Positions 1 to 64,000 of a stretch of DNA of 64,000 nucleotides are shown here, piece after piece. How positions within the stretch are numbered: position 1 is the first letter of the stretch; every line of letters begins with the position of its first letter. The position numbers and the translations under genes are program-made. The DNA comes from Bacteroidales bacterium (GTDB taxonomy: Bacteria > Bacteroidota > Bacteroidia > Bacteroidales > Tenuifilaceae), in NCBI GenBank assembly GCA_013141385.1, contig JABFRB010000002.1, forward strand, positions 310,001 to 374,000. Direction: 5' to 3'. The notes beneath the pieces were generated by a model. It was not told the DNA's origin. It did not search any database and worked only from the letters and a program-made list of their open reading frames with translations.

Positions 1-1
1 T

Positions 2-1267
2 GCTAGCAAGGAAAAGAAATTAGAGGTTGCAACAGCTAAAGTGGAGAAAAAAGAGCAGGTTCAACAACCACCAGTTTCTAATCAAGTAGTTACTGCGGTT
101 AATTATCCATCAGATAATGAGTTAAAGAATAATTTCCCCAATTTTAGAGGATTTGGAGGGAATGCAATTGCATATCAAAAGAATATCCCCGTTAGTTGGG
201 ATGGTCCATCGGGACAAAATATTCTTTGGAAAGTAGCAATTCCGTTACCGGGCTATAATTCACCCGTTATTTGGGGCGATAAGATATTTGTTGCTGGTGC
301 GAATGCCTCTAAGCGTGAAGTTTACTGTTTCGATAGGAATTCTGGAAAATTACTTTGGACAGCAAATGCCGATAATATTCAAGGCTCACCAGTAAAATCA
401 CCTGATGTACAGGGAGATACAGGTCAGTCAGCACCAACAATTTCTACCGATGGCAAGAGGGTTTACGTGATCTTCGCCAATGGCGATATCATGACAGTAG
501 ATATGAATGGCACAAGGGTTTGGGCTAAAAACCTCGGGGTACCGCAGAACCACTATGGCCATTCATCATCCTTAATCACTTATAAAAATCTAGTAATAGT
601 TCAATATGATCAGCGAACAAACCCAAGGGTACTAGCCCTGTCATCAACAAATGGTGATGAAGTTTGGAGCACTCCTCGGAAAGTTAAAATATCTTGGTCG
701 TCACCAATAATTGTGAATACAGGAAGTCGCACTGAGCTAATACTTGTAGCCGAACCATTCGTTACATCTTATGATCCAGCAACAGGCAAACAGTTATGGA
801 GTATGGATTGTATTTCAGGCGAGGTTGGCCCATCACTTGCTTATGCCGATGGTGTTGTGTTTGCGCTAAACGAGTATGCAAGCCTAACAGCAATTAAGGT
901 TGGCGATACTCCACAAAAACTTTGGGAGAGTTCGGATTATCTATCCGATGTTCCTAGCCCTGTTGCAACTGATAAGTACTTGTTTGTAGTTACAAGTTAT
1001 GGCACAGTTGTTTGCTACGATGCGAAGACAGGAACGAGTTATTGGACAAAGGAGTTTGAAAATGGTTTTTACTCATCACCAATAATTGCGGAAGGTAAAA
1101 TTTATCTTTTAGATAAACAGGGTGTTATGCATATTTTCAATGCTGATAAAACATACACTTCAGTAGGAGAGGCAAAATTAGGAGAGAAATCGGTTTGTAC
1201 ACCAGCATTTGCAAATGGAAGAATTTACATCAGAGGAGATAAAAATTTGTACTGTATTGGTAAATAG
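2..1267 (+). CDS. PQQ-like beta-propeller protein, 5' end outside window
   Basis: Partial gene. The reading frame is open to the first bases of the window, so the GTG at 41 is only an internal codon and the true start lies upstream. The visible part has a short Lys/Glu-rich linker followed by propeller blades of the PQQ-dehydrogenase-like type (PF13360): repeats such as GKLLWTAN, GKQLWSMD and GTSYWTKE alternate with SSPII-type strands. Propellers of this kind are usually exported structural or binding proteins. Nothing here shows quinoprotein catalysis, so no enzyme activity is claimed. The linker resembles the one that joins ankyrin repeats to a propeller in the gene at 12981-15215, so the missing N-terminus may hold a second domain (inference). 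The NADH-oxidising fusion gene follows on the same strand after about 80 bp. Confidence 0.85.
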   Translation, partial: ASKEKKLEVATAKVEKKEQVQQPPVSNQVVTAVNYPSDNELKNNFPNFRGFGGNAIAYQKNIPVSWDGPSGQNILWKVAIPLPGYNSPVIWGDKIFVAGANASKREVYCFDRNSGKLLWTANADNIQGSPVKSPDVQGDTGQSAPTISTDGKRVYVIFANGDIMTVDMNGTRVWAKNLGVPQNHYGHSSSLITYKNLVIVQYDQRTNPRVLALSSTNGDEVWSTPRKVKISWSSPIIVNTGSRTELILVAEPFVTSYDPATGKQLWSMDCISGEVGPSLAYADGVVFALNEYASLTAIKVGDTPQKLWESSDYLSDVPSPVATDKYLFVVTSYGTVVCYDAKTGTSYWTKEFENGFYSSPIIAEGKIYLLDKQGVMHIFNADKTYTSVGEAKLGEKSVCTPAFANGRIYIRGDKNLYCIGK

Positions 1268-1302
1268 TTAATTAGTTAAGAGTGAAAGATGTTTTTAGGA
1301 TG

Positions 1303-1332
1303 ACCTTTCAGAGTCTAAAAGACCTGAAAGCG
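1303..1332. repeat. imperfect intergenic hairpin
   Basis: The arms CTTTCAGAGTCT and AGACCTGAAAG pair with one bulge around a three-base loop, between the propeller gene and the NuoEF fusion gene. There is no T tract, so it is not a classical terminator. It may be a decayed copy of the intergenic palindromes seen elsewhere in the window. Confidence 0.4.
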
Positions 1333-1349
1333 TCTAATTGGTTTGAAGT

Positions 1350-3686
1350 ATGGAAAATGACATAATAAGAATTGTAGAAGAGAAGGGGAGAGCGGTTGAG
1401 GCGGTAATTCCAATTTTACAGGAAATCCAAAATCATTATAACTACCTTCCACAGGAGGCTTTACAAAGAGTTTGTGAAACAACGGATATCACTCCATCTA
1501 GGATATACGGTATATCTACATTCTATACACAGTTCAGGCATAAACCGGTAGGTAAACATATCATCAAGGTGTGCGTTGGAACTGCATGTCATGTTAAGGG
1601 TGCAATGCTTGTGTACGATTCTTTCCGACGAAATCTTAATTTAAAAGATAACGAGGATACCGATTCGGAAGGTCAATTCACCATCGAAAAGGTTGCTTGC
1701 TTAGGATGTTGTACAATTGCCCCTGTGGTTCAGATAGGTAGCATAACATACGGACATGTAACTTCTGAGACAGTTCCAGAAGTTATTTCAGATTTTCTTT
1801 TAGCAAAGAATGGACATTCTACTGGTGTTACTGTACCTTATATAGATAGTAAAGAGATTCAAGGCGAGATAAGAATTGGTTTAGGTTCATGTTGTGTTGC
1901 AAGTGGTAGTTCGGGAGTTAAAGAGGAACTTGAGAAAATACTTCTTAAGAGTAAGATAAATGTAAACGTTAAACACGTTGGATGTGTTGGTATTTGTAAT
2001 CAGGTGCCAATGCTTGAGGTTCATAAACCGGGAGAATCGCCATCATATTACACTAAAATTAAACCCGATGAGGTTAGAGAGGTAATTCATCGTCATTTTA
2101 AGCCTCACAACCTATTTAGCAGGATAAAGAGCAATGTTTATAGTTTCTTTGAGGACTTAGTATTTGACAGTGCGCCAAAATCACTTCGACGATACTCATC
2201 AGAAAATACGGATACTCCAGTTGCTGAATTTCTTCAAGGGCAGATTAATATTGCAACTGAGCATAGAGGGGTTATCAAACCTAGTGATATCAAAGAATAT
2301 AAAAAACTGGGTGGATTTAGTGCATTAGGCATATGCCTAAAAGTTAAAACTCCATCAGAGGTTATAGATATAATCAAGGGTAGTGGTCTGAGGGGAAGGG
2401 GTGGAGCAGGTTTCCCTACGGGTACTAAATGGCAATTGGTAGCGAATGCAGTTTCGGATAAGAAGTATGTTATCTGTAATGGTGACGAGGGCGATCCTGG
2501 TGCTTTTATGGATAGAATGCTACTTGAATCATACCCATTTAGGGTGATTGAAGGAATCATAATAGCGGCCTATGCCGTTGGTGCAAGTGAGGGATTATTC
2601 TACATTAGAGCTGAATACCCGTTGGCATTGATTCGGATACGTGAAGCATTAAGTATTTGCGAAAAAGAAGGTCTTCTTGGCAAAAACATTCTTGGAACCA
2701 ATTTTTCGTTTAACCTAAAAATCTTCGAGGGAGCTGGGGCTTTTGTTTGCGGTGAGGAGACAGCATTAATTGCTTCTGTTGAGGGTAAGCGGGGTTATCC
2801 AACAATGCGTCCACCTTACCCTGCCAACGAAGGACTCAGGGGAAAACCAACTTTGATAAACAATGTTGAAACCTATTCCATGGTTTCGTGGATTATTAGG
2901 AATAGTGCGGAATCATTTCATAATATTGGAACAAAATTCAGTAAAGGAACTAAAGTTTTTGCGCTTGCAGGTAAGATAAATCGCGGTGGTTTGATTGAAG
3001 TTCCCATGGGAATTACAATTAGAAAAATTGTTGAGGACATTGGAGGTGGTATTCCTAATGGAAAGCAATTTAAGGCTGTTCAGATTGGTGGCCCATCTGG
3101 GGGATGCATTCCTGCCTCAATGGCAGATACTCCAATTGACTATCACTCATTAATACAGGTTGGCGCGATGATGGGTTCTGGAGGTCTTATTGTACTGGAT
3201 GAGACCGATTGTATGGTTGATATCGCAAGATATTTCCTAACCTTTACCCAAGACCAATCATGTGGAAGGTGCACATTCTGTCGCATAGGTACAAGAAGAA
3301 TGCTTGAGATTCTCAATAAGATAACTAGTGGAAAGGGAACTTTAGCTGATTTAGATACACTGGAGAAACTTGCAGCGAGTACAAAGAGAGGCAGTATCTG
3401 CGGGTTAGGTAAAAGTGCTCCGAATCCAGTACTCACAACACTAAAGTATTTTAGGGATGAGTACGAGGCGCATATCAATGGTCATTGCCCAACGGGTAAG
3501 TGTAAGGAGATGATTACATACGATATCACCAATGAGTGTATTGGCTGCACAAAATGTGCACAGCGATGCCCATCGGATGCAATCAAAGCAAAACCTTACG
3601 AATTGCACCATATCGATACCGAGAAATGTATTAAATGTGATATATGCAGGGAGGTTTGCCCTGTGAATGCTGTAATAACAAAGTGA
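1350..3686 (+). CDS. NuoE-NuoF fusion, NADH-oxidising iron-sulfur flavoprotein (HydC/HydB-like)
   Basis: Cytoplasmic electron-input module expected to oxidise NADH on FMN. Domains in order: a NuoE/HydC thioredoxin-like [2Fe-2S] domain (residues 1-150; Cys75, Cys80, Cys117, Cys121 in the C-x4-C and C-x3-C pattern); a second thioredoxin-like [2Fe-2S] domain as at the N-terminus of HydB (about 172-250; Cys181/182, Cys212, Cys216); the NuoF FMN/NADH core (GLRGRGGAGFPTGTKW at 346-361, NGDEGDPGAFMDR near 377-389); the N3-type [4Fe-4S] motif SCGRCTFC near 640 with a further Cys in SICGLG; and a C-terminal two-[4Fe-4S] ferredoxin (CIGCTKCAQRC, CIKCDICREVC). NuoE and NuoF are normally separate proteins, so this is a fusion. 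The layout matches HydB/BfuB-type subunits of electron-bifurcating complexes, but no hydrogenase or formate dehydrogenase catalytic subunit is visible nearby. The probable partner is the FAD protein at 4166, beyond an inserted small gene. Confidence 0.93.
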   Translation: MENDIIRIVEEKGRAVEAVIPILQEIQNHYNYLPQEALQRVCETTDITPSRIYGISTFYTQFRHKPVGKHIIKVCVGTACHVKGAMLVYDSFRRNLNLKDNEDTDSEGQFTIEKVACLGCCTIAPVVQIGSITYGHVTSETVPEVISDFLLAKNGHSTGVTVPYIDSKEIQGEIRIGLGSCCVASGSSGVKEELEKILLKSKINVNVKHVGCVGICNQVPMLEVHKPGESPSYYTKIKPDEVREVIHRHFKPHNLFSRIKSNVYSFFEDLVFDSAPKSLRRYSSENTDTPVAEFLQGQINIATEHRGVIKPSDIKEYKKLGGFSALGICLKVKTPSEVIDIIKGSGLRGRGGAGFPTGTKWQLVANAVSDKKYVICNGDEGDPGAFMDRMLLESYPFRVIEGIIIAAYAVGASEGLFYIRAEYPLALIRIREALSICEKEGLLGKNILGTNFSFNLKIFEGAGAFVCGEETALIASVEGKRGYPTMRPPYPANEGLRGKPTLINNVETYSMVSWIIRNSAESFHNIGTKFSKGTKVFALAGKINRGGLIEVPMGITIRKIVEDIGGGIPNGKQFKAVQIGGPSGGCIPASMADTPIDYHSLIQVGAMMGSGGLIVLDETDCMVDIARYFLTFTQDQSCGRCTFCRIGTRRMLEILNKITSGKGTLADLDTLEKLAASTKRGSICGLGKSAPNPVLTTLKYFRDEYEAHINGHCPTGKCKEMITYDITNECIGCTKCAQRCPSDAIKAKPYELHHIDTEKCIKCDICREVCPVNAVITK

Positions 3687-3694
3687 AGAATAAT

Positions 3695-3764
3695 GAACAA
3701 GGATTAACGAATGATGAATGTAGAAGTGGCAGATCATCATTCTTAAATCGTTAATCCTTGTTCT
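3695..3764. repeat. perfect 16-bp inverted repeat, family A, ahead of IVP gene
   Basis: The arms GAACAAGGATTAACGA (3695-3710) and TCGTTAATCCTTGTTC (3749-3764) are exact reverse complements. A second inner pair, AATGATG/CATCATT, extends the hairpin. The same sequence family recurs at 7359-7438 and 12902-12942. The hairpin ends 16 bp before the start of the four-helix-bundle gene. Confidence 0.9.
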
Positions 3765-3780
3765 TAAATCAAAATAAGAA

Positions 3781-4155
3781 ATGAATAAGTTCGATTTAGA
3801 AGAACGATTAATCGATTTTGTTGTATTAATAATTGAATTGACTAAATCAATGCCAGCCTCAAAAGCATCAAATCACTTGATTGACCAAATAATACGTTCA
3901 ACATCTTCATCTGCATTGAATTATGGAGAGGCTCAAAGTGGTGAGTCAAGAAGGGATTTTATTCATAAAATAAAAATTGTTTTAAAAGAGTTGAGAGAGA
4001 GTTATGTTTGTTTGAAAATTATTTATCGCGCAAATCTTTATACCGATAAATCTCAGATAGAAAAGGCCATGCACGAAAACAATGAATTAATTTCAATCTT
4101 TGTGAAAAGCGCAGAGACTGCTCAAAAAAACATGTCGAATAAAGGATCGCATTGA
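3781..4155 (+). CDS. four helix bundle protein (23S rRNA intervening-sequence protein family)
   Basis: A 124-residue, entirely helical protein of the IVP/S23 family (PF05635, TIGR02436). Recognisable features are the N-terminal helix LEERLIDFVVLIIELTKSMP, the central IDQIIRSTSSSALNYGEAQ stretch and the ELRESYVCLKIIYRANL helix. In several bacteria members are encoded inside 23S rRNA intervening sequences. Here the gene is free-standing and lies between two genes that otherwise look like partners (NuoEF fusion and FAD protein). It sits just behind a perfect hairpin of a dispersed repeat family, which suggests that gene and hairpin arrived together (inference). Its biochemical role is unknown. 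The start ATG directly follows the repeat. The next gene begins 10 bp after the stop, so both are probably co-transcribed. Confidence 0.88.
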   Translation: MNKFDLEERLIDFVVLIIELTKSMPASKASNHLIDQIIRSTSSSALNYGEAQSGESRRDFIHKIKIVLKELRESYVCLKIIYRANLYTDKSQIEKAMHENNELISIFVKSAETAQKNMSNKGSH

Positions 4156-4165
4156 AAATTATAAA

Positions 4166-5734
4166 ATGATTCATCTAAAAATAAATAACCAAGCAATTAC
4201 AGTTCCTGCTGGAACTAGCGTCCTTAATGCTGCTAAGTCAATTGGGGTTGATATTCCTACAATGTGTTATCTCCAGGGAAATAGCAATCATCCATCGTGT
4301 ATGGTTTGCATTGTAAAGGATATAAGATCAGGGACTCTATTCCCTTCATGTGCCATGCCTGTAGAACAAGAAATGGATATCATTACCAATGATGACGATG
4401 TTCGGAATGCCCGCAAGGATGCACTTGAACTGCTACTCAGCGACCATGTTGGCGATTGTGAGGCTCCATGCCGAACAGCTTGCCCTGCATTTATGGATAT
4501 CCCACAAATGAATAGGCTTATCGCTCAAGGTAAACATCTTGATGCGTTAAGAGTTGTGAAAGAGGAGATAGCACTGCCATTTATTTTAGGACATATCTGC
4601 TCAGCCCCATGCGAGAAGGTTTGTAGGAGAAAACAGGTTGATAATCCAGTATCTATTTGCCTTCTGAAAAGATTCACTGCTTTTAACGATTCTAAAAATC
4701 AATTAGCATTTCTACCAGAAAAAAATCAAACAACTAATAAAAGGATTGCAATTATTGGGGCAGGACCATCTGGCCTTGCTTGTGCATTCTATCTTTTAAA
4801 ACTTGGTCATAATTGTGTGATATTTGACTCAAAATTAGAAGCTGGGGGAACATTACTTCAGGTTTCTGAAAATGAGTTGCCCAAAGAGGTTTTGAAAGTT
4901 GAAGTAGATTTAATTAAAACCTATGGTGCTGAGTTCCGACTCAACACAACTATAACCCCAGAAATTATTAAGAATGAGATTAAAAACTCATTTAATGCAA
5001 TTGTGTTTGCAACGGGTGATATCACCAAATCAAATCTAAATGATTTTGGGTATAATGTTAGTAAAACAGGATTAGTAGCCGATTCAGATACTTATGCACT
5101 AGATGGAACAGGAGTATTTGCTTGTGGAAGTGTTTTACATCCTCTAAAAATGGCTGTTAAGGCTGTCGCACAGGGAAAGGAAGCAGCATTTTCGGTGCAT
5201 AAATTTTTAGGAGGGATACCTGTTTCTAATAGATATGATAGATTCAACTCCAAGTTTGGACTCCTTCAACCATCAGAGATTGCCGAATATTTAAAAGAAT
5301 CAATTGCTGATGATGTAATCACCCCCAAAGGAGGAAGATTGATAGGCTTTACAGCCGAAGAAGCAATGCTTGAGGCTAAGCGATGTATGCATTGTGATTG
5401 CCGCAAACCCGATACGTGTAAACTCAGGTTATATGCCGATGAGTATAAGATTGACAGAAAAAAGTATTCCTTAGGTGAGCGTAAAACCCTGAAAAAGCAC
5501 ATTCAACACGAGACAGTTGCTTATGAGCCTGAAAAGTGCATACGCTGTGGTCTTTGCATCGAAATAACATCCAAGAATAAAGAATTGACAGGCCTTACAT
5601 ATATCGGACGAGGCTTTGATGTTAGGGTGGATATTCCATTTAACCGGGAATTAAGCCAAGCTCTAACCCAAACTGCAAAAGATTGTGTTAATGCTTGTCC
5701 TACTGGAGCGATATCATTTAAAAAGCAAGAGTAA
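4166..5734 (+). CDS. iron-sulfur/FAD oxidoreductase, GltD-like but lacking the NAD(P) subdomain
   Basis: A 522-residue cytoplasmic redox protein. It begins with a NuoG/HydA-type [2Fe-2S] ferredoxin domain (Cys34, Cys45, Cys48, Cys62). A GltD-type N-terminal cysteine domain follows (Cys98, 102, 106 and Cys145, 149, 153). Then comes an FAD Rossmann motif, IIGAGPSGLA, near residue 196, and a C-terminal ferredoxin-like part with CMHCDC, CIRCGLC and CVNACPTGA. GltD, NfnB and SfrB proteins carry a second dinucleotide-binding subdomain for NAD(P)H between the FAD halves. Here the chain passes from the FATGDI strand to GVFACGSV within about 50 residues and no second GxGxxA motif is visible. I infer that it receives electrons from the NADH site of the NuoEF fusion rather than from its own nicotinamide site. 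The acceptor is unknown. Confidence 0.88.
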   Translation: MIHLKINNQAITVPAGTSVLNAAKSIGVDIPTMCYLQGNSNHPSCMVCIVKDIRSGTLFPSCAMPVEQEMDIITNDDDVRNARKDALELLLSDHVGDCEAPCRTACPAFMDIPQMNRLIAQGKHLDALRVVKEEIALPFILGHICSAPCEKVCRRKQVDNPVSICLLKRFTAFNDSKNQLAFLPEKNQTTNKRIAIIGAGPSGLACAFYLLKLGHNCVIFDSKLEAGGTLLQVSENELPKEVLKVEVDLIKTYGAEFRLNTTITPEIIKNEIKNSFNAIVFATGDITKSNLNDFGYNVSKTGLVADSDTYALDGTGVFACGSVLHPLKMAVKAVAQGKEAAFSVHKFLGGIPVSNRYDRFNSKFGLLQPSEIAEYLKESIADDVITPKGGRLIGFTAEEAMLEAKRCMHCDCRKPDTCKLRLYADEYKIDRKKYSLGERKTLKKHIQHETVAYEPEKCIRCGLCIEITSKNKELTGLTYIGRGFDVRVDIPFNRELSQALTQTAKDCVNACPTGAISFKKQE

Positions 5735-5773
5735 ATTAGTATGCTATTTTGCAGTAAATAAAGTAAATTCCGC

Positions 5774-5810
5774 ATCCCCTCCTTTTTTAAGGAGGGGCAG
5801 GGGAGGTAAA
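5774..5810 (+). repeat. left inverted repeat of DUF559 cassette
   Basis: Contains CCCCTCC and GGAGGGG arms around a TTTTTTAA core (5776-5797), then CAGGGGAGGTAAA. It matches the reverse complement of 6174-6209 apart from the loop and one base in GGAGG versus GGTGG. Confidence 0.85.
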
Positions 5811-5819
5811 TTTATCAAC

Positions 5820-6173
5820 ATGCAAGTTCATAATAGAAAAGAATTAAAAACTAATCGTAGAAATCTACGTTCCAATTTAACTCCTGCTGTGATAAGATTA
5901 TGGAAATGTCTTCAAAACAAACAACTTGATGGCAGAAAATTTAGACGTCAACATAGTATTGGTAATTACATTGTAGATTTTTATTGCTCAGAAGAAAAGA
6001 TCGCCATAGAATTGGATGGTGATGTTCACTTTAATCCAGTGAACGAAAAATATGATATTCAACGGGATGATTATATTAAATCATTAGAAATAAAGGTTAT
6101 TCGTTTTCGAAATTGTGAGGTTTTTGAAAATATTGACAATATTTTAAATGGAATACGGGAGTGTTTTAAATAG
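5820..6173 (+). CDS. DUF559 family, Vsr-like endonuclease domain protein
   Basis: A 117-residue protein of the DUF559 family, which has the restriction-endonuclease-like fold of very-short-patch-repair (Vsr) endonucleases. Family landmarks are LTPAVIRLWKCLQ near the N-terminus, FRRQHSIGNYIVDFYC, the acidic strand AIELDGDVHF (Asp53, Glu64 and Asp66 as likely metal ligands, His70) and VIRFRNCEV followed by an Asn-rich end. The frame extends upstream to a TTG inside the preceding gene, but that part translates the repeat. The ATG at 5820 matches the usual N-terminus of the family and is preferred. Function in this family is not established; a nicking or repair-type nuclease is likely from the fold. 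The gene fills the space between two inverted repeats, so it may act on them. Confidence 0.88.
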   Translation: MQVHNRKELKTNRRNLRSNLTPAVIRLWKCLQNKQLDGRKFRRQHSIGNYIVDFYCSEEKIAIELDGDVHFNPVNEKYDIQRDDYIKSLEIKVIRFRNCEVFENIDNILNGIRECFK

Positions 6174-6209
6174 TTTACCACCCCTGCCCCTCCTAAAATA
6201 GGAGGGGAT
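6174..6209 (-). repeat. right inverted repeat of DUF559 cassette
   Basis: Starts immediately after the DUF559 stop codon. It contains a small hairpin of its own, CCCCTCCT (6187-6194) and AGGAGGGG (6200-6207) with a five-base loop, and is the inverted counterpart of 5774-5810. Confidence 0.85.
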
Positions 6210-6231
6210 ACAAGCAACAAAGTTATTTTAT

Positions 6232-7335
6232 ATGAGATATTTAGTAATTGTATTTTTATTCTTGAATCAAATTTTAGATGCTCAGGATAACTCCAATTGG
6301 CCATGCTTTAGAGGCAATCCATCACTTACAGGTTATTCGAACGTGCAGCTACCAAAAACACTAAAGTTGCTATGGACATTCAAAACCGAGGATGCAATTA
6401 AATCATCACCAATAATTCAAAATGGCAGTATCTACATCGGCTCAAACGATGGTTATATCTACTCAATCTCTGATAAAGGGGTATTGAATTGGAAATACAA
6501 GTCGGCCACATCAATTGAATCACCTCCTCTTTATCTTGATAATACTATTTATGCTGGTTCGCTTGAGGGTACAGTATATGCATTAGAGGCAAAAACAGGT
6601 AAATTGAAATGGGAGTATAAAACCGAAGGTCAAATCTCAGGCTCGGTAAACTGGGTGATATCTCCAGATAAAAAGAGTAAGAGGCTTTTTGTTGGAAGCT
6701 ATGATTTTAACTTTCATTGTATTGATGCTGCTACTGGCAAATCGGCCTTTAAGTTCGAAACCGAAAATTATATCAATGGAACACCATCAAGTAATGGAGA
6801 ACTATCTGTTTTTGGTGGTTGTGATGGGAATTTATATCTATTAAATGTTAACACGGAGAAACTTGATAGTAAAATTGAAATAGGAACCTATATGGCTGCA
6901 TCCACCGCAATTGATGGGGGTAGAGCATATTTTAGTAATTACGATGGTAAAGTTTATTGTGTAGATTTAGCCTCAAAAAAAAATATATGGAAATATGATG
7001 GAACTGCCCCATCTATCTCCTCTCCAGCAGTTTCCGGTGATAGAGTTGTTATAGGCTCACAGGATAAAAACGTTTACTGTTTCGAGAAATTAACAGGAAA
7101 ACTGCTATGGAAATTTAAAACGTTGGGTAAAGTGGATAGCTCACCAGTAATTGCAAGGGATGTAGTAGTGGTAGGTTCGGGCGATGGACGAATTTATATG
7201 ATAGATTTGAACAAAGGTGAAAAAATTTGGTCTTACGAGATAGGAAAACCCATTACCAGTTCGCCAGCAGTTATTAAGAACATGGTAGTTATTGGTTCGG
7301 AGGATGGGAGTGTTTATGCTTTTGGGATAAAATGA
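6232..7335 (+). CDS. exported PQQ-like beta-propeller protein
   Basis: A 367-residue protein with an N-terminal signal peptide (hydrophobic residues 2-14, cleavage near LDAQ) followed almost at once by a complete PQQ-like propeller. Blades carry the regular pattern G.(L/V)(L/N)WK(Y/F)K followed by SSP and V(V/I)GS.DG.(I/V)Y, for example LLWTFKTEDAIKSSP, LKWEYKTEGQISGS and IWSYEIGKPITSSP. Most closely it resembles outer-membrane-assembly-like (BamB-type) or PQQ-binding-like repeat proteins. Catalytic quinoprotein residues cannot be identified, so a binding or scaffold role in the periplasm is the safest call. It is one of four propeller genes of this kind in the window. Confidence 0.9.
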   Translation: MRYLVIVFLFLNQILDAQDNSNWPCFRGNPSLTGYSNVQLPKTLKLLWTFKTEDAIKSSPIIQNGSIYIGSNDGYIYSISDKGVLNWKYKSATSIESPPLYLDNTIYAGSLEGTVYALEAKTGKLKWEYKTEGQISGSVNWVISPDKKSKRLFVGSYDFNFHCIDAATGKSAFKFETENYINGTPSSNGELSVFGGCDGNLYLLNVNTEKLDSKIEIGTYMAASTAIDGGRAYFSNYDGKVYCVDLASKKNIWKYDGTAPSISSPAVSGDRVVIGSQDKNVYCFEKLTGKLLWKFKTLGKVDSSPVIARDVVVVGSGDGRIYMIDLNKGEKIWSYEIGKPITSSPAVIKNMVVIGSEDGSVYAFGIK

Positions 7336-7358
7336 CTTAATATCGAAAAATGAATGAA

Positions 7359-7438
7359 GAATAAAGATTAACGAATTTCGAATTCAGATGTATCATAGAA
7401 TACAATCTTCTTAAATCAAAAATCGTTAATCCTTGTTC
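7359..7438. repeat. inverted repeat, family A, second copy
   Basis: The right arm TCGTTAATCCTTGTTC (7423-7438) is identical to the right arm at 3749-3764. The left arm GAATAAAGATTAACGA (7359-7374) differs from the first copy at two positions. The flanking word AAATCAAA is also shared. No small gene accompanies this copy; it lies between the propeller gene and the glycosyltransferase. Confidence 0.85.
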
Positions 7439-7457
7439 TAAAATCAAATTATAAACA

Positions 7458-8753
7458 ATGAAAGTAGTCAACATAGTCCCCGGTTTTGGCGGAACATTCT
7501 ATTGCGGAAACTGTCTTCGCGATAGTGCCTATGTAAAATCATTGAAAGCAGAGGGTCACGAGGCAATAACATTGCCTTTATACCTCCCATTAACTTCAAA
7601 GGATTATACGTCCGAAAATGATATTCCCGTTTTCTATGGTGCGGTGAACATATATCTAGGCCAGAATTTCCGCCTTTTTAGGCGTATGCCTAAATGGCTG
7701 CACAACTTTTTTAACTCTCCGTTTATCCTAAGATATGCAGCCAAAAAATCGGGTTCAACCCGTGCTGCTGGTCTTGAGGAGATGACCATATCGATGCTAA
7801 AAGGCGCAGATGGCTTTCAAAAAGATGAACTTGATGAGCTGATCTATTTTTTAAAACATCACGAAAAACCCGATGTCGTTCACCTTTCGAACGCTTTACT
7901 ATTAGGCCTAGCCAGAAAGATTAAAGATGAATTACAAATTCCAGTGGTTTGCTCCCTTCAGGATGAGGATGTTTGGGTTGATGCAATGGATGAGCCATAC
8001 AGGAGTAGAATATGGAAGTTGATGGGAGAAAAGGCATTCGACACCGATGCCTTAATCGCAGTTAGCGATTTTTTTGCAAAGCAGATGAAACAAAAAATGT
8101 CGATCCCTAATGAAATGCTCCATGTAGTTCATATTGGTGTTGATCCATCAAAATACTCTGTTAAAGTTCCAAACCTTGATGTACCTACTATTGGATACCT
8201 TTCGAGGCTTAACAAGGAGAATGGCTTTGAGATTCTTGTTGATGCATTTATTAGGTTAAAAGAGAATCCAAAATTTAGCAATGCTAGACTTAAGGTTACT
8301 GGAGGTAAAACAGGAGATGATGATAAGTTTATAAGTCGACAAGTTGATAAGCTAAAAAGGGAAGGCTTTCAGAATGATATTGAGTTTATCGAGGATTTTA
8401 GAACTGAATCATTGGGCAACTTTTTTGAAGGATTAACGCTTTTATCAGTACCCGTTCTTGAAGGTGAAGCGTTTGGGCTTTACCAGATTGAATCGTTAGC
8501 ATCAGGAATACCTCTGGTGCAACCCAGACTAGGTGCTTTTCCTGAGATTATTGAGGCATCTGGGGGCGGAGTAATCTATCAACCTAATACATCAGAAGCT
8601 TTGGCTCAAAAACTTGCCGAAGTGCTATCAGATTCTGAGCAGATAAAGTTGATGAGCATCAATGGTCGAAAATCGGTTGAGGAAAAATTTAATACTTCAA
8701 TTCTTATCCAAAGGATGATTGAAGTTTATATGTCGGTAGTTAATAAAAACTGA
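7458..8753 (+). CDS. glycosyltransferase family 4-type (GT-B) protein
   Basis: A 431-residue cytoplasmic or membrane-associated glycosyltransferase that should move a sugar from a nucleotide sugar to an acceptor not visible from sequence. The N-terminal Rossmann half begins with VPGFGGTFYCGNCLRD, a glycine-rich loop followed by an unusual cysteine pair. The donor-binding half shows GYLSRLNKENG and the E-x7-E type motif EGEAFGLYQIESLASGIP with PRLGAFPEII, as in GT4 enzymes. No signal peptide or membrane segment is evident. The gene stands alone between two dispersed palindromic repeats and ahead of an ABC exporter, so a link to export of a glycoconjugate is possible but not shown. Confidence 0.88.
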   Translation: MKVVNIVPGFGGTFYCGNCLRDSAYVKSLKAEGHEAITLPLYLPLTSKDYTSENDIPVFYGAVNIYLGQNFRLFRRMPKWLHNFFNSPFILRYAAKKSGSTRAAGLEEMTISMLKGADGFQKDELDELIYFLKHHEKPDVVHLSNALLLGLARKIKDELQIPVVCSLQDEDVWVDAMDEPYRSRIWKLMGEKAFDTDALIAVSDFFAKQMKQKMSIPNEMLHVVHIGVDPSKYSVKVPNLDVPTIGYLSRLNKENGFEILVDAFIRLKENPKFSNARLKVTGGKTGDDDKFISRQVDKLKREGFQNDIEFIEDFRTESLGNFFEGLTLLSVPVLEGEAFGLYQIESLASGIPLVQPRLGAFPEIIEASGGGVIYQPNTSEALAQKLAEVLSDSEQIKLMSINGRKSVEEKFNTSILIQRMIEVYMSVVNKN

Positions 8754-8806
8754 ACGCAAAGGCACGAAGACGCAAAGTCTTCTTAGCGCCTTGGCGTCTT
8801 AGCGTT
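8753..8806. repeat. dispersed imperfect palindrome, family B (AACGCAAAG type)
   Basis: Runs from AACGCAAAGGCACGAAGACGC to GGCGTCTTAGCGTT, the second part being roughly the reverse complement of the first. The related sequence at 9505-9564 lies on the other side of the ABC ATPase gene, so that gene is bracketed by this family. Confidence 0.75.
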
Positions 8807-8820
8807 TAAATTTTAGATAT

Positions 8821-9495
8821 ATGATAATCGAACTAAACAAGGTTGGCAAATCCTATATAAATCCCGGAACAAATATCCATCGTGATGTTTTAGCGGATAT
8901 AAATTTTCAGGTTAACTCTGGCGATTCAATTGCTATTGTTGGCCCTTCGGGCTCGGGGAAAAGTACACTGCTAAATATTATTGGAACACTGGATACTCCA
9001 TCATCTGGAATTGTTAAATTTAAAGGAGATGATGTAGTTTCATTTGATGAAAAGCGATTAGCACAAGTTAGGAATAGGAGCATTGGCTTTGTATTTCAAT
9101 CTCACCACCTTCTTCCACAGCTTAGTTTGATTGAGAATGTGTTAGTTCCTGTTATCCCCAATGTAAAGGTCAATGGCAAAGCCATATCTGCAAGAGCAAT
9201 GGAATTGCTCGATAGCGTTGGTCTTGCGGATAGAATTCATCAACGCCCCGGACAGCTATCGGGAGGAGAATGTCAGCGAGCAGCATTGGTAAGGGCTTTA
9301 ATTAATCAGCCAGAGCTTATCCTTGCCGATGAACCAACCGGTTCTCTTGATCAGGATTCTGCTGCTCAACTTGGCGACTTGCTATTAGATATCAATAAAA
9401 AGCATAATGTAGCCATTGTTGTAGTAACCCATTCGTTGACCCTTGCTGAAAAAATGAAAGCAATTTATCGTTTATCGCATGGGAAATTGGAGTAG
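8821..9495 (+). CDS. ABC transporter ATP-binding protein, LolD/MacB type
   Basis: A 224-residue ATPase subunit. Walker A is GPSGSGKST (near residues 41-49), the Q-loop is VFQSHHLLPQL, the ABC signature is LSGGECQRAALVRAL, Walker B is LILADEPTGSLD, and the H-loop is VVTHS. The HLLP segment after the Q-loop and the short length place it with the LolD/MacB/FtsE group, whose partners are FtsX-like permeases and which drive export or mechanotransmission across the envelope rather than import. The large permease 79 bp downstream is the natural partner. A dispersed repeat lies in the gap between the two genes. Confidence 0.94.
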   Translation: MIIELNKVGKSYINPGTNIHRDVLADINFQVNSGDSIAIVGPSGSGKSTLLNIIGTLDTPSSGIVKFKGDDVVSFDEKRLAQVRNRSIGFVFQSHHLLPQLSLIENVLVPVIPNVKVNGKAISARAMELLDSVGLADRIHQRPGQLSGGECQRAALVRALINQPELILADEPTGSLDQDSAAQLGDLLLDINKKHNVAIVVVTHSLTLAEKMKAIYRLSHGKLE

Positions 9496-9504
9496 TATTA
9501 TAAA

Positions 9505-9564
9505 CTTAGCGTCTTGGCGCCTTTGCGTTAAAGTATTTAAACGCTAAGACACAAAGACGCAAAG
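9505..9564. repeat. dispersed imperfect palindrome, family B, second copy
   Basis: The arms at 9505-9529 and 9540-9564 pair imperfectly around a short AT spacer and share the words CTTAGCGTCTTGGCGC, TTTGCGTT and AACGCTAAGAC with the copy at 8753-8806. It occupies most of the gap between the ATPase and its permease. Confidence 0.75.
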
Positions 9565-9573
9565 AAAAGAAAT

Positions 9574-12500
9574 ATGACAGTAATAAAATTCATCATACAA
9601 AGCATCCGATTTTATTGGCGTCAGCATCTAGCAGTGTTTCTTGGAACTGTTATTAGTACTGCTGTCCTAACAGGTGCTCTAATTATTGGTGATTCTGTAA
9701 AGATGAGCCTTAATAAACTTGTTGATGTTCGTTTGGGTAAAACCCGTTTTGCACTTCAAGCAGGCGACCGTTTTGTTCGTGCTAAATTGGCATCCGAAAT
9801 AGGCGTAAAGATGAATACCGCAACAGCATCACTTCTTATGGTTCAGGGAATTGCTATAAATCCTGAATCAGAGTCTAGAATAAACAAAATTCAGGTAGTT
9901 GGCATTGATAGTAGTTTTTGGAAACTTTCAGATATTAAAATAGATGACTTATCAAGTGATGAAGCCATAATTAGCACTAATATCTCACAAAAACTGAACA
10001 TTAAGGTTGGTGATGAATTCCTACTAAGGGTTGAAAAAACAAGCGTAATCCCTCTCAATGCACCTTTTTCACAGGATATTGATCCATCTGTTGCCATACG
10101 ACTTAAGGTCAAATCAATTACAGATGATAGCAGTATGGGACGATTCAGCCTAAAGAGCAATCAGGCAGCACCCTACAATGTTTTTATCTCAAGAGATATT
10201 TTATCAAAAAAACTTGATTTAACAGGTAAGGCAAACGTAATTCTAGTTGCTGATAACCTCAATGAGATTTTATCCGATAAAGATGTAAACAACGCTTTTA
10301 AGGAGACTTTTCAACTGGAGGATGCAAGTATTAGGATTCGTGAACTAAGCGAATCAAATAGGTACGAGATTCTTTCTGAGAGGATTTTTATTGATGAACC
10401 GATTGCAAAATCTATTCTTAATCTTAATATTCCTCACGAAACGGCACTGACCTATCTTGTAAATGCTATCAGTTTTAAAGGCAAAGAGACACCTTACTCC
10501 TTTGTATCAGCGGCATCAGCACCCATAGTTGATGAAAATCTCAAGGATGATGAGGTTGTTGTGAATGATTGGTTGGTAAAGGATTTAGGAATTCGCGTTG
10601 GTGATTCAATCTCTTTTAAATACTTTATAATTGGTTCTTTAAGAACCATTAAAGAGGTTGGAAAGTCTTTTATTGTTAAGGGTGTTGTTCCCACGCACTC
10701 TAGTCTTATTAATAATTCATTGATGCCTCTTTTCCCCGGATTAGCTGATGCTGGTAGTTGCCACGATTGGAATACTGGTGTCCCAATCGATTTAGATAAA
10801 ATAAGGGATAAGGATGAAAAGTATTGGAACGAATATAAGGGTACTCCAAAAGCTTTAATATCAATGCAAGCAGGATTGAATCTTTGGGGTAATAAATTCG
10901 GAAATTATACATCTATCCGTTTTGATAAGAAAAAAATTCAACTTGAAGAGTTAAACCGCGATATTCTCAAAAGCATAAAACCCGAAGATATCGGTTTGAC
11001 TTTTACACCTGTTTATACTCAAGGGCTGAACTCAGCCAATAATTCAGTAGATTTCGGAAGTTTATTCCTTAGCCTTAGCTTCTTTGTTATTGCCGCAGGA
11101 ATACTTCTTACGGTGCTGATTTATTCTCTAAATACAGAATCACGCAGGGAGGAAATTGGAATCCTTTCAGGTTTGGGATTTGAGCGAAAGTTGATAGTAA
11201 GAATTCGATTTGGAGAATCAATCCTTGTTACTTTGTTGGGCGGTATTGTAGGTTCCTTATTGGGTATCCTTTACAATTATGGACTCCTATGGGGATTAAA
11301 CTCAGTTTGGCAGGGTGCAGTCCGAACCAGTAATTTGGAAGTATTTATACAACCTACAACTGTATTAATTGGTGCGATTAGCGGAATTATTATTGCGTTG
11401 ATATCAGTCTACATTGTAACCCGACGAAAGCTAAAGCAACCAATAGTTACATTGATTAAGAGCGGATTCGAAAATCCTTTAAAAGTTGCTAAAAGATATC
11501 TTAGCCTAGATAAACTTATTGCTATTGTTTCAATAGTAGGCGCAGTTGCAATATCCATCTATTCATTGTTTTTACCGGGAGAAATAAATGCCGAGATGTT
11601 TCTTTCAGCAGGTGGCTTGTTTCTTATCGGATGCATTGCTTTGTTTGGTTGGTATCTGAGGGTTGCAAGGGTTCGGATGCATACAACACCTCTTAGTTTT
11701 ACCCAACTTGCCCTGAAAAATGCTGGGAGAAGTAAGAATAGGAGTCTTACAACAATAGCTCTTTTAGCCCTTGGAACTTTTAGCATCATTATTACTGGGG
11801 CAAACCGAAAGACTTTTTATGGAGTCGAAAACCTTCGTCAATCGGGTACTGGCGGATTTTTATTTTGGACTGAAACCACATTGCCAATTCAGTACAACTT
11901 GAATACTCCGAATGGTAAAATTAAGTTAGGTTTAGATAATGAAGATATTCTGAAAGGAGTTGATTTTATACAAATCCATGGTCTATCAGGTGATGATGCC
12001 AGTTGTCTAAATCTTAATCAGGTTCAGCGACCTAGGATTTTGGGTGTAAACCCAGAGACATTTGGTAGTAGGCATTCTTTCTCGTTTGTTGGCTATCATA
12101 ATGGAGTTAACACAAAAAATACATGGCTTGAGTTAAAGAAGAGTTTTGGCGATGATGTTATTCCTGCAATTGCAGACCAAACGGTTATTACATGGGGTCT
12201 TAAAAAAGCGGTTGGCGATACTTTGGTTTACCTAAACGAATCTGGGAAAAAAATAAAACTGCTACTGATTGCTGCCCTCGATAACTCTATTTTTCAAGGT
12301 AACTTACTGATTGCCGATAGTCTGTTTGTTAAGAACTTCCCATCCTCAAGCGGTTCAAGGATTATGTTGATTGATGCTCCCTCTGCAAAGCAGGAGCAGC
12401 TTTCGCAGCTATTAAACACAACCTTTACAGATTATGGTATTGAACTTACTCCAACTACAGCACGCTTAGCCGAATTCAACTCAGTTGAAAATACCTACCT

Positions 12501-12873
12501 AACCGTTTTTATGGTTCTCGGCGGGCTTGGTGTAATCATTGGCACTTTTGGGTTTGGCGTGGTTTTGCTCCGCAATACCCTCGAACGCCGCTCCGAAATT
12601 GCCCTGATGACGGCTATAGGTTATAGAAAGAGCCAAATATTTAGGCTAATATTTATCGAGAATCTATTCCTTCTAATTACAGGGCTTATTTGTGGAATAA
12701 CATCAGCATTTATAGGAATTCTACCATCAATCCTTTCACCTTCATTCACAATGCCTGCAGAGTTTATTTCAATCCTCGTTTTAATTGTCTTTATAAGCGG
12801 TGTAGTTTGGATTTACTTTCCGGCGAGAAATGCGATAAAAGGGAAAATAATTAGGGGGTTGAGGGAGGAGTGA
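9574..12873 (+). CDS. ABC transporter permease with two FtsX-like domains
   Basis: A 1099-residue inner-membrane protein with about ten hydrophobic segments: one near residues 15-37, three near 488-620, three in the middle (LIAIVSIVGAVAISIYSLF, MFLSAGGLFLIGCIALFGW, SLTTIALLALGTFSIIITGA) and three at the end. Two FtsX modules are recognisable, each with the cytoplasmic coupling motif (RREEIGILSGLGFERK and RRSEIALMTAIGYRKSQ). Large extracytoplasmic domains fill the first 450 residues and the stretch after about 750. This is the long, duplicated type of FtsX-like permease, working with the ATPase just upstream. Likely roles are export or release of a lipid, lipoprotein or peptide; the substrate is unknown. 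Confidence 0.9.
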   Translation: MTVIKFIIQSIRFYWRQHLAVFLGTVISTAVLTGALIIGDSVKMSLNKLVDVRLGKTRFALQAGDRFVRAKLASEIGVKMNTATASLLMVQGIAINPESESRINKIQVVGIDSSFWKLSDIKIDDLSSDEAIISTNISQKLNIKVGDEFLLRVEKTSVIPLNAPFSQDIDPSVAIRLKVKSITDDSSMGRFSLKSNQAAPYNVFISRDILSKKLDLTGKANVILVADNLNEILSDKDVNNAFKETFQLEDASIRIRELSESNRYEILSERIFIDEPIAKSILNLNIPHETALTYLVNAISFKGKETPYSFVSAASAPIVDENLKDDEVVVNDWLVKDLGIRVGDSISFKYFIIGSLRTIKEVGKSFIVKGVVPTHSSLINNSLMPLFPGLADAGSCHDWNTGVPIDLDKIRDKDEKYWNEYKGTPKALISMQAGLNLWGNKFGNYTSIRFDKKKIQLEELNRDILKSIKPEDIGLTFTPVYTQGLNSANNSVDFGSLFLSLSFFVIAAGILLTVLIYSLNTESRREEIGILSGLGFERKLIVRIRFGESILVTLLGGIVGSLLGILYNYGLLWGLNSVWQGAVRTSNLEVFIQPTTVLIGAISGIIIALISVYIVTRRKLKQPIVTLIKSGFENPLKVAKRYLSLDKLIAIVSIVGAVAISIYSLFLPGEINAEMFLSAGGLFLIGCIALFGWYLRVARVRMHTTPLSFTQLALKNAGRSKNRSLTTIALLALGTFSIIITGANRKTFYGVENLRQSGTGGFLFWTETTLPIQYNLNTPNGKIKLGLDNEDILKGVDFIQIHGLSGDDASCLNLNQVQRPRILGVNPETFGSRHSFSFVGYHNGVNTKNTWLELKKSFGDDVIPAIADQTVITWGLKKAVGDTLVYLNESGKKIKLLLIAALDNSIFQGNLLIADSLFVKNFPSSSGSRIMLIDAPSAKQEQLSQLLNTTFTDYGIELTPTTARLAEFNSVENTYLTVFMVLGGLGVIIGTFGFGVVLLRNTLERRSEIALMTAIGYRKSQIFRLIFIENLFLLITGLICGITSAFIGILPSILSPSFTMPAEFISILVLIVFISGVVWIYFPARNAIKGKIIRGLREE

Positions 12874-12901
12874 TTTTCAACCTCCAGAACCCTAAGTCAT
12901 C

Positions 12902-12942
12902 AATCCTTGTTCTTAGATATATTAGATCTAAGAACAAGGATT
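12902..12942. repeat. perfect 17-bp inverted repeat, family A, third copy
   Basis: AATCCTTGTTCTTAGAT (12902-12918) and ATCTAAGAACAAGGATT (12926-12942) are exact reverse complements and share the AATCCTTGTTCTTA core with the two other family A copies. It lies between two converging genes and could slow transcription from both sides, although it has no T tract. Confidence 0.85.
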
Positions 12943-12980
12943 TACGATTTTAGAAATAAGATTGTTATAGCGAACCGATA

Positions 12981-15215
12981 TTACTTCCTTTCAAAACAGA
13001 ACAAATGATGTTGACCTCTTACAAAGATTAACCCATCCGAAATTGCTGGGGTAGCCATACATATCTCGCCAATAGGATTTATTGTAATTTGCTCGAACTC
13101 TGGACCGGCTTTAACTACAATGATACCCTTTTCTTCGCTGGTAAAATATAATTTTCCATCAGCGGCCACTGGCGAAGCAGTGAATGCTTGCCCATCTTTT
13201 AGTGTTTCTTTGTACTTCTTCTCACCAGTATTAGCATCATAACAGGTTAGTGCACCATTGTTACCCAATGTATACAAATAACCATTGTATGCTATTGGAG
13301 TTGGCATATAGGTGCCGCCTCGTTTAGTGCGCCATTGAATAAATTGACCGGAATTTAAACTGTCTGCAATCGAGATATTACCAGAGCCTCCCGGTTTAAT
13401 TGCATAGATAGGTTGAACAGGTGGATAACCGCCAGTTACAAATATCAGATCATTATGAGAAATAGGCGTCCCTACAGTAACTTCTGAATTGGGTGATAAT
13501 CTCCATAGCTCTTCACCAGTTTTTGGATTATATCCCCTAATAAATTTAGAAGAATTTGTAATCAGCTCATCACGGGTAGCACCTTGATATATTGTTGGAG
13601 TTCCCCATGATGATATCTCCTCACGTTTGGTTTTCCATACTTCATTACCAGTCTCTAGATCATAAGCAGCTATAAACGATTCCTTTGATCTATCACATTG
13701 TACAATTACTGTACTCCCATATATAATTGGAGAACTTGCATGTCCCCATTGAGTTTCCTCCTCAAAGAACCAGCCTGCATCTAATATCCCAAGATCTTTT
13801 CTCCATTTTTCATTCCCTTTTAAATCGTAACAAACCATACCCTCAGATCCAAAAATCGCAACAACATACTCGCCATCAGTTGTTGGGGTTGAGTTTGCCT
13901 GAGTTCCCTTTGGATGTCTTTTAACTCTTGGTATTCCTTCATACGCTTTCTTTTCCCAAAGAATCTTTCCGCTTTTCTTGTCGATACAATACATTTTCCA
14001 AATATGAGATGAATTGTCCTTTGCAGGTTCAACATCACCATAAAGGCCTACTCGATATTCAGCAGTTGTATCGCTACTCAAAGCGGTAGAAAGAAAAACC
14101 TTGTCGTTCCAAATAATAGGGCAGGAATGGGCTAGCCCCGGGATGTATGTTTTCCACATTAAATTTGTCCCTTTGGTAGCATCAAAGTTCAAAGGAGGGA
14201 ATTGTCCATCGGCTATTCCATTGGCTTGATTTCCTCTAAATGATGGCCAGTTTAAAGGTTTTACAACTTTACCCGTTAAATCTACAAACTCTTCCTTCTT
14301 AACAGATGTTTCAGTTTTCGGCTGATCAACAACTTTGAAAAATTGGGTAGTATTTCCTCCTTGATTTACTGTTAGGCTTATGGGGATATTTTGAACTATT
14401 TCAAACGAAACGGTAATTCCCGAAACATCAGTTAAAGTGTATTTATTTCCCTCTTGTAATGAAAGGGTATATTCTGGGCTACCATTAAAGCTAACAGTAA
14501 GATTTGATTCTTTGATATTGGTAACAATCCTGCTTTCATCTTTGCTTTTATATACCCCAATTAAAGATTTATTAATTTCCCCTTTTGATTCCTGTTTCTC
14601 AGGTAGTTTAGCACCGACTTGTGTTAGGGAAGCAATTATGCTCTCGTTTTTTGATGCAGTTGCAGAAACTAATGCCTTTGAGAGTGACGCATCACTAAGT
14701 TTTGTGATTTGTAGGATTTGTGAAACTATTTTGGAATTTCCATTTCTAATAGCTGTTAGCAAAGCATTATCTACGCCTGCTGCCCCTTTTTCAATTAGTA
14801 ACTTAACGACTTCTGGAAGTTCGCCATAAACAGCATAGATTAAAGGTTCATCTGTGCTTATATCGGCACCATGATTAATCATGCTTTTAATAATTTCAAC
14901 ATTATTTTTGATAAGAGCCCATAGAAATGAAGAATATCCGTAAAATGAGTCCTTAATATTTGGATTGGCTCCTCTTTCAAGAAGGAGATTAACCACTTCA
15001 AGATTACCTTTATCGGTAGCAAACATTAATGCAGTGGCCCCATACGGAGTTTTGACATTTACATCGATGCCTTTATCGAGTAATTCTTTTAACGTTTTAG
15101 TGTCGTTATTCTTTGCTGCTTTCCAGAATATTTCATTCTGATCCTGCGCATAAAGGTTTGTCGTAAAAAGAAATACGAGAATTAGATTTAAGATGGTTTT
15201 TGGATTCATAAGCAT
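12981..15215 (-). CDS. exported ankyrin-repeat / PQQ-like propeller fusion protein
   Basis: About 744 residues in three parts. A signal peptide (ending near LYAQ) is followed by ankyrin repeats (TPYGATALMFATDKGNLEVV, LLLERGANPNIKD and related units over roughly 180 residues), a middle beta-rich part, and a PQQ-like propeller starting at the WPSFRGN motif with blades such as GKILWEKKAYEG, GNEVWKTKREE and GEELWRLSPN. An upstream in-frame TTG exists at 15257, but it overlaps the likely promoter element, so the ATG at 15215 (or 15209, in-frame two codons later) is preferred. Ankyrin and propeller are both interaction modules, so a periplasmic scaffold is likely. The propeller part resembles the truncated gene at the window start. 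Confidence 0.88.
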   Translation of the reverse strand: MLMNPKTILNLILVFLFTTNLYAQDQNEIFWKAAKNNDTKTLKELLDKGIDVNVKTPYGATALMFATDKGNLEVVNLLLERGANPNIKDSFYGYSSFLWALIKNNVEIIKSMINHGADISTDEPLIYAVYGELPEVVKLLIEKGAAGVDNALLTAIRNGNSKIVSQILQITKLSDASLSKALVSATASKNESIIASLTQVGAKLPEKQESKGEINKSLIGVYKSKDESRIVTNIKESNLTVSFNGSPEYTLSLQEGNKYTLTDVSGITVSFEIVQNIPISLTVNQGGNTTQFFKVVDQPKTETSVKKEEFVDLTGKVVKPLNWPSFRGNQANGIADGQFPPLNFDATKGTNLMWKTYIPGLAHSCPIIWNDKVFLSTALSSDTTAEYRVGLYGDVEPAKDNSSHIWKMYCIDKKSGKILWEKKAYEGIPRVKRHPKGTQANSTPTTDGEYVVAIFGSEGMVCYDLKGNEKWRKDLGILDAGWFFEEETQWGHASSPIIYGSTVIVQCDRSKESFIAAYDLETGNEVWKTKREEISSWGTPTIYQGATRDELITNSSKFIRGYNPKTGEELWRLSPNSEVTVGTPISHNDLIFVTGGYPPVQPIYAIKPGGSGNISIADSLNSGQFIQWRTKRGGTYMPTPIAYNGYLYTLGNNGALTCYDANTGEKKYKETLKDGQAFTASPVAADGKLYFTSEEKGIIVVKAGPEFEQITINPIGEICMATPAISDGLIFVRGQHHLFCFERK

Positions 15216-15254
15216 TTTTTTATTAGTAATAGTGCCTTTTTTAAATATTTTTAT

Positions 15255-15262
15255 CAAAAGTA
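15255..15262 (-). promoter_or_regulatory. Bacteroidota-type -7 element for ankyrin-propeller gene
   Basis: On the minus strand this reads TACTTTTG, a full match to TAnnTTTG. It places transcription start about 40 bases before the preferred ATG and excludes the longer TTG-initiated reading. Confidence 0.55.
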
Positions 15263-15418
15263 GCTTTTTAGTAAATATAAGAATTTGATATTGTCTATTT
15301 TCTTTAAAAAGTTAATAAAGCAAAACATTTCCAAAATTTGCAGTAGGGTATTTTCATGCTTATTTGTATTATAATCAAAACGCAATAAATCAATTATAAT
15401 AACTTAAAAAATATAGCC

Positions 15419-15535
15419 ATGATTAACTACATCACTTACCGAAAAGTTAATGTGTCAAATAATGAGGTATTTATTCTAAAAGCAGTTGCTTTGAGCATGA
15501 TAATAGCATTGATTTGTTTGCAATTAACCCTTTAA
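15419..15535 (+). CDS. possible 38-residue small protein with hydrophobic C-terminus
   Basis: An uncertain small frame in the gap before the first glycosidase-like gene. It starts MINYITYRKVN and ends in one hydrophobic helix (AVALSMIIALICLQL). No family is recognised. After its stop another frame stays open from 15528 to the next gene and encodes a plausible-looking stretch (FVFDAKNLTGG), so the region could also be the frameshifted remnant of a longer gene. Evidence is only the start codon, the hydrophobic end and the position. Confidence 0.25.
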   Translation: MINYITYRKVNVSNNEVFILKAVALSMIIALICLQLTL

Positions 15536-15644
15536 CTCGATTGAACCCTTTGTTTTTGATGCAAAAAACCTGACCGGAGGAGTAACTGATAACAGGAAAT
15601 TCTATTCAGCAAAAAATGATGTATTTTCCAAAAAAGAAGGAAAT

Positions 15645-17240
15645 ATGGTATTAAAAATTTCAACTATTCTATTTCTGTTCATCGGTGGTGCTATACCAAC
15701 GAGAAACATGGCACAGACGTTTTCAAATCAAAGTTCACCTTTTGGGATAACTACGCTTTCCACAACAAGTAATACAATAAGTTTTGCAAATGAGGTTGGT
15801 GCTAAGTCAGTTCGACTAGCAGGTCCGCAGGCAATTGTATGGGATCGGGTAAAATCTCAAGGATGGAGTGAAAACGATAAAATAATAAATGATTTGTACA
15901 ATAGCGGTTTTGAAATCTCAGTTGTTGTTCTTGGAGGAAACCCTGTTGCATCAGGAAATCTCGATGAATATTCAAAGTTCATAAGCGAGATGGCAGAACG
16001 ATATAATGGTGACGGTATTAATGATGCTTCCGGAAGTCCTATAGTCACTTATTTTGAAATTGACAATGAACCTGATCTTTATGAGCCTAACGAAAATTCT
16101 GACTGGCACGGAAATTTAAGCGAGACAAAAGATTATGCCTTGGTGCTTAAAACTGCATACGAAGCCATTAAATCAACAAGCCCTAATGCAAAAGTTGCCA
16201 TTGCGGGGGAAGCTTTTGCAGCACAAAACAGCAAGGTATATTATGATTCAATATTGACAGAACTTGATAAGCTAAAAACGAATGGAGATGATAGATATTT
16301 TGATGTATATAACTTTCACTATTACGGATTTTATTATGAATACCTTGCCAACCAGATAAGCGATGTAAAATCACTTTTATCAAAACATGGTTGTTCTAAT
16401 GTCGAGATAATAGTTACTGAAACAGCAACATATTCAGGAACGTCAATGTTTGGAGGAATATCGAATAATATGCCTTATCAATCAGAAGAACAACAAGCAG
16501 AAAGCCTAGTCAAAAGATATGTTTACTCAAAAGCTAATGGAATAGATAAAATATATTGGTATATGCAACACGCCGAAAATGGGCTCTCTTCATCGAGTGG
16601 TAGCAAACTTCTTGCATATTATTCATTTAAGAAGATGACAGATATTCTTGAAGGAAGTGAATGGACTAACATTGTAAAAATCCGAGAGGATACGGTCAAT
16701 AATATTTTCATCTACAAATTCACAAAGAATGGCAACCCGATTTATGCTGCATGGTGGGATTACTTTAATAGTATAGGATATAATTCAGGGGATAGTATGG
16801 TGGTAACTATCAGCGGACTTTCTTCAATTGCGGTAATGGTTATTCAGGCCGTTCCTAAATACACTTCGGGTATCAATATTACTGATTACAATGCGGCTTT
16901 TGTGAAAAATACTGAGAATGTTCAAAATAGCAGTGTAACATTTTACATCAAAGAAAAACCTGTCTTTGTAGAGGAATTAAATACAACTTCAATTGATGAA
17001 ATGAAAGGTGGCAATTCGGTTAAAGTTTATCCCAATCCTTCTAACTCCACTATCAACTTGCAGCTGCCAGAAAACAATTGCCAAATAAAAATTTTTGATG
17101 TGATGGGAAATCTCGTCTTTGAAAAAACGTTACACTCTAAACAGGAAACCTTAACCTTGAACCTGCCAAAAGGCATGTATTTTTGCCAGATAATAAACGA
17201 ACAAAAAATTATTTCAGTTAAAAAAATTATAATCCAATAA
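15645..17240 (+). CDS. T9SS-exported glycoside-hydrolase-like (clan GH-A fold) protein, copy 1
   Basis: A 531-residue secreted protein. A signal peptide (residues 1-24, ending near MAQ) is followed by a TIM-barrel domain with features of clan GH-A glycosidases: a DNEPD motif near residue 139 for the acid/base Glu and VTETAT near 257 for the nucleophile. The last 80 residues form a type A type IX secretion sorting domain (KVYPNPSNSTINLQLP, IFDVMGNLVFEKTL, ending in KKIIIQ), so the protein should be exported through the outer membrane and anchored or released. Substrate and CAZy family cannot be told from sequence alone. It is followed 2 bp later by a paralogue, so the two are co-transcribed. 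Confidence 0.82.
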   Translation: MVLKISTILFLFIGGAIPTRNMAQTFSNQSSPFGITTLSTTSNTISFANEVGAKSVRLAGPQAIVWDRVKSQGWSENDKIINDLYNSGFEISVVVLGGNPVASGNLDEYSKFISEMAERYNGDGINDASGSPIVTYFEIDNEPDLYEPNENSDWHGNLSETKDYALVLKTAYEAIKSTSPNAKVAIAGEAFAAQNSKVYYDSILTELDKLKTNGDDRYFDVYNFHYYGFYYEYLANQISDVKSLLSKHGCSNVEIIVTETATYSGTSMFGGISNNMPYQSEEQQAESLVKRYVYSKANGIDKIYWYMQHAENGLSSSSGSKLLAYYSFKKMTDILEGSEWTNIVKIREDTVNNIFIYKFTKNGNPIYAAWWDYFNSIGYNSGDSMVVTISGLSSIAVMVIQAVPKYTSGINITDYNAAFVKNTENVQNSSVTFYIKEKPVFVEELNTTSIDEMKGGNSVKVYPNPSNSTINLQLPENNCQIKIFDVMGNLVFEKTLHSKQETLTLNLPKGMYFCQIINEQKIISVKKIIIQ

Positions 17241-17242
17241 AA

Positions 17243-18928
17243 ATGAAATTTTTTTTAACTACAATTTTTATCATTCTACTTTCAGCGAATCTAAGAAGCC
17301 AAAACACAAACGCAGATTCACCGTTTGGAATGGATCCTGCACAAATAGTTAAGACCGGTTATTTTCAGTCACATTTTGCTGATGCGCAAACGTTGGGTGT
17401 CAAGTGGAACAGGCCGTCTCGATTTCTTTTTTGGAGCGAAGTTCAACCTAACTTAAATACATCAACTCTCATTTTTGGCTTTTATGACACTTACTTTGGT
17501 GAAGTTCCAATTGGCATAAATATAGTTGCAAATGTTGCGCCAGCACCAAACCCGGTAACAAATTATACTCTACCAAATTCGTATCTACCGATCGATACAG
17601 TGAAGTATATAGCTTTTGTGAAAGCTGCTGTTGAACGATATGACGGAGATGGTGTAAATGATATGCCCCAATTGAGCAACCCCATTTTATATTGGCAGGT
17701 TGGTAACGAACCAAATTGCATAGTGAAACAAGATTTTGCAAAACTTCAGAAGATGACCTATAAAGCAATTAAAGAGGTTTGTCCACAATGCAAGATTCTT
17801 ATAGGGGGGACTGCCCAGCCGATTCATTCGGGACAAGGATTTACTACAAACAAAGATGATTACATCACAGGATTCAGCAACACTTATAAACCTATACTGC
17901 AAGAGTTAAACGGTGGCGGATTTGATATTTTTGACTTTCATTGGTATGGAAATGCAACGGGTGACTACAAATTAATTCAACCGGTTTATGAACATCTGAA
18001 ATTAATTTTAGATTCGTTTAATTTCAATAATATTCCGATTTGGATTACAGAAATGGGCTCTTACAGCGGTTTTCCTGCAAGTGAAGCAGGAACTCCGTAT
18101 TCGTATCAAACTGAATTGCAACAAGCAAGTGATTACCTAAAGCGGTTCGTTTTTTCGCTATCGATAGGCGTTAAGAAAGTATTTCCCGCCTTTGGACTGA
18201 TGGAAGGACTCACGAATACGGATGGATATTTTGACCATACAGGCTTTATCTATGACGGTGTTGGAAGTAATGATCTTGGGCTGGGTGAGAAAAAACTCTC
18301 ATATTACACCTACAAAAAGATGGTTGAAATTTTGGAAGGAAGCAATTGGTCTAACATTGTAACTGTTCAGAATGATACTGTTAATAATGTTTTCGTCTAC
18401 AAATTTACAAAGAATGGTAACCCGATTTATGTTGCATGGTGGGATTATTTTAGTAATAAAGGATATAATCCTGGTGATAGCATTAAAATAACAATTAATG
18501 GACTTTCATCAACTGCAAAAAAATCCATAACTCAAGCAATTCCTAATGATACTTCGGGGATAAGCATTACGAATTACAACACAGCTTTTAAAATTGATAC
18601 TGTAAGTGTTCAAGGGAACAGCGTATCATTTTATCTTAAAGAAAGACCCCTTTTTGTGGAAGAATTAAATACAACTTCAGCTGATGAAACAAAAGGTGAT
18701 AATGGGGTTAAAGTTTATCCCAATCCTTCAAACTCCACTTTCAACTTTCAGTTGCCCGAAAGCAATTGCCAAATAAAAATTTCTGATGTGATGGGAAATC
18801 TCATTTTTGAGAAAACTCTATCCTCTAAACAGGAAACCTTGAATCTGAATTTAACGGGAGGGATATATTTATATCAAATAAGAAATGAACAACAGGTAAT
18901 TGGAAATGGGAAACTCATAATTCAATGA
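17243..18928 (+). CDS. T9SS-exported glycoside-hydrolase-like protein, copy 2
   Basis: A 561-residue paralogue of the preceding gene. Signal peptide (residues 1-19, LRSQ), TIM-barrel domain with VGNEPN near 153 and WITEMGSYSG near 268 as probable acid/base and nucleophile sites, then a beta-sandwich-like region and a type A T9SS sorting domain (KVYPNPSNSTFNFQLP, ending in GKLIIQ). From about the EGSxWxNIV motif onward the two copies are very similar, including long shared DNA stretches, while the N-terminal catalytic halves differ much more. That pattern fits duplication with divergence of substrate range, or conversion of the 3' halves. Both end in the same sorting module, so both are expected at the cell surface. 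Confidence 0.82.
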   Translation: MKFFLTTIFIILLSANLRSQNTNADSPFGMDPAQIVKTGYFQSHFADAQTLGVKWNRPSRFLFWSEVQPNLNTSTLIFGFYDTYFGEVPIGINIVANVAPAPNPVTNYTLPNSYLPIDTVKYIAFVKAAVERYDGDGVNDMPQLSNPILYWQVGNEPNCIVKQDFAKLQKMTYKAIKEVCPQCKILIGGTAQPIHSGQGFTTNKDDYITGFSNTYKPILQELNGGGFDIFDFHWYGNATGDYKLIQPVYEHLKLILDSFNFNNIPIWITEMGSYSGFPASEAGTPYSYQTELQQASDYLKRFVFSLSIGVKKVFPAFGLMEGLTNTDGYFDHTGFIYDGVGSNDLGLGEKKLSYYTYKKMVEILEGSNWSNIVTVQNDTVNNVFVYKFTKNGNPIYVAWWDYFSNKGYNPGDSIKITINGLSSTAKKSITQAIPNDTSGISITNYNTAFKIDTVSVQGNSVSFYLKERPLFVEELNTTSADETKGDNGVKVYPNPSNSTFNFQLPESNCQIKISDVMGNLIFEKTLSSKQETLNLNLTGGIYLYQIRNEQQVIGNGKLIIQ

Positions 18929-19073
18929 CCTTTTGAATTCTAATGCTTTTTTCAATCCCCTGAAAAATATAAAATTCTTTATAGAGAATTTAAAATTGAT
19001 GCCTCTAGTAAACTTGCAAATTCGTATTGCGTATGAAAACAGATCCTCTTAAATCGATGCAAAGACCTTATAA

Positions 19074-19904
19074 TTAGAAAGAAGTATCTGTTCCATTTCC
19101 CTTTCCAATATTATAAACATGCTTTCTTACCCTCTGCGCCCAATCCCAGTGCGATAATGAAGAATCGAATTTTTGGTATGGAATAGGTTTACCAATCCTA
19201 AGACGGATTGTTTGATTTTGCTTCAAAAGCATTTCGCGGGGTAGTAGTATTAGCTCAAAGTTTAGTTTAATTCTCAACATCGTCCTGAATAAGCCAATAG
19301 AGTAGAAAAGACGTGAGTTTCGACCATAGAAATGTATGGGAACAATATCCCTTTTCTTGGAAATAGCTTTTGTCACCATGCTTTTTTGCCACTTGCAATC
19401 CTGTACCTTCCAGCTATAAACTCTCGAAACTTCGCCTGCAGGGAAGTGGGTGATTGGGGTATCGGAATCAAACACCTCTTCAAGTGCATTTATGTATTCC
19501 TTCGAGTTTTGTCCGAATGAGTTAACTGCTGCAATTACAGGTCTTAGATGTGGAATGTACATAAAAGCGTCATTCCCAATTGCTTTAAGCGTTCCGTATT
19601 TTTCTCCTATCGTATTGGTGAGAACAAGTCCGTCTATTATCCCAAAAGGATGATTTGCAACAAAAAAGCATCGTCCATTTTCAGGTAAATTCTCTTTCCC
19701 TTCAATTACTACAGTTAAATTGTAATCTTTAATTATGCTTGAAAGGAATTTTACTCCAATGCTTTCAGCATTCCTTGTTAAAATATCATTGATTTCTTCC
19801 TGTTTGGTAATTTTAATTAACAGCTTAACTACAAATTTTGGTAATTTTTTCAGAAGGCCGAAATTACTATTTTTTATAACACTTTCTAGATCTAAATACT
19901 TCAT
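19074..19904 (-). CDS. lysophospholipid acyltransferase (PlsC-like) family protein
   Basis: A 276-residue acyltransferase of the PlsC/LPLAT superfamily. The catalytic block is NHPFGIIDG at residues 84-92, with His85 and Asp91 separated by five residues as in the NHPFGG(L/I)DG subgroup common in Bacteroidota, rather than the classical H-x4-D. A second block, FPAGEVSR, matches the phosphate-binding region. There is no obvious membrane segment, but the N-terminus is amphipathic. It should acylate a lysolipid or aminolipid (ornithine-lipid-type acylation is possible in this subgroup). No GNAT partner is next to it. It is transcribed alone, divergently from the TPR/SPOR gene. Confidence 0.85.
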   Translation of the reverse strand: MKYLDLESVIKNSNFGLLKKLPKFVVKLLIKITKQEEINDILTRNAESIGVKFLSSIIKDYNLTVVIEGKENLPENGRCFFVANHPFGIIDGLVLTNTIGEKYGTLKAIGNDAFMYIPHLRPVIAAVNSFGQNSKEYINALEEVFDSDTPITHFPAGEVSRVYSWKVQDCKWQKSMVTKAISKKRDIVPIHFYGRNSRLFYSIGLFRTMLRIKLNFELILLPREMLLKQNQTIRLRIGKPIPYQKFDSSLSHWDWAQRVRKHVYNIGKGNGTDTSF

Positions 19905-19954
19905 GTTTAGTTGGTTTTTAACATAGTTGGTTTTCGTTGCATTACTTATTTTTT

Positions 19955-19962
19955 CAAATATA
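19955..19962 (-). promoter_or_regulatory. candidate -7 element for acyltransferase gene
   Basis: The minus strand reads TATATTTG, a full TAnnTTTG match, about 50 bases before the start codon. No convincing -33 TTTG lies at the ideal distance. Confidence 0.45.
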
Positions 19963-20103
19963 ATACTTCCAAAGAGATTTTATCAATAGTTGTAATTCAG
20001 TCCTGCCTCAAAATTACAACTAGGTGATTTATTAACAATTATCTATTTACCCCAAATAATGTATTATTTTTACAGGATAAATCATTTAACCAAGCCATTA
20101 TTC

Positions 20104-22935
20104 ATGAATATTTGTCGTTGGTTTTCTACTACTGCCCTATTATTTTCTGCTTCAACATGTATTGCTCAGGAAGTATATCAAGTTGAGGCAAAATCAGATA
20201 CCCGTAAATTGGCCGATTCGCTTTTTAATAATGGTAGCTATCAACAAGCCACTCCTGTTTTTCAGGAGTTACGAGATAGATACCCTCAGGACACCTACTA
20301 TAATTACGCTCTTGGAATTTGTATTCTAAATTCAACCCATAACGCAGAAGCTGCAATTCCATACCTTTCAAAAGCTTCTGCAGGAGAAACTCCTAGCAAA
20401 GTTTACTATTACCTTGCAGAAGCATATCGCAAAACGTACCGTTTTGATCAAGCCATAGATTATTATCGACGATTTACCATAAACGGAGGATCTAAGGATA
20501 TTAAAACAAGTGAAATTGAAAGGACAGTGAATCTTTGCGAGAATGGTAATTCACTCTTAAAATACATCTATTCACCTCAAATTATTGATAAAAAAAGAGT
20601 TTCAATAAAAGATTTTTACACCTATTACTCATTGGGTTCTGTCGCAGGTTCTTTTATTAATAAACCAGATGATTTAAAAACCCCTGTAGATCAAAAACAA
20701 AACGATAACTCAATAATCTTTTACCCCAAAAATTCCAAGTCGGGTGACTATATTTATTACTCAAGTTTTGGAAAAAGCACAATTTACGGGAGGGATATCT
20801 ACCGTATAAAACGATTAGAGGATGGGTATTGGAGTAAACCTGAAAATCTTGGTGAAGTAATTAATACCCCCGAGGATGAGGATTATCCATATATGTCCTC
20901 CGATGGTGTAACCTTATATTTTGCGTCAAAAGGTCATTATAGTATGGGTGGATACGATATTTACCGTAGCGTATTTGATGTAAATGCAAAAAAATGGAGC
21001 ACCCCCGAAAATATTGGATTTCCGTTCACCTCCCCTTATGATGATTACCTGTATCTTACTGATGAAAATGATAGTTTGGCTTGCTTTTCAACAAACCGAA
21101 GTTGTGAAGGCGATAGCGTTGATGTTGTAATGTATAAAGTCGAAAATAACCCAATTCGAAGATCTTTCACATCTGTTGAAGAGGTTCATGGCATTGCAAT
21201 GCTGAAAACCAAAAAGGATAAAGTGGTTAAAAACATTAATATTGAAAATGAACCTCAGGATAGGGAGAAACTCCCGATATTAGTCAACAAACCTAAGTCA
21301 AAAACAGCCTCATTTAATGCTGTTGAAAATGACCCAGAATATATTCGTGTGATTACAAATGGCTTCAGTAAGCAGAAAGAGACCGATTCATTAAGGATTA
21401 GGCTAGAAAAACTACGAGGAAGATTCGACTATATTACTACTGCTGAAGAGCGAAAGTCCCTTGAATCGAAAGTTGTAAAGGTTGAGAATGCTTTACTCTC
21501 AGCTCAAGGCGAAGCTGATAAGATGTTTGCCCGTGCCAGCGAAATAGAACAGGAGTACCTTACAGGGAAGAGAAAACCAGAAGGAAAAATTAATACCTCA
21601 TTTACAACAGATAACCCTGATTACCTCTATCAGGCACAATTTGCTCCAACAGTATTTCGTAGCGATGAGATTAACAAACTTGCTCAGATTGAAAAATTAC
21701 AAAATCAGATAAATGCTGCAAGAGAAGAGGTTGTTACCGCCAAGGCAAAGTATGATGGATGCGTTTCCTATTCATCAAAAGATTGCAAGGCATTGAATGT
21801 TGAGATGTCTAAAAAAATGAATACCTATAATGGCTTAATAGTCAAATGGGTTGAAGTGAAATATAAAATCTATTCCGATTGTGTATTGGTTGCAATAGTT
21901 AAAAGCGGGAATAACAATAGCGAGGAGGCAAAAGCAGAAATCGATAGAGCAAACTCGCATTTTAGGGCGGCATTGGCAATTAAGAACAACCTTAGCGATG
22001 AGGGAAGAACCGAAAGTCTTTACGAATCATCTCTTTTAAATGAGTTGGGGATTATAAGACTTGAGATTGCTTTTGCTAGAACATGGGGGATGAACCTTTT
22101 TGAGCAACAGGCTACTAGTAAGGCCATTAGACTTGAAAAAATAGCTTTTGGAAATCCATTAGTACCAGTGATAAATAAGACCAATAAAGAGGAGATAGAC
22201 GTAAAAGTTGAAGTAAAGCAAGATATTGGGATTACTAAAGTTGAACCTACCAAAACCGATAGTGAACCAATTCTTATTAAGAAGGATGAGCCAATTACAT
22301 TTCAGGTGGTAGATCAAACCCCGTATGATGCTCAAAACCCAATACCGGTTAATGAATCATACCCAACAGGGGTAATCTATAAAATTCAACTTGGTGCGTA
22401 CAGCAAACCCTTGGAAATAGTCTCTTTTAAAGGAATGATTCCTGTATCTATTGAAAAGGTGAATGGTACAAAGGTTTCAAAGTATTTTGTTGGGAAATTC
22501 TTTAAACTTACGGATGCAGAAAAATCGCTTCCAATTGTTCGGTCGAAAGGCTTTAAGGATGCATTTATTGTTGCTTGGCTTAATGGTAAATTGCTTCCAT
22601 TAACAAGAGCCCAAACCATGGAGAGCAATCAAACAGAAGAGGTAAGACTTAAACCTAAAAATCAAAACAACTCAGATTCAACATCAATTATAGGAAAAAT
22701 CTATATTGTTCAAATAGGTAAATATTCAAATAAATTGCCCGATGATATCTACCAAACAGTAAAAGCAATGACTTCCGGGAAGGATATTGTTCGTAAATCC
22801 AATGAACAGGGACAAATGGTTTATTCTATTGGAAATTACGCTACTTTGGAAGAGGCAACCAGAATAAAAGATAATCTTATTGCCAGTGGAATATCAAGCG
22901 CCATTGTAATTTGTATTGAAATTGAAAAAAAGTAG
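20104..22935 (+). CDS. TPR / PD40 / SPOR-like envelope protein
   Basis: About 943 residues with a clean signal peptide if translation starts at the second ATG (20104); an earlier in-frame ATG at 20059 would add 15 residues in front of the signal. After the signal come TPR helices (FNNGSYQQATPVFQELR, YNYALGICIL), then a PD40/WD40-like part (SSFGKSTIYGRDIYRI, DYPYMSSDGVTLYFASKG), a long charged coiled-coil region, and two C-terminal SPOR-like modules (YKIQLGAYSKP and YIVQIGKYSNK). The TPR-PD40 start resembles PorE-type proteins of the type IX secretion apparatus, but those end in an OmpA peptidoglycan-binding domain. Here two SPOR-like modules occupy that place, which again suggests peptidoglycan binding (inference). 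Confidence 0.8.
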   Translation: MNICRWFSTTALLFSASTCIAQEVYQVEAKSDTRKLADSLFNNGSYQQATPVFQELRDRYPQDTYYNYALGICILNSTHNAEAAIPYLSKASAGETPSKVYYYLAEAYRKTYRFDQAIDYYRRFTINGGSKDIKTSEIERTVNLCENGNSLLKYIYSPQIIDKKRVSIKDFYTYYSLGSVAGSFINKPDDLKTPVDQKQNDNSIIFYPKNSKSGDYIYYSSFGKSTIYGRDIYRIKRLEDGYWSKPENLGEVINTPEDEDYPYMSSDGVTLYFASKGHYSMGGYDIYRSVFDVNAKKWSTPENIGFPFTSPYDDYLYLTDENDSLACFSTNRSCEGDSVDVVMYKVENNPIRRSFTSVEEVHGIAMLKTKKDKVVKNINIENEPQDREKLPILVNKPKSKTASFNAVENDPEYIRVITNGFSKQKETDSLRIRLEKLRGRFDYITTAEERKSLESKVVKVENALLSAQGEADKMFARASEIEQEYLTGKRKPEGKINTSFTTDNPDYLYQAQFAPTVFRSDEINKLAQIEKLQNQINAAREEVVTAKAKYDGCVSYSSKDCKALNVEMSKKMNTYNGLIVKWVEVKYKIYSDCVLVAIVKSGNNNSEEAKAEIDRANSHFRAALAIKNNLSDEGRTESLYESSLLNELGIIRLEIAFARTWGMNLFEQQATSKAIRLEKIAFGNPLVPVINKTNKEEIDVKVEVKQDIGITKVEPTKTDSEPILIKKDEPITFQVVDQTPYDAQNPIPVNESYPTGVIYKIQLGAYSKPLEIVSFKGMIPVSIEKVNGTKVSKYFVGKFFKLTDAEKSLPIVRSKGFKDAFIVAWLNGKLLPLTRAQTMESNQTEEVRLKPKNQNNSDSTSIIGKIYIVQIGKYSNKLPDDIYQTVKAMTSGKDIVRKSNEQGQMVYSIGNYATLEEATRIKDNLIASGISSAIVICIEIEKK

Positions 22936-22936
22936 T

Positions 22937-22944
22937 TATATTTG
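22937..22944 (+). promoter_or_regulatory. candidate -7 element for clpS
   Basis: TATATTTG sits 19 bases before the preferred clpS start and just after the preceding stop codon. A TTTG lies 23 bases upstream, slightly further than the usual spacing. Confidence 0.45.
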
Positions 22945-22962
22945 TTCATAAATCTATTGATT

Positions 22963-23250
22963 ATGAGGTCTGAACCTGAAAATGTTCCATCAGAGAATGT
23001 TCAAGAGAAATACAAATTGATGAACGAATACTATTTGGTTCTTTTTAACGATGAAATCAATAAGTATGAGTTTGTTGTTGATTGCCTTATTGATATCTGT
23101 AGGCACGATCCAATTCAAGCCGAGCAGTGCACATTAATTGCTCATCATAAGGGCAAATGTGATATTAAAAATGGTTCTTGGCCACTTCTTGAGGAGATGA
23201 AGAGTGCGTTTGACCAAAAAGGCTTAAGTACTATTATTTGTAAGAATTAG
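22963..23250 (+). CDS. clpS: ATP-dependent Clp protease adaptor ClpS
   Basis: A 95-residue adaptor that delivers N-degron substrates to ClpA-type unfoldases. The family core is clear: YYLVLFNDEINKYEFVVDCL, followed by the helix ending in CRHDPIQAEQCTLIAHHKGK and the closing strand KGLSTIICKN. The Asn-Asp pair of the N-degron pocket is present in FNDE. A TTG at 22942 opens the same frame earlier but overlaps the candidate promoter, so the ATG at 22963 is chosen. A hairpin with a T tract follows, so it is probably a single-gene unit. Confidence 0.9.
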   Translation: MRSEPENVPSENVQEKYKLMNEYYLVLFNDEINKYEFVVDCLIDICRHDPIQAEQCTLIAHHKGKCDIKNGSWPLLEEMKSAFDQKGLSTIICKN

Positions 23251-23286
23251 TATAAATCATTCTGTATTATTAGTTATTTTAATAGG

Positions 23287-23312
23287 GGAGATAATTATAT
23301 CTCCTTTTTTTT
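23287..23312 (+). terminator. rho-independent terminator after clpS
   Basis: GGAGATA and TATCTCC pair around ATTA and are followed by eight T residues. Confidence 0.75.
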
Positions 23313-23342
23313 GAAATTAAAGTTCTAAAAGAGGTTTATTTT

Positions 23343-23373
23343 TTTGGTAAATTGAATTGATTTTATACTTTTG
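23343..23373 (+). promoter_or_regulatory. Bacteroidota housekeeping promoter of the tRNA operon
   Basis: TTTG (23343-23346) and TACTTTTG (23366-23373) are separated by exactly 19 bases, a perfect match to the Bacteroidota primary sigma factor consensus. Transcription would begin near 23380, about 110 bases before the first tRNA. Confidence 0.8.
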
Positions 23374-23489
23374 TGCCACTTCTTTTAAAAACAGACAGAG
23401 ATTATTGATTCAAAGAAAAATCGGATAAAGAAGAAAAGTTCTTTTTAAGTTTTGAAAAATAGCATTAACAATAATTTCAGAACCCATTT

Positions 23490-23581
<92 letters not shown>

Positions 23582-23591
23582 TTAGATATTT

Positions 23592-23666
23592 CGGGGTGTA
23601 GCGCAGCCCGGTTAGCGCATCTGGTTTGGGACCAGAGGGTCGTGTGTTCGAATCACACCACCCCGA
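23592..23666 (+). tRNA. tRNA-Pro (anticodon TGG)
   Basis: Acceptor CGGGGTG pairs with CACCCCG; the anticodon stem CTGGT/ACCAG holds loop TTTGGGA with anticodon TGG; the T arm is GTGTG-TTCGAAT-CACAC; the discriminator is A. CCA is not encoded, unlike in the neighbouring tRNA-Ser. Confidence 0.96.
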
Positions 23667-23673
23667 CAAAATG

Positions 23674-23705
23674 AAGGGAACATCGCAAGGTGTTCCCTTT
23701 TTTAT
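23674..23705 (+). terminator. rho-independent terminator of the tRNA operon
   Basis: AAGGGAACA and TGTTCCCTT form a nine-base-pair stem with an eight-base loop, followed by a T run. It lies eight bases after tRNA-Pro. Confidence 0.85.
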
Positions 23706-23795
23706 TGATAATATCTAGTATCAAAATTTGAATTGGATATAGCCCTGTAAATCCTTAATTTTACCCAGTTTAACTCTCTAATAAAAGCTGAAAAG

Positions 23796-24254
23796 TTGAA
23801 TTTAGCATCTAATAAATTTAAACCTTCTGTCAAAAAACCATCCCTATTATTACTATCAGGGGCAATGTGGTTTGCTGTAGGTATAATGCTGAATATATAC
23901 GCATATCATTGGCTCATTGCATATAGAAGTAATAATGCGTATTTATTTGCAAGCATTGGTTTTGTTGCTGCGTTGGTAATTCATCATTTTGGATTTCTTA
24001 AACTCGCTGATAAAAACCTTGGAAGAATATCCTATATGAAGGATAATCCCTGCGTATTTTCATTTATGTCGTGGAAAAGTTATATAATCGTATTCGTTAT
24101 GATATCCATGGGAATAGCCCTTCGTCACTCCTCAATACCCAAACAGTATTTGTCTGTGTTATACATTGGTATTGGGCTAGCGTTAATCCTTTCAAGCATT
24201 CGCTATTTTAGAGTTCTCTTTCTTGAAATGCAAAAGAAAGAGAATGAATTATAG
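23796..24254 (+). CDS. small four-helix integral membrane protein, unknown function
   Basis: About 152 residues with four hydrophobic segments (around LLLLSGAMWFAVGIMLNIYAY, YLFASIGFVAALVIHHFGFL, YIIVFVMISMGIALRH and VLYIGIGLALILSSIRYF) and a short basic tail. Similar conserved hypothetical membrane proteins occur in Bacteroidota; no domain of known function is recognised. The chosen start is a TTG, because the next ATG (23865) would cut into the first membrane segment. The gene converges on ribD and their 3' ends overlap by six bases. Confidence 0.7.
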   Translation: MNLASNKFKPSVKKPSLLLLSGAMWFAVGIMLNIYAYHWLIAYRSNNAYLFASIGFVAALVIHHFGFLKLADKNLGRISYMKDNPCVFSFMSWKSYIIVFVMISMGIALRHSSIPKQYLSVLYIGIGLALILSSIRYFRVLFLEMQKKENEL

Positions 24255-25349
24255 AACTGAAGGTAGAGCTTGTTTATTCCTATATGTGAATAGTTTACTA
24301 CTTCCTAATTCATCATAGGAGTATAGTTCTCGAGCAAATGAAGGTGCTTTAACCCCATCATAGAAAAATTGATTTCCAACAAACACCCTTGCTTCATCCC
24401 ATAAATTTTTCTGAACAAAACTATTTATAATAACAGCCCCTCCCTCAATCATTACTGAGTATATATTTCTATCATACAACTCTTTTAACAGTTGCATCTC
24501 CATACCCTTGGCAAAATCAATGGTAATTATTTCAAGGTTTGGAATGGCTGCAAATTGAGTTTTTCTAACAGATGCAGCAGCATTATTACCAATAAAAAGT
24601 AAAGTGGGAATTGAGCCATCGAATACATTCGCTTCAATAGGTAAGCGAAGTTTACGATCAATTATTACACGTGTTGGTGTGCGTCCACTCCAATCGCGAA
24701 CATTTAACTTTGGATTATCCTTTTCAACAGTTTTAGTTCCAATTAGAATAGCTTGTTCCTCACTTCTCCAACGATGAACAATTGAACGAGATAGTTCATT
24801 GGTTATCCAAATTGGTGCAATTGGATCGGTGGAATTCCTTACAGCATCAATAAAACCATCGATAGTTTGAGCCCATTTTAGTATAATATAGGGACGTTTT
24901 TTAGTATGATATGTAAAAAACCTACGATTTAAATCTATGGCTTCATCTTCCAAAATGCCAACAACTACATCACATCCTGCTTTTCGGAGAATTTCAATTC
25001 CTCTCCCTGAAACTTTTGGATTCAAATCCATAGCTGCTATAACAATACGAGGAATCTGCATGGCAAGTATTGTGTCGGTACACGGAGGTGTTTTCCCAAA
25101 ATGTGAGCACGGTTCTAGTGATAAATATAGCGTCGATTTGCTTAGCAAGGATTTATCCCTAACTGAATTAATTGCATTAATTTCTGCATGTGAATCGCCA
25201 TGTTTGATATGATAACCTTCACCAATGATTATATTATTATGGACTATCACTGCACCAACCATTGGGTTGGGTGCAACATTTCCTTGACCATTAAGTGCAA
25301 GTTCAAGGCAGCGTGCCATATACATCCTATCAATGTTCTGGGTATCCAT
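24249..25349 (-). CDS. ribD: bifunctional riboflavin biosynthesis deaminase/reductase RibD
   Basis: A 366-residue enzyme of riboflavin synthesis that deaminates the pyrimidine ring of the GTP-cyclohydrolase II product and then reduces the ribosyl side chain with NADPH. The N-terminal deaminase domain has the zinc motif HAEINAI with SLEPCSHFGKTPPCTD. The C-terminal reductase domain starts at PYIILKWAQTIDGFID and includes RSIVHRWRSEEQAILIGTKT and an MIEGGAVIINSF strand near the end. Length and order match the family. It is alone on the minus strand, back to back with prmC, and not beside other rib genes in this window. Confidence 0.95.
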   Translation of the reverse strand: MDTQNIDRMYMARCLELALNGQGNVAPNPMVGAVIVHNNIIIGEGYHIKHGDSHAEINAINSVRDKSLLSKSTLYLSLEPCSHFGKTPPCTDTILAMQIPRIVIAAMDLNPKVSGRGIEILRKAGCDVVVGILEDEAIDLNRRFFTYHTKKRPYIILKWAQTIDGFIDAVRNSTDPIAPIWITNELSRSIVHRWRSEEQAILIGTKTVEKDNPKLNVRDWSGRTPTRVIIDRKLRLPIEANVFDGSIPTLLFIGNNAAASVRKTQFAAIPNLEIITIDFAKGMEMQLLKELYDRNIYSVMIEGGAVIINSFVQKNLWDEARVFVGNQFFYDGVKAPSFARELYSYDELGSSKLFTYRNKQALPSVL

Positions 25350-25359
25350 ATTTTATTCG

Positions 25360-25367
25360 TATTTTTG
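25360..25367 (+). promoter_or_regulatory. candidate -7 element for prmC-recX
   Basis: TATTTTTG matches TAnnTTTG and lies 25 bases before the prmC start, in the short gap between the divergent ribD and prmC genes. Confidence 0.5.
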
Positions 25368-25392
25368 TAATAGTAAATTATCTAAATGAAAG

Positions 25393-26253
25393 ATGAAAAA
25401 ATACTCAGCATTAAGTCTTTTCCACGAAATAGCCTTTTTGCTTAAGAATGAATTCCCATCTCAGGAAATTCAATCACTTCAAAAAATTATCTTCGAAAAA
25501 AAGTTGGGTTTACCCCTTCACAAAATTTATCTAAATCCTTCTGCTATAATAAACCTTCAAGATGCTGAGATAATTATTGACATCGTTTCACAGCTAAAAT
25601 TACAAAAGCCTATCCAATATATACTCGGCGAAGCCGATTTTTTTGGATTAATCTTTACCGTAACACCTGATGTGCTAATTCCTCGCCAAGAAACAGAGGA
25701 GTTAGTTGACTGGATTATTAAATCTACTGGACAAAATTCCAACTCGATTCTTGATATAGGTACTGGAAGCGGGTGTATTGCAATTAGCCTTGCAGCAAAT
25801 CTTAAAAAATCTCAGGTTACTGCAATAGATATTTCACTATCGGCGCTAGACGTAGCAAAAAAAAATGCGAGTAAGAATAGCGTACTTGTTGATTTTCATA
25901 CTATAGATATTCTTGATTTTAATAATTCTATTCCAAATACTCCATTCGATATAATAGTAAGCAATCCTCCATACGTCCGTGAATCAGAAAAAGCGATTAT
26001 GAAAACTAATGTACTTGATCATGAACCTAGTGCTGCATTGTTTGTTGACGATAATAATCCACTTGTCTTTTATAGCACTATTGCAAAAAGAGTGAATGAA
26101 TTACTTAAACCCGGAGGGGTGATCTATTGCGAAATAAATGAGGCTTTTGGTAAAGAATTATTTCAACTATTCAGCCAAAATGGGTTTAAAAAAGTTGAGA
26201 TTCGAAAAGATTTGAATGGAAAGGATCGTATGCTAAAAGCAAGCACGAAATGA
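25393..26253 (+). CDS. prmC: peptide chain release factor N5-glutamine methyltransferase PrmC
   Basis: A 286-residue S-adenosylmethionine-dependent enzyme that methylates the glutamine of the GGQ motif in release factors. The N-terminal helical domain is followed by QYILGEADFFGLIFTV, the family hinge. The methyltransferase domain then shows LDIGTGSGCIAISLA as motif I and the catalytic NPPY motif in IVSNPPYVRESE. The C-terminal GKDRMLKA is also typical. The stop overlaps the recX start by four bases (ATGA), so the two genes form an operon with translational coupling. Confidence 0.95.
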   Translation: MKKYSALSLFHEIAFLLKNEFPSQEIQSLQKIIFEKKLGLPLHKIYLNPSAIINLQDAEIIIDIVSQLKLQKPIQYILGEADFFGLIFTVTPDVLIPRQETEELVDWIIKSTGQNSNSILDIGTGSGCIAISLAANLKKSQVTAIDISLSALDVAKKNASKNSVLVDFHTIDILDFNNSIPNTPFDIIVSNPPYVRESEKAIMKTNVLDHEPSAALFVDDNNPLVFYSTIAKRVNELLKPGGVIYCEINEAFGKELFQLFSQNGFKKVEIRKDLNGKDRMLKASTK

Positions 26254-26720
26254 TACAGAGTAAAGCATTAACATTCGAGAAGGCCACCCAAAGAGCACAG
26301 TTTCTATGCGCTCGACAGGAAAGATGTTCATACGATATTATGGTTAAATTGCGACAATGGCAGATTCAACCCCATGATATTGAAAAAATCATTGCAAATC
26401 TTTCCGAAAATAATTTCATTAACGATAAGCGTTATGCCAGTATGTTTGCTTGCGATAAAAGCAAGTTCAATAAATGGGGTCCAATAAAGATTGCTCAAGC
26501 GTTAAGGGCAAAACGTATTTCAGAAATTGTTATTAAAGAATCACTAGCAGGTTTAGAATCGAAGGAGGATGAGAATACATTAATCGATATTTTAAATAAG
26601 AAAGCTAGTAGCATTAAATCAAAATCACCCTCGGATTTAAAAGCAAAACTAATACGATTCGGGGTTTCAAGAGGGTTTGAATATGGACGAATTATTGAGA
26701 TTATAAATAAGCATTATTAA
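26250..26720 (+). CDS. recX: regulatory protein RecX
   Basis: A 156-residue helical-repeat protein that modulates RecA filaments. Family features are CARQERCSYDIMVKLRQW near the N-terminus, NLSENNFINDKRYASMFA in the second three-helix unit and KWGPIKIAQALRAKRIS in the third. Length is normal. The start overlaps the end of prmC. recA is not in this window. Confidence 0.93.
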   Translation: MIQSKALTFEKATQRAQFLCARQERCSYDIMVKLRQWQIQPHDIEKIIANLSENNFINDKRYASMFACDKSKFNKWGPIKIAQALRAKRISEIVIKESLAGLESKEDENTLIDILNKKASSIKSKSPSDLKAKLIRFGVSRGFEYGRIIEIINKHY

Positions 26721-26785
26721 TAAATCTTGTTTTGCAAGAAAACCTAAGTCCTAACTAAAATACTGTTATCAAAACAAAACTTGAT

Positions 26786-27151
26786 ATGAAAAACGAAAAA
26801 TTGATATTAGTTGCTGATGACTCACGTACTTCAAGACTTTTTATTTGTTCTTTTTTGGAAAGTGCTGGTTACAAAACCATTCAAGTAGAAAATGGGCTTG
26901 AGGCTATTGAAAAATCAATAGAACAAAAACCAATCTGTATTTTCCTTGATCTTCTGATGCCAGGAATGGATGGGTTTGAGGTGCTTAAGAAGTTAAAAGA
27001 GCTAAAATCTGATATTCCTATCATTGTTCTTTCTGCGGATATTCAAGAAGTGGTTAAGAACGAATGTTATGAATATGGTGCAAAAGCTTTTTTAAGTAAA
27101 CCATTTAAGAAAGAAGACCTTATTGACACTCTTTTAAGGGTTGTAAAATAG
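26786..27151 (+). CDS. CheY-like single-domain response regulator
   Basis: A 121-residue receiver domain with no output domain. Asp11 and Asp12 form the metal site, Asp55 in LDLLMPGMDG is the phosphoacceptor, Ser83 in VLSAD takes the Thr/Ser position, and Lys105 in LSKPF is the invariant lysine. It heads a three-gene set: the next gene, 6 bp away, is a CheC-type phosphatase, and the third a histidine kinase. The simplest reading is that the kinase phosphorylates this protein and CheC dephosphorylates it. The output target is unknown because no flagellar motor or chemotaxis receptor genes are present. Confidence 0.93.
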   Translation: MKNEKLILVADDSRTSRLFICSFLESAGYKTIQVENGLEAIEKSIEQKPICIFLDLLMPGMDGFEVLKKLKELKSDIPIIVLSADIQEVVKNECYEYGAKAFLSKPFKKEDLIDTLLRVVK

Positions 27152-27157
27152 GCTTAT

Positions 27158-27754
27158 ATGAAACTATCAGAAGATCAGGTTGATTATCTCAAAGAGATAA
27201 TAAATATAGGTATTGGAAGAAGTGCTAACGCCCTAAATAAAATAGTAAAGAACAGGGTGACGCTTAAAGTTCCTATTCTACAAATAATAACTTTTCAAGA
27301 ATTTAATAGTAGGCTTGAAAGTTCAACTGGTAATCTTCTTTCAATTGTTTCGATGGATTTTAAAGGAGATCTTTCTGGCAAAGTAGAATTAGTATTTCCA
27401 TCTCCAAGTGCTGTGAAAATAGTAGATATTCTTACCGATAAGGCATACAATGATCTAGAAATGGATCAGCTTCGCTCTAGTACATTGAATGAGGTAGGTA
27501 ATATTGTTTTAAATTCCTTGATCGGCACTCTTGGAAATCTTTTAAAAACCAGATTTAGATTCTCAATTCCTAGGTTTAAAGAGTGCGCTATAAATGAAGT
27601 AACTAGAGCCAACTGCTCTTCAGATTATTTTATTTATGCCGAAACTCATTTTTCTGTTAATGATATCAACATTGATGGTCGTTTTACTTTATTCCTCGAA
27701 CCTCAATCACATGAACACTTCATTGAACTTCTCAACAAATCAATGAATTTTTAG
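27158..27754 (+). CDS. CheC-family CheY-P phosphatase
   Basis: A 198-residue protein with both CheC active sites intact. Each fits the published pattern (D/S)-x3-E-x2-N-x22-P exactly. The first is Asp9, Glu13, Asn16 and Pro39. The second lies in SSTLNEVGN, with the matching proline at the end of FRFSIP. In chemotactic bacteria CheC removes phosphate from CheY-P and can bind CheD; no cheD or receptor genes are seen here. Position between a CheY-like regulator and a PAS kinase makes the regulator its likely substrate. A kinase-linked CheC outside a chemotaxis locus is unusual. Confidence 0.88.
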   Translation: MKLSEDQVDYLKEIINIGIGRSANALNKIVKNRVTLKVPILQIITFQEFNSRLESSTGNLLSIVSMDFKGDLSGKVELVFPSPSAVKIVDILTDKAYNDLEMDQLRSSTLNEVGNIVLNSLIGTLGNLLKTRFRFSIPRFKECAINEVTRANCSSDYFIYAETHFSVNDINIDGRFTLFLEPQSHEHFIELLNKSMNF

Positions 27755-27759
27755 TTTTT

Positions 27760-28944
27760 ATGGATTCAAATAAATTGGAGTACTCTCTTTTTGACTATAT
27801 CTCTGTTGGTGTTTGTATTATCAATAGAGATTATAGGGTTCAATTCTGGAATGAGTATATGGAAGCATATACTGGTTACAGTAGTAGTGAAATTATTAAT
27901 AAACCTCTTAACGAGTTCTTTCCTGCATTTGAAAATGAGAAATATCGTGATCTGGTTGAAAATGTTTTTATTGGATGGCCTCCAGTAATACTTTCTTCAA
28001 GGCTACATTCTCCCTTTTTCACTTTTAAAGAACAAGAAAATAAAGACAGGTTTCAAGATTTAACCATTGTCCCTATTCTAGTTCCTAATAGTGAAAGTTA
28101 TAATGCTATCATTACTGTTACGGATGTAACAGATATCACTAAAAAACTTGAAGAACAGAATACACTGTATCGCCAAGCGCAAGAAGAAATACGGATTAGA
28201 AAACAAATTCAGAAAAAACTAAGAGAATCAGAGAAGAACCTCAAAGAGTTAGTATTAACTAAGGATAAATTTTTCTCAATCATTGCGCATGATTTAATAA
28301 ACCCATTTAATGCGCTATTGGGTTTAAGTAATATTTTAATTTCTGGTTGTGAAGAAAAGGACTATGAAAAGGTAGAAGAGTGTAGTAATCTCATCAACAT
28401 ATCTACTGAAAGTGTATATGCACTACTAATCAATCTGCTTGACTGGTCAAGACTTCAGTTAGGAAAATTTCAACTTAACCCGGAGCAATTTAAAGTAGAA
28501 GAATCTATTGATAACATTATATCACAACTGATTAGTTCGGCTGACGGTAAGGAGATAACAATAATTAAGTACGTCCAACCATCATTAACAATTTTTGCAG
28601 ACAGGAATATGTTTAGCACAGTAATCAGGAATCTGCTTTCGAACGCTATTAAATTTTCATTTAGGAAAGGCAAGATAGAGATTAACGCCTCAATAGTTAA
28701 TAAAGATATGATAGTCGCCATTTCTGATACTGGCATAGGTATGACTCAGGATGATATTAAGCATCTATTCAAAATTGACTCTAATGCTTCATCTCCAGGA
28801 ACTGAAAAGGAAAGAGGAACTGGGCTTGGATTAATTCTATGCAAAGAATTTATAGATCAGCATAAAGGTAAGATTTGGGTTGAAAGCGAAATTGGTAAAG
28901 GTTCTACTTTTTGCTTTAGCCTACCAATCCACGAACATCTTTAG
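27760..28944 (+). CDS. PAS-domain sensor histidine kinase
   Basis: A 394-residue soluble kinase with no membrane segment. A PAS domain fills residues 1-125 (VGVCIINRDYRVQFWN, then TVTDVTDITKK). A coiled-coil linker follows, then the HisKA box FSIIAHDLINPFNALLG with His177 as phosphorylation site. The ATPase domain has an N box (NLLSNAIKFSF), a G1 box (DTGIGM) and a G2 box (GTGLGL), and ends in GKGSTFCFSLPI. It closes the CheY-CheC-kinase set with gaps of 5-6 bp between genes. The cytoplasmic PAS domain suggests sensing of an internal redox, gas or ligand signal; the ligand cannot be read from sequence. Confidence 0.93.
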   Translation: MDSNKLEYSLFDYISVGVCIINRDYRVQFWNEYMEAYTGYSSSEIINKPLNEFFPAFENEKYRDLVENVFIGWPPVILSSRLHSPFFTFKEQENKDRFQDLTIVPILVPNSESYNAIITVTDVTDITKKLEEQNTLYRQAQEEIRIRKQIQKKLRESEKNLKELVLTKDKFFSIIAHDLINPFNALLGLSNILISGCEEKDYEKVEECSNLINISTESVYALLINLLDWSRLQLGKFQLNPEQFKVEESIDNIISQLISSADGKEITIIKYVQPSLTIFADRNMFSTVIRNLLSNAIKFSFRKGKIEINASIVNKDMIVAISDTGIGMTQDDIKHLFKIDSNASSPGTEKERGTGLGLILCKEFIDQHKGKIWVESEIGKGSTFCFSLPIHEHL

Positions 28945-28989
28945 TTTCTTTAACTCGCATGATTCGCAGTTTAGTTTCATTTTTTCTAG

Positions 28990-28997
28990 TATATTTG
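28990..28997 (+). promoter_or_regulatory. candidate -7 element before the TerC-family gene
   Basis: TATATTTG matches TAnnTTTG and would give a leader of roughly 100 bases. That leader is very AT-rich, and I see no yybP-ykoY-like manganese riboswitch in it. Confidence 0.45.
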
Positions 28998-29105
28998 CAC
29001 TGTTTTTTGTTTGAGAAAAATGGAGTGAATTATATCAAATATTATTAGAATAATATAAAACACATTTCATTCAATCAGATTATTATATATATAAATCATT
29101 ATAAT

Positions 29106-30041
29106 ATGGTTGTAAACGCTACAATTTGGATTGGTTTCATAATTTTTGTATTATTGATGCTGGCCTTGGATCTTTTTGTATTCAATCGCAAACCACACGA
29201 AATTAAAATAAAAGAAGCCCTTTTATGGAGCGGTTTCTGGATCGCTCTAGCTTTACTTTTCAACTATGGTGTTTTCATCTGGTTTGGAAAAGAGAAAGCA
29301 ATAGAGTTTCTTACAGCATACATAGTAGAAGAATCGCTGAGCATTGATAATTTGTTTGTTTTTATATTGATCCTCAGATTTTTTGATATAAAACCACAGC
29401 ATCAGCATAGAATTCTTTTCTGGGGAATAATTGGTGCGATTATTTTAAGGGCTATTTTCATTATTGCTGGAATTGCTCTGATTGGTATGTTCCATTGGAT
29501 TATTTACATATTTGGTGTTTTTCTAATTTTTACTGGAGCAAAAATACCTTTTGAAAAGGATAAGAAGTTAGAACCCGATAAGAACATAATGGTGCGGCTT
29601 TTTAAAAAATTTATGCCGGTAAGTAATAATACTGAAAAAGGAAAGTTATTCATTAGAGCAAATTATAAAACCTATGCAACTCCTCTCTTTATTGCTCTTA
29701 TAATGATTGAATTTTCTGATCTAATATTTGCGGTTGATTCAATCCCTGCAGTGCTTGCGATATCAAATGATCCTTTTATAGTTTATACATCTAATGTTTT
29801 TGCAATATTAGGTCTTCGCTCACTATACTTTGCCCTTGCAGTAATGGTCGGTTATTTCCGCTATCTAAAATTTGGTCTATCGGCAATTCTTATCTTTGTA
29901 GGTACTAAAATGTGCATATCTGGTTACTATAAAATCCCAACAGTTCCATCTCTTCTGGTCATTATTTCGCTAATTTTGATAGCAGTCCTAGCATCACTTG
30001 TGATAAAAGAGGAAAATTCTAATGAAAATAGTTTAGGCTGA
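29106..30041 (+). CDS. TerC/Alx family integral membrane protein
   Basis: A 311-residue protein with about nine membrane segments, of the TerC family. Conserved family segments include WSGFWIALALLFNYGVF, the YIVEESLSIDNLFVFILI motif with its acidic residues, and the second acidic helix IEFSDLIFAVDSIPAVLAIS. TerC/Alx proteins are linked to export or homeostasis of manganese and calcium and to metallation of exported proteins. That the window also carries an MntH uptake transporter fits a manganese theme, but the two genes are not adjacent. The gene ends in a short hairpin without a T tract and converges on the transpeptidase cluster. Confidence 0.9.
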   Translation: MVVNATIWIGFIIFVLLMLALDLFVFNRKPHEIKIKEALLWSGFWIALALLFNYGVFIWFGKEKAIEFLTAYIVEESLSIDNLFVFILILRFFDIKPQHQHRILFWGIIGAIILRAIFIIAGIALIGMFHWIIYIFGVFLIFTGAKIPFEKDKKLEPDKNIMVRLFKKFMPVSNNTEKGKLFIRANYKTYATPLFIALIMIEFSDLIFAVDSIPAVLAISNDPFIVYTSNVFAILGLRSLYFALAVMVGYFRYLKFGLSAILIFVGTKMCISGYYKIPTVPSLLVIISLILIAVLASLVIKEENSNENSLG

Positions 30042-30102
30042 AATAGCCTAAAGAGGCTGTGAAAATGTGGGTGAAAACTGATTTAGATATTAAGGCATTT
30101 AA

Positions 30103-30903
30103 TTACCAGAATACTGTTATTAACCCTTTTTTAGGAATTGCCCTGTAAATAATCTTTGCATCTTTTTTCGGCATTCGAATCTTGATATATAAACGATACT
30201 CAGGAATCTCAAAAGCAGTAATTCGCCTTAATGCTTCCAAAGTATTTTTTATCCTATCAGTCAAATCAAATAATACTTGGCTATAAACATCTTTAAACTT
30301 GTCATTCTCCTCCTGGTAAACGAATAGCCTAATCCCATTATTCAACTCTAAGATATAATTTACAGGTTCAAAACCAGATGTATCTGGTATTTCATTGGGT
30401 TTGTATTCAGAAGTATCCTTTGGTGCCATTTTTACCATTAAAGGGATTTTCTTGATAGTTGCTGTATCTTTAACAATGTTCAAAGGTGATGATAGCATTG
30501 ATGAAACTGCATAGGAGTTTGCTTTATTAAATGCCTTGCAAATTCGTTGAAAACTTATTTTTGTTTTATGAACCACCACTCCGTTTATTTCCAAAAAAGC
30601 TAAACTATCCTTAAAATTAAGAGTTAACCCTATGGAATCGGATTCAGCCATAGCTACTCTTGATTGAATGTAAGCTTTCTCCTTTTGAATTTCCACAAAT
30701 GATGAGTCAGTAAAGAATCTTTCATCAATCGTGGTCTTTTCAATTTGTTTAAAACTATAGTTATTATTGATTTCGGAAATTTTTTTGGATGTGCTAATCA
30801 ATGACATTACTGTGTAGTAAAGCATAGATGCAATAACTATAAAACTCAAGCCGAATAGGATGATTTTTTTTACAGCGGAAGTTCTTTTCCTGTTTTTTTC
30901 CAT
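30103..30903 (-). CDS. membrane-anchored protein of unknown function in L,D-transpeptidase cluster
   Basis: 266 residues with one N-terminal membrane anchor (IILFGLSFIVIASMLYYTVM) after a basic start, and the rest extracytoplasmic, with alternating helices and strands. I do not recognise a family. It is the last gene of a minus-strand run with two L,D-transpeptidases; the gap to the upstream gene is 15 bp, so it is almost certainly co-transcribed and likely works in the same envelope process. No catalytic motif is evident. Confidence 0.75.
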   Translation of the reverse strand: MEKNRKRTSAVKKIILFGLSFIVIASMLYYTVMSLISTSKKISEINNNYSFKQIEKTTIDERFFTDSSFVEIQKEKAYIQSRVAMAESDSIGLTLNFKDSLAFLEINGVVVHKTKISFQRICKAFNKANSYAVSSMLSSPLNIVKDTATIKKIPLMVKMAPKDTSEYKPNEIPDTSGFEPVNYILELNNGIRLFVYQEENDKFKDVYSQVLFDLTDRIKNTLEALRRITAFEIPEYRLYIKIRMPKKDAKIIYRAIPKKGLITVFW

Positions 30904-30918
30904 ACTTTCCTACCAGTA

Positions 30919-31698
30919 TCAGTATATATAAACCTTAGAACCAAAATCAAGTGTTTTATAAATAACAGCCAAATCATCATCATTCAAACGAATACATCCA
31001 TGGGTAACAGGCATTCCTAGGAATCTTTTATAAATGGTTCCATGTATCATATAACCATTTCCGATATCAAGTGCATAATCACCCAGAACGCCATACTCAA
31101 ACCTTGAATCATCATTCGCAGAGGGAATTGGTAAACCTTCTTCAACAAAAGCCCAGTCTGGTTTTTTCCAAACAGGGTCAATCATTTTACTATTGATTCT
31201 AAATTTACCCCTAGGCGTTTTAAATATCCATTTTTGGGATCCTTCGGTTAATAGTAATATATAACTTCCTGAACTGCAGAATCCCTCACGAACCATCTTT
31301 TTGTTTTTATAAAGGTAAAATCGATTATTTGTTGTACTAATAACAATATATGGTTGATTTGGTGTGAAAGCATTTAGTTTATTCGACACTTTTAAAAGTT
31401 CCTTCTCTATTAAACTGATTTGCTTCTTATAGGAGGCTTCGCTTTTAAATTCTTTATCGTTGAGTTCAATGCGATTTCTACCTTTACCCAATTCTTGTAT
31501 TCCGGGAACAACATATAGAACAAATAATATCATTAAGGGTACTATAAAAACAGCAAGAATAATAATTAAAAAAACTCTAATAACTCTTTTAAATCTACTT
31601 CTTTGCTTCTTATCAACACCTTCCTCGAGCCCCACAGAAATAACCTCTTCGATTTTTTCTTCAGGTATTAACTCCAAATTACTACACTTATCTTCCAT
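30919..31698 (-). CDS. L,D-transpeptidase (YkuD domain), membrane-anchored
   Basis: A 259-residue protein with an acidic cytoplasmic tail, one membrane segment near residues 40-62, a helical linker (ELLKVSNKLNAF) and a YkuD catalytic domain. That domain starts at YIVISTTNNRFYLYKN and ends with the active site in HGTIY and VTHGCIRLNDDD, where the Cys is the nucleophile and the His its partner. L,D-transpeptidases make 3-3 peptidoglycan cross-links or attach proteins to peptidoglycan. It sits 9 bp from a second, different L,D-transpeptidase in the same orientation. Confidence 0.93.
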   Translation of the reverse strand: MEDKCSNLELIPEEKIEEVISVGLEEGVDKKQRSRFKRVIRVFLIIILAVFIVPLMILFVLYVVPGIQELGKGRNRIELNDKEFKSEASYKKQISLIEKELLKVSNKLNAFTPNQPYIVISTTNNRFYLYKNKKMVREGFCSSGSYILLLTEGSQKWIFKTPRGKFRINSKMIDPVWKKPDWAFVEEGLPIPSANDDSRFEYGVLGDYALDIGNGYMIHGTIYKRFLGMPVTHGCIRLNDDDLAVIYKTLDFGSKVYIY

Positions 31699-31707
31699 TT
31701 CGTTAAA

Positions 31708-32814
31708 TTATCGGGTAAGAATCTGTTGAAGGCTTTTAATCGAGCCAACAATTGTAACAGGTGTTCCTACATTTGCAATCCTGTAAATAACCTCCATCTC
31801 TGAATCCTCCAAAGCTATACACCCTTCAGTCCAATCAACCCCTTTTCCTCCGCTTCCATGTATTTCAATTCCGCCACCTATCTTAGCTGTTTTAGGTATT
31901 ATCCCCCTTGATTTTTCAAGATTGAAACGCTGCTTATCTTCATCGTTCGGGTAATTAATTAAGAGAGCATTATTATACTTTGTACCCGAAAATTTGTTGA
32001 TTATCTTGTACATCCCTTCTGGAGTTGCTTTGTCTCCCATCTTCTTCTTATCTCCAATCCAATTCCTACCAAGTTCTACGTCAAACTCATACTTTTTGGT
32101 TCCTTTATGGTAAACAAAGCACTTTCTTGACAATTTATCAACGATTATAGCATAATCTTGGTTTTTCTTTGATTCTTTAATCGCCGATTCTGCCCATTTT
32201 TTCCATCGCGGGTAGGATTTCAGATATTGTTCAAGGTCCGAGTAAGCTTCCTCATAGGCAGATGACAGCAAATCTTCGGCATTATTTAACTTTTTGTTAG
32301 CCAACAAAAATTGTCCCTTTTCAAAATCAATCTCCCCCTCTTTTAATTGAAACCTTCCTTTTGATATAGAATTTCTAACATCTGTAGGTAAAGGGTAACG
32401 ATTAAAGTAAGAGTTTATATCTTCAACGAGTTTATTTAAAACCTCTATTTTATCTTTGAGTTTTACTTTATATGAGTTCAAGCTTAACGTTGATGTTTCA
32501 CCAGCCCGTTCTGACTTCTTAATTGCAAGTTTGGCAAAACTTGAAACTTTATTGTAATTTCTAAAGTAAATAAATTTGGCATTTTCTTTTTGCCAATTTA
32601 CCATAGCAGAATCATAATTTGCTTTTGCCTCTCTATATATATCGTTTGAATAAGTATCTGCTCTATTTTTGAAGGCCTTTGATAAGGCTACTCTGGCTTT
32701 TTTAACTTCCTTTATTGGGGGGTGGGGAAATTTTATAATAAGTAAATAAACGATTAACGTAATAAAACCAACTACAGCAAATAAAACCAATAGTTTAACA
32801 TAAATTGTTCTCAT
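31708..32814 (-). CDS. L,D-transpeptidase with N-terminal helical domain
   Basis: 368 residues: an N-terminal membrane anchor (LLVLFAVVGFITLIVYLLII), about 170 residues of charged helices (for example YREAKANYDSAMVNWQKE and YEEAYSDLEQYLKSYP), then a YkuD-type domain. The active site reads IEIHGSGG and DWTEGCIALED, with Cys in the TEGC context. The helical part resembles, in style and spacing, that of the lipoprotein encoded just upstream; this is a visual judgement and not an alignment. A terminator stands between that lipoprotein gene and this one, so the two may be transcribed at different levels. Role: cross-linking or protein anchoring on peptidoglycan. Confidence 0.9.
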   Translation of the reverse strand: MRTIYVKLLVLFAVVGFITLIVYLLIIKFPHPPIKEVKKARVALSKAFKNRADTYSNDIYREAKANYDSAMVNWQKENAKFIYFRNYNKVSSFAKLAIKKSERAGETSTLSLNSYKVKLKDKIEVLNKLVEDINSYFNRYPLPTDVRNSISKGRFQLKEGEIDFEKGQFLLANKKLNNAEDLLSSAYEEAYSDLEQYLKSYPRWKKWAESAIKESKKNQDYAIIVDKLSRKCFVYHKGTKKYEFDVELGRNWIGDKKKMGDKATPEGMYKIINKFSGTKYNNALLINYPNDEDKQRFNLEKSRGIIPKTAKIGGGIEIHGSGGKGVDWTEGCIALEDSEMEVIYRIANVGTPVTIVGSIKSLQQILTR

Positions 32815-32840
32815 CTCAATCTAGATTCGCTTCTTTACAA

Positions 32841-32867
32841 AAATCCCCGAGCATTACCCGGGGATTT
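32841..32867 (-). terminator. terminator after the helical lipoprotein gene
   Basis: On the minus strand AAATCCCCG and CGGGGATTT pair around a nine-base loop, followed by T residues. It separates the lipoprotein gene from the transpeptidase genes. Confidence 0.7.
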
Positions 32868-32895
32868 GTATATTACACAAGTAATTAATTACTTA

Positions 32896-33492
32896 TTATC
32901 TTCTACCTTTAACTTTAGCAATAGCATCTTTTAATTCGGTATTGATGCCAGTAGCTCTTTCTTTAGCAGCTTTAATTTTGTTTAAAGCATCCATGTAAGC
33001 ACCTTTATCATAGATACCTTGAGCTTCAACAACAGAAGCGTCAATAGTAGCCATCTCGGTTTTAATTTGCTCTAGAACAGCAGCACCTTCTTTACCTCTA
33101 GGAGCTTTTTTGAAAAGTTTAGCGTTTTCTTCAATGATAGCTTTGATGTCAGTCATTGTAGTTTCAACTTCTTTCTTAACTTCTTCTTTCTTGGTAGCTG
33201 TATTTGCTACAAGTTGTTTAGTTTGGACTAATAAAGCCTCAAGTTTAATTTTAGCAGGACCAAATTTCTTGAAAAGTTTTGATTTTTGAACTTCAACATC
33301 AGCATTAATAGTTTTCATTGAATCTTGAACTGCTGCAAATTCAGTTGGTAAATAAATACCAGCCTCAACTTTTGCTGCACTGTCAATAGCTGCGTTTACA
33401 GCATTAATTTGTTCTTGTGGAACTTTTCCACAACTTGAAAGGAAAGCAACCATTACAATAGCTGCTAATCCCATTAAAACTTTGTTCTTCAT
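32896..33492 (-). CDS. helical lipoprotein next to L,D-transpeptidases
   Basis: A 198-residue lipoprotein. The signal peptide ends in the lipobox LSSC, with the lipidated Cys at residue 21. The mature part is Ala/Lys/Glu-rich and predicted fully helical (AAIDSAAKVEAGIYLPTEF, YMDALNKIKAAKERATGIN), comparable to DUF4398-like helical proteins. It ends KVKGRR. It has its own strong promoter and terminator, so it could be made in large amounts. The position beside two L,D-transpeptidases recalls the Lpp-anchoring systems of Proteobacteria, in which such enzymes link a helical lipoprotein to peptidoglycan. That function here is inference, and no C-terminal Lys-only end like that of Lpp is present. 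Confidence 0.85.
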   Translation of the reverse strand: MKNKVLMGLAAIVMVAFLSSCGKVPQEQINAVNAAIDSAAKVEAGIYLPTEFAAVQDSMKTINADVEVQKSKLFKKFGPAKIKLEALLVQTKQLVANTATKKEEVKKEVETTMTDIKAIIEENAKLFKKAPRGKEGAAVLEQIKTEMATIDASVVEAQGIYDKGAYMDALNKIKAAKERATGINTELKDAIAKVKGRR

Positions 33493-33866
33493 TTTCTAAT
33501 TTTTTAATACTTAGGTTTGTTTTCTACTATGGATTGAATTTTAAAATCTCTTTTGAGATAAACACGGCGCAAATGTATAAATATTAAAAGAAATAACAAT
33601 AACTTTTTTTAGTATAATTTATACATTGTGCTAAAAAAACTAGGCTAGAAGCCCTGTAATAATCTCTGCATTCCAGTTAATTACGGATTTATAGGAAGGT
33701 TTAAAAAAAATGCTTTTTCAAAAATTGATTAATGATTAGCTATTATTTTCAAGCCAATACAGTGATAAATATCTACAAATTGTAGAAATAGCACCGCTTT
33801 GTGACGAAAAATATTGATTTTAAAAATACCATAGAGATTCACAAAACTCTTTGGAGATATTTAAAA
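33493..33866. other. 374-base gap: lipoprotein promoter region, otherwise empty
   Basis: Holds the leader and promoter of the minus-strand lipoprotein in its left third. The remaining AT-rich part shows no convincing reading frame, RNA or repeat. Confidence 0.6.
33570..33600 (-). promoter_or_regulatory. Bacteroidota-type promoter of the helical lipoprotein
   Basis: On the minus strand the -7 element TACATTTG (33577-33570) is preceded after exactly 19 bases by ATTG, one base off the TTTG -33 consensus. A leader of about 70 bases follows. Confidence 0.6.
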
Positions 33867-34793
33867 CTACTTTTTAACGTCTTCACTAACTTTCATAACA
33901 CCCATAAGCTGTTGAACAGTTTTTTGCATTCCATCTGTTGAACCATCCAAGAAAATAACATTCCCTTTTCCTGTTTCGGCAAAGTGCTTAATAGCCTCTG
34001 TCCACATGGAGAAAAGTAAAAATGATGAGTCAAGGTTTGCATCACTCATTTCTTTTGCAGCATTCGCCATACCTTTAGCCATTTCTTCACGGAATAATGC
34101 GATACCTTGACCTCTCATGGTAGCAGCATCACGCTCGGCAGAAGCAGAGATTTTGATAGCATTTCCTTCAGCTTCAGCTGCTTTGGTTTTTGTTATAAGC
34201 AGTGCTTGACCTTCATTTTCGGCTGCGGCTTTAAGATTGTTTGATGCTACAACCTTTGCCATTGAAGTTAAAATTTCCTTATCGAAGGTTATATCATTCA
34301 GCTGCAAATCGATTAGATGATAACCCCATTGCTCAAGAGTTTGATCAAGGTGTTTTTTCACTTCAAGAACTATTTCTGTACGAAGACCTAGAATTTCTGC
34401 TTGTTTTTTTGTTGCAACATAGCTACGAATAGTTCCCTCAATAGTTCTTATAAGTGCTTGCATTAAGTTTCTTTCATCGATAAACTTAAACGCAACGTTT
34501 TTGATGGTTTCTTCGGTTTGGTTAATAACGCTATATAGAACCATCGCTTTAAAGTACACATTAGCTTGATCTTGTGTTACAGCTTGAAATTCGAGTTCCA
34601 CTGAGCGGTTCTGAATTGAAATTCTTCTGTAAATAACCTCAATTAGGGGAATTTTAAAGTTCAACCCTGGGGTCAATATGCGGCGATATTTGCCAAATAC
34701 TGTAACTACAGCAACATAACCCTGTTTAACTGTTACAAATCCTGATAGCAGTAAAATTACGCCAGCTGCGATAAAAATAAATGGTGTGTACAT
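33867..34793 (-). CDS. SPFH/Band 7 (stomatin-like) membrane protein
   Basis: 308 residues: an N-terminal membrane segment (FIFIAAGVILLLSGFVTV), then an SPFH domain (GYVAVVTVFGKYRRILTPGL, NRSVELEFQAVTQDQANVYF) and a long Ala/Glu-rich coiled-coil tail (AAAENEGQALLITKTKAAEA). These proteins form oligomeric membrane scaffolds and often regulate proteases or organise microdomains; a partner NfeD-type gene is not adjacent. The gene stands alone on the minus strand, with the mntH stop about 115 bases upstream. Confidence 0.92.
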   Translation of the reverse strand: MYTPFIFIAAGVILLLSGFVTVKQGYVAVVTVFGKYRRILTPGLNFKIPLIEVIYRRISIQNRSVELEFQAVTQDQANVYFKAMVLYSVINQTEETIKNVAFKFIDERNLMQALIRTIEGTIRSYVATKKQAEILGLRTEIVLEVKKHLDQTLEQWGYHLIDLQLNDITFDKEILTSMAKVVASNNLKAAAENEGQALLITKTKAAEAEGNAIKISASAERDAATMRGQGIALFREEMAKGMANAAKEMSDANLDSSFLLFSMWTEAIKHFAETGKGNVIFLDGSTDGMQKTVQQLMGVMKVSEDVKK

Positions 34794-34907
34794 AATTGAA
34801 GTAGTTTATTGGTTTATTAAGTTATAAAAGTAAGAAAAAAATAGGGATATAAGATATGTAATCTACTTATATCTTTTTCTTACACACTCCAATTTATAGT
34901 ATACACG

Positions 34908-36170
34908 TTAACTGATGAGACTGATGAATAGCATTATATTTAATATCGTAACAACAATTCCTATAGAATAAATAAGTATGCGCATAAAATGAGTATTCTT
35001 ATATTTTCCCATCACCTTTTCTGAAGATGTAAGTTTTACTTGTAAAAATATTGTTATAGGTAGTTGTATGCTTAATACCATCTGGGATATTATTAGCCCA
35101 TTAAAAGGATTTGATATAAATAGAATGATTAGAAATGCGACTATAAGCGATATTGCAACACCTAGTCTTGAATGGTTATCCTTAATATCATAAGGTTCTT
35201 TAAATATTCCGGCAAATATTGTTCCTGCTGCCATTCCAGAAGTAATTGTTGAGGCAACCCCAGCGAATAGGAGTGCGACTGCAAATACAACAACAGCATT
35301 TGATCCTAATAAAGGGAATAATAATTGATTGGCTTGCTGAAGTTCGGTAACATGAACCTGATTTTTGTGAAATGTTGCAGCAGCAAGAAGAATCATTGCG
35401 CTATTTATAGCCCAACCAACTAACATTGAGAAAAGAGTATCAAAAAATTCGAATTTGAGTTGTTTTTTAATAACCTTATCATCGTAAAGATTCCATTGCC
35501 TACTCTGTATTATCTCTGAGTGGAGGAAAAGATTATGGGGCATAACAACAGCACCAAGTACGCTCATAATAACAATCATTGAGCCTTCGGGGAAGGAAGG
35601 GGTGACCCATGATTGAATGGCATGATTCCAATCTATGTTAACTAAAGAAAGTTCGTAAACAAATGACAAACCTATGATAGAAACAAAAGCAATTATCCAC
35701 TTTTCTATCATTTTATATGAATTTGTGAAAAGCATAACGACAACAAAAATCAAAACTAGTAACGCTCCTGCTCTTATTGGTATACCAAAGAGCATATTAA
35801 GAGCAATAGCCCCTCCTAGAATTTCAGCAAGCGAAGTAGATATTGAGGCCAACATAGCCGTTCCAAGCAAAGTTCTTGCATACTTAGGCTGTAAATAGGT
35901 ACTTGTAGCCTCGGAAAGGCATAGTCCCGTTGCAATTCCAAGATGTGCTACGTTATGCTGAAGTATAATCAGCATAAAAGTTGATAGGGTAACCATCCAT
36001 AATAGTGTATACCCATAATCAGCCCCAGCTGCAAGATTTGACGCCCAATTGCCAGGATCAATAAAACCAACGGTAACCAGCAAACCCGGTCCTATATATT
36101 TAAAAATATCCTCAGCACCAAGCCGAGGTTTGTGACCAACAGGGTCAATTTTAGATAAGAACTTGAACAT
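34908..36170 (-). CDS. mntH: Nramp-family divalent metal transporter (MntH type)
   Basis: A 420-residue polytopic membrane protein with about eleven helices. The first metal-binding motif is DPGNWASN in TM1, the second is MPHNLFLHS in TM6, and the signature between TM segments is SGMAAGTIFAGIF. These motifs identify the Nramp family, which imports Mn2+ (and Fe2+) with protons. The N-terminus carries a soluble stretch before TM1, as in other bacterial MntH proteins. Its promoter region faces a 146-base direct repeat. No MntR regulator is visible nearby, and I could not identify a defined operator. Confidence 0.93.
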   Translation of the reverse strand: MFKFLSKIDPVGHKPRLGAEDIFKYIGPGLLVTVGFIDPGNWASNLAAGADYGYTLLWMVTLSTFMLIILQHNVAHLGIATGLCLSEATSTYLQPKYARTLLGTAMLASISTSLAEILGGAIALNMLFGIPIRAGALLVLIFVVVMLFTNSYKMIEKWIIAFVSIIGLSFVYELSLVNIDWNHAIQSWVTPSFPEGSMIVIMSVLGAVVMPHNLFLHSEIIQSRQWNLYDDKVIKKQLKFEFFDTLFSMLVGWAINSAMILLAAATFHKNQVHVTELQQANQLLFPLLGSNAVVVFAVALLFAGVASTITSGMAAGTIFAGIFKEPYDIKDNHSRLGVAISLIVAFLIILFISNPFNGLIISQMVLSIQLPITIFLQVKLTSSEKVMGKYKNTHFMRILIYSIGIVVTILNIMLFISLIS

Positions 36171-36224
36171 ATATAATATTATGGTATCAATTCAAATCAC
36201 AATAAAGTACATCTATATTATTTT

Positions 36225-36370
36225 CAATAGTACGGTAAATTATTAACCGATATTTTTAAGTTACTGATTTGGTGTAATTTGGTGCTTTTAAGTTTTAGTG
36301 GCTAAAAAATATAAAAAGCCACTAAATTACCAAGTCACAAAAATCCACCAAAAAGATAACCGAACCATTG
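36225..36370. repeat. 146-bp direct repeat, copy 1
   Basis: Matches 36705-36850 without gaps at a constant offset of 480 bases, with about ten mismatches. It contains an internal hairpin, TTTAGTGGCT and AGCCACTAAA, around an AT-rich loop, and further outer pairing of the GGTG/CACC words. It carries no reading frame. Confidence 0.92.
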
Positions 36371-36557
36371 AATTGTAAAATGTTCATTTTAATGATAGCT
36401 TCAGTGTATTAATAAATCTTTTCGCAAATTGTTGAAAAATGATTTTGTAAAGTTTTATCCTAAACAAAGCAAAGGCTAATAGATAAAAGACTTTAATTCA
36501 CAAATTTATATCTTTACATTTATACCTCAAAGATTTTAATCTCTTTAGGTTAATTCC

Positions 36558-36621
36558 TCGAAGCTCTGCTTCGATAGAATAAATGGCTTCCAAATAATAC
36601 CTCGACAGCTCTGCTGCGAGG
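36558..36621. repeat. two small palindromes between the direct repeats
   Basis: TCGAAG-CTCTG-CTTCGA (36558-36574), and CCTCGACAGC with GCTGCGAGG around TCT (36600-36621), form two neighbouring hairpins with the same AGCTCTGCT core. They look like decayed and intact copies of one element. Confidence 0.6.
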
Positions 36622-36704
36622 TAGTTTATTTTCTTTCAAGTAAAACATTTGATTAGCACTATTTGTTGGTCAATGAAAATCATTTATTATTGTTTCTTCA
36701 AATA

Positions 36705-36850
36705 CAATAGTACGGTAAATTATTAACCGATATTTTTAGGTTACTGATTTGGTGCAATTTGGTGCTTTTGAGTTTTGGTGACTAAAAAATATAAAAAGCC
36801 ACTAAATCACCAAGTCACAAAAATCCACCAAAAAGATTACCAGATCATTG
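36705..36850. repeat. 146-bp direct repeat, copy 2
   Basis: Second copy of the repeat at 36225-36370. It ends 41 bases before the DUF169 start codon, so it forms most of that gene's upstream region. Both copies read in the same direction. Confidence 0.92.
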
Positions 36851-36891
36851 ATATAATAATTATTTGTCAATTCAAACATTAATAATGTTTT

Positions 36892-37641
36892 ATGGATACT
36901 ATTCTGCGTGATAATTTCATTAGTCTATGGGCTAAATATTTCGGTAATGCTGATTTACCGATAACCTTTTATTTTTCAAACGAAAATGGAGGTGCTGAGC
37001 AAGTGACCCCACCAAAGGGTTGGAGTTGTTTAATATGCGAACTAGCCAAAGTGAGAAATGGGCAATCGTTGGCCTATAATGCTGATTCTGTTATTTGTGG
37101 TGGTGCAAAACGCTATACTGGCTATAATATAGAGGTAGCTCCAACATTTCGTTATTTTCTTTCTTGTGGAATTGAAGGAAAAGTCAGAGGGGAGCGGTAT
37201 AAAATATCACCCGAAGTTGTTGATGAAACTCAAAAGAACCTAGTTCCTCTTCCAGTACAAGGGAAAAATCTTGTATTTAAACGATGGGATAAATTAAGCG
37301 AGACTGACGAACCGGATGTTGTCGTTTTCTTTGCTCAACCCGAAATACTTTCAGGGCTCTTTACACTTGCCAATTACGATCAGGTTGATCCACAAGGGGT
37401 ACTAACTCATTTTAGCGCAGGTTGTGGTTCAATTATTCACTATCCTTACCTTGAAAAGGATAAAGAAGATCCTAAATGTTTTCTTGGTATGTTCGATCCA
37501 TCAGCCAGACCCTGTGTTCCTGTTAATACGCTTTCATTTGCTATTCCATTTAAAAAATTCGTTAGAATTGTTGGCTATATGGAGGAATCTTTCCTAATTA
37601 CACCAACGTGGGATAAGGTAAAACAAAGATTTGTAAAGTAG
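36892..37641 (+). CDS. DUF169 family protein
   Basis: A 249-residue soluble protein of the DUF169 family. The family pattern shows in PPKGWSCLICELAKVRNG near residues 43-60, CGGAKRYTGY with the Gly-rich turn, VVFFAQPEILSGLFTLANYD in the middle and FSAGCGSIIHYPY towards the end. Several cysteines (CLIC, CGG, GCGS) are conserved-looking and could bind a metal or cofactor, but the biochemical role of the family is not established to my knowledge. It has no signal peptide. It is flanked upstream by a repeat-rich gap and downstream by an unrelated sensor gene. Confidence 0.85.
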   Translation: MDTILRDNFISLWAKYFGNADLPITFYFSNENGGAEQVTPPKGWSCLICELAKVRNGQSLAYNADSVICGGAKRYTGYNIEVAPTFRYFLSCGIEGKVRGERYKISPEVVDETQKNLVPLPVQGKNLVFKRWDKLSETDEPDVVVFFAQPEILSGLFTLANYDQVDPQGVLTHFSAGCGSIIHYPYLEKDKEDPKCFLGMFDPSARPCVPVNTLSFAIPFKKFVRIVGYMEESFLITPTWDKVKQRFVK

Positions 37642-37870
37642 GTTTTTAATAAAGTTTGCTATTCCAAGTGTAATATACAATATATATAATTATTTAATTT
37701 TCATTTAGTTATCACAATTCCATATATTACCTTTATCATAATTGTAAAAAACTTTGTGCTCTAATATATCGTATACGAATTGGGGCTAGGTAATTTTGGT
37801 AAAAAAAATATCAGAATAATAAATTTTTGATATAAAAAATAATATCTTGTTCGCTGATCTTTACTGATAT

Positions 37871-40800
37871 ATGAGATTTTGTAAAACATTTCGTTTTATT
37901 GTTTGTATTGCTTCAATCTCTCTATCCCTGAGTTGTTTTGCCCAGGAGCTGGGTAGGTATCCTATTCATAATTTTAATCACAGAGATTACAAAGGACATT
38001 TGCAAAATTGGGCCGTTGTTCAAGATTTGCGTGGTCTCATTTATGTTGCCAATAACGATGGGGTTTTAGAATACGATGGCAGCAATTGGCGGCAAATCTC
38101 TATTAATGATGCAACTACTCGATGCCTTGATATTGACAGTGAAGGCCGTATTTGGGTTGGGGGTCAGGATGAATTTGGTTATCTGGCAGCAGATTCAGCA
38201 GGATCAATGAGATATTATTCCCTAGCTAGCAGACTTCCATCAAATTGTTCATCAATTGGACTTGTAAGGCAAGTTTTTGCTACAAAAGAAGGTGTATTTT
38301 TTAGTTCAAATCAGCATTTGATTCAAATTAAGGAGAGAAATATTAGAGTCTGGAAACCAAAGACCTACTTTCATAGAGCTTATTTTGTTTCGGGAAAACT
38401 TTTTGTAAATCAACCCGATTACGGTTTAACGTATTTACAAAACGATTCCTTGAAACTTGCGCCCCAAGCTCATGAAATCTCAAAAGAGTTGATTTACTTG
38501 TTACTTCCCTATAACAATGATAAACTTCTTGTTGGTACACAATTAAATGGTTTCTATACTTATAATATTAATGCTTTTAGAGCCGATACAATAATTCATA
38601 AGGACTCTATCCTCTGTAAATTTAAAACATCCGATGATTCGTTTTTTAAAGAAAACTTGGTTTATAACGGTATAAGTCTCCCTAACAATAATTTTGCAGT
38701 AAGTACATCAAGAAAAGGTGTTGTGCTGATAAACAAGAATGGCGAAATCCTCCGAAAAATAAATCAATCATCAAATCTACAAGATGAAGCGGTTTGGGGT
38801 CTGTTTTTAGACAATCAAGAAAACCTTTGGATGGCACTTAACAACGGGATATCTTATACTTCAATTAACTCACAGTTAACAAATTGGAATGATAATTCGG
38901 GACTAAGGGGCACTTTACTATCGATTACTCGATATCAAGGAACGATATACTTATCAACTAATATTGGCATATTTAGATTAGCCAATAACGAATTTCAGGA
39001 GGTACAAGGAGTTGCCAAATTCTCTTTTTGCTTATTAAATGCTACTTCAAGTGATAATAAAACATCATTACTTGCAGGAACTGCCGATGGTATTTACCAA
39101 ATAGAAGGGAATGCCGCTATTAAAGTTGAGAATGGAAAATATGGTACCTACAAATTATTCCAATCAAAAGTATTTCCAAACATTATATATGCTGGCTTAA
39201 TTAATGGAATTGGTGTTTTAAAATGTGTAAAAGGGAAATGGATGTTTCTGGGGCGATTAGAAGATACTAGAAGTCAAGTTTATTCATTAATCGAAGATCA
39301 AAATGGCTTTTTATGGTATACTGAACGCTATAAAGGAATTCATAAGATAAATGTTGTTAATCCCTACCAACTTATTTCTGAACATCTGAAGTTCTATAAT
39401 CAACTTCCATTCTCACCTAAATACGATGTAATAAACTTATCATTAATCGATAAGTCTTTAAAAGTTTCCACAGAAAAGGGGCTTTGCCAGTTTGATTATA
39501 TAAATGATCGTTTTCTGCCAGACTCAAGCCTTGGAGTAGAATTCACTGAAGGGAAGACGGGAATAAAAATTCTTAATCAGGATACAAAAGGTAATTTATG
39601 GTTTGAGGTATATAAGAATAATCCAAATAGATGGATAGAACGAGCTGTAAAATATCCGGATAATACCTATCGTAGAGTACCTGCACAGTTTAGGACAATT
39701 CCCGATATGGTTTTTAATAATGTTTTTAATGAGGAGGGTGACATAAACTGGATAGCGTCATCGGATGGACTTTATAGATTTGATGGCAATATTAGGGTGA
39801 ACAGCCAATCTATAACTAAGGTGCTAATCAGGCGAATTGTTGCAAATCAATCTAAACTTATATTTAATGGAGCGGTACCTTCGTCTAACAATAGTTCAAT
39901 ATACAGAAGTACCAATTTTTCTCAAACCAATAACACTATTCAAAAATTTCATAGCAATGAGAATTCAGTAATATTCTATTTCTCATCACCCTTTTTTGGG
40001 CAAAACCAAAGCATGAAATACAGTTACATTCTTGAGGGTTATGATAAGCAGTGGAGCGAATGGTCTACAGATCAAAAGAAAGAATACACAAACCTCCCAT
40101 TTGGTAATTTTAAGTTTATTGTTAAAGCTCGTAATATTTTTGACTCCGAAAGTCCAGTTGCATCCTACTCATTTTCCATTAAACGCCCTTGGTATAAAAC
40201 GGCTTTTTCGTATACACTTCTTCTAATTACTTTAATCAGCTTTATTTGGCTTTATGTAACAGTTAAAACCAAACTGTTAAAGAGGTCAAATATCAGATTA
40301 CAGGCTCTTGTGGTAGATAGAACAAAGGAAATTTTGGAGTACCATAATGAAATTGTAGAAAAGAATGAGGAGCTGATGCAGCAAAAGGAAGAAATGCAAG
40401 TTCAACGCGATGAACTTCATGAACAAAACCGACAAATAACGGCAAGTCTGGAATATGCCAAAACTATTCAGCAAGCTATTCTTCCCGATTTAAGTATTTT
40501 GAAAGATAGAATTGAGCATTTTATTATTTATAAACCCAAGGATGTTGTATCAGGAGATTTTTACTGGATATCAAGGATTACCTCCAAAACAAAACAATCG
40601 GAGAAAATAATAGTTGCAGTTGTAGATTGCACAGGACATGGGGTTCCTGGAGCATTCATGTCCATGATTGGTAGTCGTATTTTAAGTGAAATTGTTAACG
40701 AACGAAAGATTCATAGCCCTGCAGAAATTCTAACCGAACTTAACATCTCTGTAAATCAAGCATTGAGACAAGATGTTAGCGATAGTTTTGACGGAATGGA

Positions 40801-41224
40801 TGCCTGTTTATGCCTAATTGAACCTAAACTTTCAAATCAGTACATAATAACTTTTGCAGGTGCTAACCGCATGCTTTACTACTACCAAAAAGGTACTCAT
40901 AATATTCAAACCCTTAAAGGGAATCGAAAAACAATAGGAGGCATAATGCCCGAAGTTGATCCAGAATTTGTAAATAATCGAATTTACCTGAGCCCAGATG
41001 ATATTATCTTTTTAAACTCCGATGGGATTGTCGATCAAAACAATGAAAGCAGGAAAAAATATAAAGCAAGTCGTTTTCATGCATCAATACTAGCTCATGT
41101 AGACAAACCTATGTATGAAATGGGAGTAGAAATCAATAAGATGTTTGAAGGATTTAAAGGAAATACTTCTCAGCGTGACGATATAACTGTCCTTGGCCTC
41201 CGATTGCTTGAAGATCGTGACTAA
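37871..41224 (+). CDS. propeller sensor with SpoIIE-type PP2C phosphatase output
   Basis: A 1117-residue transmembrane signalling protein. After a signal peptide (about 1-24) comes a two-component-regulator-type propeller (GLIYVANNDGVLEYDG, EGRIWVGGQDEFGYL and similar Reg_prop repeats), then a Y_Y_Y domain (YSYILEGYDKQWSEWS) near residues 715-770. One membrane helix (about 778-798) and a coiled coil (about 810-855) lead to a SpoIIE/PP2C phosphatase domain: DVVSGDFYWIS, VDCTGHGVPGAFMSMIG, LNSDGIVDQNN and QRDDITVLGL, with the metal-binding aspartates present. The extracytoplasmic propeller resembles that of hybrid two-component systems that sense glycans, but here the output is a Ser/Thr phosphatase instead of a kinase. 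Its target, probably an anti-sigma antagonist, is not encoded nearby. Confidence 0.9.
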   Translation: MRFCKTFRFIVCIASISLSLSCFAQELGRYPIHNFNHRDYKGHLQNWAVVQDLRGLIYVANNDGVLEYDGSNWRQISINDATTRCLDIDSEGRIWVGGQDEFGYLAADSAGSMRYYSLASRLPSNCSSIGLVRQVFATKEGVFFSSNQHLIQIKERNIRVWKPKTYFHRAYFVSGKLFVNQPDYGLTYLQNDSLKLAPQAHEISKELIYLLLPYNNDKLLVGTQLNGFYTYNINAFRADTIIHKDSILCKFKTSDDSFFKENLVYNGISLPNNNFAVSTSRKGVVLINKNGEILRKINQSSNLQDEAVWGLFLDNQENLWMALNNGISYTSINSQLTNWNDNSGLRGTLLSITRYQGTIYLSTNIGIFRLANNEFQEVQGVAKFSFCLLNATSSDNKTSLLAGTADGIYQIEGNAAIKVENGKYGTYKLFQSKVFPNIIYAGLINGIGVLKCVKGKWMFLGRLEDTRSQVYSLIEDQNGFLWYTERYKGIHKINVVNPYQLISEHLKFYNQLPFSPKYDVINLSLIDKSLKVSTEKGLCQFDYINDRFLPDSSLGVEFTEGKTGIKILNQDTKGNLWFEVYKNNPNRWIERAVKYPDNTYRRVPAQFRTIPDMVFNNVFNEEGDINWIASSDGLYRFDGNIRVNSQSITKVLIRRIVANQSKLIFNGAVPSSNNSSIYRSTNFSQTNNTIQKFHSNENSVIFYFSSPFFGQNQSMKYSYILEGYDKQWSEWSTDQKKEYTNLPFGNFKFIVKARNIFDSESPVASYSFSIKRPWYKTAFSYTLLLITLISFIWLYVTVKTKLLKRSNIRLQALVVDRTKEILEYHNEIVEKNEELMQQKEEMQVQRDELHEQNRQITASLEYAKTIQQAILPDLSILKDRIEHFIIYKPKDVVSGDFYWISRITSKTKQSEKIIVAVVDCTGHGVPGAFMSMIGSRILSEIVNERKIHSPAEILTELNISVNQALRQDVSDSFDGMDACLCLIEPKLSNQYIITFAGANRMLYYYQKGTHNIQTLKGNRKTIGGIMPEVDPEFVNNRIYLSPDDIIFLNSDGIVDQNNESRKKYKASRFHASILAHVDKPMYEMGVEINKMFEGFKGNTSQRDDITVLGLRLLEDRD

Positions 41225-41699
41225 TCAACGATAGTCTATACACTCTCTTACACTTTCTTCCTAACTCCGCCAAATAATCGCTAAATGTGATATGTTTATC
41301 GCATTATATGATATTTATACTAAAACAGCATTCCCTTGTACATCCTTTTCCTCCAGAAAATAAACCCAAATACAGTTCTCAATTAGCCCTCCTTTTCCAA
41401 TCAAACAAATCACTAAAATCTGTTAAAGCCCCCTATATATTTGTGCCAAATGGCATAGGGGAAAAGCTCTTTGACATATTTCATAGATTTGTTGATTCTT
41501 TTTTCAAGGTGGGGTAAGGGAGGTAAATTGGTTGGGAGGTTATTTAAATCAACCATTTGCATAAAACACACACCCGTTTAATAGAACACAACCATATTCA
41601 AACATTTTTGATATATTTATGTATAAGAGGATAAAATGTAAAACGGTTGTAAGCTACCTTTAGACGCTTCACCATATACAATAGATAAATATAAAACAG
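41225..41699. other. 475-base gap without a convincing gene
   Basis: Contains a short hairpin of CCCCTAT and ATAGGGG around GCCAAATGGC (41430-41461) and a stretch near 41505-41530 that resembles the inner half of the DUF559 cassette end (AAGGTGGGGTAAGGGAGGTAAATT). A 76-codon frame starting at 41287 has no recognisable features. The last 60 bases should hold the promoter of the TPR gene, but no TAnnTTTG match is seen. Confidence 0.5.
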
Positions 41700-44600
41700 A
41701 TGAGAAAACTTACCATACTCCTTATCCTTATTTATGCCACCTCGGTAGGGCAAGTATCAAAGCAGCCTGTAGATAGTTCAAAAAAAACCGAAATAAACAG
41801 GACGCAGGGCAACAATAATACTACTACCGTAATACAAGGCGATAACAATATAGTAGGCGACAACAATAACACTCAAGTTACACTGGATAATAAAAAAGAC
41901 AACACAGTGTCAACCCCAAAATCAGGCGGATTCCGTGAATGGATATCCAAAACCAACAACCTGCTTGGTTTACTTGTTTCCATAGCCACATTAATTGTGA
42001 TGCTTTGGGGAGGAATAAAATTCCTAAAGAAAAAACCTAAAGGACAAGAGGCTGGGCCGTCTTCTGGTAATTTAATCAAACATGGAATAAGCGGGACACA
42101 CGGGAATAATAATACTATTACCATAATACAAGGCGAAGACGGCATTAAAAAATACAACTTGCACAATGAAAAGGATGCCCAAAAATTTCTCGAATACATA
42201 AGAAGCCTACCTAACCTGAACGACAAAATAAAGCAGCTTTTGAAATACGATAAAGCAACGCTTGATATAGTCACCAAAATTTATGATAAAATTACCGATG
42301 AGGGTGTTTTTAGCTCCGATAAATTTTTTGAAAGGTATGAGAAGATAATTATAGAAAACGATAAATTAAAGGTAGTGCTCGAAGAGTTTAAAAAACGAAC
42401 CACCGATGCCGATTTTACCAAAGCATTGGAGGAGGCCAACAAGAAATTGGAGGAGTACGATAACGATGGCTACCAAAAAGTATTAGGGGATTATAGAACG
42501 AAGAAAGAAGATAAAATTAGGGAAGAATTAAAAGAAGTTGCGCAGGCTTCCTACCTACAAGCTCAAAATAGTCACAATAACTACAATAATTTAGTAGCCC
42601 TATCCCAAATTAGCAAGGCATTAGAGTATGATAGCGAGAATATCGATTACCTATTCTTAAAGGCACAAATCTATTCTGATATAGCAAATTATGACGAGAG
42701 CCTTGCTCTTTATCTTAATTTAATTACATACAATACGAATGATACTTTAAAATCTAGTGCATATAATAACATTGGTGCGGTATATGATGAGAAGGGTGAT
42801 TACGACCAAGCCCTGGAGTACTACCGCAAAGGGTTGGCTATTGAGGAAAAAGTACTCGGTACAGACCACCCCAACATAGCCAATACGTATAGCAACATTG
42901 GCTTGGTATATCATGAGAAAGATGATTATGATCAAGCCTTGGAGTACTACCGCAAAGGGTTGGCTATTAATGAAAAAGTACTCGGAAAAGATCATCCCAG
43001 CACGGCCACCTCGTATAATAGCATTGGTGTAGTGTATGATGATAAAGGTGATTATGACCAAGCAATGGAGTATTACCGCAAAGGGTTGGCTATTGAGGAA
43101 AAAGTACTCGGAAAAGACCACCCCAGTACAGCCACCTCATTCAGTAACATTGGCTTGGTGTATTGTAATAAAGGCGAATACGACCAAGCCTTGGAGTACT
43201 TCCGCAAAGGGTTGGCTATTCAAGAACAAGTACTCGGGAAGGATCACCCCTGCACAGCCATCTTGTATTGTAACATTGGCTCGGTGTATTATGATAAGGG
43301 TGAATACGACCAAGCCATGGAGTACTTCCGCAAAGGGTTAGCTATTAATGAAAAAGTACTCGGAAAAGATCACCCCAGTACAGCCATTTTGTATTGTAAC
43401 ATTGGCTCGGTATTTTGTGATAAGGGTGAATATGACCAAGCCATAGAGTACTACCGCAAGGGGTTAACTATTCAAGAAAAAGCACTCGGGAAAGAGCACC
43501 CCAACACCGCCACTTCTTATAATAATATTGGCTTAGTTTATAAGGAAAAGGGCGATTATACTAAAGCATTGGAATACCATAGAAAAGCATTGGCTATTTA
43601 TGAAAAAGTACTCGGGAAAGGCCACCCCAGTACGGCTACTTCATATAAAAACTTTGGCTTGGTTTATAAGGAAAAAGGAGATTATGTTAAAGCGTTGGAG
43701 TACTATGACAAAGCGTTAGCCATTTATGAAAAAGTACTCGGCACAGAACACCCTCTCACAGCCACCTCGTATAATAATATTGGTGAGGTGTATAGTGATA
43801 AAGGAGATTATGACCAAGCCTTGGAGTACTACCACAAAGGATTGGCTATTAGAGAAAAAGTACTCGGCACACAACACCCCAGCACTGCCAATACGTTTAG
43901 TAACATTGGAGTTGTGTATAAAGGAAAAGGTGATTGTGACAAAGCATTGGAGTACTTTGGCAAAGCATCAGCTATTCTGGAAAAAGGATCAAATAAAGAA
44001 CATTCTAGTACAGCCAATTTGTATATTAACATTGGATTGTTGTATCACGAGATGGGCGATTATGACAAAGGGTTGGAGTACTATTGCAAAGCATTAGCCA
44101 TTCAGGAAAAAGTATTCGGTGCAGAACACTCCACCATAGCCACCTCCTATAATATTATTGGGGGGATGTATGATACAAAACACGATTACGACAAAGCGTT
44201 GGAGTACTACGGAAAGGCATTAGCCATTCAGGAAAAAGTATTCGGCACAGAACACTCCACTACTGCTAATTCATATAGTAACATTGGTGGGATGTACGAT
44301 GCAAAACACGATTACGACAAAGCATTAGAGTACTATAGCATAGCATTAGCTATACTGGAAAAAATATTCGAAAAAGATCACCCCAGCACCATAATTACCA
44401 ATGAAAATATCGGGTTGCTGTTTATTACAAAAGGCGATAAGGAGAATGGGCTAAGCTATATGGAAAAGACACACTTTTCGGAATTATCAGCCTATAAAAA
44501 ATCAGAATACCTGAATAGCTATGGATTATTTATTTTTGAAAATAGTAAGTGTAAAGAAGCATTGAATTTTTACCAGCTGGCACTTGAACTTTTAGAGAAA

Positions 44601-44792
44601 AGTAATACCCCTACTGATGCCATGTGGGCAAACATCTACCAAAACATGGCAAACGCATATAGTTACAATGGGCAAAAGGATAAAGCAATCCCTTTGTTCG
44701 AGAAAGCATTGTTGCTATGTAAAGATGTAAAAGAAGGAGAAATAGATATTGAGGAAATAAAAAAGAATTACGAGGAGTGTAAATCAAAATAG
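41700..44792 (+). CDS. membrane-anchored protein with large TPR array (kinesin-light-chain-type repeats)
   Basis: 1030 residues. A signal-like hydrophobic start (1-17) is followed by an Asn-rich motif (NNNTTTVIQGDNN, 38-50), a membrane helix (about 87-109) with a basic cytoplasmic end, a second copy of the motif (NNNTITIIQGED, 136-147), a charged helical region, and from about residue 371 a run of thirteen 42-residue TPR units of the TPR_12 type (typical unit ALEYYRKGLAIEEKVLG then DHPSTATSYNNIG). Two degenerate units close the protein. Positive residues after the helix suggest that the repeats face the cytoplasm. Such arrays bind protein partners; a partner or enzymatic domain is not present. 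The repeats are so alike at DNA level that recent expansion is likely. Confidence 0.88.
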   Translation: MRKLTILLILIYATSVGQVSKQPVDSSKKTEINRTQGNNNTTTVIQGDNNIVGDNNNTQVTLDNKKDNTVSTPKSGGFREWISKTNNLLGLLVSIATLIVMLWGGIKFLKKKPKGQEAGPSSGNLIKHGISGTHGNNNTITIIQGEDGIKKYNLHNEKDAQKFLEYIRSLPNLNDKIKQLLKYDKATLDIVTKIYDKITDEGVFSSDKFFERYEKIIIENDKLKVVLEEFKKRTTDADFTKALEEANKKLEEYDNDGYQKVLGDYRTKKEDKIREELKEVAQASYLQAQNSHNNYNNLVALSQISKALEYDSENIDYLFLKAQIYSDIANYDESLALYLNLITYNTNDTLKSSAYNNIGAVYDEKGDYDQALEYYRKGLAIEEKVLGTDHPNIANTYSNIGLVYHEKDDYDQALEYYRKGLAINEKVLGKDHPSTATSYNSIGVVYDDKGDYDQAMEYYRKGLAIEEKVLGKDHPSTATSFSNIGLVYCNKGEYDQALEYFRKGLAIQEQVLGKDHPCTAILYCNIGSVYYDKGEYDQAMEYFRKGLAINEKVLGKDHPSTAILYCNIGSVFCDKGEYDQAIEYYRKGLTIQEKALGKEHPNTATSYNNIGLVYKEKGDYTKALEYHRKALAIYEKVLGKGHPSTATSYKNFGLVYKEKGDYVKALEYYDKALAIYEKVLGTEHPLTATSYNNIGEVYSDKGDYDQALEYYHKGLAIREKVLGTQHPSTANTFSNIGVVYKGKGDCDKALEYFGKASAILEKGSNKEHSSTANLYINIGLLYHEMGDYDKGLEYYCKALAIQEKVFGAEHSTIATSYNIIGGMYDTKHDYDKALEYYGKALAIQEKVFGTEHSTTANSYSNIGGMYDAKHDYDKALEYYSIALAILEKIFEKDHPSTIITNENIGLLFITKGDKENGLSYMEKTHFSELSAYKKSEYLNSYGLFIFENSKCKEALNFYQLALELLEKSNTPTDAMWANIYQNMANAYSYNGQKDKAIPLFEKALLLCKDVKEGEIDIEEIKKNYEECKSK
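42810..44447 (+). repeat. thirteen in-phase 126-bp tandem repeats inside the TPR gene
   Basis: Each unit begins at the codon for the first Ala/Gly of A-L-E-Y and is exactly 126 bases, with no indels over thirteen units. Units share long words such as GAGTACTACCGCAAAGG and AAAGTACTCGG. Units 1-5 are most alike; 10-13 are more diverged. Confidence 0.9.
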
Positions 44793-44809
44793 TGCTGGCA
44801 ACGGCCTAT

Positions 44810-44842
44810 AACCCTGTCAGAGTTTAAAACTCTGACAGGGTT
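44810..44842. repeat. perfect 16-bp palindrome after TPR gene
   Basis: AACCCTGTCAGAGTTT and AAACTCTGACAGGGTT are exact reverse complements with a one-base spacer. It may act as a terminator-like structure, but no T tract follows. Confidence 0.85.
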
Positions 44843-44869
44843 GTAAAAGAACAACCATCCTTAAACCCT

Positions 44870-44902
44870 AGAGTTCCGAACTTTTTAAAAGTTCGGAACT
44901 CT
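44870..44902. repeat. second perfect 16-bp palindrome after TPR gene
   Basis: AGAGTTCCGAACTTTT and AAAAGTTCGGAACTCT are exact reverse complements with a one-base spacer, 27 bases after the first palindrome. Both have the same architecture but different sequence. Confidence 0.85.
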
Positions 44903-44971
44903 TATCATTAAACTTTAATTTTTATTCCTAGTCATACTTCTTTCACTAATAAAACCTTAAACCATTTACAT

Positions 44972-47059
44972 ATGAACCAAAAAATTCTTGTTGGTGTAGC
45001 TATGACTCTCCTATTGTTCTCCTGCGGCAAAAAGGAGCAACCTACAGAATCGGTCATTGGTCCTAAAAAGCTAAAGATTGAAAATGGAATCTTAACCCCC
45101 GAAGTCCTCTGGTCGTTTGGTAGATTAGGCGAAACCGCAGTATCACCTAATGGAAACCTCGTTGCATACACCGTAAGTTGGTACTCAATTGAGGAGAACA
45201 AAAGTAATTCAGATATTTATATTATGAATTCCGATGGTAGTAATAAAAAACAGCTAACCGTTACAAGCGCTCATGAGTTTAACCCAGTTTGGGTTAGCGA
45301 TAGCCAAATTGCATATCTATCAACAGAAGGTGAAACAGCCCAAATCTGGACAATTGACGTTGACGGAAACAACAAGAAAAAAATATCATCATTTGAATCC
45401 GATATTAATGGTTTTCAAATATCCCCAAAAGGCGATAAAATCCTATTCATTAGTGAGGTTAAAATTGATAAAAACACTGCCGATGTATACCCCGATCTTT
45501 CAAAAGCAAGTGGAATGATTATTACCGATTTGATGTACAGGCATTGGGATACATGGGAGGATGGACTTTACAGCCACGTTTTTGTTGCCGATTTTACCGA
45601 TGGTATGGTTAAAAACACCAAGGATATAATGGTAGAAGAACCTTATGATAGCCCTCAAAAACCTTTCGGTGGAATGGAGGAAATATCATGGACTCCCGAT
45701 GGAAAACAGATTGCCTACACCTGCAAAAAACTCAAAGGGAAAGCATACGCTTTTAGCACCAACTCCGATATCTACCTATATAATTTAGAGAATGGCAATG
45801 TAAAAAACCTTACCGAGGGTATGCCTGGGTACGACAAATGCCCCGTGTTCTCCCCCGATGGCAATAAAATGATATGGCTATCGATGGAGCGTGCGGGCTT
45901 TGAGGCAGATAAAGATCGTCTTTTCGTAATGGACATTCCAACAGGTCAAAAGACATATTTAACTCCAAACTTTGACTACTCCGTATCAAACATACAATGG
46001 ATGCCTGATGGAAAGACTATTTATATGATTGCTGGTGTTGAAGCAACATTTCAGATTTATAGGATGGATTTAACCACTAATGAGTTAAAACCTATTACCC
46101 AAGGAAATCATGATTACCATTCAGCTGTAATTGCAGGTAATAAGCTGATTGGCGATAAAGTTAATATTACCAAACCTGCTGAAATTTATTCTATCAACCC
46201 ATCAACTGGTAAGGAGGAAGAATTATCTTTTATCAATAAGGATATTCTCGATCAACTCACTATGCCTAATGTTGAGAAACGATGGGTAAAATCTACCGAT
46301 GGTAAAATGGTACATAGTTGGATTATTCTACCTCCAAATTTTGATAAAACAAAAAAATATCCGACCCTACTCTTCTGCGAAGGCGGACCTCAAAGCCCCG
46401 TGAGCCAATTCTGGAGTTATCGTTGGAATTTCTCAATAATGGCGTCGAACGGATACATTGTTGTTGCTCCAAGTAGAAGAGGAACCTTAACTTTTGGACA
46501 AGCATGGACTGATCAAGTTAGTAAAGATCATGGTGGACAGGAGATGAAAGATCTTCTTTCATCAATAGACGAGATAAGTAAAGATCCATGGGTAGATAAA
46601 GATCATTTAGGCGCAGTTGGTGCTAGTTATGGAGGACAAACCGTATTCTGGTTAGCGGGAAATCATCATAAACGCTTCAAAGCACTTATCGCTCATTGTG
46701 GTGTTTTTAACTCCGAAATGGAATATTTAACTACAGAGGAGATGTTCTTTGATGATTGGGAAATTGGCGGAGCGCCATGGGAAAGTGACAATAATGTTGC
46801 AATGCATAGCTACGCTCAAAGCGCACATAAGTTTGTGAAGAATTGGGATACACCAATCCTTATTATACATGGAGGTAAAGACTTCCGTATTCCGTACACA
46901 CAGGGTATGGCAGCATTTAATTCGGCTCAGATATTAGGAGTTCCAAGCAAATTTTTATTTTTTCCAGATGAAAACCATTGGGTACTTAAACCTCAGAATG
47001 GAATTCTTTGGCAAAGAGAGTTCTTTGGTTGGCTCGATAAATGGCTAAAAGTTAAGTAG
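44972..47059 (+). CDS. S9 family (prolyl oligopeptidase) lipoprotein peptidase, copy 1
   Basis: A 695-residue serine peptidase. The signal peptide ends in the lipobox LLFSC, so it is a lipoprotein. The N-terminal beta-propeller (blades marked DIYIMNSDGSNKKQLT and ISPKGDKILFIS) precedes an alpha/beta-hydrolase domain with the nucleophile in GASYGG (Ser near 550), the acid in GGKDFRIPY (near 635) and His in DENHW (near 668). The C-terminal GWLDKWLKVK closes the family fold. It should trim short peptides in the periplasm or at the outer membrane. A close paralogue lies at 51250-53361, separated by two minus-strand genes. Confidence 0.93.
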   Translation: MNQKILVGVAMTLLLFSCGKKEQPTESVIGPKKLKIENGILTPEVLWSFGRLGETAVSPNGNLVAYTVSWYSIEENKSNSDIYIMNSDGSNKKQLTVTSAHEFNPVWVSDSQIAYLSTEGETAQIWTIDVDGNNKKKISSFESDINGFQISPKGDKILFISEVKIDKNTADVYPDLSKASGMIITDLMYRHWDTWEDGLYSHVFVADFTDGMVKNTKDIMVEEPYDSPQKPFGGMEEISWTPDGKQIAYTCKKLKGKAYAFSTNSDIYLYNLENGNVKNLTEGMPGYDKCPVFSPDGNKMIWLSMERAGFEADKDRLFVMDIPTGQKTYLTPNFDYSVSNIQWMPDGKTIYMIAGVEATFQIYRMDLTTNELKPITQGNHDYHSAVIAGNKLIGDKVNITKPAEIYSINPSTGKEEELSFINKDILDQLTMPNVEKRWVKSTDGKMVHSWIILPPNFDKTKKYPTLLFCEGGPQSPVSQFWSYRWNFSIMASNGYIVVAPSRRGTLTFGQAWTDQVSKDHGGQEMKDLLSSIDEISKDPWVDKDHLGAVGASYGGQTVFWLAGNHHKRFKALIAHCGVFNSEMEYLTTEEMFFDDWEIGGAPWESDNNVAMHSYAQSAHKFVKNWDTPILIIHGGKDFRIPYTQGMAAFNSAQILGVPSKFLFFPDENHWVLKPQNGILWQREFFGWLDKWLKVK

Positions 47060-47204
47060 TAAGGTATTTACGAACCTGAGTTGGATATAATTTTTAACAC
47101 AGAGGTCTTAAATTCTGGATTTAACATAATGGTCGTTTTAATAGGATGCAAACTTGCCATAATGATGTACATTGATATTGAGAAACACGGAGAACACAGA
47201 GATT

Positions 47205-47234
47205 TGTAGATTTTGCATAAATGCAAAATCTACA
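47205..47234. repeat. perfect 14-bp palindrome between converging genes
   Basis: TGTAGATTTTGCAT and ATGCAAAATCTACA are exact reverse complements with an AA spacer, in the gap between the S9 peptidase and the membrane protein gene. It is preceded by a CACAGAG/CACGG-rich stretch of the dispersed-repeat style. Confidence 0.75.
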
Positions 47235-47306
47235 ATGTGTAACACCTTAACTTCTCTTCTTTTCAATGTAATTCCTTTTTTCGAACTGACGTTAATTATA
47301 TCTAAA

Positions 47307-47340
47307 AGCAAAGAGGTCTGAATTATCAGACCTCTTTGCT
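47307..47340 (-). terminator. terminator of the minus-strand membrane protein gene
   Basis: A perfect 15-bp stem (AGCAAAGAGGTCTGA and its complement, loop ATTA) starts at the stop codon of the gene and, on the minus strand, is followed by a T-rich stretch. Confidence 0.8.
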
Positions 47341-49292
47341 TATCGCTTAAAGCAGTATCCCACCTGATAATCATCTATCAGATAGGTGCTTTTATTTCTA
47401 TTTAGGATGTATAATTTCAGGTTTCCGTTAAAAGAAATTTCAGTCGACAAGTTCATTTTGTACTCAAGGTTGGACCAATTATTTAGGCTGATATTTTTAG
47501 GCTCTAATAGAATTTCATTGCGGTATACCTGTTTGTTATCCTTAGTCACCTCAACTACATACAACAATGGTTTGTTAAGGGTGTCTTTATAGCAAATTTT
47601 TAGTTTAAGGTAAAGTTCTAGGGGCCTTTCAAAGCTGATTGTTGACAAATCAAACTCGTTTTCTAAGTATTTTTCTTTTGACGAATCTATTCGTAAACAT
47701 TTAGTATCGTATTTATCATCGAAGGCAAAATACAATGAATCTGCTTTATTATATCTTCTCTCAAAATCATAAAAGGCCAAAGATTTAAACTCTTCTTTAG
47801 AGCCATAAGCCACCATCCTATTCTGAGTTAATACCAAACTATCTGGTTTTATCCGTTTAAAAATGGCAACACGATAGTCGCGACCATAAACTCGAAGACT
47901 TCTATCAAACTCAAATATTTTTTGAAGTTCTAAGTTGTGATTGTTTACTAATGAATCAAACTCAACTTTCTCAATAGGGAAAAAACGCTCATCGTATAAA
48001 ACTAAAGAACCAACTTCAATGTTTTTACTGAAATCTTCTGGATTGTTAGCTATTCTCTGACATTTACTTTCATCGAATGGATTTAAGCCAAGCATATAGG
48101 GGAAAGTAGCGTCCATAAAGTAAACTTTACTTTTCCTAAAATCTTCTTGCTTTAGCCAATTTGATGCATGTTCAATTACTTTAGTGTAAGGATCGGAAGA
48201 AACTGGATAGTTCTGTACTACAAAGGGAATATGAATAACAGAAAGGATACCAATGTATAAAGCGGCTGTTTTAACCCATGCACTTTTAAAGATTATCTCA
48301 AACATTAGTGAAAAAAGTGTTAACCCTCTAGTTGACATTACAGCCATAAAGGGAACAATCGCTGCCATATAGTTATTATTTCCTTGGGAGTTACCAATAC
48401 CCGACCACCACATGAACGAGTGAACAAAGAAATATGTTAAAAAAGGAAGAAAAACGAGTAAAAACTCTCGGATTAGCGCTTTTTTATCTCTTAAAAGAAG
48501 GGTAATGCCAGCAACAAATCCCATTACATAAAAAATCTCATTTGGTATTCCAAAAAAGCCAGGGCTTCGCTTAATAAATTGGAAAAAACTTCCAGTTCCA
48601 TACATACCCGTATTTACAAAAAAAGGATTTTTGGTTATCAGCCAGAAAAATTCGTGGTTTACAAAACCTCCTATGATGCTATAAACTAACGTGCCTGTTA
48701 ACATTAGTAGTATGGACCAGTATTGTTTTCGATATATTAGAAATATTGCAAAAATTGGAATTAAGAAGATCCCTTCGGTTCGAATTAGCGGCAGGAACGA
48801 AACAATAATAGAAGCAATAATATATCTATTCTTGAGAAGTAAATATGAGGTGAGGATTGCTACAAATGCAAATAGAATCTCCGCAAGTCCCGAAAAAAGG
48901 TTGTATGCAAAAACTGGAGTAAAAATACAAAGTATTACAGCAAGGATTGGTTGTTTCATTTTTAATTCCTTTGCAACCAGATAGGAGAGGTATCCTGCAG
49001 CAATTCCAACTAGTATATTAAATAATTGTAAACCTTTTAATCCAAAAATTGCAAATGGAACACTTAGTAAAGTAAATACAGGTTTAGCCAAAATATCAAA
49101 AAAGAATTTAGGCGATTTTAAAGCGTAGTGGGTATAATTAAAATTACCAATACTCTCGGCTCCACCGGCAAAACCATTGGATAGAAATAGTACTATAAGA
49201 AATAATGCAAATATCAATGATACAGAGAGTAGAACGAATCGTTTTTCGATGAAGTACCCATTCAGTGAGCGGAATATATCAGATATTTTCAT
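47340..49292 (-). CDS. polytopic membrane protein, glycosyltransferase (GT-C)-like
   Basis: 650 residues. The first about 370 hold ten or so hydrophobic helices arranged like lipid-linked-sugar glycosyltransferases of the GT-C fold (LVLLPFL-like segments, FVPFMAVMSTRG, and the ILFAFVAILTSYLLL region), with an acidic residue (ESIGNFNY region) in the first large loop after TM1. The last about 280 residues form a soluble extracytoplasmic domain. No exact family is recognised; a transferase acting on an exported glycan or a structural envelope protein are both possible. It follows the M28 peptidase gene in the same direction after a gap of about 70 bases. Confidence 0.7.
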   Translation of the reverse strand: MKISDIFRSLNGYFIEKRFVLLSVSLIFALFLIVLFLSNGFAGGAESIGNFNYTHYALKSPKFFFDILAKPVFTLLSVPFAIFGLKGLQLFNILVGIAAGYLSYLVAKELKMKQPILAVILCIFTPVFAYNLFSGLAEILFAFVAILTSYLLLKNRYIIASIIVSFLPLIRTEGIFLIPIFAIFLIYRKQYWSILLMLTGTLVYSIIGGFVNHEFFWLITKNPFFVNTGMYGTGSFFQFIKRSPGFFGIPNEIFYVMGFVAGITLLLRDKKALIREFLLVFLPFLTYFFVHSFMWWSGIGNSQGNNNYMAAIVPFMAVMSTRGLTLFSLMFEIIFKSAWVKTAALYIGILSVIHIPFVVQNYPVSSDPYTKVIEHASNWLKQEDFRKSKVYFMDATFPYMLGLNPFDESKCQRIANNPEDFSKNIEVGSLVLYDERFFPIEKVEFDSLVNNHNLELQKIFEFDRSLRVYGRDYRVAIFKRIKPDSLVLTQNRMVAYGSKEEFKSLAFYDFERRYNKADSLYFAFDDKYDTKCLRIDSSKEKYLENEFDLSTISFERPLELYLKLKICYKDTLNKPLLYVVEVTKDNKQVYRNEILLEPKNISLNNWSNLEYKMNLSTEISFNGNLKLYILNRNKSTYLIDDYQVGYCFKR

Positions 49293-49359
49293 TTTTTTAT
49301 TTTGAGCAAAAATATTGTTTTTTATTTTAATGCAAATTGTTATCTCCTATTTTACAAAC

Positions 49360-50973
49360 TTACCGTTGAATATAGAATTCGGATTGCTTATACCATTTTG
49401 GAAAGTAATTCTCATTTGCTAATCGATTACCTATACTATAAAACAGTTTTGCATCCTCGCACAACCCATCAAGGGATTGGGTTTTGGGATTATAAACATC
49501 ACACTGTTTATGGTAAATAGTTTTCCAGTACTCATCGATTTTTTCTTGAGTTTTTGATTTTCCTAAATTAACCTGGTTGCTATACCCCTTGGCAAATATC
49601 GCAGGTACTCCTGCTTTTAAAAAAGGTAATTGATCCGATCGGAAAAACATTCCATTCTCAGGGTTTGGATCAGCGCAAACATAACGACCTTGCTTACGTG
49701 CCTCCTCTTCAATATACTTATCTAATTCTGAGTGACCCAAGCCTGTTACAGTAACATCTTTAAACTTACCAAGGAATAGTATTACATCGGTATTTATGCA
49801 TGCTACCATTTTAGATGTTAAAAACGGAGAATGGTTAACAAAATAAGTTGAACCAAGCAAACCCGCTTCTTCCGCCGTTGGCGAGAAAAACAAAACGGAA
49901 CGCTTAGATCCTCCTTCAATTTTAAATGCTTTGGCAATAGAAAGCATCCAGCTTATAGCGGCAGCATTATCTGAGGCTCCATTGTATATTGAATCACCAT
50001 TTACTGGATTCCCAATTCCTAAATGATCCCAATGGGCACAATAAACTATAACCTCATCGGGTCTTTCGATTCCTTTTATTACACCTGCAACATTTTTTGA
50101 AGCCGCCTTCACCCATTTGTTCTCGATATTAATATCATACTTGGCATTCATGCTAATTGGATGAAATCCTTTTGTTAAGGCCTTCATTTTCATTGTTTCG
50201 TAATCCATATTGCATGAACTGAATAACCTAATAGCAGCATCTTTTGTAATCCAGCCTGTTAATAAGCAATTAGGTTCTTCAAGATGTTGATCATCAACAT
50301 CTAATTCTGCCTTATTTGTTTGCAAATTTGTAACACTCCAAGGGTAGCCAGCTGCCGCAGTTTCATGAACAATTAGACAGGCAATAGCACCTTGTCGCTC
50401 AGCTTCTTCAAACTTATAGCGCCATCTCCCCTGATAGGTCATGGCTTTACCATTGAACAAAGTTGTATCGCCAGTGTAAAAATCGGGATCGTTAACTAGG
50501 ACAACAATTGTTTTACCCTTAACATCAATACCTTCAAAATCGTTCCAACCTTTTTCAGGTGCATTTACTCCAAAACCTGCAAAAATTATCTCGGATGATT
50601 TGATATCTATTTCTTCCTTCAAAATGGGACATCTGGCGGTATAGTCATCACCTGATTTTAAAGAGATTTGACCTTTAGGTGTGTGAATAATAAAGTTATC
50701 AGGAACATGGCTGGTTAGCTGAACCAAAGGCACTTCTTGTGTGTAACTATCACCAAATGCCGGTTCAAGTCCAATCTCCTTCATTCTTTTTTGGAGATAA
50801 CCAACAGTTCTTGTTTCACCTATTGTAAGTGGAGCTCTTCCTTGAAGGCTATCATCCGATAATATCAAAAGATCCTTTGCTAAATCCTGATTATTTATCG
50901 ATGATATTGCCAATTCATGCTTGTTTACACAAGAACAGAATATTAGAACAAATGCTATTAATATATATCTCAT
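49360..50973 (-). CDS. M28 family zinc aminopeptidase lipoprotein with PA domain
   Basis: A 537-residue secreted metallopeptidase. The lipobox is FCSC near residue 14. A PA-type insert (GVNAPEKGWNDFEGIDVKGK) interrupts the N-terminal half. Metal-binding motifs of the M28 fold are HWDHLG near 313, SDNAAA, the catalytic pair in TAEEAGLLGS and NTDV. The last ligand position reads RSDQLPF, with Gln where most M28 enzymes have His; this variant occurs in part of the family. It should remove N-terminal amino acids from peptides outside the cytoplasm and fits with the two S9 peptidases around it. Confidence 0.92.
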   Translation of the reverse strand: MRYILIAFVLIFCSCVNKHELAISSINNQDLAKDLLILSDDSLQGRAPLTIGETRTVGYLQKRMKEIGLEPAFGDSYTQEVPLVQLTSHVPDNFIIHTPKGQISLKSGDDYTARCPILKEEIDIKSSEIIFAGFGVNAPEKGWNDFEGIDVKGKTIVVLVNDPDFYTGDTTLFNGKAMTYQGRWRYKFEEAERQGAIACLIVHETAAAGYPWSVTNLQTNKAELDVDDQHLEEPNCLLTGWITKDAAIRLFSSCNMDYETMKMKALTKGFHPISMNAKYDINIENKWVKAASKNVAGVIKGIERPDEVIVYCAHWDHLGIGNPVNGDSIYNGASDNAAAISWMLSIAKAFKIEGGSKRSVLFFSPTAEEAGLLGSTYFVNHSPFLTSKMVACINTDVILFLGKFKDVTVTGLGHSELDKYIEEEARKQGRYVCADPNPENGMFFRSDQLPFLKAGVPAIFAKGYSNQVNLGKSKTQEKIDEYWKTIYHKQCDVYNPKTQSLDGLCEDAKLFYSIGNRLANENYFPKWYKQSEFYIQR

Positions 50974-51249
50974 CTAATTGTTTTTAAGCAAATTGGATTG
51001 GTAAATAATTAATAATTGCAAATTTCTTAACTGCTAAAACTATACTAATTATTTCATTTATTTTGTTCTTGTTAATAAAAATAAATACTCCTTATATAAT
51101 TACACTAGAGAGTAATGTTAGAGAAACGCAAGAAAATGAAAGTTAATTTGTGTTGATATTACTGATTAAAGAATTAGTAATTTTATACGTTCTTCAACTT
51201 GTGTTTTTTACAGAAATCATTTAAGCATTAAGTTAATAATCTCAAGACA

Positions 51250-53361
51250 ATGAAAAGGAAAGTTAAATTCATCAACCTAATTGCTATGGCTTTATTAGTG
51301 GCAGCCACCTCTTGCACACCCGAAAAAAAGGAGCAAGCAAAGGAACCTCTCAAAATTGATGTTTCGCTAACACAGAGCGAAATATCAAAGGGTATCTTAA
51401 CACCTGAAATTATGTGGAAATTTGGTAGGGTTGATAACCCAAACCTATCTCCAGATGGGAAAATGTTAGCGTTTACAACCACTTACTATAATTTGCAGGA
51501 AAACAAAGGGATAACTCATCTTTATGTAGTATCAACTGACGGAGGAGAGCCCAAGAAGTTAACAAACAGTGTTGGTTCAGAATCAAACCCACAGTGGGCT
51601 TCGGATGGGCAGATTATCAGATTTCTTTCGACCGAAAGTGGTAGTTCTCAGCTATGGGAAGTAAAAACTGATGGAACTGGTCTACGTCAAATTAGCAATG
51701 TAGAAGGCGATATCGATGGATTTTGTATTTCACCCGATGGTACCAAAATCCTATACTCTAAAGCAGTTAAGTTGGAGAAACTCAGCCTTGATATTCATCC
51801 TGATATGGACAAGGCAAACGTTAGGATTATTGATAATTTAATGTATCGACATTTTGATTATTGGGAAGATGGCGACTATAGCCATATTTTCGTTGCCGAT
51901 TTAAAGGGTGGAGTTATTTCTAATCCAAAAGATATTAATGAAGGCGAAAAATGGGATACCCCAATGGCAACCGATTTTGAGATCAACGAGGTTCAGTGGA
52001 GTCCTGATGGTGAAAAGATCGTTTATTGTTCAAAAAAACTCTACGGAAAAGATTATGCCGTTAGCACAAATTCAGATATCTACGTCTACGATTTGGAAAG
52101 TGGAAAAACTGAAGATATAACTAGCGAAAATATTGGCTATGATAGAAATCCTTCCTACTCGCCAGATGGGCAGTGTATTGCTTGGTGCAGCATGGAAACT
52201 CCGGGGAATGAGGCTGATCAAAAGAGATTATTTATTCTTGATGTTAAAACAGGTCAAAAAACCTATTTAACCCAAGGGTTTGACCAAAATGTTGATCAAT
52301 ACGTTTGGGGTGAAAATAATCAATCAATCTACTTTTCAAGCGGCATAAAAGGTACAAAGCAATTATACAAAATAAATGTTGGCACAAAGGAAATAACCCA
52401 AATTACAAAAGGGGTACATGATTATACTCTTTGTCAAAAACAAAAAGGTGTGTTAATTGGTCAGAAGATGAGCATGAGCAGGGCTCCAGAATTCTTTAAA
52501 ATAGATGAAACTACTGGGACTGAAACTCAAATAACATTCACCAATAAAAATATCTACGATAATATTAAGATGGGCGAAGTTCAGGAGCGCTGGATTAAAA
52601 CCACAGATGGTAAGGATATGCTTGCATGGGTTATTTTCCCTCCAAATTTCGATAAAACCAAGAAATACCCAACACTACTTTACTGCCAGGGCGGGCCACA
52701 AAGTACAGTTAGCCAATTCTGGAGTTTCCGTTGGAATCTTCAGATAATGGCCGCAAACGGTTACGTTATTGTTGCACCTAATCGTAGGGGAGTTCCATCG
52801 TTCGGACAGGCTTGGAATCTTCAAATTTCTGGTGATTATAGCGGACAAAATATTAAGGACTACCTGAGTGCAATTGATGATGTAAGAAAAGAACCTTGGG
52901 TTAATAACGATAAGCTAGGTTGCGTGGGAGCAAGCTATGGCGGATATTCGGCATTTTACCTAGCAGGTCATCATCAAAAAAGATTTAAGACTTTTATAGC
53001 CCATTGCGGGATGTACAACCTTGAGAGTTTCTATGGTGCTACCGAAGAAACCTTTTTCCCAAATAACGATCTTGGTGGACCATTCTGGGATAAGAATAAT
53101 AAGATTGCTCAGAAATCATTTGAGAATTCGCCTCACAAGTTCATTCAAAATTGGGATACCCCAATTATGATAATAACTGGCGAAAGGGACTATAGGATTC
53201 CATATACAGAGAGTTTACAAGCATTTAATGCAGCACAGCTTCGAGGTATTCCAAGCAAACTTTTAGTATTCCCCAACGAGACTCATTTTGTTACAAAGCC
53301 TCAGAATGCAGTAGTATGGCAGCGTGAGTTTTTTGGTTGGTTGGATAAATGGTTGAAATAA
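51250..53361 (+). CDS. S9 family (prolyl oligopeptidase) lipoprotein peptidase, copy 2
   Basis: A 703-residue paralogue of the gene at 44972. Lipobox AATSC, N-terminal propeller (LSPDGKMLAFTTTYYN, WSPDGEKIVYCSKK), then an alpha/beta-hydrolase domain with Ser in GASYGGYSAFYLAG (near 560), Asp in GERDYRIPY (near 646) and His in NETHF (near 678). Both paralogues share the motif order and even the C-terminal GWLDKWLK. Sequence differences around the active-site Ser (QTVF versus YSAF) may reflect different substrate choice. It has its own terminator and lies divergent from the M28 gene. Confidence 0.93.
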   Translation: MKRKVKFINLIAMALLVAATSCTPEKKEQAKEPLKIDVSLTQSEISKGILTPEIMWKFGRVDNPNLSPDGKMLAFTTTYYNLQENKGITHLYVVSTDGGEPKKLTNSVGSESNPQWASDGQIIRFLSTESGSSQLWEVKTDGTGLRQISNVEGDIDGFCISPDGTKILYSKAVKLEKLSLDIHPDMDKANVRIIDNLMYRHFDYWEDGDYSHIFVADLKGGVISNPKDINEGEKWDTPMATDFEINEVQWSPDGEKIVYCSKKLYGKDYAVSTNSDIYVYDLESGKTEDITSENIGYDRNPSYSPDGQCIAWCSMETPGNEADQKRLFILDVKTGQKTYLTQGFDQNVDQYVWGENNQSIYFSSGIKGTKQLYKINVGTKEITQITKGVHDYTLCQKQKGVLIGQKMSMSRAPEFFKIDETTGTETQITFTNKNIYDNIKMGEVQERWIKTTDGKDMLAWVIFPPNFDKTKKYPTLLYCQGGPQSTVSQFWSFRWNLQIMAANGYVIVAPNRRGVPSFGQAWNLQISGDYSGQNIKDYLSAIDDVRKEPWVNNDKLGCVGASYGGYSAFYLAGHHQKRFKTFIAHCGMYNLESFYGATEETFFPNNDLGGPFWDKNNKIAQKSFENSPHKFIQNWDTPIMIITGERDYRIPYTESLQAFNAAQLRGIPSKLLVFPNETHFVTKPQNAVVWQREFFGWLDKWLK

Positions 53362-53394
53362 TTATTGGTTCGATTATCTGTATTGTAATATTTG

Positions 53395-53428
53395 AAAAAC
53401 CTTGGATTGAAACCCGAGGTTTTTTTTA
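53395..53428 (+). terminator. rho-independent terminator after the second S9 peptidase
   Basis: AAAAACCTTGG and CCGAGGTTTTT pair with one G-T wobble around an eight-base loop; the right arm runs into further T residues. Confidence 0.75.
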
Positions 53429-53659
53429 TATCAGATTATCTATTTAACGTGAGTTCAATATAATAAATCACATTAACAATATAATAAACAGATATCTACA
53501 AATACAATAATTATGGATGGAATGGTGGAATAATGGAACTGGAGCGAAGCGGAACTCGACGAAGTCAAAACAAGAGGCTAGATTCTTGCTTATATCTTCC
53601 AGCTTTCCATTGATCCAAATTAAATAAATTGATTGATATATAGATTAATACATTGTTTC

Positions 53660-54592
53660 TTACGTCGAACTCATGTTAATTAGATTCAAGACTATATTTA
53701 ATTTTTCGGCTATGGGCAAATTCCCTTGGATCCATTTAATATCAATCCCATTTCGTTCCATTCTCCTAAACCAAGTCATCTGACGTTTAGCAAACTGCGC
53801 AATTGCGTTATTTAATTGAATAAACATTTCATCCCAGCTAATTTCTCCAAGTATGTGTTGAGTAAGATATTTGTACTCCAAACCATAGTAAATTAAATCT
53901 TCGGCTTTAATACCTGAATCTAGGAGAGCCTTAACCTCATCAACCATTCCATCCTTTAATCGCTGCTTTAGTCGGCACGATATCCTGTTCCTCTCGTTAT
54001 TTCGGCTATATCTAACACCAAATATTATATTATTTAATTTCGGCAAGGGCGATTCATCAACATCATTGTTAGCATAATATTCCTCAATCTCAATAGCCCT
54101 TTCGAGTCTTTTCCGATTAGTTGTATCCGTTTCGTTGTGTAGTTTTTTATACGATGATAGCTGCTTTATCAGCTCATCATCGCTTTTGCCTTTCATAATA
54201 AGCCTTAGTTCTGTGTTATCAGGTACGGCAATCAGTTTATAGCCCTTAATTACAGATTCGATATAAAGACCGCTACCGCCACAAAGTATTGGAATATTCC
54301 CCCTTGACTTAATTTCGTTGTAAACTCTAAAAAAATCTTTCTGAAACTCATAAACATTATACTTAGTGCCAGCATCTACAATATCAATTAAATGGTAAGG
54401 TATATTGATATTGTTTACCGTATAATCCTGATAATCCTTTCCTGTACCAAGATTCATTCCTCTATAGACTTGCCGTGAATCTCCGCTTATAATCTCGCCA
54501 TTGAGTTTTTGAGCCACATAAGCAGCTAGTTGGGTTTTTCCACTTGCGGTAGGGCCCAATATAGTAATCAAATCGTATTTTGAGGTTTTCAT
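53660..54592 (-). CDS. miaA: tRNA dimethylallyltransferase MiaA
   Basis: A 310-residue enzyme that transfers an isopentenyl group to adenosine 37 of tRNAs reading UNN codons. The P-loop is GPTASGKT (13-20), followed by ISGDSRQVYRGMNLGTGK, and then the family strands HLIDIVDAGTKYNVYEFQ and IPILCGGSGLYI. The C-terminal part includes YYGLEYKYLTQHILGEI and AKRQMTWFRR, which contacts tRNA. Length is normal. It is transcribed away from smpB; both genes concern translation. Confidence 0.95.
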   Translation of the reverse strand: MKTSKYDLITILGPTASGKTQLAAYVAQKLNGEIISGDSRQVYRGMNLGTGKDYQDYTVNNINIPYHLIDIVDAGTKYNVYEFQKDFFRVYNEIKSRGNIPILCGGSGLYIESVIKGYKLIAVPDNTELRLIMKGKSDDELIKQLSSYKKLHNETDTTNRKRLERAIEIEEYYANNDVDESPLPKLNNIIFGVRYSRNNERNRISCRLKQRLKDGMVDEVKALLDSGIKAEDLIYYGLEYKYLTQHILGEISWDEMFIQLNNAIAQFAKRQMTWFRRMERNGIDIKWIQGNLPIAEKLNIVLNLINMSST

Positions 54593-54756
54593 TATTAAGT
54601 GTTTATTATAAAAAAGGAGATTTCTTATCCTAGCTAATCTTTAAAATTTGCGTCTATCAATTAATTAGCAATAATATGCCATGACAATAATTAGCTATAT
54701 TTCAAAATATCAGAGCAAATCGAATAAATTTGTTCTCCCAATGCTGTAAAAATAGC

Positions 54757-54764
54757 TATTTTTG
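54757..54764 (+). promoter_or_regulatory. candidate -7 element for smpB
   Basis: TATTTTTG matches TAnnTTTG, with TTTG 24 bases upstream (54729-54732). The smpB start lies about 55 bases further on. Confidence 0.55.
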
Positions 54765-54817
54765 CAACTGCATTTTAAAATGAACCAGTATCAATATAAT
54801 TCGATTCAACATAACCG

Positions 54818-55267
54818 ATGTATAGCAACCCACAGGTAAAGAACAAAAAAGCCTACTTTGAGTTCGAGATTATCGAAAAATATATTGCGGGTATTGTACT
54901 TACTGGAACTGAGATAAAATCAATAAGATTAGGCAAAGCCAATTTTCTTGATGCTTACTGCCATTTTGTTAACGGGGAGCTTTGGGTAAAAGGATTAAAT
55001 ATTGCTGAATATGATTGGGGTACATACAATAATCACGATCCCAGGCAAGAGCGTAAACTTCTGCTCAATCGTAAAGAACTCATTAAACTTTCGCGTCAAT
55101 CCAACGAAAAAGGGCTTACAATAGTAGCATTAAAGCTATTTGTTAACGATAAAGGCTACGCCAAAATTGAAATAGCTGTAGCTCGTGGTAAGAAAACTCA
55201 CGATAAACGTGAAACCATTAAGCAAAATGATGCAAAAAGGGAAATTGATCGGTATTCAAAACGTTAA
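54818..55267 (+). CDS. smpB: SsrA-binding protein SmpB
   Basis: A 149-residue RNA-binding protein that escorts tmRNA to stalled ribosomes. The conserved motifs are [52 protein letters not shown] and, at the basic tail, [15 protein letters not shown], whose tail is needed for tmRNA accommodation. Length and motifs are complete. No tmRNA gene follows in the 400 bases downstream. Confidence 0.95.
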
Positions 55268-55676
55268 CATCTTTAAGTCTTAAATTGATTGCTTATCTCT
55301 CATTTAGAAAATATATTTCAAGCCATTCGATCATTGTTATGCAATTCAAACAATATTGCCTATAGTTATTTGCTAATTTGTATTTGATAATAAAAACCAA
55401 TAACTTGTTTGCTAATTAACAAAGTGCATCTCTAAAATTTAAAAAATCATTTGCAAGAATCTTTAGTAGTACATAAGCCACGGATTTGCTCCGATGATTT
55501 TCTTTTAATTTTTTTAGATATTGATAAATATAGCGACTCAGAGTAGTTTTTAGAGATGTTTTTAAGAAATAGTTCAAGAATTGTTGAGTATTAATGAACA
55601 CTAAGCATTACTCTTTTGTTAAAAACTCTTTCAGAGATATTATTTTTTTTGGATTCAGACAATTTTTCTAGTATTT
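55268..55676. other. 409-base gap without a supported gene
   Basis: AT-rich, with no tmRNA signature, terminator or repeat recognised. A minus-strand 61-codon frame (55416-55601) encodes a basic helical sequence that could be a transposase remnant, but no motif supports this. Confidence 0.5.
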
Positions 55677-56360
55677 ATGGAGTATGTCGTAATCATTGTA
55701 CTTTTCGTATATATTGTGTTTCTTCATTTTCAGTTAAGTAAGAAAAACCATCTAATTGAAACGATGGTTGGTAAGCTAACTAAATTTGAAAAGGAATGGG
55801 ATAATGATCATGTATTGAATCTGCTAGAGAAACTTCGATTATTAGGCAATGAAACAATCATAAAGCGCGATAGACTCTTCGATGAACCTGTAATGAAATT
55901 CCTTTTTGCAAACGAGAAAGATTCAAAAATTTTTGTGCACTATACAAAGGATATAAGTGTTGCCAAAAAAATATTTGAAGAGGGATTTAAGTTTGCTGAT
56001 TCCTTCGAGAAAACTGCAGAGCAAATAATTAACGATAGCGTTGATTTAACCTACAAACATAACATCCGAAAATACTACGGTAAGTATATAATAGTTATCT
56101 GTATATCGAATAGTATATATAACCATTACGACGAAGAGATCAAGCATATAAGCAAACAAAACATGCAGGTTGAACAGGTTTTAACTGACATTGCACCTTG
56201 TTTCAACGATAATATGGACGAGGTATTTACGTTATCAAATCATTATATCAAGGGCTACGTTAATTACGAAACTGGCGAGGTGGTAAGTAATAAACAATTT
56301 AATCCCAACTACAATTCAGAGGCTTTTAACTCAAACCTTAAGAGGATTAGAACTACCTAA
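55677..56360 (+). CDS. unknown protein with N-terminal membrane anchor
   Basis: 227 residues. One N-terminal hydrophobic helix (YVVIIVLFVYIVFLHFQL) is followed by a short coiled coil (LIETMVGKLTKFEKEW) and a globular part. The stretch FVHYTKDISVAKKIFEEGF looks like the start of ADP-ribosyltransferase-type or RNA phosphotransferase-type folds, where a His/Tyr at a strand end precedes an A..I...G helix. The end, YIKGYVNYETGEVVSNKQF, has the feel of a closing strand of such folds. This is a loose resemblance and not a family assignment. The gene stands alone; neighbours give no hint. Confidence 0.7.
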   Translation: MEYVVIIVLFVYIVFLHFQLSKKNHLIETMVGKLTKFEKEWDNDHVLNLLEKLRLLGNETIIKRDRLFDEPVMKFLFANEKDSKIFVHYTKDISVAKKIFEEGFKFADSFEKTAEQIINDSVDLTYKHNIRKYYGKYIIVICISNSIYNHYDEEIKHISKQNMQVEQVLTDIAPCFNDNMDEVFTLSNHYIKGYVNYETGEVVSNKQFNPNYNSEAFNSNLKRIRTT

Positions 56361-56432
56361 GTAATTATTTAGATACTCAGTTGTTTTAAGTTGATATATA
56401 TCAATTTTTGGTTGTGAATACCAATTTCATTG

Positions 56433-56440
56433 TACCTTCG
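56433..56440 (+). promoter_or_regulatory. candidate promoter of the cytochrome/DUF5777 operon
   Basis: TACCTTCG is one base off TAnnTTTG and has TTTTGG about 22 bases upstream. It overlaps an upstream in-frame TTG at 56430, which supports the later ATG start at 56463. Confidence 0.35.
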
Positions 56441-56462
56441 AGCATTCCTAATGTATAATATT

Positions 56463-56855
56463 ATGATTTTAAAAAGAATTGTATACCCTTTAATGCTAAT
56501 GATTGTAATGTTTTCCTTATTTTTTAGCAGCTCATGTAAACATGATCCCATGGGCATTAGTCAACTTGACACTGTTTGCTTCCAAGCTCAGATTTTACCT
56601 ATTCTGCAAACATCATGCGGTATAGCTGGGTGTCATGATGCAGGCGGAGAGGGAGGCGAGTTCACAACCGATAGTTACCAAACAATTATGTCAATTGTTA
56701 CTCCAGGCAGTGCTGCTAAAAGTACGCTATACCAAGTAATTACAGCAGTTAATGGTCAGATAATGCCCCCAAAAAGACCACTGACAAAGGATCAACGGAC
56801 TTTAATCTTAGTTTGGATAGAACAAGGGGCAAATAATACTACTTGTAATCCTTAG
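56463..56855 (+). CDS. cytochrome c-like lipoprotein with CX4CH motif
   Basis: About 130 residues. A signal peptide with lipobox (FFSSSC) is followed by a small domain with a heme-binding type motif CGIAGCHD, which is C-x4-C-H instead of the classical C-x2-C-H. Spacings like this are seen in Bacteroidota proteins related to Planctomycete-type cytochromes. A Met in IMPPKRPL is a plausible axial ligand. The chosen start gives a proper lipoprotein signal; an earlier in-frame TTG overlaps the promoter. It is the first of five genes with short gaps and the same direction, ending at a terminator. A periplasmic electron-transfer or sensing role is likely; heme attachment is not proven. Confidence 0.75.
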   Translation: MILKRIVYPLMLMIVMFSLFFSSSCKHDPMGISQLDTVCFQAQILPILQTSCGIAGCHDAGGEGGEFTTDSYQTIMSIVTPGSAAKSTLYQVITAVNGQIMPPKRPLTKDQRTLILVWIEQGANNTTCNP

Positions 56856-56942
56856 AGGTACTGGAACTCAACAAAACATGAAATCTTACCCAGACAGGAA
56901 TGCTAAATAATGATTAAAAATCCACGTAATCTTCTTAAATTT

Positions 56943-57317
56943 ATGAAAATAATCATTCCCATTATCGCTATATTTCTTTTTGCCATATCAGGCTGTTACT
57001 ATGATAGTAAAGAGTTTCTATATCCAGAACTTAGCACATCTTGCGATACAACAAACTTTACCTATTCGGGATCAGTTAAACCCATTCTTGAAAACTCTTG
57101 TCTCTCGTGCCACAGTAATAGCACCGCAGCATCATTTGGAGGAAGTATTAAACTTGAAAATTATGCTGATGTTAAACTCAGGGTTGATGATGGAAAACTA
57201 TTAAGCTCTATAATTTGGACAAGCAGTTACCCAATGCCAAAGGGTTCATCACAACTAGAAAGCTGTAAAATTACAATTATCCAAAAATGGATTAACGCTA
57301 GCGCACCCAACAATTAG
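56943..57317 (+). CDS. cytochrome c-like lipoprotein with CXXCH motif
   Basis: About 124 residues. The start at 56943 gives a lipoprotein signal with lipobox AISGC; an ATG at 56910 would add eleven residues in front. The motif NSCLSCHSN is a normal CXXCH heme site, and YPMPKGSSQLE contains the likely axial Met. The order signal, CXXCH, helix, MPxG, closing helix (IIQKWINASAP) matches the preceding gene, so the two are paralogous pieces of one electron-transfer module. The gap to the preceding gene is about 90 bases and that to the DUF5777 gene 20 bases. Confidence 0.8.
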   Translation: MKIIIPIIAIFLFAISGCYYDSKEFLYPELSTSCDTTNFTYSGSVKPILENSCLSCHSNSTAASFGGSIKLENYADVKLRVDDGKLLSSIIWTSSYPMPKGSSQLESCKITIIQKWINASAPNN

Positions 57318-57337
57318 CAAATTTTAAACTGAAAGAT

Positions 57338-58222
57338 ATGCGATTAAGAATAATTCTCCTGCTAGTTATATTTTTACCAGCACTAGCAAGCTATTCCCAA
57401 GATATTGATAAACTATTAGAGGAAGCTGCAGGTAGCGATACTGAATACACTACGGCAACCTTTAAATCAACCAGAATAATCAATGGACATTCCATTGAAC
57501 GAATGCCCGAAGGGCAACTTGATTTTAGAATCTCACATCGATTTGGGCAATTCAACAGCGGATACTATAACCTTTGGGGGTTGGATCAGGCAAATATTCA
57601 TTTTGGTCTCGAATATGGAATTACAAATTGGCTTATGGTTGGAATTGGTCGTGGAACATACGAAAAAACCTACGATGGTTCAATAAAACTTTCAATACTC
57701 AGGCAATCCAAGGGAAAGAAAAATATGCCGATATCCCTTTCCTATTTCACTAGTATTGCCATTAATACCCTAAAAACAGATTTACCTAAACTCTACTTCT
57801 GGGATAGGGCCAGTTTCGTACATCAGCTGTTAGTTGCCCGTAAATTTAATGAGCGTTTCTCGCTTGAGATTAACCCTACCTACGTTCATCGGAATATGGT
57901 AGGTACCGAGATGGATCCAAATGATGTTTGGTCGGTAGGTGCTGGGGCTAGATTTAAACTTACATCAAGAATGTCGATAAATGCCGAATACTATTACGTT
58001 ATTCCTCCTATTAACGATTTTAGAACTACTAAAACCTACAATCCATTAGCTATTGGCTTTGATCTCGAAACAGGAGGACATGTTTTCCAAATAATGCTTA
58101 CTAACTCCTTAGCCATGATTGAAAAGGGCTTTATTGGTGAAACTACAAGTAAATGGAATGATGCAGGAATACATTTAGGATTTAATATCTCTAGAGTTTT
58201 TGGTTTAAAGCGAGCTAAATAG
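57338..58222 (+). CDS. DUF5777 family outer-membrane beta-barrel protein
   Basis: 294 residues with a signal peptide (residues 1-20, ending near YSQ). The mature part shows repeated amphipathic strands (GQLDFRISHRFGQFNSG, LEYGITNWLMVGIGRG, RFSLEINPTYVHRNMVG) ending in a strand with a terminal-type pattern near NISRVFGLK. It matches the DUF5777 family, which in Bacteroidota commonly sits beside cytochrome-like lipoproteins and a YceI protein, as it does here. Function is unknown; a beta-barrel in the outer membrane linked to a periplasmic redox or lipid-handling process is the best guess. Confidence 0.85.
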   Translation: MRLRIILLLVIFLPALASYSQDIDKLLEEAAGSDTEYTTATFKSTRIINGHSIERMPEGQLDFRISHRFGQFNSGYYNLWGLDQANIHFGLEYGITNWLMVGIGRGTYEKTYDGSIKLSILRQSKGKKNMPISLSYFTSIAINTLKTDLPKLYFWDRASFVHQLLVARKFNERFSLEINPTYVHRNMVGTEMDPNDVWSVGAGARFKLTSRMSINAEYYYVIPPINDFRTTKTYNPLAIGFDLETGGHVFQIMLTNSLAMIEKGFIGETTSKWNDAGIHLGFNISRVFGLKRAK

Positions 58223-58257
58223 GCGTTAGTTTGTTATAGATACAAACATTAAATTAA

Positions 58258-58809
58258 ATGGCCATGAAGGCAAAATTCTTGTTTCTATCACTTTTTTTAA
58301 TTGCTCAGGTTGCATTTGCGCAGAAGCATATCGCTAAAACAGGGCATATCTGGTTTTATTCTTACACGTCAATGGAGGTAATTGAGGCTCACAACCATCA
58401 GGTAGTTAGTATTCTTGATATCTCAACTGGCGATATTATGTTTAACCTGCTGGTCAAATCATTTGAGTTTAAAGTTACATTAATGCAGGAGCACTTCAAT
58501 GAGAATTATATTGAATCAACTAAATTCCCAAAATCAACATTTAGAGGAAAAATAACAAATCTCGATAAGATAGATTTCAAGAAAGATGGAACATATCAAG
58601 CCGATGTTACTGGAGATTTAGCAATTCATGGGGTAACAAAGAATATTACAACATCAGGAACAATAGAAATTGCTGGTAGCGTAATTACCGCAAAGGCAAA
58701 ATTTAAAATAGTTCCAAAGGATTATGGCATTCAAATTCCCCAACTCGTAGAGAATAAAATTGCTAAGGAGATGGAAATAACGGTTGATATACCATATACT
58801 GCAAATTGA
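58258..58809 (+). CDS. YceI family periplasmic lipid-binding-like protein
   Basis: A 183-residue exported protein with a signal peptide (cleavage near FAQ) and a lipocalin-like YceI fold. Landmarks are FNLLVKSFEFKVTLMQEHF, ESTKFPKSTFRGKITN and the closing strands GDLAIHGVTKNITTSGTIE. YceI-type proteins bind polyisoprenoid or other hydrophobic ligands in the periplasm. A nearby in-frame ATG at 58264 would shorten it by two residues. It is co-transcribed with DUF5777 upstream and overlaps the next gene's frame only in its longer reading. Confidence 0.9.
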   Translation: MAMKAKFLFLSLFLIAQVAFAQKHIAKTGHIWFYSYTSMEVIEAHNHQVVSILDISTGDIMFNLLVKSFEFKVTLMQEHFNENYIESTKFPKSTFRGKITNLDKIDFKKDGTYQADVTGDLAIHGVTKNITTSGTIEIAGSVITAKAKFKIVPKDYGIQIPQLVENKIAKEMEITVDIPYTAN

Positions 58810-58856
58810 TATACTGTTTGTTGATTGTATTTGATAAACCCATTAACCCAATAGTG

Positions 58857-59276
58857 ATGAAAAAGACAATCTGGTTTGCCGTAGCAATAGTCTTCTTTGG
58901 ATTAATAGTTGCAATATTCGTTTGGTTGTATGCATTCCGTAAAGCTGATTTAAGCGTTTCCTCGCAAAAAGCTGAAATCGAAATAGCTGCAACCGGCCTA
59001 TTAAAGAAATTTGAATCGAACGAGGCTGAGGCAAACACCGCATACCTAGGCAAAGTAATAATCGTTTCGGGTACAATTGATAAAATAACCGAGGATAGCA
59101 CCACCGTTTCGGTGTATCTGAAAAACCCAGAGGATGTTTCTGGTGTGATGTGCGGTTTTAACAAAACCATGATTGATAAATCAATCATAAAACCCGGTAA
59201 TTCAGTAAGGGTAAAGGGAATTTGCACGGGCTACCTAATGGATGTGGTGCTTAATAAATGCTCTATGGAGAAATAG
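58857..59276 (+). CDS. membrane-anchored OB-fold (tRNA_anti-like) protein
   Basis: 139 residues. One N-terminal membrane helix (VAIVFFGLIVAIFVWLYAF) is followed by an OB-fold-like domain: YLGKVIIVSGTIDKITEDS, VYLKNPEDVSGVMCGFN and SVRVKGICTGYLMDVVLNKC. This is the tRNA_anti-like domain found in small Bacteroidota membrane proteins of unknown function. The ATG at 58857 gives a normal membrane start; an ATG at 58806 overlaps the YceI gene end. It is the last gene before a strong terminator. Function unknown. Confidence 0.82.
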   Translation: MKKTIWFAVAIVFFGLIVAIFVWLYAFRKADLSVSSQKAEIEIAATGLLKKFESNEAEANTAYLGKVIIVSGTIDKITEDSTTVSVYLKNPEDVSGVMCGFNKTMIDKSIIKPGNSVRVKGICTGYLMDVVLNKCSMEK

Positions 59277-59294
59277 AAGAATTTTCTTTTCAAA

Positions 59295-59334
59295 CGAAGG
59301 GTTATTGCCAAAGCGATAACCCTTCGTTTTTTTT
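59295..59334 (+). terminator. strong rho-independent terminator of the cytochrome/DUF5777/YceI operon
   Basis: CGAAGGGTTAT and ATAACCCTTCG form a perfect 11-bp stem with a ten-base loop, followed by eight T residues. Confidence 0.92.
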
Positions 59335-59349
59335 GTATCAATAAAATAC

Positions 59350-59357
59350 TATCTTTG
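59350..59357 (+). promoter_or_regulatory. candidate -7 element for radical SAM gene
   Basis: TATCTTTG matches TAnnTTTG and lies about 63 bases before the preferred start. Confidence 0.45.
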
Positions 59358-59420
59358 ATTACAATTATGTTTTTATATAGAATTTGTAAAGAAGATTGTT
59401 AATATTTGTTTAATAAAAAG

Positions 59421-60905
59421 ATGAACATTTTATTGGTTTACCCTCAAAATCCCGACACTTTCTGGAGTTTTAAACATGCACTTCGCTTTACTTCAAAAAA
59501 ATCATCAATTCCACCTTTGGGTTTAATAACCGTATCTGCTATGTTACCACCAACATGGCAGAAAAAACTAGTGGACTTGAATGTATCATCGTTGTTACCA
59601 TGTGACATTAAATGGGCAGACTATGTGTTCATAAGCGCAATGTATGTTCAAACTGAATCTGTGGACAAAATAATTGAAGAATGTAAAAAGTATGAGGCTA
59701 AAATTGTTGCAGGTGGTCCACTTTTCACTCAGAATTTCAATCATTACCCTCAAATAGACCATTTAATACTTAATGAAGCAGAAATTACTTTACCATTATT
59801 TCTTAAAGATTTAGAGATTGGAAATCCCCTCCAAAGAATATATAGAAGCGATGATTATGCTGATATGACAAAAACACCTGTTCCTGATTTCAAATTGCTA
59901 TCGATGAAGGATTATTTTGCAATGAATTTACAAGTAACACGAGGCTGTCCTTTTGCTTGCGATTTTTGTGAAATCACATCACTTTTAGGACATAAAGTTA
60001 GGATGAAGCATACCCATCAAATTATTGAAGAGCTTGATACTCTTTATAATCTTAATTGGCGTGGTATTGTTTCGGTGGTTGATGATAATTTCATTGGGAA
60101 CAAAGCAGAAATTAAAAACGACCTGCTTCCAGCGATGATTGAATGGATGAAACAGCATAAATATCCATTTACCTTTAATACTCAAACCTCTATCAATCTT
60201 GCCGATGACGATGAGTTAATGGCGATGATGATTGAAGCAGGTTTCTTTTCCGTATTTATTGGGATAGAAACGCCTGAAGAATTAGGCTTAAAGGATTGCA
60301 ACAAGACCCAAAACAGAAATAGGGATTTACTTCAAAGCGTGAAAACAATACAAAACGCTGGATTTCAAGTTACAGCCGGTTTTATTGTAGGTTTTGATAG
60401 CGATTCCTCATCCATTTTTCAGCAACAGATTGACTTTATTCAGAAAAGCGGAATTGTTTCTGCATTGATTGGGATGCTAAATGCGCCAAAAAACACCAAA
60501 CTGTACCATCGACTTGAGGAGGAAAACAGGATTATTACAGATGCAACTGGAAATACTACCGACCTTTCCATCAATTTTATTCCCAAAATGAATGCAAACG
60601 AATTACTGAGTGGATATAAATCAATAATTCAAAATATATATTCCTCAAAGCCTTACTATAAAAGGGCACGCATGTTCTTACTAAATCATAAACAGCATCA
60701 TAAAAGGCAAAAGAAATTTGAGTTTTCTCTTATAGGTAGTTTTATAAAATCTGTTATTATAATTGGGATTATTAAAAGGGGTAGGGGCGAATACTGGAAA
60801 TTTATCCTCTGGACTCTGCTAAACCGGCCCAACCTTTTTGTAAATGCTGCAACATTAACCGTTTTTGGTTATCATTATAGAACGGTGTTTAAATTAAGGA
60901 AATAA
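59421..60905 (+). CDS. B12-binding domain radical SAM protein (DUF4070 type)
   Basis: About 494 residues. A Rossmann-like cobalamin-binding domain starts at MNILLVYPQNPDTFWSF and includes ISAMYVQTESVDKII and AGGPLFTQN. The radical SAM domain follows with the [4Fe-4S] cysteines in GCPFACDFCEITSLLG (C-x3-C-x2-C). A C-terminal DUF4070-like part ends in basic helices (KRARMFLLNHKQHHKR). These proteins act on hydrophobic lipid substrates such as hopanoids in some bacteria; the substrate here is unknown, and no hopanoid genes are visible. A TTG at 59406 opens the frame earlier, but the ATG gives the canonical N-terminus. Confidence 0.9.
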   Translation: MNILLVYPQNPDTFWSFKHALRFTSKKSSIPPLGLITVSAMLPPTWQKKLVDLNVSSLLPCDIKWADYVFISAMYVQTESVDKIIEECKKYEAKIVAGGPLFTQNFNHYPQIDHLILNEAEITLPLFLKDLEIGNPLQRIYRSDDYADMTKTPVPDFKLLSMKDYFAMNLQVTRGCPFACDFCEITSLLGHKVRMKHTHQIIEELDTLYNLNWRGIVSVVDDNFIGNKAEIKNDLLPAMIEWMKQHKYPFTFNTQTSINLADDDELMAMMIEAGFFSVFIGIETPEELGLKDCNKTQNRNRDLLQSVKTIQNAGFQVTAGFIVGFDSDSSSIFQQQIDFIQKSGIVSALIGMLNAPKNTKLYHRLEEENRIITDATGNTTDLSINFIPKMNANELLSGYKSIIQNIYSSKPYYKRARMFLLNHKQHHKRQKKFEFSLIGSFIKSVIIIGIIKRGRGEYWKFILWTLLNRPNLFVNAATLTVFGYHYRTVFKLRK

Positions 60906-61085
60906 AGTAATGGTGGGTATTACATTCAAGGTACTATTGAAAGAGTTATTATCTACCAATCTTTTTTCACACCCTAATTAAACAAATTCCGTTAAATTGC
61001 ATCAAAATGTTTAATTACAAAGTTTTTGTAATAAATACTTGATGGACAATTTTTATACTAACAACTTAAATCTAAAATAATTACT

Positions 61086-62306
61086 ATGAATTTAAAAAGA
61101 ATACTTTTTCTTTCGGCTGCATGTTTAATTTTTTCAGCAAGCCTTACTGCTCAGGAGGTTCTTCAATTTCGTGGTGCGGATCGAAGCGGAGTTTATAAAG
61201 AATCAAACTTATTAAAAAGTTGGCCAGTTGCAGGACCAAATCTTCTTTGGGAATCCGAGGGCATTGGCAATGGATATGGCTCCCCAGCTATAACCTCGAA
61301 AAATATTTTTATTGAAGGAGAAATTGACACTGTCAACTACCTGTTTGCCCTTGATTTATCGGGGAAAATTCAATGGAAAACCAAAATTGGTAAGGAATGG
61401 GTTATCAACTATCCTGGAGTTCGCACTACACCTACAGTTGTAAATGATCTAATCTATATTTCCACTGGTTGGGGGAAAGTTGCATGTATCGAGGCCAATA
61501 CTGGCAAGGAAAAATGGTCGGTTGATATGATAAAAGATTTCCATGCAAAGCAAATTAGCTTTGGCTTCTCTGAATCGCTTCTAACAGAGGATAATAAAGT
61601 TTACATTTCGCCTGGTAGTGCTGATACAAATATCGTTGCACTCGACCGTTTTACTGGTACAACACTATGGATTAGCAAAGCACTAGGGGAAAAGACTGCA
61701 TATTGCTCACCACTGCTAATAAAACTGCCTCAGCGAAATATTTTAGTCACCTTTTCCTCACATGCCCTACTGGGTATTGACACAAAAGATGGAAAATTAC
61801 TATGGTCGCATGTGCAAGATTCAAAAGGTGATGTTCAGGTAAATACTCCTCTTTACGAAAATGGTTATATCTATTACATCTCTGGTGATGGGAATGGTTC
61901 CGTTAAACTTAAATTATCCGATGATGGAACCTCTATTACTCAAGTATGGAGAAACAAAAAAAGCGATAATACATTTGGTGCGTTCATCAAGGTAAACGAT
62001 TACATATATACCTCTGGTTACGAAAAATGGTTATACTATACACTCGATGCAAATAGTGGTGCAATAACTGATTCAGTAAAGTTCTCCCGTGGCTCAATAA
62101 TTTCAGCTGATAATCTACTTTACCTTTACAACGAAAAGGGTCAAGTGGGTTTATTCAATCCAAATGGACCGAAACTTGATCAGATCAGTACATTTAAAAT
62201 AACAAAAGGTACAAAGGCGCATTACTCTCATCCAATAATTTGCAACGGGATTTTATATATAAGGCATGGAAAATCATTACTAGCCTACGATATCAAAAAC
62301 AAATAG
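61086..62306 (+). CDS. exported PQQ-like beta-propeller protein
   Basis: 406 residues with a signal peptide (cleavage near LTAQ). The mature part begins with the motif QFRGADRSGVY, then GPNLLWESEGIGNGYGSPAI and propeller blades such as GKIQWKTKIG, GKEKWSVDMI and GKLLWSHV. The start pattern FRG.(D/N)R.G is typical of PQQ-like propellers of Bacteroidota and Planctomycetes that lack known catalytic residues. It is followed 23 bp downstream by a LolA-like gene in the same direction, so the two are probably one transcript and may act together in the periplasm. Confidence 0.9.
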   Translation: MNLKRILFLSAACLIFSASLTAQEVLQFRGADRSGVYKESNLLKSWPVAGPNLLWESEGIGNGYGSPAITSKNIFIEGEIDTVNYLFALDLSGKIQWKTKIGKEWVINYPGVRTTPTVVNDLIYISTGWGKVACIEANTGKEKWSVDMIKDFHAKQISFGFSESLLTEDNKVYISPGSADTNIVALDRFTGTTLWISKALGEKTAYCSPLLIKLPQRNILVTFSSHALLGIDTKDGKLLWSHVQDSKGDVQVNTPLYENGYIYYISGDGNGSVKLKLSDDGTSITQVWRNKKSDNTFGAFIKVNDYIYTSGYEKWLYYTLDANSGAITDSVKFSRGSIISADNLLYLYNEKGQVGLFNPNGPKLDQISTFKITKGTKAHYSHPIICNGILYIRHGKSLLAYDIKNK

Positions 62307-62329
62307 CACAACCTCTAATCTCATTAATT

Positions 62330-63052
62330 ATGAAAAAATATCTATTCTTGGTTGGAGTACTATTTTTAGCAACTTCAACATTATATTCTCAGGAGTTTAA
62401 ACTTGAAGACGTACTCAATAACTTTTATAAAGCATCAGGGTTTGATAAACTTCAAAATGTCAAATCCGTTATAATGACTGGATCTACAACTACATGGGTA
62501 GTAATGCCTACCAAAACATACAGAGTAAGGCCAAACAAATTCAGAATGGAGCGAGATGTTAACGACATCACTGGGTTAACAGTTTACGATGGACAAACGG
62601 CTTGGACAACTGCACCATGGTCAAAGAACCCTAAACCACAAGTTGTAACAGAACCAAATCTAAGCGATTTAAAAATTCAAGCAGATTTTGATGGAGTACT
62701 TTACAATTGGAAGGAGAAAGGTCATATAGTTGAACTTGTTGGGCTAGAAAAACTAGGCGATTCGGATGTTTACCGAATTAAATTAACACGTAGCGATAGC
62801 ATTGTTGAATACTATTTAATCGATAGCAAAAGTTTTCTTATTCAGAAGAAATTAGGCATTCGAAATTTTAAAGGGAAAGATTACAAAATAGATATCACTT
62901 TCAGCGACTATCGAGACATTGATGGTATCATGTTTCCTTTTAATATTATGAACAATTCTGAAGGGCAACCAACCAGTGCCGAAACTCAGTATGAAACCAT
63001 TGAAGTGAACAGACCAGTTGATGATAACCTATTTGTTATGCCAGTGAAATAG
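62330..63052 (+). CDS. LolA-like periplasmic lipoprotein-carrier-fold protein
   Basis: 240 residues with a signal peptide (cleavage near LYSQ). After a short helix (LEDVLNNFYKASGF) come antiparallel strands of the LolA/LolB fold: VIMTGSTTTWVVMPTKTYRV, FRMERDVNDITGLTVYDGQT, YYLIDSKSFLIQKK and the closing YKIDITFSDYRDIDGIMFPF. Such proteins carry lipids or lipoproteins across the periplasm, or bind hydrophobic ligands. A longer frame starts at 62240 inside the upstream gene, but the ATG at 62330 begins the signal peptide. Confidence 0.85.
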   Translation: MKKYLFLVGVLFLATSTLYSQEFKLEDVLNNFYKASGFDKLQNVKSVIMTGSTTTWVVMPTKTYRVRPNKFRMERDVNDITGLTVYDGQTAWTTAPWSKNPKPQVVTEPNLSDLKIQADFDGVLYNWKEKGHIVELVGLEKLGDSDVYRIKLTRSDSIVEYYLIDSKSFLIQKKLGIRNFKGKDYKIDITFSDYRDIDGIMFPFNIMNNSEGQPTSAETQYETIEVNRPVDDNLFVMPVK

Positions 63053-63119
63053 ATTACGTATCTCAATATTTGCTTTTTATTGACATTTACAAACGATTAA
63101 ACAATCATATAGAGTTATA

Positions 63120-63231
63120 AAAGATTCACGCAAAGTACACTGAGATTATATTCGCAGAGAACGCAAGACCCTTTCATATTTAAGGTTTTGCGTTCCTTGC
63201 TTTTGACTTTTGTGATCTTTGTGAGAATCCT
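63120..63231. repeat. dispersed imperfect palindrome, possibly family B
   Basis: Inner arms GAACGCAA (63159-63166) and TTGCGTTC (63188-63195) pair exactly. Outer arms (63120-63140 and 63211-63231) pair with a few mismatches. Wording such as ACGCAAAG resembles the copies at 8753-8806 and 9505-9564. Confidence 0.65.
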
Positions 63232-63286
63232 TCAGTATTCTACTAAGCTAAATTTAACAATATTTTTTTGAGTAAATATTTTTTAA

Positions 63287-63300
63287 TGAATATATATTCG
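63287..63300. promoter_or_regulatory. candidate TetR operator, site 1
   Basis: TGAATATATATTCG is a 14-base near-palindrome, one base off TGAATATATATTCA. It lies directly before the -7 element of the TetR gene (63303-63310), where bound repressor would block transcription. Confidence 0.6.
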
Positions 63301-63302
63301 CT

Positions 63303-63310
63303 TATATTTG
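63303..63310 (+). promoter_or_regulatory. -7 element of the TetR regulator gene
   Basis: TATATTTG matches TAnnTTTG and lies 17 bases before the start codon. Confidence 0.5.
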
Positions 63311-63327
63311 CGCCATCAAACTAATTT

Positions 63328-63903
63328 ATGCCAAAGATTAAAGACGATAGTAAGGTTAAGGCTATTCACAAAGCTGCAATGAAACTGGTAATTAAAACGG
63401 GTTTTGTAGGGCTAAGGATGGCTGATGTAGCTGTTGAAGCAGGCTTGGCAACTGGAACACTTTATGTATACTACAAGAGCAAAGAAGCATTAATTAATGA
63501 TGTTTTTTATGAAACGAAGAAAGAGGTTGTTGACAATATATTAGATCCCAAGCATCAATCGGAAACATTCTATTCAACATTCCGAAACATTTGGTTCTCT
63601 TATTTCAAATTTTGCTTTGAGAACCCTGAGAAGATGCTTTTCTGTGAACAATTCCTTTATAGCGGCTATATCTCCAAGGATTTGATTGATAAGGTTGAAC
63701 TGATGTTTGAACCGCTCCATCAAACGCTTATAGATGCACAGAAAAACGGACTTATTAAACAGGTGGATGTTGAGATATTGATAGCTCAAATGCATGGAGC
63801 AATTCACGAAATAGTTAAAATTCTAATGAAACAAAAAAAACAATTGGGTAAAATCCAACTTCAAAGATGTTTTGATATGGCATGGGATAGCGTTAAGCAA
63901 TAA
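63328..63903 (+). CDS. TetR family transcriptional regulator
   Basis: 191 residues. The N-terminal helix-turn-helix is of TetR type: KAIHKAAMKLVIKTGFVGLR leads to MADVAVEAGLATGTLYVYYK, with the recognition helix and the Y-Y-K-S-K-E-A end that is diagnostic. The remainder is a helical ligand-binding domain with several aromatic and Phe-rich segments (FRNIWFSYFKFCFENPEKML). It probably senses a small hydrophobic molecule. The palindrome TGAATATATATTC(A/G) occurs in its own promoter and again before the next gene (63921-63934), so autoregulation and control of the downstream short-chain dehydrogenase are likely. Confidence 0.93.
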   Translation: MPKIKDDSKVKAIHKAAMKLVIKTGFVGLRMADVAVEAGLATGTLYVYYKSKEALINDVFYETKKEVVDNILDPKHQSETFYSTFRNIWFSYFKFCFENPEKMLFCEQFLYSGYISKDLIDKVELMFEPLHQTLIDAQKNGLIKQVDVEILIAQMHGAIHEIVKILMKQKKQLGKIQLQRCFDMAWDSVKQ

Positions 63904-63920
63904 TTTTTTTATCAAGTAAA

Positions 63921-63934
63921 TGAATATATATTCA
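63921..63934. promoter_or_regulatory. candidate TetR operator, site 2
   Basis: TGAATATATATTCA is a perfect 14-base palindrome, 19 bases before the start codon of the downstream gene and 18 bases after the TetR stop codon. It matches site 1 at all but one base. Confidence 0.65.
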
Positions 63935-63953
63935 CCTTTAAGTTAATAGACAA

Positions 63954-64000
63954 ATGAAAAAGACAGCATTAATTACGGGCGCATCAAGCGGAATTGGTTT
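63954..64000 (+). CDS. short-chain dehydrogenase/reductase, truncated by window end
   Basis: Only the first 15 residues are visible (MKKTALITGASSGIG). They contain the NAD(P)-binding motif TGASSGIG of the short-chain dehydrogenase/reductase family. The gene begins 50 bases after the TetR gene, behind a copy of the likely TetR operator, so it is probably a target of that regulator. Substrate cannot be told. Confidence 0.85.
   Translation, partial: MKKTALITGASSGIG

Follow-up and report, generated by a model that had tools for sequence, protein, structure and literature searches.

A 436-bp stretch in the window analysed here (64 kb, the whole of the DNA under study) carries a DUF559/YcjD nuclease gene between inverted repeats with the make-up of triplex-forming motifs, and is, on balance, best regarded as a minimal REPtron-like unit. 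The association between DUF559 genes and repeats of this kind is real, with hardly any room for doubt.

A DUF559 gene enclosed by inverted repeats

The 117-residue frame that an earlier note on this DNA had assigned to DUF559 scores 107.4 bits against Pfam PF04480 in a profile search (cut-off 20.6). Spacing is as tight as had been described, the left end stopping 9 bp before the ATG and the right end following directly on the stop codon (Table 1). The inverted arms at 5777-5810 and 6174-6207, each of 34 nt, show 82% complementarity without gaps and become nearly identical if a gap is allowed for their hairpin loops, which differ in length by one base; the ends are inverted copies of one 36-38 bp element. 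Folded alone as single-stranded DNA, they reach -9.7 and -9.0 kcal/mol (z about -3.3), and these folds, together with the arm alignment, bear out the near-identical, hairpin-bearing ends reported earlier. A 17-nt core of the end occurs at three places in the window with up to 3 mismatches, against 0.02 expected, and two of the three are the cassette ends. Intact frames lie on either side (4166-5734 and 6232-7335), and the location is not that of an intron or intein.

Table 1. Features of the DUF559 cassette (positions in the window)
Feature	Position	Strand	Details
Whole cassette	5774..6209	.	436 bp; DUF559 gene between inverted ends
Left end, potential intrastrand-triplex motif	5774..5811	+	C-stem 5776-5784, loop 5785-5788, G-stem 5789-5797
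Left end, rest		+	second loop 5798-5799, mirror third strand 5800-5808
DUF559 (PF04480) nuclease gene	5820..6173	+	117 aa plus stop; stop codon 6171-6173
Right end, inverted motif copy	6174..6209	-	C-stem 6207-6200, loop 6199-6195, G-stem 6194-6187
Right end, rest		-	second loop 6186-6185, third strand 6184-6177

Elsewhere in the window, a gene for a 23S rRNA-intervening-sequence protein (PF05635, 3781-4155) is closely preceded by an AT-rich inverted repeat, GAACAAGGATTAACGA with its complement, in the upstream region 3690-3770. Possibly, this is another small gene paired with a repeat.

The ends as potential triplex motifs

Read 5' to 3', each end has a CCCCTCC stem that a loop separates from GGAGGGG, and after two more bases comes GGGG(A/T)GG. 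This third block mirrors the G-stem and places A or T directly across from the A-T pair; purine-motif triplexes allow either base at that place. A scanner for this arrangement (a C-stem and a G-stem separated by a loop, then a second loop and the mirror third strand), tolerating 1 mismatch at most, found only the two cassette ends in the window, both with 0 mismatches, and nothing in ten shuffled windows. Judged by their sequence, both ends are perfect potential intrastrand-triplex motifs of the general class. The hairpins seen in the earlier note stand; the third, mirror-image G-run and the BoxC/triplex class had gone unrecognised there. Repeats of the E. coli BoxC/PIT/TM group form intrastrand triplexes in vitro, the BoxC/TM_ECO consensus being CCCTCNCCCN3-6GGGNGAGGGN3GGGNGAGGG (PMC4666352), and the window ends, with CCCCTCC stems and a 2-nt second loop, fall outside this strict consensus. 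The accessible text of that report proposes no partner gene for the E. coli repeats, and its authors stated in 2015 that mobility activities were never found around BoxC/PIT/TM sites (PMC4666352).

The strong hairpin in each end might also be taken for one of a pair of transcription terminators, or for a product of chance or base composition, but this is scarcely credible. Terminators were rejected on the stems, which are not followed by a T-run and do have a third strand, and E. coli PIT elements are described, in the accessible part of their report, as free of promoter or terminator activity (PMC4666352). Chance and base composition were rejected on letter shuffles, which keep base content and not dinucleotides, and on neighbouring ORFs: the motif is missing from nearly all of the former and from the latter.

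Protein fold and family

The predicted model of the window protein (mean pLDDT 88.7) matches the DUF559 structure 3hrl with Z 15.3 and an rmsd of 0.9 over 90 residues in a structure search. Next come the homing endonuclease I-Bth0305I (3r3p, Z 11.4, with a sequence-profile match at E 2.1e-7) and Vsr (1cw0, Z 9.8; 1vsr, Z 9.3), so that the Vsr-type fold attributed to DUF559 beforehand is upheld on the predicted model; TnsA, at Z 6.7, is within the range of common arrangements. Residues T21, D53, F54, E64, D66, H70 and D79 are invariant in 47 sequences, a pattern consistent with an active nuclease. DUF559 and YcjD have come up in earlier work, to the extent that the accessible parts of the sources tell: a YcjD profile was found to detect Vsr (PMC1189080), one DUF559 gene was assigned to the EDxHD family (PMC9403480), and segments of Legionella with a transposase and a DUF559 gene were reported as recombination hotspots (PMC12308824).

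Association of DUF559 genes with the motif across bacteria

Standalone DUF559 genes were scored in two sets, relatives from the same order (79 domains, reduced to 66) and named genomes (84, reduced to 68; the best 80 of at least 587 matches), after loci without a stop codon, loci with less than 100 bp of flank and long frames had been dropped. The sets partly overlap, two apparently identical contigs being kept in both. The motif was found within 300 bp on at least one side at 57 of the 66 order relatives and 49 of the 68 named-genome cases, and on both sides at 35 and 24 of them, respectively, as against none of 37 neighbouring ORFs with flanks clear of the DUF559 flanks and 1 of 330 shuffles; under a stricter 210-aa limit on frame length, the motif counts are 56/64 and 49/67. 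An inverted repeat between the 300-bp flanks exceeds the 99% level of shuffles at 38/66 order relatives, compared with 3/84 neighbouring ORFs, and at 26/68 loci in named genomes. The motif scan is conservative, because several loci scored as negative have long related inverted repeats whose second loop contains additional sequence.

The same pattern is evident in the phylum of Planktothrix, with the motif at 40 of 57 standalone DUF559 genes (both sides at 29; shuffles 0/285), and at four of six such genes in Myxococcota and Chloroflexota genomes. Summed over four sets, a downstream motif accompanies 109 of 194 standalone genes and 4 of 20 DUF559 domains in long frames. Several DUF559 genes have C-terminal tails such as NPLQRGN or PPAPFSKGE, which can be read as putatively encoded by the repeat. 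A literature search, with subscription papers and preprints outside its range, found no link of DUF559 or YcjD to BoxC or triplex repeats.

Repeat copies in the source genome

A loose core pattern with at most 2 mismatches matches 25 places in the source genome (G000), of which about 20-21 read as real copies, and four of the about 21 are the ends of two DUF559 cassettes. Taken alone this search proves little, because the reversed control gives 24 places; it is the flanking hairpins that carry the proof. A stricter general pattern gives 62 matches, with none in its reversed control. The search and count proposed in the earlier note place six of the 62 matches at DUF559 genes, no more than 350 bp from the domain, where 0.06 would be expected, and the ends are dispersed in the genome, whereas the proposal was to fall if they occurred nowhere else. 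By stem, 20 matches are of the window type, 29 are of the type that flanks a DUF559 gene on contig C3, and 13 belong to a third type resembling the end beside a DUF559 gene on contig C14.

Of the 62 matches, 36 have another within 600 bp, making 22 neighbouring pairs where 0.4 are expected and the maximum in 1000 random trials was 3. Nine pairs are inverted with heads outward, the C3 cassette among them; leaving that cassette aside, there are eight close inverted doublets with no gene inside. All three neighbouring inverted pairs lying 300-600 bp apart enclose DUF559, and no other gene is bracketed by the repeats among neighbouring pairs within 600 bp. Some solitary window-type copies form half of a doublet whose other half is of the C3 type, an arrangement that resembles the E. 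coli doublets of types A and B as reported in part of PMC4666352.

At a larger distance, two inverted matches 1.7 kb apart surround a 260-aa frame (G000:C26:79441-81176). Several solitary window-type copies (six loci in the source genome) share flanking sequence beyond the repeat on both sides (about 100 bp or more), and such copies often stand shortly before a start codon; a longer element may exist around them.

Occupied and empty sites

A second cassette lies 10 kb away in the source genome (C2:305698-306130), with nearly identical ends and a DUF559 frame broken by a frame change, the later frame having N in place of the invariant His. At the gene junction of the window cassette itself, the cassette is present in G000 and G004 and absent from G002 and G003; in a comparison of occupied and empty sites for a target duplication, the flanks proved too diverged for the insertion to be read. 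The equivalent of window positions 5735-6231 contains different short repeats in the two cassette-free genomes, CGCTAAGAC/GACTTAGCG in G002 and CTCTGTG-type repeats in G003, so that the junction may be a favoured landing place.

A broken cassette nearby, a junction occupied in two species and free in two, and the presence of I-Bth0305I among the closest solved structures after DUF559 itself are also what would be expected of a selfish gene acting in cis only, according to the logic of homing endonucleases. The nuclease would cut empty alleles or its own ends and only the cassette would spread, the dispersed repeats being decayed cassettes or by-products and not actively copied. We regard this account as unlikely in view of the repeats themselves, as only six of 62 matches are at DUF559 genes and eight close inverted doublets, besides the C3 cassette, contain no gene.

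Co-variation and copy number

Ends and proteins were compared at the 31 of 59 loci whose inverted repeat is clear. For 12 pairs of proteins from different genomes that share at least 60% identity, end similarity averages 20.0, whereas same-genome paralogues less than 60% identical (15 pairs) are at background, with bin means of 9.3-9.8. A Mantel test of end similarity against protein identity gave a rho of 0.17, a value reached in 14 of 2000 permutations. As an example, the C3 gene of the source genome has its ends in common with a gene of another genome, G115, and not with its genome-mates. At these loci, the end type follows the protein and not the host genome.

Repeat number also goes with the gene. 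At least 4 general-pattern matches are present in 23 of 41 genomes that have a standalone gene, compared with 10 of 91 that lack the gene, 5 of 14 whose DUF559 domains are all fused and 1 of 2 that have fragments; in the phylum of Planktothrix, 45 of 74 genomes that match DUF559 strongly exceed the control by at least 4, as do 11 of 72 with a weak match or none. Neither these comparisons nor the samples of loci behind the association and co-variation are corrected for phylogeny, and both comparisons use genome classes assigned by hand from search results. Zero matches were found in 7 of the 41 genomes with a standalone gene. The ten repeat-rich genomes that lack the gene were searched more sensitively for an overlooked DUF559, and no clear standalone gene came up: six had weak hits (E up to 1) that were fragments or sections of long frames, and the best standalone candidate was a 191-aa frame in G054 (E 0.0098). 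The ten are real exceptions, with relics or other mobilisers as possible causes. A high frequency of ends at unrelated genes without any correlation to DUF559, which the earlier note had named as fatal to its proposal, is on average not what is seen, these ten genomes being the exceptions.

Such exceptions are what a passenger would predict, that is, a DUF559 gene that is merely frequent cargo or a frequent neighbour of repeats that owe their spread to recombination or to an unrelated transposase, and cutting by DUF559 is itself a proposal. A passenger is nevertheless quite improbable given the absence of the motif from all 37 neighbouring ORFs and the recurrence of the association in a second phylum, that of Planktothrix.

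Repeats in genomes without DUF559 could also be explained if the protein were a repair or guard enzyme, Vsr-like or structure-specific, acting on mismatches or on folds of this kind, beside regulatory repeats made by other machinery or by replication slippage. The Vsr fold (Z 9.8) agrees with such a role, as does Caulobacter VsrA, a protein with a DUF559 domain: according to the accessible text of its report, a methyltransferase mutant depends on VsrA for its SOS response, and a part in mismatch repair is proposed for the protein (PMC12907096). The end type, however, changes with the paralogue inside one genome, bracketing by inverted repeats on two sides is frequent, and repeats are more numerous where the gene is present, which together make such a role unlikely.

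ycjD and BoxC in E. coli

The DUF559 gene of E. coli is ycjD, located between sapF and fabI in about 3362-3364 of 5426 complete genomes. In four strains without ycjD that were opened, an efflux gene is found at the locus instead, and eefRABCD is reported at this place in the accessible part of PMC12817139. A BoxC-like hairpin carries the ycjD stop codon within its loop or at it, and the motif of this hairpin is complete in strain KK19-02 and eroded in K-12; the published TM_ECO 9 sits between ycjD and fabI, and the K-12 gene has a complete triplex motif on its 3' side only.

BoxC-like places were counted, with the ycjD locus itself included, in 59 chromosomes taken at even listing steps (one plasmid-sized row dropped). 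The 37 chromosomes with ycjD have 14-31 such places (median 22) and the 22 without it 2-23 (median 6.5), a difference of which strain lineage probably explains part. Strains of O157:H7 have about 15 BoxC places without ycjD, which, like the one-sided motif in K-12, counts against the proposed pairing. Three of five BoxC regions were searched for polymorphism, and at these three sites the repeat is present or absent between strains; no clear target duplication was apparent there, the junctions being replaced or shortened. At hrpB-mrcB, the sequence separating the two members of a BoxC doublet has been lost from one O111 strain, which retains one hybrid palindrome.

The gene ycjD is a candidate partner carried by E. 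coli K-12 itself, so that the question becomes testable in a laboratory strain.

Proposed mechanism and comparison with known systems

By analogy, the best reading of the window cassette is that it works like a REPtron, outside the RAYT/REP group in that enzyme and repeat class both differ. The earlier note had likened nuclease and ends to a RAYT/REP pair; the association has held up (dispersal, several phyla, co-variation and repeat richness), and action on the ends stays a proposal. We infer binding and cutting, and it is probable that the DUF559 protein acts on the repeats in this way. That it also spreads them, which would include copying or mobilisation, is somewhat less secure and still the favoured view. 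The nuclease would recognise its own repeat type, probably as a hairpin or triplex fold in single-stranded DNA at a fork, and would nick or cut at the repeat or at the target. Repair copying would then put copies into new intergenic sites, as single repeats, as inverted doublets or as the complete cassette, presumably without a duplicated target. The widest claim, that DUF559/YcjD nucleases drive the widespread intrastrand-triplex repeats, which comprise BoxC and, in other phyla, its counterparts, as a new class of parasites or domesticated elements, is evenly poised. If the nuclease moves the repeats, there is a case for such a new class; pairs of enzyme and repeat in the style of RAYT/REP would then have arisen at least twice with unrelated enzymes, and a role would be at hand for DUF559, a nuclease family still named for its "unknown function".

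The closest parallel is with RAYT (TnpA_REP) and its REP and REPIN sequences. In both systems a small enzyme gene is flanked by inverted copies of a dispersed palindrome, the copies occur between genes as singlets and inverted doublets, and the repeat type co-varies with the enzyme, as described for REP in the accessible parts of PMC8266576, PMC3116915 and PMC3733652. The REP enzyme, in contrast, is a HuH tyrosine transposase and the window enzyme a DUF559 nuclease with a Vsr-type fold, and the triplex-motif repeats of the window have no GTAG or CGTC tag abutting palindromes. With the BoxC/PIT/TM_ECO repeats of E. coli, the window ends have in common the order of C-stem, loop, G-stem, short loop and mirror third strand, and also the intergenic, dispersed occurrence with inverted doublets of two types (PMC4666352, accessible text); they differ in their stems, their 2-nt second loop and the enclosed gene. 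Insertion sequences and MITEs likewise have inverted ends around one gene and short dispersed relatives, but the cassette has a DUF559 nuclease and no transposase, and target duplication was unseen at the three E. coli BoxC sites. The EDxHD homing endonuclease I-Bth0305I resembles the window protein in fold and sequence profile, whereas the window gene is intergenic, bounded by repeats and outside any intron or intein. Finally, the window protein has the fold of Vsr, and Caulobacter VsrA has the DUF559 domain (PMC12907096, accessible text); unlike them, the window gene forms a cassette with repeats as its boundaries.
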